Part shown: in pieces, positions 1 through 11,084 of the stretch
How positions within the stretch are numbered: position 1 is the stretch's first letter
Layout of the letters: each line of letters begins with the position of its first letter
NCBI GenBank assembly: GCA_027000685.1
Contig: JALTNN010000091.1
Span: 1 to 11,084 of the forward strand
DNA length: 11,084 bases
Source of the DNA: Microcaldota archaeon
GTDB lineage: Archaea > Iainarchaeota > Iainarchaeia > JAADDC01
Direction: 5' to 3'
Position numbers and translations under genes: made by a program
Notes under the pieces: model-generated
Seen by the model: the letters and a program-made list of their open reading frames with translations, nothing else
What the model was told of the DNA's origin: nothing
The model's database searches: none

Positions 1-1
1 G

Positions 2-610
2 GAGGCCTACCTCCTCGGTGTTCTCCTGATAATCATGGGTGTCGCCCACTCTTGGGGAGGACAGCTCGAGGCGGCTACGGTGTTCCCCACAAGCATTGTC
101 ACGTGGGTCATCGCGCTCGCGGGCTCTCTTGTCTTCTCCCTCTACTTCTATAAACACGTGAGGTGGCTTGCTGATGTCGTAGGACACCATAGAGAGATTG
201 GGATCGAGGAGACGGTGTTCAGGTACATAAAGATAACGATTTTCTTCCTCCTCATGTCCTTCCTCTCCTACTACCTCACAGTCTCTGGTCTCCCGTGGCT
301 CGCCCTCATCCTCTGGCTCCTCCTCATTCTCTATCCCGTGGCCGTGGCAGTTGACGACGTCGGAGAGCTCGACAACGTCCTCAGTAGCGTGGAGGCGTGG
401 ATGAGAAACCCCGCAGTGCTCCTCGAGTTCCTCTTCGTGGGAACGGTTCTCCTCCTCACGGCCTACTTCCTCGAGGTTCACCTCGGGGGAGTGGGTCTCG
501 TCCTCTCTGTTCTCCTCACGGTCCTCTTCACCATTCCCTTCCTAACAACCATCCTCTCCCTCGCCTATCTTCTCCGCTACCCCCTCACTCGGAGGGCTTT
601 AGAAGCCTGA
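2..610 (+). CDS. Multi-spanning membrane protein, C-terminal part (5' end outside window)
   Basis: The reading frame is open from the left edge, so the gene begins outside the window; about 202 residues are visible and it ends with TGA at 608-610. The first in-frame ATG, at 35, lies inside a hydrophobic helix and is unlikely to be the start. I see roughly six hydrophobic segments: one at the very start, one around IALAGSLVFSLYF, two back to back from about ITIFFLLMSFLSYYL to LLLILYPVAVAV, and two near the end (FLFVGTVLLLTAYF, then VLSVLLTVLFTIPFL). A charged loop carrying DDVGELDN lies between them. The protein must sit in the cytoplasmic membrane. I recognise no family, catalytic motif or transporter signature. 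The 3' end overlaps the opposing gene by 26 nt. Confidence 0.8.
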   Translation, partial: EAYLLGVLLIIMGVAHSWGGQLEAATVFPTSIVTWVIALAGSLVFSLYFYKHVRWLADVVGHHREIGIEETVFRYIKITIFFLLMSFLSYYLTVSGLPWLALILWLLLILYPVAVAVDDVGELDNVLSSVEAWMRNPAVLLEFLFVGTVLLLTAYFLEVHLGGVGLVLSVLLTVLFTIPFLTTILSLAYLLRYPLTRRALEA

Positions 611-1673
611 AGCGCGAGAAAAACTCTTCCACCTCTCCCCTCCTCTCTACCCTGTCCATCCCCTCAAGCCTCACGTAGATATTGCCAGATCTTGCGAGCT
701 CCCTCTTCCTCTCCTGATACCCTTCGAGTGCAGACGCGAGCTCTTCGAGTGTCTTGAGGGCTTCGGGGGCCGGGGAGGAGATAAACACTCTCTCGACATC
801 TATCACGACGAGGTCGAGCACCCTCCTGTCAGGAACCCTCCCGAAGGAATAGACAGGAATCTCGGAGACTTTTACACCATCCAGCTCCTCGGTGGACCAC
901 AGGATGGCGCCAGCCCCCCTCGAGATGGCGCGGAGGACTTCGAGGTGGTGCTCCTCGAGGGACGGCGGGACGTATATCGACGGAATGTCCACGTAAGGCC
1001 TCCCAATGAGATAATAGGCGAGGCCCTGGAACCACCTCTCGACGTCCGTCACCCTCGTGAAGTAGGTCTGGGCAAACGGCACAAAGGGATCGGAGATCCC
1101 CTTCACTTCGGCATACCCCTCGTAGATGGCCTCGAGGAGAGGCTTCGGGAGGAGGTAGAGGATGGAGTACTGGGTGAGGATCTTCCTCGCGACGCGTTCC
1201 TCCAGAGCCTCCTTCTTCCTTGCCATGCTGAGGAGGTCATAGACCGGAATCCCCAGTCTCGCGTACTTCCTGTACGCCTCCTCCATCCCGTACTCGATGA
1301 GCTTTATGAGGGCGAGCTCGCGTATGAGGGAGGATGTTATGAACGTGAGGTTCGTGTCCCTGACCCTCTCCTCCACCTCCCTCGCTATCTTCTCGGCGAG
1401 GGACTTCGGGATCCCCGTTTCCCGCGTGAGAGACTTCGTTATCCTCGACCTTGTGAAGGGCTCCTTCCTCAGGTCTGATCTCCAAACGAAGAGGTTCATC
1501 TCCCTCCTGAAGGACTCGGCGAGATCGGGGTTTATCTTCCTCAGCTCCCTGTATATCCCCTCCTCGTCCGGGGACTCGCCCACCGCTTCGAGAACCTGGG
1601 CTATCTCCAGGGGCGTTGCACCGAGATCCATGAGCTTCGCCACGACGCTCATGAGCCTCGGGCTGACGGCCAC
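585..1673 (-). CDS. ATP-cone protein resembling the N-terminus of anaerobic (class III) ribonucleotide reductase
   Basis: 362 residues from a GTG start; a later ATG is at 1652. GTG fits a leaderless transcript because a TATA box lies about 25 nt upstream. Residues ~61-147 read as an ATP-cone, the nucleotide-binding regulatory module of ribonucleotide reductases and NrdR: RSDLRKEPFTRSRI, then the IAREVEERV helix, a TSSLIRE helix, and AYRKYARLGIPVYDL, an ending typical of class III NrdD. The following YSILYLLPKPLLEAIYEG also resembles NrdD just after its cone. Similarity then stops: there is no glycyl-radical loop or zinc site, and the whole protein contains no cysteine, so it cannot catalyse ribonucleotide reduction. 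The C-terminal half (~200-362) is not recognised. It could be a nucleotide-sensing regulator or partner; that role is inference. It is divergent from the Lrp gene. Confidence 0.8.
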   Translation of the reverse strand: MAVSPRLMSVVAKLMDLGATPLEIAQVLEAVGESPDEEGIYRELRKINPDLAESFRREMNLFVWRSDLRKEPFTRSRITKSLTRETGIPKSLAEKIAREVEERVRDTNLTFITSSLIRELALIKLIEYGMEEAYRKYARLGIPVYDLLSMARKKEALEERVARKILTQYSILYLLPKPLLEAIYEGYAEVKGISDPFVPFAQTYFTRVTDVERWFQGLAYYLIGRPYVDIPSIYVPPSLEEHHLEVLRAISRGAGAILWSTEELDGVKVSEIPVYSFGRVPDRRVLDLVVIDVERVFISSPAPEALKTLEELASALEGYQERKRELARSGNIYVRLEGMDRVERRGEVEEFFSRFRLLKPSE

Positions 1674-1693
1674 GTTCTCATTTAGGAAGGCAA

Positions 1694-1705
1694 ATCATAT
1701 AAAGG
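1694..1705. promoter_or_regulatory. TATA box between divergent ATP-cone and Lrp genes
   Basis: The AT-rich core CATATAAAG (reverse strand CTTTATATG) is the only good TATA-like element in the 55-nt gap. It is centred about 29 nt before the Lrp ATG and about 27 nt before the GTG of the leftward gene. Both transcripts would therefore be leaderless or nearly so. The A-rich GGCAAAT just before it on the + strand looks like a BRE and favours the rightward direction. Confidence 0.6.
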
Positions 1706-1728
1706 GAGAGCGGTTCGTAATTTTAACT

Positions 1729-2205
1729 ATGAATCCGGAGCTCGACACCATAGACCTCAAGATCCTGAGAATACTCCTCGCAGACGGCAGGGCATCCTAC
1801 GCCCAGATTGCCAAGGAAACGAAGCTTTCTGACGTGGCCGTGAAGAAGAGGGTTGAGAAGCTGATGGCAAGGGGGATTATAAAGAAGATAAGTGCGGTGG
1901 TTGACAGGAAGAAGCTGGGCTACTACTACACGTTCTTCGTTGAGCTCAGGGCAGATCCGTCCGAGATCTACGTGGTCTACAGGAAGCTTCTCAGCTTTCC
2001 CAACATAATAGAGGTCTATGTGGTGGCCGGCGAGTACCCCATAGTGGCCAAGGGGATTGGCGAGAGCGTTGACGAGCTCAAGAGGCTCATAAAGGAGATA
2101 GGGAAGCTGGAGGGGGTCATTGACATAAAGACGTCCGTTGTGCTCGAGGGAACGGAGAAGGAGATAACGATACCCTCCAAGATAGGACAGAGGGTGCTCG
2201 GATGA
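1729..2205 (+). CDS. Lrp/AsnC-family transcription regulator
   Basis: 158 residues, the usual length for this family. Residues ~5-60 form the winged helix-turn-helix: DTIDLKILRILLADGR, then SYAQIAKETKLS, the recognition helix VAVKKRVEKLMARGII, and the wing IKKISAVVDRKKLGY. Residues ~65-142 form the RAM ligand-binding and oligomerisation domain, with VVAGEYPIVAKG at the effector-site loop and a closing LEGVIDIKTSVVLE strand. Family members bind DNA as dimers or octamers and often sense amino acids; the ligand here cannot be read from sequence. I chose the ATG at 1729 because a TATA box sits ~25 nt upstream, giving a leaderless mRNA, and because upstream in-frame codons run through the opposing gene. 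The stop overlaps the topA start (ATGA), so it heads an operon and may autoregulate. Confidence 0.93.
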   Translation: MNPELDTIDLKILRILLADGRASYAQIAKETKLSDVAVKKRVEKLMARGIIKKISAVVDRKKLGYYYTFFVELRADPSEIYVVYRKLLSFPNIIEVYVVAGEYPIVAKGIGESVDELKRLIKEIGKLEGVIDIKTSVVLEGTEKEITIPSKIGQRVLG

Positions 2206-3941
2206 TACTCATACTCGCTGAGAAGCCCAAGGCAGGGAGGAGAATAGCCGAGATTCTCTCGGGCGGAAGGTTCAGGACGGAGAGGGTCGGAAGAAGCGTT
2301 ATGTATATTTTTAACCTCGGCGGTCGAGAATATGTCGTCGTGCCCCTCCGTGGACACGTGATAGACGTCGATTTCCCCAAGGAGTTCTCGAGGTGGAGCC
2401 TGAAGAGGCTGAGGGAGCTCGTGCGGGCGCCCATAATGAGGAAGGTGACTGCGTGGAGGACCGTGGAGCTCCTGAGATCCCTCAAGGACAGGGTAGAGGC
2501 CGTAATAGTGGCCACGGACGCCGACAGGGAGGGCGAGGCCATCGGCTGGGAAGTCGTCGAGTACCTCTTCAGGGACAAGCCTGTTATGAGGGCCTGGTTC
2601 TCGGCCCTCACACCCTCGGAGGTGAAGAGAGCGTTCAGGAACCTGATGCCCCCGAAGACCCGTCTCGCCGAGGCTGCGTTCACGAGGAGGGAGGTGGACC
2701 TCCTCTGGGGGGCCGTTCTCACCAGGGCCCTTTCCCTCACCTCCGGGAGGAGGGGAAAGGAGTTCCTCTCTGTTGGGAGAGTTCAGACCCCCACCCTCGC
2801 CCTCGTCGTCGAGAGGGAGAGGGAGATTAGGGAGTTCAGGCCGAAGACCTACTACATCGTCTCCGCACTCTTCGGTGCGGACGCCCCGTTCTGGGGAACG
2901 CACCCGGAGAAGTTCTTCGAGAAGAAGAGGGCAGAGGAGATCGTGGAGAGGGTGAGGGGGAAGGAGGGCAGGGTGACGGAGTTTGCAAAGAGGACGGTGA
3001 AGGTACCCCGCCCCGCACCCTTCGACACCACGACGTTCCTCTCCGAGGCGAGCAGGGTGCTCGGCCTTCCTCCGAAGAAGGCCCTTGACATCGCCGAGGA
3101 CCTCTACATGAGCGGACTCATCTCCTACCCCAGGACGGACAACCAGACATATCCGAAGGATCTCGACTTCGCCGGAATACTCCGCAGGCTCGCCACGATA
3201 AGACGGTATGAGAGGTTTATCAGCGAGATAAGGCCTCCCTACCGTCCGTCGAGGGGGAGGAAGACGGAGGATCATCCACCCATCCACCCCGTTGACGTGC
3301 CGAGGGAAACACTTCCCCCGGAGCACGCGAGGGTCTATGACCTCGTGGTGAGGAGGTTTCTCGCCACCCTCCTACCAGAGGCAGAGCTGATGGAGAAATG
3401 GGCGAAGATCGACGTGGACGGAACGGTCTTTGTGGCAGAGGGGAAGACCGTGTTGAGGGAGGGGTGGATGGCTGTTTACCCCGTGAGGGTGGAGGAGAGG
3501 GAACTGCCCGACCTCAGGGAAGGGGAGCTCCTTCCCGTCCTCGATGTGAAGCTCGAGAAGAGGAAGACAAAGCCCCCTTCCCGCTACTCCCCCGGCGAGC
3601 TCGTTAAGAAGATGGAGAGCCTGGGCCTGGGCACGAAGTCCACGAGGGCCGAGATCATAGCGAAGCTCCACCGCAGGGGTTACATCACCGGGAAGAAGAG
3701 AATAAGGCCCACGCCGCTCGGCGAACTCGTCTATGACCTCCTTAGGGAGATTGCACCGGAAACCCTTTCACCTGCCATCACGTCCCGCCTGGAGGAGGAG
3801 ATGGAGAGGGTGGAGAGGGGGGAGAAAGAGAGGACGGATGTCGTGAACGCCTCGAGGGACATTCTTTCAAACCTCGTCGATGTATTTCTTAGGGAAAGGG
3901 AGACCATAAGGAGGAGGATGGAGGGTGGAGCTCAGGCTTGA
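2202..3941 (+). CDS. topA: DNA topoisomerase I (type IA), without C-terminal zinc fingers
   Basis: 579 residues. The enzyme makes a transient single-strand break through a 5'-phosphotyrosine and relaxes negative supercoils. Visible motifs: the Toprim domain (residues ~1-135) with catalytic Glu7 in ILAEKPK and the metal-binding DxDxE at Asp106, Asp108 and Glu110 in ATDADREGEAIGW; LSVGRVQTPTLALV at 189-202; active-site Tyr309 in GLISYPRTDNQTYP; and GLGTKSTRAEII at 475-486, typical of the family. The core is complete, but it ends at residue 579 with no CxxC zinc-finger repeats, which many TopA proteins have. The start overlaps the Lrp stop by 4 nt and its end overlaps the NFACT gene by 17 nt, so translation is probably coupled. 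Topoisomerase III-like naming is possible, since the core alone does not fully separate these groups. Confidence 0.95.
   Translation: MILILAEKPKAGRRIAEILSGGRFRTERVGRSVMYIFNLGGREYVVVPLRGHVIDVDFPKEFSRWSLKRLRELVRAPIMRKVTAWRTVELLRSLKDRVEAVIVATDADREGEAIGWEVVEYLFRDKPVMRAWFSALTPSEVKRAFRNLMPPKTRLAEAAFTRREVDLLWGAVLTRALSLTSGRRGKEFLSVGRVQTPTLALVVEREREIREFRPKTYYIVSALFGADAPFWGTHPEKFFEKKRAEEIVERVRGKEGRVTEFAKRTVKVPRPAPFDTTTFLSEASRVLGLPPKKALDIAEDLYMSGLISYPRTDNQTYPKDLDFAGILRRLATIRRYERFISEIRPPYRPSRGRKTEDHPPIHPVDVPRETLPPEHARVYDLVVRRFLATLLPEAELMEKWAKIDVDGTVFVAEGKTVLREGWMAVYPVRVEERELPDLREGELLPVLDVKLEKRKTKPPSRYSPGELVKKMESLGLGTKSTRAEIIAKLHRRGYITGKKRIRPTPLGELVYDLLREIAPETLSPAITSRLEEEMERVERGEKERTDVVNASRDILSNLVDVFLRERETIRRRMEGGAQA
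3910..3917 (+). promoter_or_regulatory. Strong Shine-Dalgarno site for the NFACT-R gene
   Basis: GGAGGAGG lies 7 nt before GTG 3925, inside the end of topA. With the in-frame TAA just upstream it fixes the start of the NFACT-R protein and supports translation within a polycistronic message. Confidence 0.7.
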
Positions 3942-4683
3942 CATCACAAAGAGCCTGTGGGAGAACGTGCAGGAGCTACACGAGCGACTGAAGAAATTGA
4001 AGAAGAAGAGAGAACGGCTGATAAAGCTGATAGAGGAGGAGGAGCGGAAGGTCCGGGAGGAGGGGGAGGCGAAGAAGGTTGCGGAGCTCAGGAAGAGGAG
4101 GAAGAGAGAGTGGTACGAGGCGTTCAGGTGGATGTTCACCTCCGGGGGACGGCTCGTCATAGGGGGGAGGGATGCGAGGACAAATGAGGTGATAGTAAGG
4201 AAGTACCTCTCTGAGGACGATCTCTTCTTTCACGCCGACATTGTGGGAGCCCCTGCTGTCGTGCTCAAGGACGGTAAAAACGCCACAGAGGGGGAGATAA
4301 ACGAGGCCGCCGTTTTTGCCGCCTCCTACTCAAGGGCGTGGAGACTCGGACTCCACTCCGTCCCCGTCTTCTACGTGGAGGCCTCCCAGGTATCCCTCTC
4401 CCCGCCGTCCGGCGAGTACCGTCCGAGAGGGGGCGTCATAGTGAGGGGGAAGAGGAACTGGCTCGAGGCTCCCCTCCGGCTCTACCTCGGCTTCGACGGG
4501 GAGAGGTTCTTCGTCTCTGCGGCGAAGACAGAGAAGACGAGGTTTCTCCTGACACCTGGAGGGGAGAGCAGGACCGACGTGGCGAAAAAGGTTATTCACG
4601 AGCTCGGACTGGGTAGCGAGTACCTCGACGACCTCCTCTCGCTCCTGCCCCCCGGCCCCCTCAACCTCGAGAAGGTCGTTTAA
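3925..4683 (+). CDS. NFACT-R (DUF814) protein, equivalent to the C-terminal half of Rqc2/RqcH
   Basis: 252 residues. Residues ~5-65 are a lysine/glutamate-rich coiled coil beginning LDITKSLWENVQEL, which matches the linker that precedes the coiled coil in full-length NFACT proteins. Residues ~66-190 are the NFACT-R domain: WYEAFRWMFTSGGRLVIGGRD, then RKYLSEDDLFFHAD, a YSRAW segment, PSGEYRPRGGVIVRGKRNW. Full-length archaeal/bacterial RqcH proteins (about 550-650 aa) bind tRNA and the 50S subunit of stalled ribosomes and extend the nascent chain. The NFACT-N and HhH domains are missing. An in-frame TAA at 3907-3909 lies 18 nt upstream, so no N-terminal extension is possible and GTG 3925 is the only sensible start. 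A strong SD (GGAGGAGG, 3910-3917) precedes it. Ribosome-quality-control function is inferred from the family and from the CDC48 neighbour. Confidence 0.9.
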   Translation: MELRLDITKSLWENVQELHERLKKLKKKRERLIKLIEEEERKVREEGEAKKVAELRKRRKREWYEAFRWMFTSGGRLVIGGRDARTNEVIVRKYLSEDDLFFHADIVGAPAVVLKDGKNATEGEINEAAVFAASYSRAWRLGLHSVPVFYVEASQVSLSPPSGEYRPRGGVIVRGKRNWLEAPLRLYLGFDGERFFVSAAKTEKTRFLLTPGGESRTDVAKKVIHELGLGSEYLDDLLSLLPPGPLNLEKVV

Positions 4684-4698
4684 ACACAACCATCCAGA

Positions 4699-7221
4699 GT
4701 GTTCTTCGTGGCGGAGGAAAAGAGAGAGGTAAAGCTCAGGGTGGCGGACGCCCTCCCCTCACATGTGAACAGGGGGATTGTTGCCATAGATTTACAAACG
4801 AAGAGAGAGCTCGGCATAGTCTTCGGCGAGATCGTGGAGATAGAGGGGAAGAAGAAGACTGCTGCCATTGCCTGGCCGGCACCCACCTCCGACATCGGCG
4901 AGAAGATAATAAGGATGGACAGGATAACGCGGGAGAACGCAGGAGTTTCCATAGGGGACGAGGTCGTTGTCCGCGTCGCTGAGTGGAAGCCGGCCAAACA
5001 GGTGGTCCTCGCCCCCGCCTCCGAGGACGCCGTTCTCCTGAAGGGATATGAGCACTACGTCCTCAAGTTCCTCCTCGGGCGTCCCCTCGTCAAGGGGGAC
5101 AAACTAATCATCCCCATCTTCAGGAAGAACCTCTACACCGTCGTTTCGACAAACCCAAGTGGCGTCGTGAGGGTGACGAACGCTACGAAAATCGTGATAA
5201 GGGAGGAGCTTGCCGGGGCCCTCACTGCCTCGTCCGTTTCCTACGAGGACATAGGGGGACTCTCTGACCAGATCCAGAAGGTAAGGGAGATGATCGAGCT
5301 GCCCCTGAAACATCCACAGCTCTTCAGGAAGCTCGGAATAGAGCCCCCAAAGGGTGTCCTTCTCTACGGCCCGCCCGGAACGGGCAAGACCCTCCTCGCC
5401 AAGGCCGTTGCCAACGAGGCAAACGCCCACTTCATAGCCATAAACGGACCTGAGATCATGAGCAAGTTCGTTGGCGAGGCGGAGGAGAAGCTGAGGAAGA
5501 TCTTCGAGGAGGCCAAGAAGAACGCACCCGCTATCATCTTCATCGACGAGATAGACGCCATCGCCCCGAAGAGGGAGGAGGTTCTCGGAGAGGTCGAGAG
5601 GAGGGTTGTGGCCCAGCTCCTGACACTCATGGATGGATTGGAAGCGAGGGGGGACGTCATAGTCATAGCCGCCACGAACAGGCCGAACGCCATCGATCCT
5701 GCCCTCAGGAGACCCGGAAGGTTCGACAGAGAGATAGAACTTCCAGTTCCCGACAAGAAGGGGAGGTTCGAGATTCTACAAATCCACACGAGGCACGTCC
5801 CCCTGGATGTCTACGACTCGGCAGACAGGGTTAGGAAGGTGGTAAAGGAGCTCGTTCAAGAAATAGAGGCCGCAGAGAGGGTTCTCGAGAAGATAAGGAA
5901 AGGAGAGGGAGTTAAGGACGCCATAAAGGACCTAAAAGGGGAACTCGGCCGGAAGCTCTCGAAGGAGAGTGAGGAAAGGGTGGGTGAGATTCTCGAGAGG
6001 GAGCTTTCCTATGCGGAGGAGCTCAGAGAGCTCTACAATAAGATAAAGAAGGCAAAGAACCTCGAGGAGATGAAGGGAATAATACAGTCGTCCTCCTACG
6101 TCGTTAGGGAGAGAGTCGAAACAGCCCTGAGAAATTCGCTCCTGTGGGAGCTCGCCGAGAGAACGCACGGCTTCGTGGGTGCCGATCTTGCCGCCCTCGT
6201 AAAGGAGGCTGCCATGAAGGCGCTCAGGAGGGTGCTCCCGAAGATAGACCTCGATAAGGAGGAAATTCCGCCCGAGGTTCTCGACGAGCTCGTCGTGAAG
6301 AGGGAGGACTTCGAAGAGGCTCTGAAGGAGGTGAGGCCCTCCGCCCTGAGGGAGGTGTTCATAGAGGTCCCCAATGTCCACTGGGACGATGTGGGAGGCC
6401 TCAAGGACGTAAAGAAGAAGTTGCGCGAGGCAGTAGAGTATCCGCTCAAACACAGGGATGTCTTCGAGAAGATGGGTATAGAGCCCCCAAAGGGTGTCCT
6501 TCTCTACGGCCCGCCCGGAACGGGCAAGACCCTCCTCGCCAAGGCCGTTGCCACGGAGAGCGAGGCAAACTTCATAGCCATAAAGGGCCCCGAGATCCTC
6601 TCGAAGTGGGTGGGAGAGAGTGAGAGGGCCATAAGAGAGGTCTTCCAGAAGGCGAGGCAGAGCGCTCCCACCGTGATATTCATCGACGAGATAGACGCCA
6701 TCGCCCCCATGAGGGGCCTCTTCCCCGACTCTCACGTTACTGACAGGATTGTGAACCAGCTCCTCACGGAGATGGACGGCATAGCCGAGCTGAAGGACGT
6801 CGTGGTGATAGCCGCCACGAACAGGCCGGACATCATAGATCCATCCCTCCTCCGACCCGGTCGGTTTGACAGAATAATATACGTGCCACCTCCAGACAAG
6901 GACGCTCGCCTCGAGATCCTGAGGGTCCACACGAGGAACGTTCCCCTCGACAAGGACGTTGACCTGGAAAAGCTCGCTGAGATGACGGAGAACTACTCTG
7001 GAGCGGATCTCATGGCTCTTGTAAGGGAAGCGGTGTTCATAGCACTTGAGGAGAGCGGTATGAAGCCCACTAAGGTGAAGATGAAACACTTTCTCAAGGC
7101 CATGGAGGAAGTGAGGCCCTCCCTGGACTCCGAGGTCGTGAAGTGGTACGAGAGCTTCGCAGAGACCATAAAGAAGATGAAGAGAAGGGCGAGGAAGGAA
7201 AGCCCGAACTACATCGGTTAG
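4699..7221 (+). CDS. cdc48: CDC48/VAT AAA+ ATPase
   Basis: 840 residues. This hexameric unfoldase pulls apart proteins and complexes and can feed the archaeal proteasome. Residues ~8-180 are the N domain (double-psi barrel plus a second subdomain). D1 has Walker A GPPGTGKT at 224-231, Walker B IIFIDE at 279-284, sensor Asn327 and arginine fingers near [10 protein letters not shown]2 has Walker A at 604-611, Walker B VIFIDE at 659-664, sensor Asn708 and RPGRFDR. Both ATPase sites look intact. Residues ~370-478, between the D1 core and its lid ([17 protein letters not shown]), are a long charged helical insertion absent from D2. The tail ends NYIG, with no HbYX proteasome motif. Start GTG 4699 fits family N-termini but lacks a clear SD; GTG 4708 is an alternative. 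It lies 15 nt after the NFACT-R gene, in the same frame. Confidence 0.97.
5338..5413 (+). repeat. 76-bp exact intragenic repeat, copy 1 (D1 Walker A region)
   Basis: Identical at every base to 6478-6553, exactly 1140 nt downstream. It encodes residues 214-238 of CDC48, including the D1 P-loop. The surrounding bases differ at many synonymous sites, so identity over all 25 codons is more than protein conservation requires. Confidence 0.95.
6478..6553 (+). repeat. 76-bp exact intragenic repeat, copy 2 (D2 Walker A region)
   Basis: Identical to 5338-5413; encodes residues 594-618 with the D2 P-loop. Two shorter identical stretches also link the ATPase domains: 29 bp around Walker B (5539-5567 and 6679-6707, same 1140-nt offset) and 21 bp at sensor 1 (5665-5685 and 6808-6828). 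Confidence 0.95.
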
Positions 7222-7907
7222 GTCTTGGGAACCTTTTTCAGCGTATATCCGGCCCTTTTCAGGATTTCAACCACCCTTTCCCTCCACATCCTTTCCGCCT
7301 CGTCCATCTTCTCTGGGTGGGTTACGAACTCCCTGAAGGTCTCTCTGAATACCCTGAGTAGTTCTTCGTCCCTGAGGATGTCTCTGGGTGTGGTGAGGAG
7401 GGATCTCAACCTCCTCATAAACGTCATAAGGTCCTTCGTCTCGGCCTCGTCGGGCTCGTACGTGTAGATGTCAAAGGGCCTTTCCCCAGCATTCTCCCCC
7501 CACATGTCGAGTATCGGAATGCGTTCGTGGAAGTACCTTGCTGCCAGGTAGGCCAGGGCCCTCGCGGTCTCGGGACTTTTCTTCCCCTCCTCCCACAGCT
7601 GTATGAGGCCGACGATGTGGAGGCCTGCGTCCGACAGCCTCTCGACGGATATGGTATTCCAAGGGAGGTAGTGGGCAACGAGGGCCGGCTCGTCTGAGAC
7701 TATCCCGTGCTTCACAGCGAGGAGGACACCCGTCCTCTTACCGTCCGGTGTTAAGAGCTCCGCTTTAAATACAGGGTTCACGGAGTTAACGATTTCCCTT
7801 ATTTCCACGTGGACAGGCTCTTCGACGAGAGAATGTTCCGCCCTAATCCTTACCCTGTCTCCTGGTTTTAGTCTGTGCCTGTCGATATCGCTAAGTCGTA
7901 CTTCCAC
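7218..7907 (-). CDS. Protein of unknown function, 229 aa
   Basis: I do not recognise a family. The first ~100 residues look beta-rich and contain [23 protein letters not shown], followed by strands such as [19 protein letters not shown] and a hydrophobic [20 protein letters not shown]. The rest looks helical and charged, with a [19 protein letters not shown] segment and a terminal helix ending [13 protein letters not shown]. There is no cysteine, no signal peptide and no membrane helix, so it is probably a cytosolic protein. The GTG start at 7907 is supported by a TATA box 25-30 nt upstream, implying a leaderless mRNA. Its TAA stop and the cdc48 TAG share the bases TTAG (4-nt overlap). Codon use matches the neighbours, so it is likely a real resident gene. 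No function is proposed. Confidence 0.82.
7234..7238 (+). terminator. Possible T-run terminator after cdc48
   Basis: A TTTTT run follows the cdc48 stop by 12 nt with no hairpin. Archaeal RNA polymerase can terminate at such runs. It lies inside the 3' end of the opposing gene, which weakens the call. Confidence 0.35.
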
Positions 7908-7928
7908 CTCACGGATAAGGGAGACGGG

Positions 7929-7939
7929 ATTTTTAAGAC
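7929..7939. promoter_or_regulatory. TATA box shared by tRNA-Thr and the divergent unknown gene
   Basis: ATTTTTAAGAC is centred about 30 nt before the tRNA-Thr 5' end. Its reverse strand (CTTAAAAATC) is about 27 nt before the GTG of the leftward 229-aa gene. It is the best-placed AT-rich element in the gap for both transcripts. Confidence 0.6.
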
Positions 7940-7955
7940 CTCCACTTCCTAAAAT

Positions 7956-8738
7956 TCAGACGGGCCCCGGTAGCTCAGCCCGGCGGAGCGCCCGCCTCGT
8001 AAGCGGGAGGTCGCGGGTTCGAATCCCGCCCGGGGCTCTCACCCTTTTCGGATCCCAGAAGAGACCGCACCTACAGTGGCCCATCTCCCTTATCTCCTCC
8101 TCGTGCCAGTAGCACGGACATATCTTCTTCTTGTCCTCCTCGAAGTCCCCCGTTATCACCCTGCACGGACAGTACCGGAAACCATACGTCTTTTCGTTGA
8201 ACGCGAGTGCCGCTATAACTTCATCGAGCTTCTGCGGATCGGGGTTTAGCACGAACCCCTTCGCCCTAGCATAGACCCTTGCAAACCTCAGGATCCTCTC
8301 ATAGACCTCATCCCTCTCCACGAAGAGGGAAGCGTAAGCCTTCCATATGCACCTGTCCTCCACCACGAATACACCGAGAGGTTCTAACTTCTCCCTTGCG
8401 TAGGGACTCCTTATTCCCTCCTGCATCCAGAAGACGCGGGGAACCTTACCACTCTTGAGAATCTTGTCCACCAATCTTGGAACCTCCTCAGGGGGCCTGA
8501 AGACGACGAGGATTTCGAGAAACTCTTCGGGAACCTCCAAAATGTCCCCGAAGGTGGGCGAACCAAGAATACTCTCCGCGTGAGGGTTCACACAGGCTAC
8601 TTCGAAGCCGTGCTCCTTCATGAGTCTGGGTATGTCATGCGAGGGCTTGCCCTCGGTTCTCGAACATCCCACGAAGACGATCCTCGAGTACCTCAGGAAG
8701 ACCTCCTTGATCGGATCGTGGTTCTCAAGAGGGAACAC
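7956..8738 (-). CDS. CoA-binding domain (YccU-like) fused to a ferredoxin-thioredoxin reductase catalytic-type domain
   Basis: 260 residues from GTG 8738, with a TATA box ~24 nt upstream (leaderless). Residues ~10-138 are a Rossmann CoA-binding domain of the YccU type: SRIVFVGCSR, then EVACVNPHAESILG, PRVFWMQEGIR, and FVVEDRCI near its end. Residues ~145-230 match the FTR catalytic subunit: CPC (190-192), CPC (207-209) and CRC (222-224), then GLF. These six cysteines should hold a [4Fe-4S] cluster next to a redox disulfide that reduces thioredoxin-like partners. Family members normally end just after GLF. Here the frame continues through the antisense of tRNA-Thr, adding ~25 residues (GIRTRDLPL...). 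Losing one A from the run of four at 8045-8048 would place TGA right before the tRNA, so an indel or a true extension is possible. The fusion is unusual; its substrate is unknown. Confidence 0.88.
   Translation of the reverse strand: MFPLENHDPIKEVFLRYSRIVFVGCSRTEGKPSHDIPRLMKEHGFEVACVNPHAESILGSPTFGDILEVPEEFLEILVVFRPPEEVPRLVDKILKSGKVPRVFWMQEGIRSPYAREKLEPLGVFVVEDRCIWKAYASLFVERDEVYERILRFARVYARAKGFVLNPDPQKLDEVIAALAFNEKTYGFRYCPCRVITGDFEEDKKKICPCYWHEEEIREMGHCRCGLFWDPKRVRAPGGIRTRDLPLTRRALRRAELPGPV
7964..8037 (+). tRNA. tRNA-Thr (anticodon CGT)
   Basis: 74 nt with a complete cloverleaf and no intron. The acceptor stem is GCCCCGG/CCGGGGC (7 bp), the D-stem GCTC/GAGC, the anticodon stem CCCGC/GCGGG with loop CTCGTAA, the variable loop 5 nt, and the T-arm GCGGG-TTCGAAT-CCCGC. 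The anticodon CGT (7998-8000) reads ACG. The discriminator is T, as in archaeal tRNA-Thr, and CCA is not encoded. All stems are strongly GC, as in thermophiles. The opposite strand is read through by the end of the CoA-binding/FTR fusion gene. Confidence 0.97.
8045..8048 (+). terminator. Possible short T-run terminator for tRNA-Thr
   Basis: TTTT begins 8 nt after the tRNA 3' end. Short T-runs can end archaeal tRNA transcripts; no hairpin is present. Confidence 0.3.
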
Positions 8739-8756
8739 GTTAAAGATAGGCGTGAG

Positions 8757-8766
8757 TGTTTAAAGC
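8757..8766 (-). promoter_or_regulatory. TATA box for the CoA-binding/FTR fusion gene
   Basis: The reverse strand reads GCTTTAAACA, centred about 24 nt before GTG 8738, which predicts a leaderless message. It begins only 3 nt after the D box of the upstream sRNA, so the gene might also be co-transcribed with the sRNA. Confidence 0.55.
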
Positions 8767-8820
8767 GGTCAGGCACTGCCGGTCTCATCACCGTCAGGAA
8801 GAGCGGATCTCATCATCCCA
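8766..8820 (-). ncRNA. C/D box 2'-O-methylation guide sRNA
   Basis: On the reverse strand all four boxes occur in order. C box ATGATGA is at 8816-8810, a 12-nt guide (GATCCGCTCTTC) at 8809-8798, D' box CTGA at 8797-8794, C' box GTGATGA at 8791-8785, a second 12-nt guide (GACCGGCAGTGC) at 8784-8773, and D box CTGA at 8772-8769. Twelve nucleotides between boxes is the spacing preferred by archaeal sRNPs (L7Ae, Nop5, fibrillarin). Ends are approximate. By the D+5 rule the D guide would direct methylation of the U in GCACUGCCGGUC, and the D' guide the fifth base (A) of GAAGAGCGGAUC. The core ACUGCCGG resembles a conserved small-subunit rRNA segment, but both targets are unverified. No known guide was matched by name. 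Confidence 0.85.
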
Positions 8821-8828
8821 TTTAAAAT
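8819..8828 (+). promoter_or_regulatory. TATA box for the HD-domain gene
   Basis: CATTTAAAAT is centred about 25 nt before ATG 8849, giving a leaderless transcript and supporting that start over an upstream GTG at 8756. Confidence 0.6.
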
Positions 8829-8838
8829 CTAAATGCGA

Positions 8839-8848
8839 AAATATTAAC
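8839..8848 (-). promoter_or_regulatory. Candidate TATA box for the C/D box sRNA
   Basis: The reverse strand reads TGTTAATATT, centred about 24-27 nt before the predicted sRNA 5' end (~8818-8820). It abuts the start codon of the divergent HD-domain gene. Confidence 0.45.
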
Positions 8849-9415
8849 ATGGAGGACCTCAGGAGGTTTTCCGAGCTCCTCCACGGTGAGAGTATTGAAA
8901 CCCTGTCGAAGGAGGCTCCCGCCGTTGCCTACGAGGCCTTTCACAGTGACTGGCTCTTCCACCACACTGAAAGGGTTGTTTTCTGGTCACAGAGGCTCGC
9001 GGAGGAGAAGAACCTCCGGGGAGACTCTTTTCACGCGGTGACCTTCTCTGCATGGGTACACGATATAGGAAGGACGGTCGATCCTGAAAGACACGCGGAA
9101 ATCGGTGCTGTGTGGGTGGAAGAACTCCTGCGGTCGCGCGGTGTTCCGGAAAACATCGTTTCGATCGCCGTTGATGCTGTGCGGAACCACGGGACATCTG
9201 CTACACCGAAAACAGATACAGGGCATATACTCAGGCTTGCCGACGCCCTTGCGGTGTGTGACCCGATGTTCGTGGGCATGTACGCCCCTGTCCTCGAGGA
9301 GGAAGACAGGAAGAAGGTCCTCAAGATGGTGGAGAAGAAGTGGAAGGTCGTGGAGGAGTATGGTAGAGAGGACCTCATCGATCTAAGGACCACCATCAGA
9401 CTTCTGGAGGGGTGA
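8849..9415 (+). CDS. HD-domain metal-dependent phosphohydrolase
   Basis: 188 residues. The HD superfamily fold binds divalent metals and hydrolyses phosphomonoesters or phosphodiesters, often of nucleotides. Visible metal and catalytic residues: His39 (HHTERV), His71-Asp72 (WVHDIGR), His82 (RHAEIGA), His114 (RNHG) and Asp132 (RLADAL). The pattern suggests a genuine hydrolase; the substrate cannot be read from sequence. The family places most such proteins in the cytosol and no membrane segment is visible. I start at ATG 8849 because a TATA box lies 25 nt upstream; a longer frame from 8756 would run antisense through the sRNA gene and adds low-complexity, non-conserved residues. It is divergent from the sRNA and ends 1 nt before the 3' end of the opposing tRNA-Val. 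Confidence 0.88.
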   Translation: MEDLRRFSELLHGESIETLSKEAPAVAYEAFHSDWLFHHTERVVFWSQRLAEEKNLRGDSFHAVTFSAWVHDIGRTVDPERHAEIGAVWVEELLRSRGVPENIVSIAVDAVRNHGTSATPKTDTGHILRLADALAVCDPMFVGMYAPVLEEEDRKKVLKMVEKKWKVVEEYGREDLIDLRTTIRLLEG

Positions 9416-9416
9416 A

Positions 9417-9491
<75 letters not shown>

Positions 9492-9492
9492 G

Positions 9493-9501
9493 CTTATATA
9501 C
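9493..9501 (+). promoter_or_regulatory. TATA box for the methyltransferase-dph2 operon
   Basis: CTTATATAC begins 2 nt beyond the tRNA-Val 5' end and is centred about 33 nt before ATG 9530, predicting a leader of only a few nucleotides. Confidence 0.6.
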
Positions 9502-9516
9502 TCTCCCCGTCAAAAG

Positions 9517-9524
9517 GGTTAAAG
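9517..9524 (-). promoter_or_regulatory. TATA box for tRNA-Val
   Basis: The reverse strand reads CTTTAACC, centred about 29 nt upstream of the tRNA-Val 5' end. It lies just before the start codon of the rightward methyltransferase gene. Confidence 0.5.
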
Positions 9525-9529
9525 GGAAT

Positions 9530-10672
9530 ATGGGAGTAGCGTGGGTGAACGAGAGGGGCGCGTCGGAGATAAAGAGGGGAGTCCTCCACGTCTATGCCCA
9601 GAACGTGGAAAGGGTGGAGGCCGAGCCCGGCGAGTGGGTGGAGATAAGGTATGGAAACGAAACGCTCGCCTACGGCTTCTACTCACCCACCTCCTCTATA
9701 CCCCTGAAGGTCTTCTCAAGGGAGGAGGAAGAGCCCGAGGAGGTGATACTCTCCAGGATGGAGTCCCTATGGAGGGAGAAGAGGAGGCTTTATCCAGATG
9801 TCTTCCGGTGGGTGTTCGCGGAGGGAGATCTCCTCCCAGGGCTGATCGTTGACGTTTACAACGACGTCTCCGCCCTGAGGGTGAATGTGCTGGGAGTGGA
9901 AAGGTATAAGCAGAGGATAGCGGAGTTCATAGTGGAGAAGGGGATACCAAACGTCGTTGAGAGGAACGAATCGCCTGTGAGGGAGTTAGAAGGTCTTCCG
10001 AAGAAGAAAGGCCTCCTCGCGGGAAAGGACTACACCACGGTGATAGATGAGGGAGGGGCGAGGTTTTTCGTAGACGTTCTCAACGGTCAGAAGACGGGGT
10101 TTTACCTTGACCAGAGGGAGAACAGGATCTTCGCCGAAAGATTTGGCGAGGGGAGGATCCTCGACGTCTTTTCCTACACCGGGGGCTTTGGCATCCACAT
10201 GGGCATCTCGGGGGCCGAGGTCCACTTCGTGGAGGTGGGGAGGGAAGAGACGGATGTGCTGAAGAGGAACCTCGAGCTGAACGAGGTGACGGGGAGGATA
10301 TACAGGAGAGATGCTGTGGAAGTTATGAAGGGGTTCGTCCGTAAGGGCAAGAGGTACGACGTCGTCGTGCTTGACCCGCCGGCCCTCGCGAAGAAGAGAG
10401 AAGACGTTGATAACGCAAAGAAAATGTACTTCCTCCTCAACAGACTTGCGGTGAGACTCCTCAGGGACGGCGGGATCCTCCTAACCTCCTCCTGTACACA
10501 CTACATTACCCCCCGGGACTTCCTTGGAATCGTGAGGGGGGCCGCGGAGAAGGAAGGTAAGAGACTCAGGATGCTGGGAGGACTGAGGGGACAGGCATCA
10601 GACCACACGGTCTATCTCCCCCAGCCAGAGACCCTCTATCTAAAACACGGTATTTTTGTGGTGGAAGGATGA
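9530..10672 (+). CDS. PUA-domain class I SAM-dependent rRNA methyltransferase (RlmI/COG1092-like)
   Basis: 380 residues, the usual length for the family. Residues ~1-65 are a PUA RNA-binding domain (RGVLHVYAQNVERVEAEPG ... AYGFYSPTSSIPLKVFSRE), ~75-165 the central family-specific domain (GLIVDVYNDVSALRV, NVVERNESPVRELEGL), and ~170-380 the Rossmann methyltransferase. Key motifs: GQKTGFYLDQRENR at 186-199; SAM loop DVFSYTGGFG at 212-221; LDPPALAKK at 281-289; and Cys322 in SSCTHY, the likely catalytic cysteine of a 5-methylcytosine enzyme. Bacterial RlmI makes m5C in 23S rRNA; the exact site in this archaeon is unknown, so I give no symbol. Start ATG 9530 has a TATA box ~33 nt upstream. The stop overlaps the dph2 ATG (ATGA), suggesting coupled translation of two translation-apparatus modification enzymes. 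Confidence 0.93.
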   Translation: MGVAWVNERGASEIKRGVLHVYAQNVERVEAEPGEWVEIRYGNETLAYGFYSPTSSIPLKVFSREEEEPEEVILSRMESLWREKRRLYPDVFRWVFAEGDLLPGLIVDVYNDVSALRVNVLGVERYKQRIAEFIVEKGIPNVVERNESPVRELEGLPKKKGLLAGKDYTTVIDEGGARFFVDVLNGQKTGFYLDQRENRIFAERFGEGRILDVFSYTGGFGIHMGISGAEVHFVEVGREETDVLKRNLELNEVTGRIYRRDAVEVMKGFVRKGKRYDVVVLDPPALAKKREDVDNAKKMYFLLNRLAVRLLRDGGILLTSSCTHYITPRDFLGIVRGAAEKEGKRLRMLGGLRGQASDHTVYLPQPETLYLKHGIFVVEG

Positions 10673-11084
10673 TAGAGGAGATAAGGGACGTGGCGGAGAG
10701 GATAAGGGGGAGGAGGATCCTCCTCCAGGTGCCAGAGGGGCTCAAGACAGAGCTGGATGACATGGTGAAGATGCTCGAGGAGCGTGGAAAGGAGGTGGTC
10801 GTCTGCATTGATCCGTCCTACGGAGCGTGCGACGTTAGGTTCAAGGAGATGGAGGCGTCTGGATGCGAGGCCATCCTTCACGTGGGCCATGCACCCATGA
10901 TACGGCACCCGAAGGTTTACTACGTGGAGTGGAGGAGGGACGCGGATGCGGAGAAGATAAGGGAAGCCTTGGAGGAGCTTGCGGGGAGGGGAAGGGTGTG
11001 CGTCGTCACTTCCGTGAACTTCAGGTGGGTTCTCGAAGAGGCCAGGGACATTCCCGGTGTTGTAGTGGGCGGTAAGTCCTGGAG
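10669..11084 (+). CDS. dph2: Diphthamide biosynthesis enzyme Dph2, N-terminal part (continues past window)
   Basis: 138 residues are visible before the right edge. Dph2 is a non-canonical radical-SAM iron-sulfur enzyme that transfers a 3-amino-3-carboxypropyl group from SAM to a histidine of elongation factor 2, the first step of diphthamide synthesis. Visible features: RILLQVPEGLK at the start of the first repeat domain, then VVCIDPSYGACDV, where Cys54 is the first [4Fe-4S] ligand, followed by AILHVGHAPM. The archaeal enzyme is a homodimer with three cluster cysteines, one per domain; the other two fall outside the window. The ATG overlaps the methyltransferase stop by 3 nt (ATGA), and GGTGG about 5 nt before it can serve as ribosome-binding site. 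Confidence 0.95.
   Translation, partial: MIEEIRDVAERIRGRRILLQVPEGLKTELDDMVKMLEERGKEVVVCIDPSYGACDVRFKEMEASGCEAILHVGHAPMIRHPKVYYVEWRRDADAEKIREALEELAGRGRVCVVTSVNFRWVLEEARDIPGVVVGGKSW

Follow-up and report, generated by a model that had tools for sequence, protein, structure and literature searches.

A putative two-gene RqcH in Diapherotrites with its C-terminal half encoded beside CDC48

The closest described systems are archaeal RqcH, bacterial RqcH, and eukaryotic Rqc2/NEMF, together with CCDC25, a eukaryotic stand-alone NFACT-R protein. In RqcH, a D/E-R motif (D97/R98 in B. subtilis) contacts tRNA. The NFACT proteins are reportedly treated in a 2014 paper by Burroughs and Aravind. The eukaryotic RQC complex (Rqc1, Rqc2, Ltn1, and Cdc48) includes both Cdc48 and Rqc2 according to PMC5989216 and PMC6514570, the latter of which describes Npl4 and Ltn1 as eukaryote-specific, and an archaeal Cdc48 homologue binds the 20S proteasome according to PMC6017811. 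In this study, we analyzed an 11,084-nucleotide stretch of archaeal DNA (hereafter the window) that encodes homologues of two members of this complex, Rqc2 and Cdc48, side by side; in the window, the two are linked by gene adjacency alone. The window is assigned to Diapherotrites on the basis of one named protein, from G008 in the same family (Candidatus Diapherotrites archaeon). The literature covered, mostly titles and the beginnings of abstracts, contained neither a split RqcH nor an archaeal RqcH–CDC48 gene link, and NFACT, RqcH, and DUF814 do not occur in the available portions of PMC11237513 and PMC8407392. The split RqcH described below is more novel than the CDC48 adjacency.

The NFACT-R gene and CDC48 lie on the same strand and are separated by 15 nt (4684–4698), counting from the first GTG, as the preliminary description had reported. 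That description had also placed both genes in the right families; the first, which it called Rqc2-like, is the C-terminal half and not a whole Rqc2/RqcH. The gene matched Pfam NFACT-R_1 (PF05670) at 7.1e-29 and covered positions 381–641 of the RqcH_arch model (NCBIfam NF041120). It matched just the last part of the NFACT_N model (370–412 of 456), below the cut-off, and apart from this tail the Pfam search found no NFACT-N or HhH in the same chain as NFACT-R. In structure alignments (VIA-align), residues 27–250 of the C-half model paired with NEMF 490–1067 and residues 31–250 with yeast Rqc2 538–1018 (rmsd about 6 over several domains in both cases); the matches of bacterial RqcH structures ended at residue 198–199. 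The predicted fold resembles NEMF/Rqc2, and the C-terminal domain (residues 184–250), for which the Pfam search gave no sequence match, appears from the model to be of the type found in archaea and eukaryotes, which we take to be the one named NFACT-C. The long stretch between NFACT-R and the C-terminal domain of NEMF is missing from the window protein.

Table 1 Features of the window, with positions counted from its first nucleotide
Feature	Position	Strand	Basis or remark
C-terminal half of a putative split archaeal RqcH/Rqc2	3925..4683	+	GTG start, 252 aa; coiled-coil helix, NFACT-R, and NFACT-C-like domain
Coiled-coil arm, second helix (residues 11–47)	3955..4065	+	AF2 secondary structure; tail of Pfam NFACT_N model
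NFACT-R domain (residues 67–175)	4123..4449	+	Pfam match
C-terminal domain (residues 184–250), placed as NFACT-C of NEMF/Rqc2	4474..4674	+	structure alignment
CDC48, 840 aa: N domain and two AAA modules, GPPGTGKT and FIDEIDA in each	4699..7221	+	domain matches
Insertion of ~110 residues in CDC48 (residues 371–480), between D1 AAA core and lid	5809..6138	+	alignment of nine CDC48s
Type IA topoisomerase (Toprim and Topoisom_bac), member of the conserved block	2202..3941	+	domain matches
Lrp/AsnC-type regulator, upstream of topoisomerase	1723..2205	+	stretch tested; start codon tentative
ATP-cone protein, member of the conserved block on the opposite strand	585..1673	-	domain match
Putative membrane protein (by eye; cluster 5), part of the conserved block	2..610	+	5' end outside window

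Since the genome is fragmented and 79% complete, the short gene could have arisen by misassembly or by decay of a full-length rqcH. We regard this as exceedingly improbable: the frame runs for 252 aa without a stop, the upstream topoisomerase gene is intact (it overlaps the NFACT-R gene by 17 nt) with no NFACT-N remnant, and the window protein retains the residues that are invariant among 82 aligned homologues (the window protein and 81 taken from 120 of the 153 homologues found). Furthermore, the NFACT-R frames over the cut-off in the class were 136–307 aa long, and none was full length.

The other half of RqcH was found as a separate gene in relatives. In G075, this N half covered positions 3–375 of the RqcH_arch model, so that it and the window gene tile the model with 5 positions between them. 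The ORFs at 20 chosen N-half loci were 321–458 aa long, and 17 of the 20 were taken into an alignment, from which a profile was built that spans NEMF 1–408, thereby taking in the region of the first coiled-coil helix, and aligns the DR of the N halves with that of NEMF and of RqcH from B. subtilis. The R of the motif was invariant in all 17, and the residue before it was, by eye, D in 14 and E in three. The N half was detected in four genomes of the same genus as the window (G001–G004) and was not detectable in the window's own assembly, at its 79% completeness. It is absent from the conserved block that holds the C half and CDC48, and on long contigs the halves were far apart (862 versus 1,117 kb in G012, 553 versus 703 kb in G016, and 412 versus 263 kb in G075). 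At 16 of the 20 loci, the N half adjoined a PRC-barrel gene, in convergent orientation every time. In three genomes of the window's family (G002, G003, and G005), its contig also carried a second CDC48 gene, located 2.7–14 kb away on the opposite strand.

Like CCDC25, the window protein has NFACT-R without NFACT-N in the same chain, and the C half could act alone as a free binder of nucleic acid or the ribosome, perhaps serving CDC48, topoisomerase, or SecE, with RqcH no longer formed. This seems very unlikely to us. Unlike CCDC25, whose structure alignments to the C-half model ended at residue 187–198, the window protein opens with a coiled-coil helix and closes with a NEMF-like C-terminal domain; in the fetched relatives, a second gene supplies an N half that bears the DR (or ER) motif, and the tiling of the RqcH model also argues against a solitary C half.

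We therefore consider it likely, with reasonable confidence, that RqcH is made from two genes and that its C half stands next to CDC48 by descent of a block within one phylum. The N half, encoded elsewhere in the genome, would consist of NFACT-N, HhH, and the first coiled-coil helix and carry the D/E-R motif, and the C half would consist of the second coiled-coil helix, NFACT-R, and the C-terminal domain. The break would fall at the β-hairpin (M domain) linking the first and second coiled-coil helices, a site at which a cut in the chain should leave the fold intact. Judging from the architecture given in PMC8373112, the two chain ends may form the M hairpin, and the halves would re-pair via the hairpin and the coiled coil into one RqcH on 50S–peptidyl-tRNA, which would then add Ala-rich tails. 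Laid end to end, the two genes have the same domain order as RqcH_arch, bacterial RqcH, and Rqc2/NEMF, with which they also share the D/E-R motif (in the N half of relatives) and the predicted NEMF/Rqc2 fold (in the C half). However, here they appear as two distant genes, cut at the coiled-coil M hairpin, of which only the C-half gene is in the window. If the halves do rebuild RqcH, they would provide a naturally split enzyme for studying archaeal ribosome rescue, and the break site would mark where the fold tolerates a cut.

In 68 of the 76 NFACT-R-bearing genomes of the class, a CDC48_N match followed the NFACT-R match on the same strand at a distance of no more than 2 kb, and thus the pairing goes beyond chance and is not limited to one genome. 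Of 41 fetched loci, 36 had the two genes as neighbors; in 34 of these, both genes ran in the same direction, with gaps of 2–191 nt in 25 of the 34 and a median of 65 nt. A locus was informative when it reached 3.5 kb past the gene on both sides or held the partner. Four loci (L058, L060, L070, and L084) were not counted as informative; one of them, L060 (G011), continues for 3.3 kb beyond NFACT-R with no CDC48 there and represents a genuine exception. The single counted miss was L087 (G081), where CDC48 comes 1.7 kb after NFACT-R, and in L055 the NFACT-R gene was assigned by hand. In the window's family, NFACT-R was not found in six genomes. In G001, G003, G004, and G009, the contig stops inside the topoisomerase match or right where it ends, so we read these absences as assembly gaps, whereas G006 and G007 have just a second, weaker topoisomerase match, so the block itself is missing. 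Co-loss of NFACT-R and CDC48 was accordingly set aside.

The conserved block in the class runs topoisomerase, HTH gene, NFACT-R, CDC48, and M50 protease. The topoisomerase–HTH pair was retained in 31 of 35 loci and the CDC48–M50 pair in 28 of 32 (27 on opposite strands), and NFACT-R–CDC48 was the best kept among the pairs involving NFACT-R. NFACT-R and CDC48 remained neighbors without topoisomerase at hand in G010, G015, and G036 and despite a strand change in G018 and G075; this persistence after local rearrangement fits some selection. The pair might therefore be a dedicated archaeal RQC module of co-expressed partners, in which the C half recruits CDC48 and tailed chains are pulled from stalled 50S subunits and passed to the proteasome. 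The same-strand adjacency and the short gaps would fit such a module, as would the proteasome genes (PF00227) present in 37 of 37 genomes, the N half sharing a contig with a second CDC48, and the known roles of the homologues in eukaryotic RQC and at the 20S proteasome. Nevertheless, we find it rather unlikely. Background synteny was high, convergent pairs included; CDC48 is spaced more loosely from NFACT-R than the upstream HTH gene, which abuts it with a median gap of -1 nt; and the block lacks the half that binds tRNA.

The distribution outside the class also speaks against a dedicated module. CDC48 stood beside NFACT in one of 38 loci and one of 99 loci (both in G148) and in none of the 30 of a third set. 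Some genomes contributed loci to both the 38- and the 99-locus set, and loci were obtained for only a portion of the genomes searched. These loci were taken from the best 30 of 110, 38, 59, and 59 matching genomes in the respective searches plus 40 chosen ones. As a positive control, the adjacency was recovered in 24 of 30 loci, that is, 24 of the 27 belonging to the class. In Micrarchaeota-like families, the C-half gene comes after secE and not beside CDC48, and scpB precedes it in some other lineages. Between Diapherotrites and family f36, the HTH genes flanking NFACT-R matched each other only in the HTH region, and a shared HTH partner was set aside. Conservation across related archaea, which the preliminary description had proposed to check, thus held within the class and, among the loci sampled outside it, was seen in G148 only. 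The pairing had also been taken as a hint that an RQC partnership predates eukaryotes; other block neighbors are kept almost as well, and convergent ones cannot share an mRNA, so the adjacency does not support this, and gene order gives no ground for an ancient CDC48–RqcH link. A dedicated RqcH–CDC48 coupling is possible, although unproven from gene order, and is worth testing in Diapherotrites. Under descent of the block, CDC48 would lie beside the C half because the whole block was inherited through the phylum; the two genes may share an mRNA, and CDC48, acting as a general unfoldase, may work with the 20S proteasome to clear tailed chains.

The phylogenetic tree contained 41 C halves from Diapherotrites, and 34 of them grouped with Micrarchaeota C halves. 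The other seven stood apart (five of the window's family, one of f2, and one of f3), so the split in the window's family may have its own history, or a long branch may have led to its misplacement. The splits of f31 and f36 fell among full-length genes, away from the main split clade, in a tree that took in 10 of 30 loci from the phylum of G089. Moreover, the match to the NFACT_N model started at 369 in the f36 C halves and at 369–370 in the window C half. Because f31 and f36 lie among full-length genes and f36 shares the start position of the window, splitting probably arose more than once, at one spot. We also considered that the C half is a plug-in module of a two-piece RqcH in Diapherotrites and Micrarchaeota, wired in one lineage to chain extraction through CDC48 and in the other to the translocon through SecE, and handing stalled chains on the exit side of 50S to different disposal machines; this is a speculative idea that we hold to be unlikely.

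The window CDC48 scored 1094.6 bits against NCBIfam CDC48 (TIGR01243; cut-off 802.65), with Pfam matches to CDC48_N, CDC48_2, and two AAA domains. Initiation could alternatively take place at 4708, an in-frame GTG that would widen the gap to 24 nt. The sequence TTTAAA occurs at 4679–4684, ~26 nt ahead of this GTG, a spacing that would presumably suit a promoter of CDC48's own; across 37 CDC48, 40 NFACT-R, and 35 topoisomerase loci, the 70 nt 5' of the gene starts, which are uncertain, showed no clear enrichment of a TATA-like signal. Like archaeal CDC48/VAT, the protein has the N domain and two AAA modules, both with Walker A and B, but it differs by the insertion of ~110 residues that separates the D1 core from its lid. 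Among the nine CDC48s aligned, this insertion was common to the window and G002 (same genus) and absent in six, and G013 has a different, shorter insertion. By eye, the window insertion appears helical.

The window's open reading frames and domain matches bear out the coordinates and family names that the preliminary description gave for the NFACT-R gene and CDC48. The window is contig C91 of an assembly that amounts to 544 kb and is 79% complete. The 229-residue protein had no Pfam or NCBIfam match, and the 3′ end of the CoA-binding fusion gene is antisense to the tRNA-Thr gene, so that its final residues are read from the complement of the tRNA. Approximately 110 extra helix-like residues (5809-6138), common to genome G002 of the same genus, lie between the D1 core and the lid of the window's CDC48.

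Gene layout of the window
Feature	Position	Strand	Remark
Lrp-type regulator		+	ahead of topoisomerase
Type IA topoisomerase	2202-3941	+	
NFACT-R gene	3925-4683	+	5′ end overlaps topoisomerase gene by 17 nt
CDC48	4699-7221	+	15 nt gap from NFACT-R gene
229-aa protein	7218-7907	-	convergent with CDC48
CoA-binding/ferredoxin-thioredoxin-reductase-beta fusion gene	7956-8738	-	
tRNA-Thr	7964-8038	+	

The window's NFACT-R protein matched the Pfam NFACT-R model and just the end of the NFACT_N model (370-412 of 456, below the cut-off). The NCBI archaeal RqcH model (645 positions), for the NFACT-family ribosome-rescue factor, matched it at 381-641 (4.3e-80, 270.3 bits) and, at 3-375, a separate gene of G075 (2.8e-63, 214.8 bits), the cut-off of 400 bits being set for the whole protein. 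Judged by these alignments, the window's NFACT gene is half a gene. NFACT-R frames over the cut-off measured 136-307 aa across the class, and the NFACT_N matches sat at other sites. Twenty of the latter loci (19 of the class plus G092), picked because NFACT_N matched there, carried N-half ORFs that measure 321-458 aa. A profile built from 17 of these spans residues 1-408 of human NEMF, and its DR aligns with the DR of NEMF and of Bacillus subtilis RqcH. The arginine was invariant in all 17; by eye, it is preceded by D in 14 and by E in 3. The distance between halves on one contig was about 254 kb in G012, 149 kb in G016, and 148 kb in G075. Neither the family model nor a genus mate's protein as query found an N half in the window's assembly; since four genus mates possess one, an assembly gap is the likeliest reason. 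Most likely, the halves would join via the hairpin and the coiled coil into a single RqcH that works on 50S-peptidyl-tRNA. What was new to us is the two-gene RqcH, of which the literature titles, abstract openings, and passages covered make no mention.

A 95-row tree placed 34 of 41 C halves from Diapherotrites, as the class genomes are taken to be on one protein name (P0020, labelled Candidatus Diapherotrites archaeon, is the NFACT-R protein from G008, which belongs to the window's family), with all 20 Micrarchaeota-like C halves in one starred clade (54 rows, 98/95). The split genes of families f31 and f36 grouped with a full-length gene (99/89), f31 beside the full-length L210 (100/91), and at least two fissions of RqcH are therefore likely. 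The five rows of the window's family, f2, and f3 fell outside the main clade in a placement that is not firm and that long branches and odd composition may have caused. In f36, a family of the phylum of G090 (L205:1613-6709 and L206:3423-6458), a single strand still carries the N half, a winged-helix HTH gene, and the C half. The halves are separated by 1.2 and 3.2 kb that also contain opposite-strand ORFs, and a near relative has a full-length gene. This arrangement, a probable separate fission, illustrates a way in which RqcH can become divided.

NFACT-R was found in 76 of 87 class genomes, the window's included, and in 68 of these a CDC48_N match lay downstream on the same strand within 2 kb. 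The conserved pairing is real. Among the exceptions, both genes lie at contig ends in G044 and G056, which look like contig breaks between them; in G018 and G075 they are still neighbors, with CDC48 on the other strand; in G081 the domains are 2.2 kb apart; and in G011, G051, and G062 the CDC48_N match is on a different contig, with NFACT-R close to or at the end of its own contig in the last two. Four contigs of the window's family (G001:C31, G003:C74, G004:C39, and G009:C39) break off within the topoisomerase gene or where it ends, right ahead of the expected NFACT-R.

We compared 41 loci of 21 families (the window plus 40 fetched), all chosen around NFACT-R. The order topoisomerase, HTH gene, NFACT-R, CDC48, and opposite-strand M50 protease recurs in them, together with flanking genes on both sides. 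NFACT-R and CDC48 were neighbors within 1.5 kb in 36 loci (34 same-strand) and 1.7 kb apart in L087; L058, L070, and L084 stop no more than 0.7 kb from NFACT-R, and only L060 (G011) truly lacks CDC48 there. With these last four excluded by an informativeness rule, NFACT-R-CDC48 was kept in 36/37 informative loci, topoisomerase-HTH in 31/35, CDC48-M50 protease in 28/32 (27 on opposite strands), cluster 5-ATP cone in 16/16 (opposite strands), and NFACT-R-topoisomerase in 28/38 (HTH gene often in between), counts that the choice of loci biases toward NFACT-R pairs. A convergent PRC-barrel gene was likewise kept beside the N half in 16 of 20 loci. Gene order in this phylum is thus kept even where a shared mRNA is impossible. 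The median gap from the HTH gene to NFACT-R was -1 nt (26/33 within -11 to +35), and that from NFACT-R to CDC48 was 65 nt (34 loci; 483-1684 nt in nine). Selection on the pair is favored by its persistence in G010, G015, and G036, though no topoisomerase was found beside it, and in the strand-changed G018 and G075. Inheritance of the block explains the pairing as well as a dedicated link to ribosome quality control (RQC) would.

Outside the class, CDC48 was sought by tblastn near NFACT in 38 loci (30 of f29/f30, 3 full-length, and 5 named records), in 99 loci (59 short and 40 long, with some genomes recurring), and in 30 loci belonging to the phylum of G089. Only G148 (f29) had CDC48 downstream of NFACT-R, with 686 nt between the genes. 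The short loci, the best-scoring 30 per search, extend no more than 1.5 kb beyond the NFACT-R domain; what precedes a full-length rqcH can therefore be seen only in the 40 long ones. As a positive control, these queries recovered CDC48 from 24 of 30 loci of the NFACT-R search; the six without it were G011, G044 (contig end), G032 (where it lies 1.5 kb away), and three full-length genes from outside the class. The C half of f29/f30 (L115-L144 and L224-L241) instead follows secE, at 0-124 nt in 28 of 30 short loci (both misses begin at a contig end) and in 17 of 18 long loci from overlapping genomes. The Micrarchaeota record L051 also has secE there and L053 does not; the SecE Pfam match is over the cut-off in L051 and just under it in L238. 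Because L051 nests within f29 and L053 lies beside f29/f30 in the tree, we took these families as Micrarchaeota. ftsZ stands directly ahead of secE in three of five f30 loci (FtsZ by Pfam in L239), and in the phylum of G090 the full-length gene directly follows scpB in 4 of 12 loci.

Apart from G148, the pairing was thus found in one phylum only. Of the proposal that it may mark an archaeal RQC operon with a partnership older than eukaryotes, the adjacency is supported and the ancient partnership is not. Section 13 of PMC6514570 already traces eukaryotic RQC to an ancient Rqc2 and an archaeo-eukaryotic CDC48, and it claims no partnership of the two in archaea. A physical RqcH-CDC48 link may exist, and CDC48 with the 20S proteasome, acting as general machinery, could receive chains that were released or tailed. 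The window's assembly has two PF00227 genes, and the family occurred in 37/37 genomes; as it also forms rings in E. coli, the 20S type is putative.

A second CDC48_N gene in members of the window's family lies opposite in strand to the N half on the same contig, at 12.7 kb (G002:C27), 2.7 kb (G003:C68), and 13.9 kb (G005:C11). It could be read in favor of an RQC operon, but the spacing argues against one. CDC48 frames of 1100-1800 aa in G014, G024, G032, G037, G058, G073, G084, and other class members point to inteins or sizeable insertions. A 1160-aa frame at G000:C95:8017-9402, recurring in the window's family, matches the topoisomerase at 35% and, by its length, is probably reverse gyrase, from which a hot habitat would follow.
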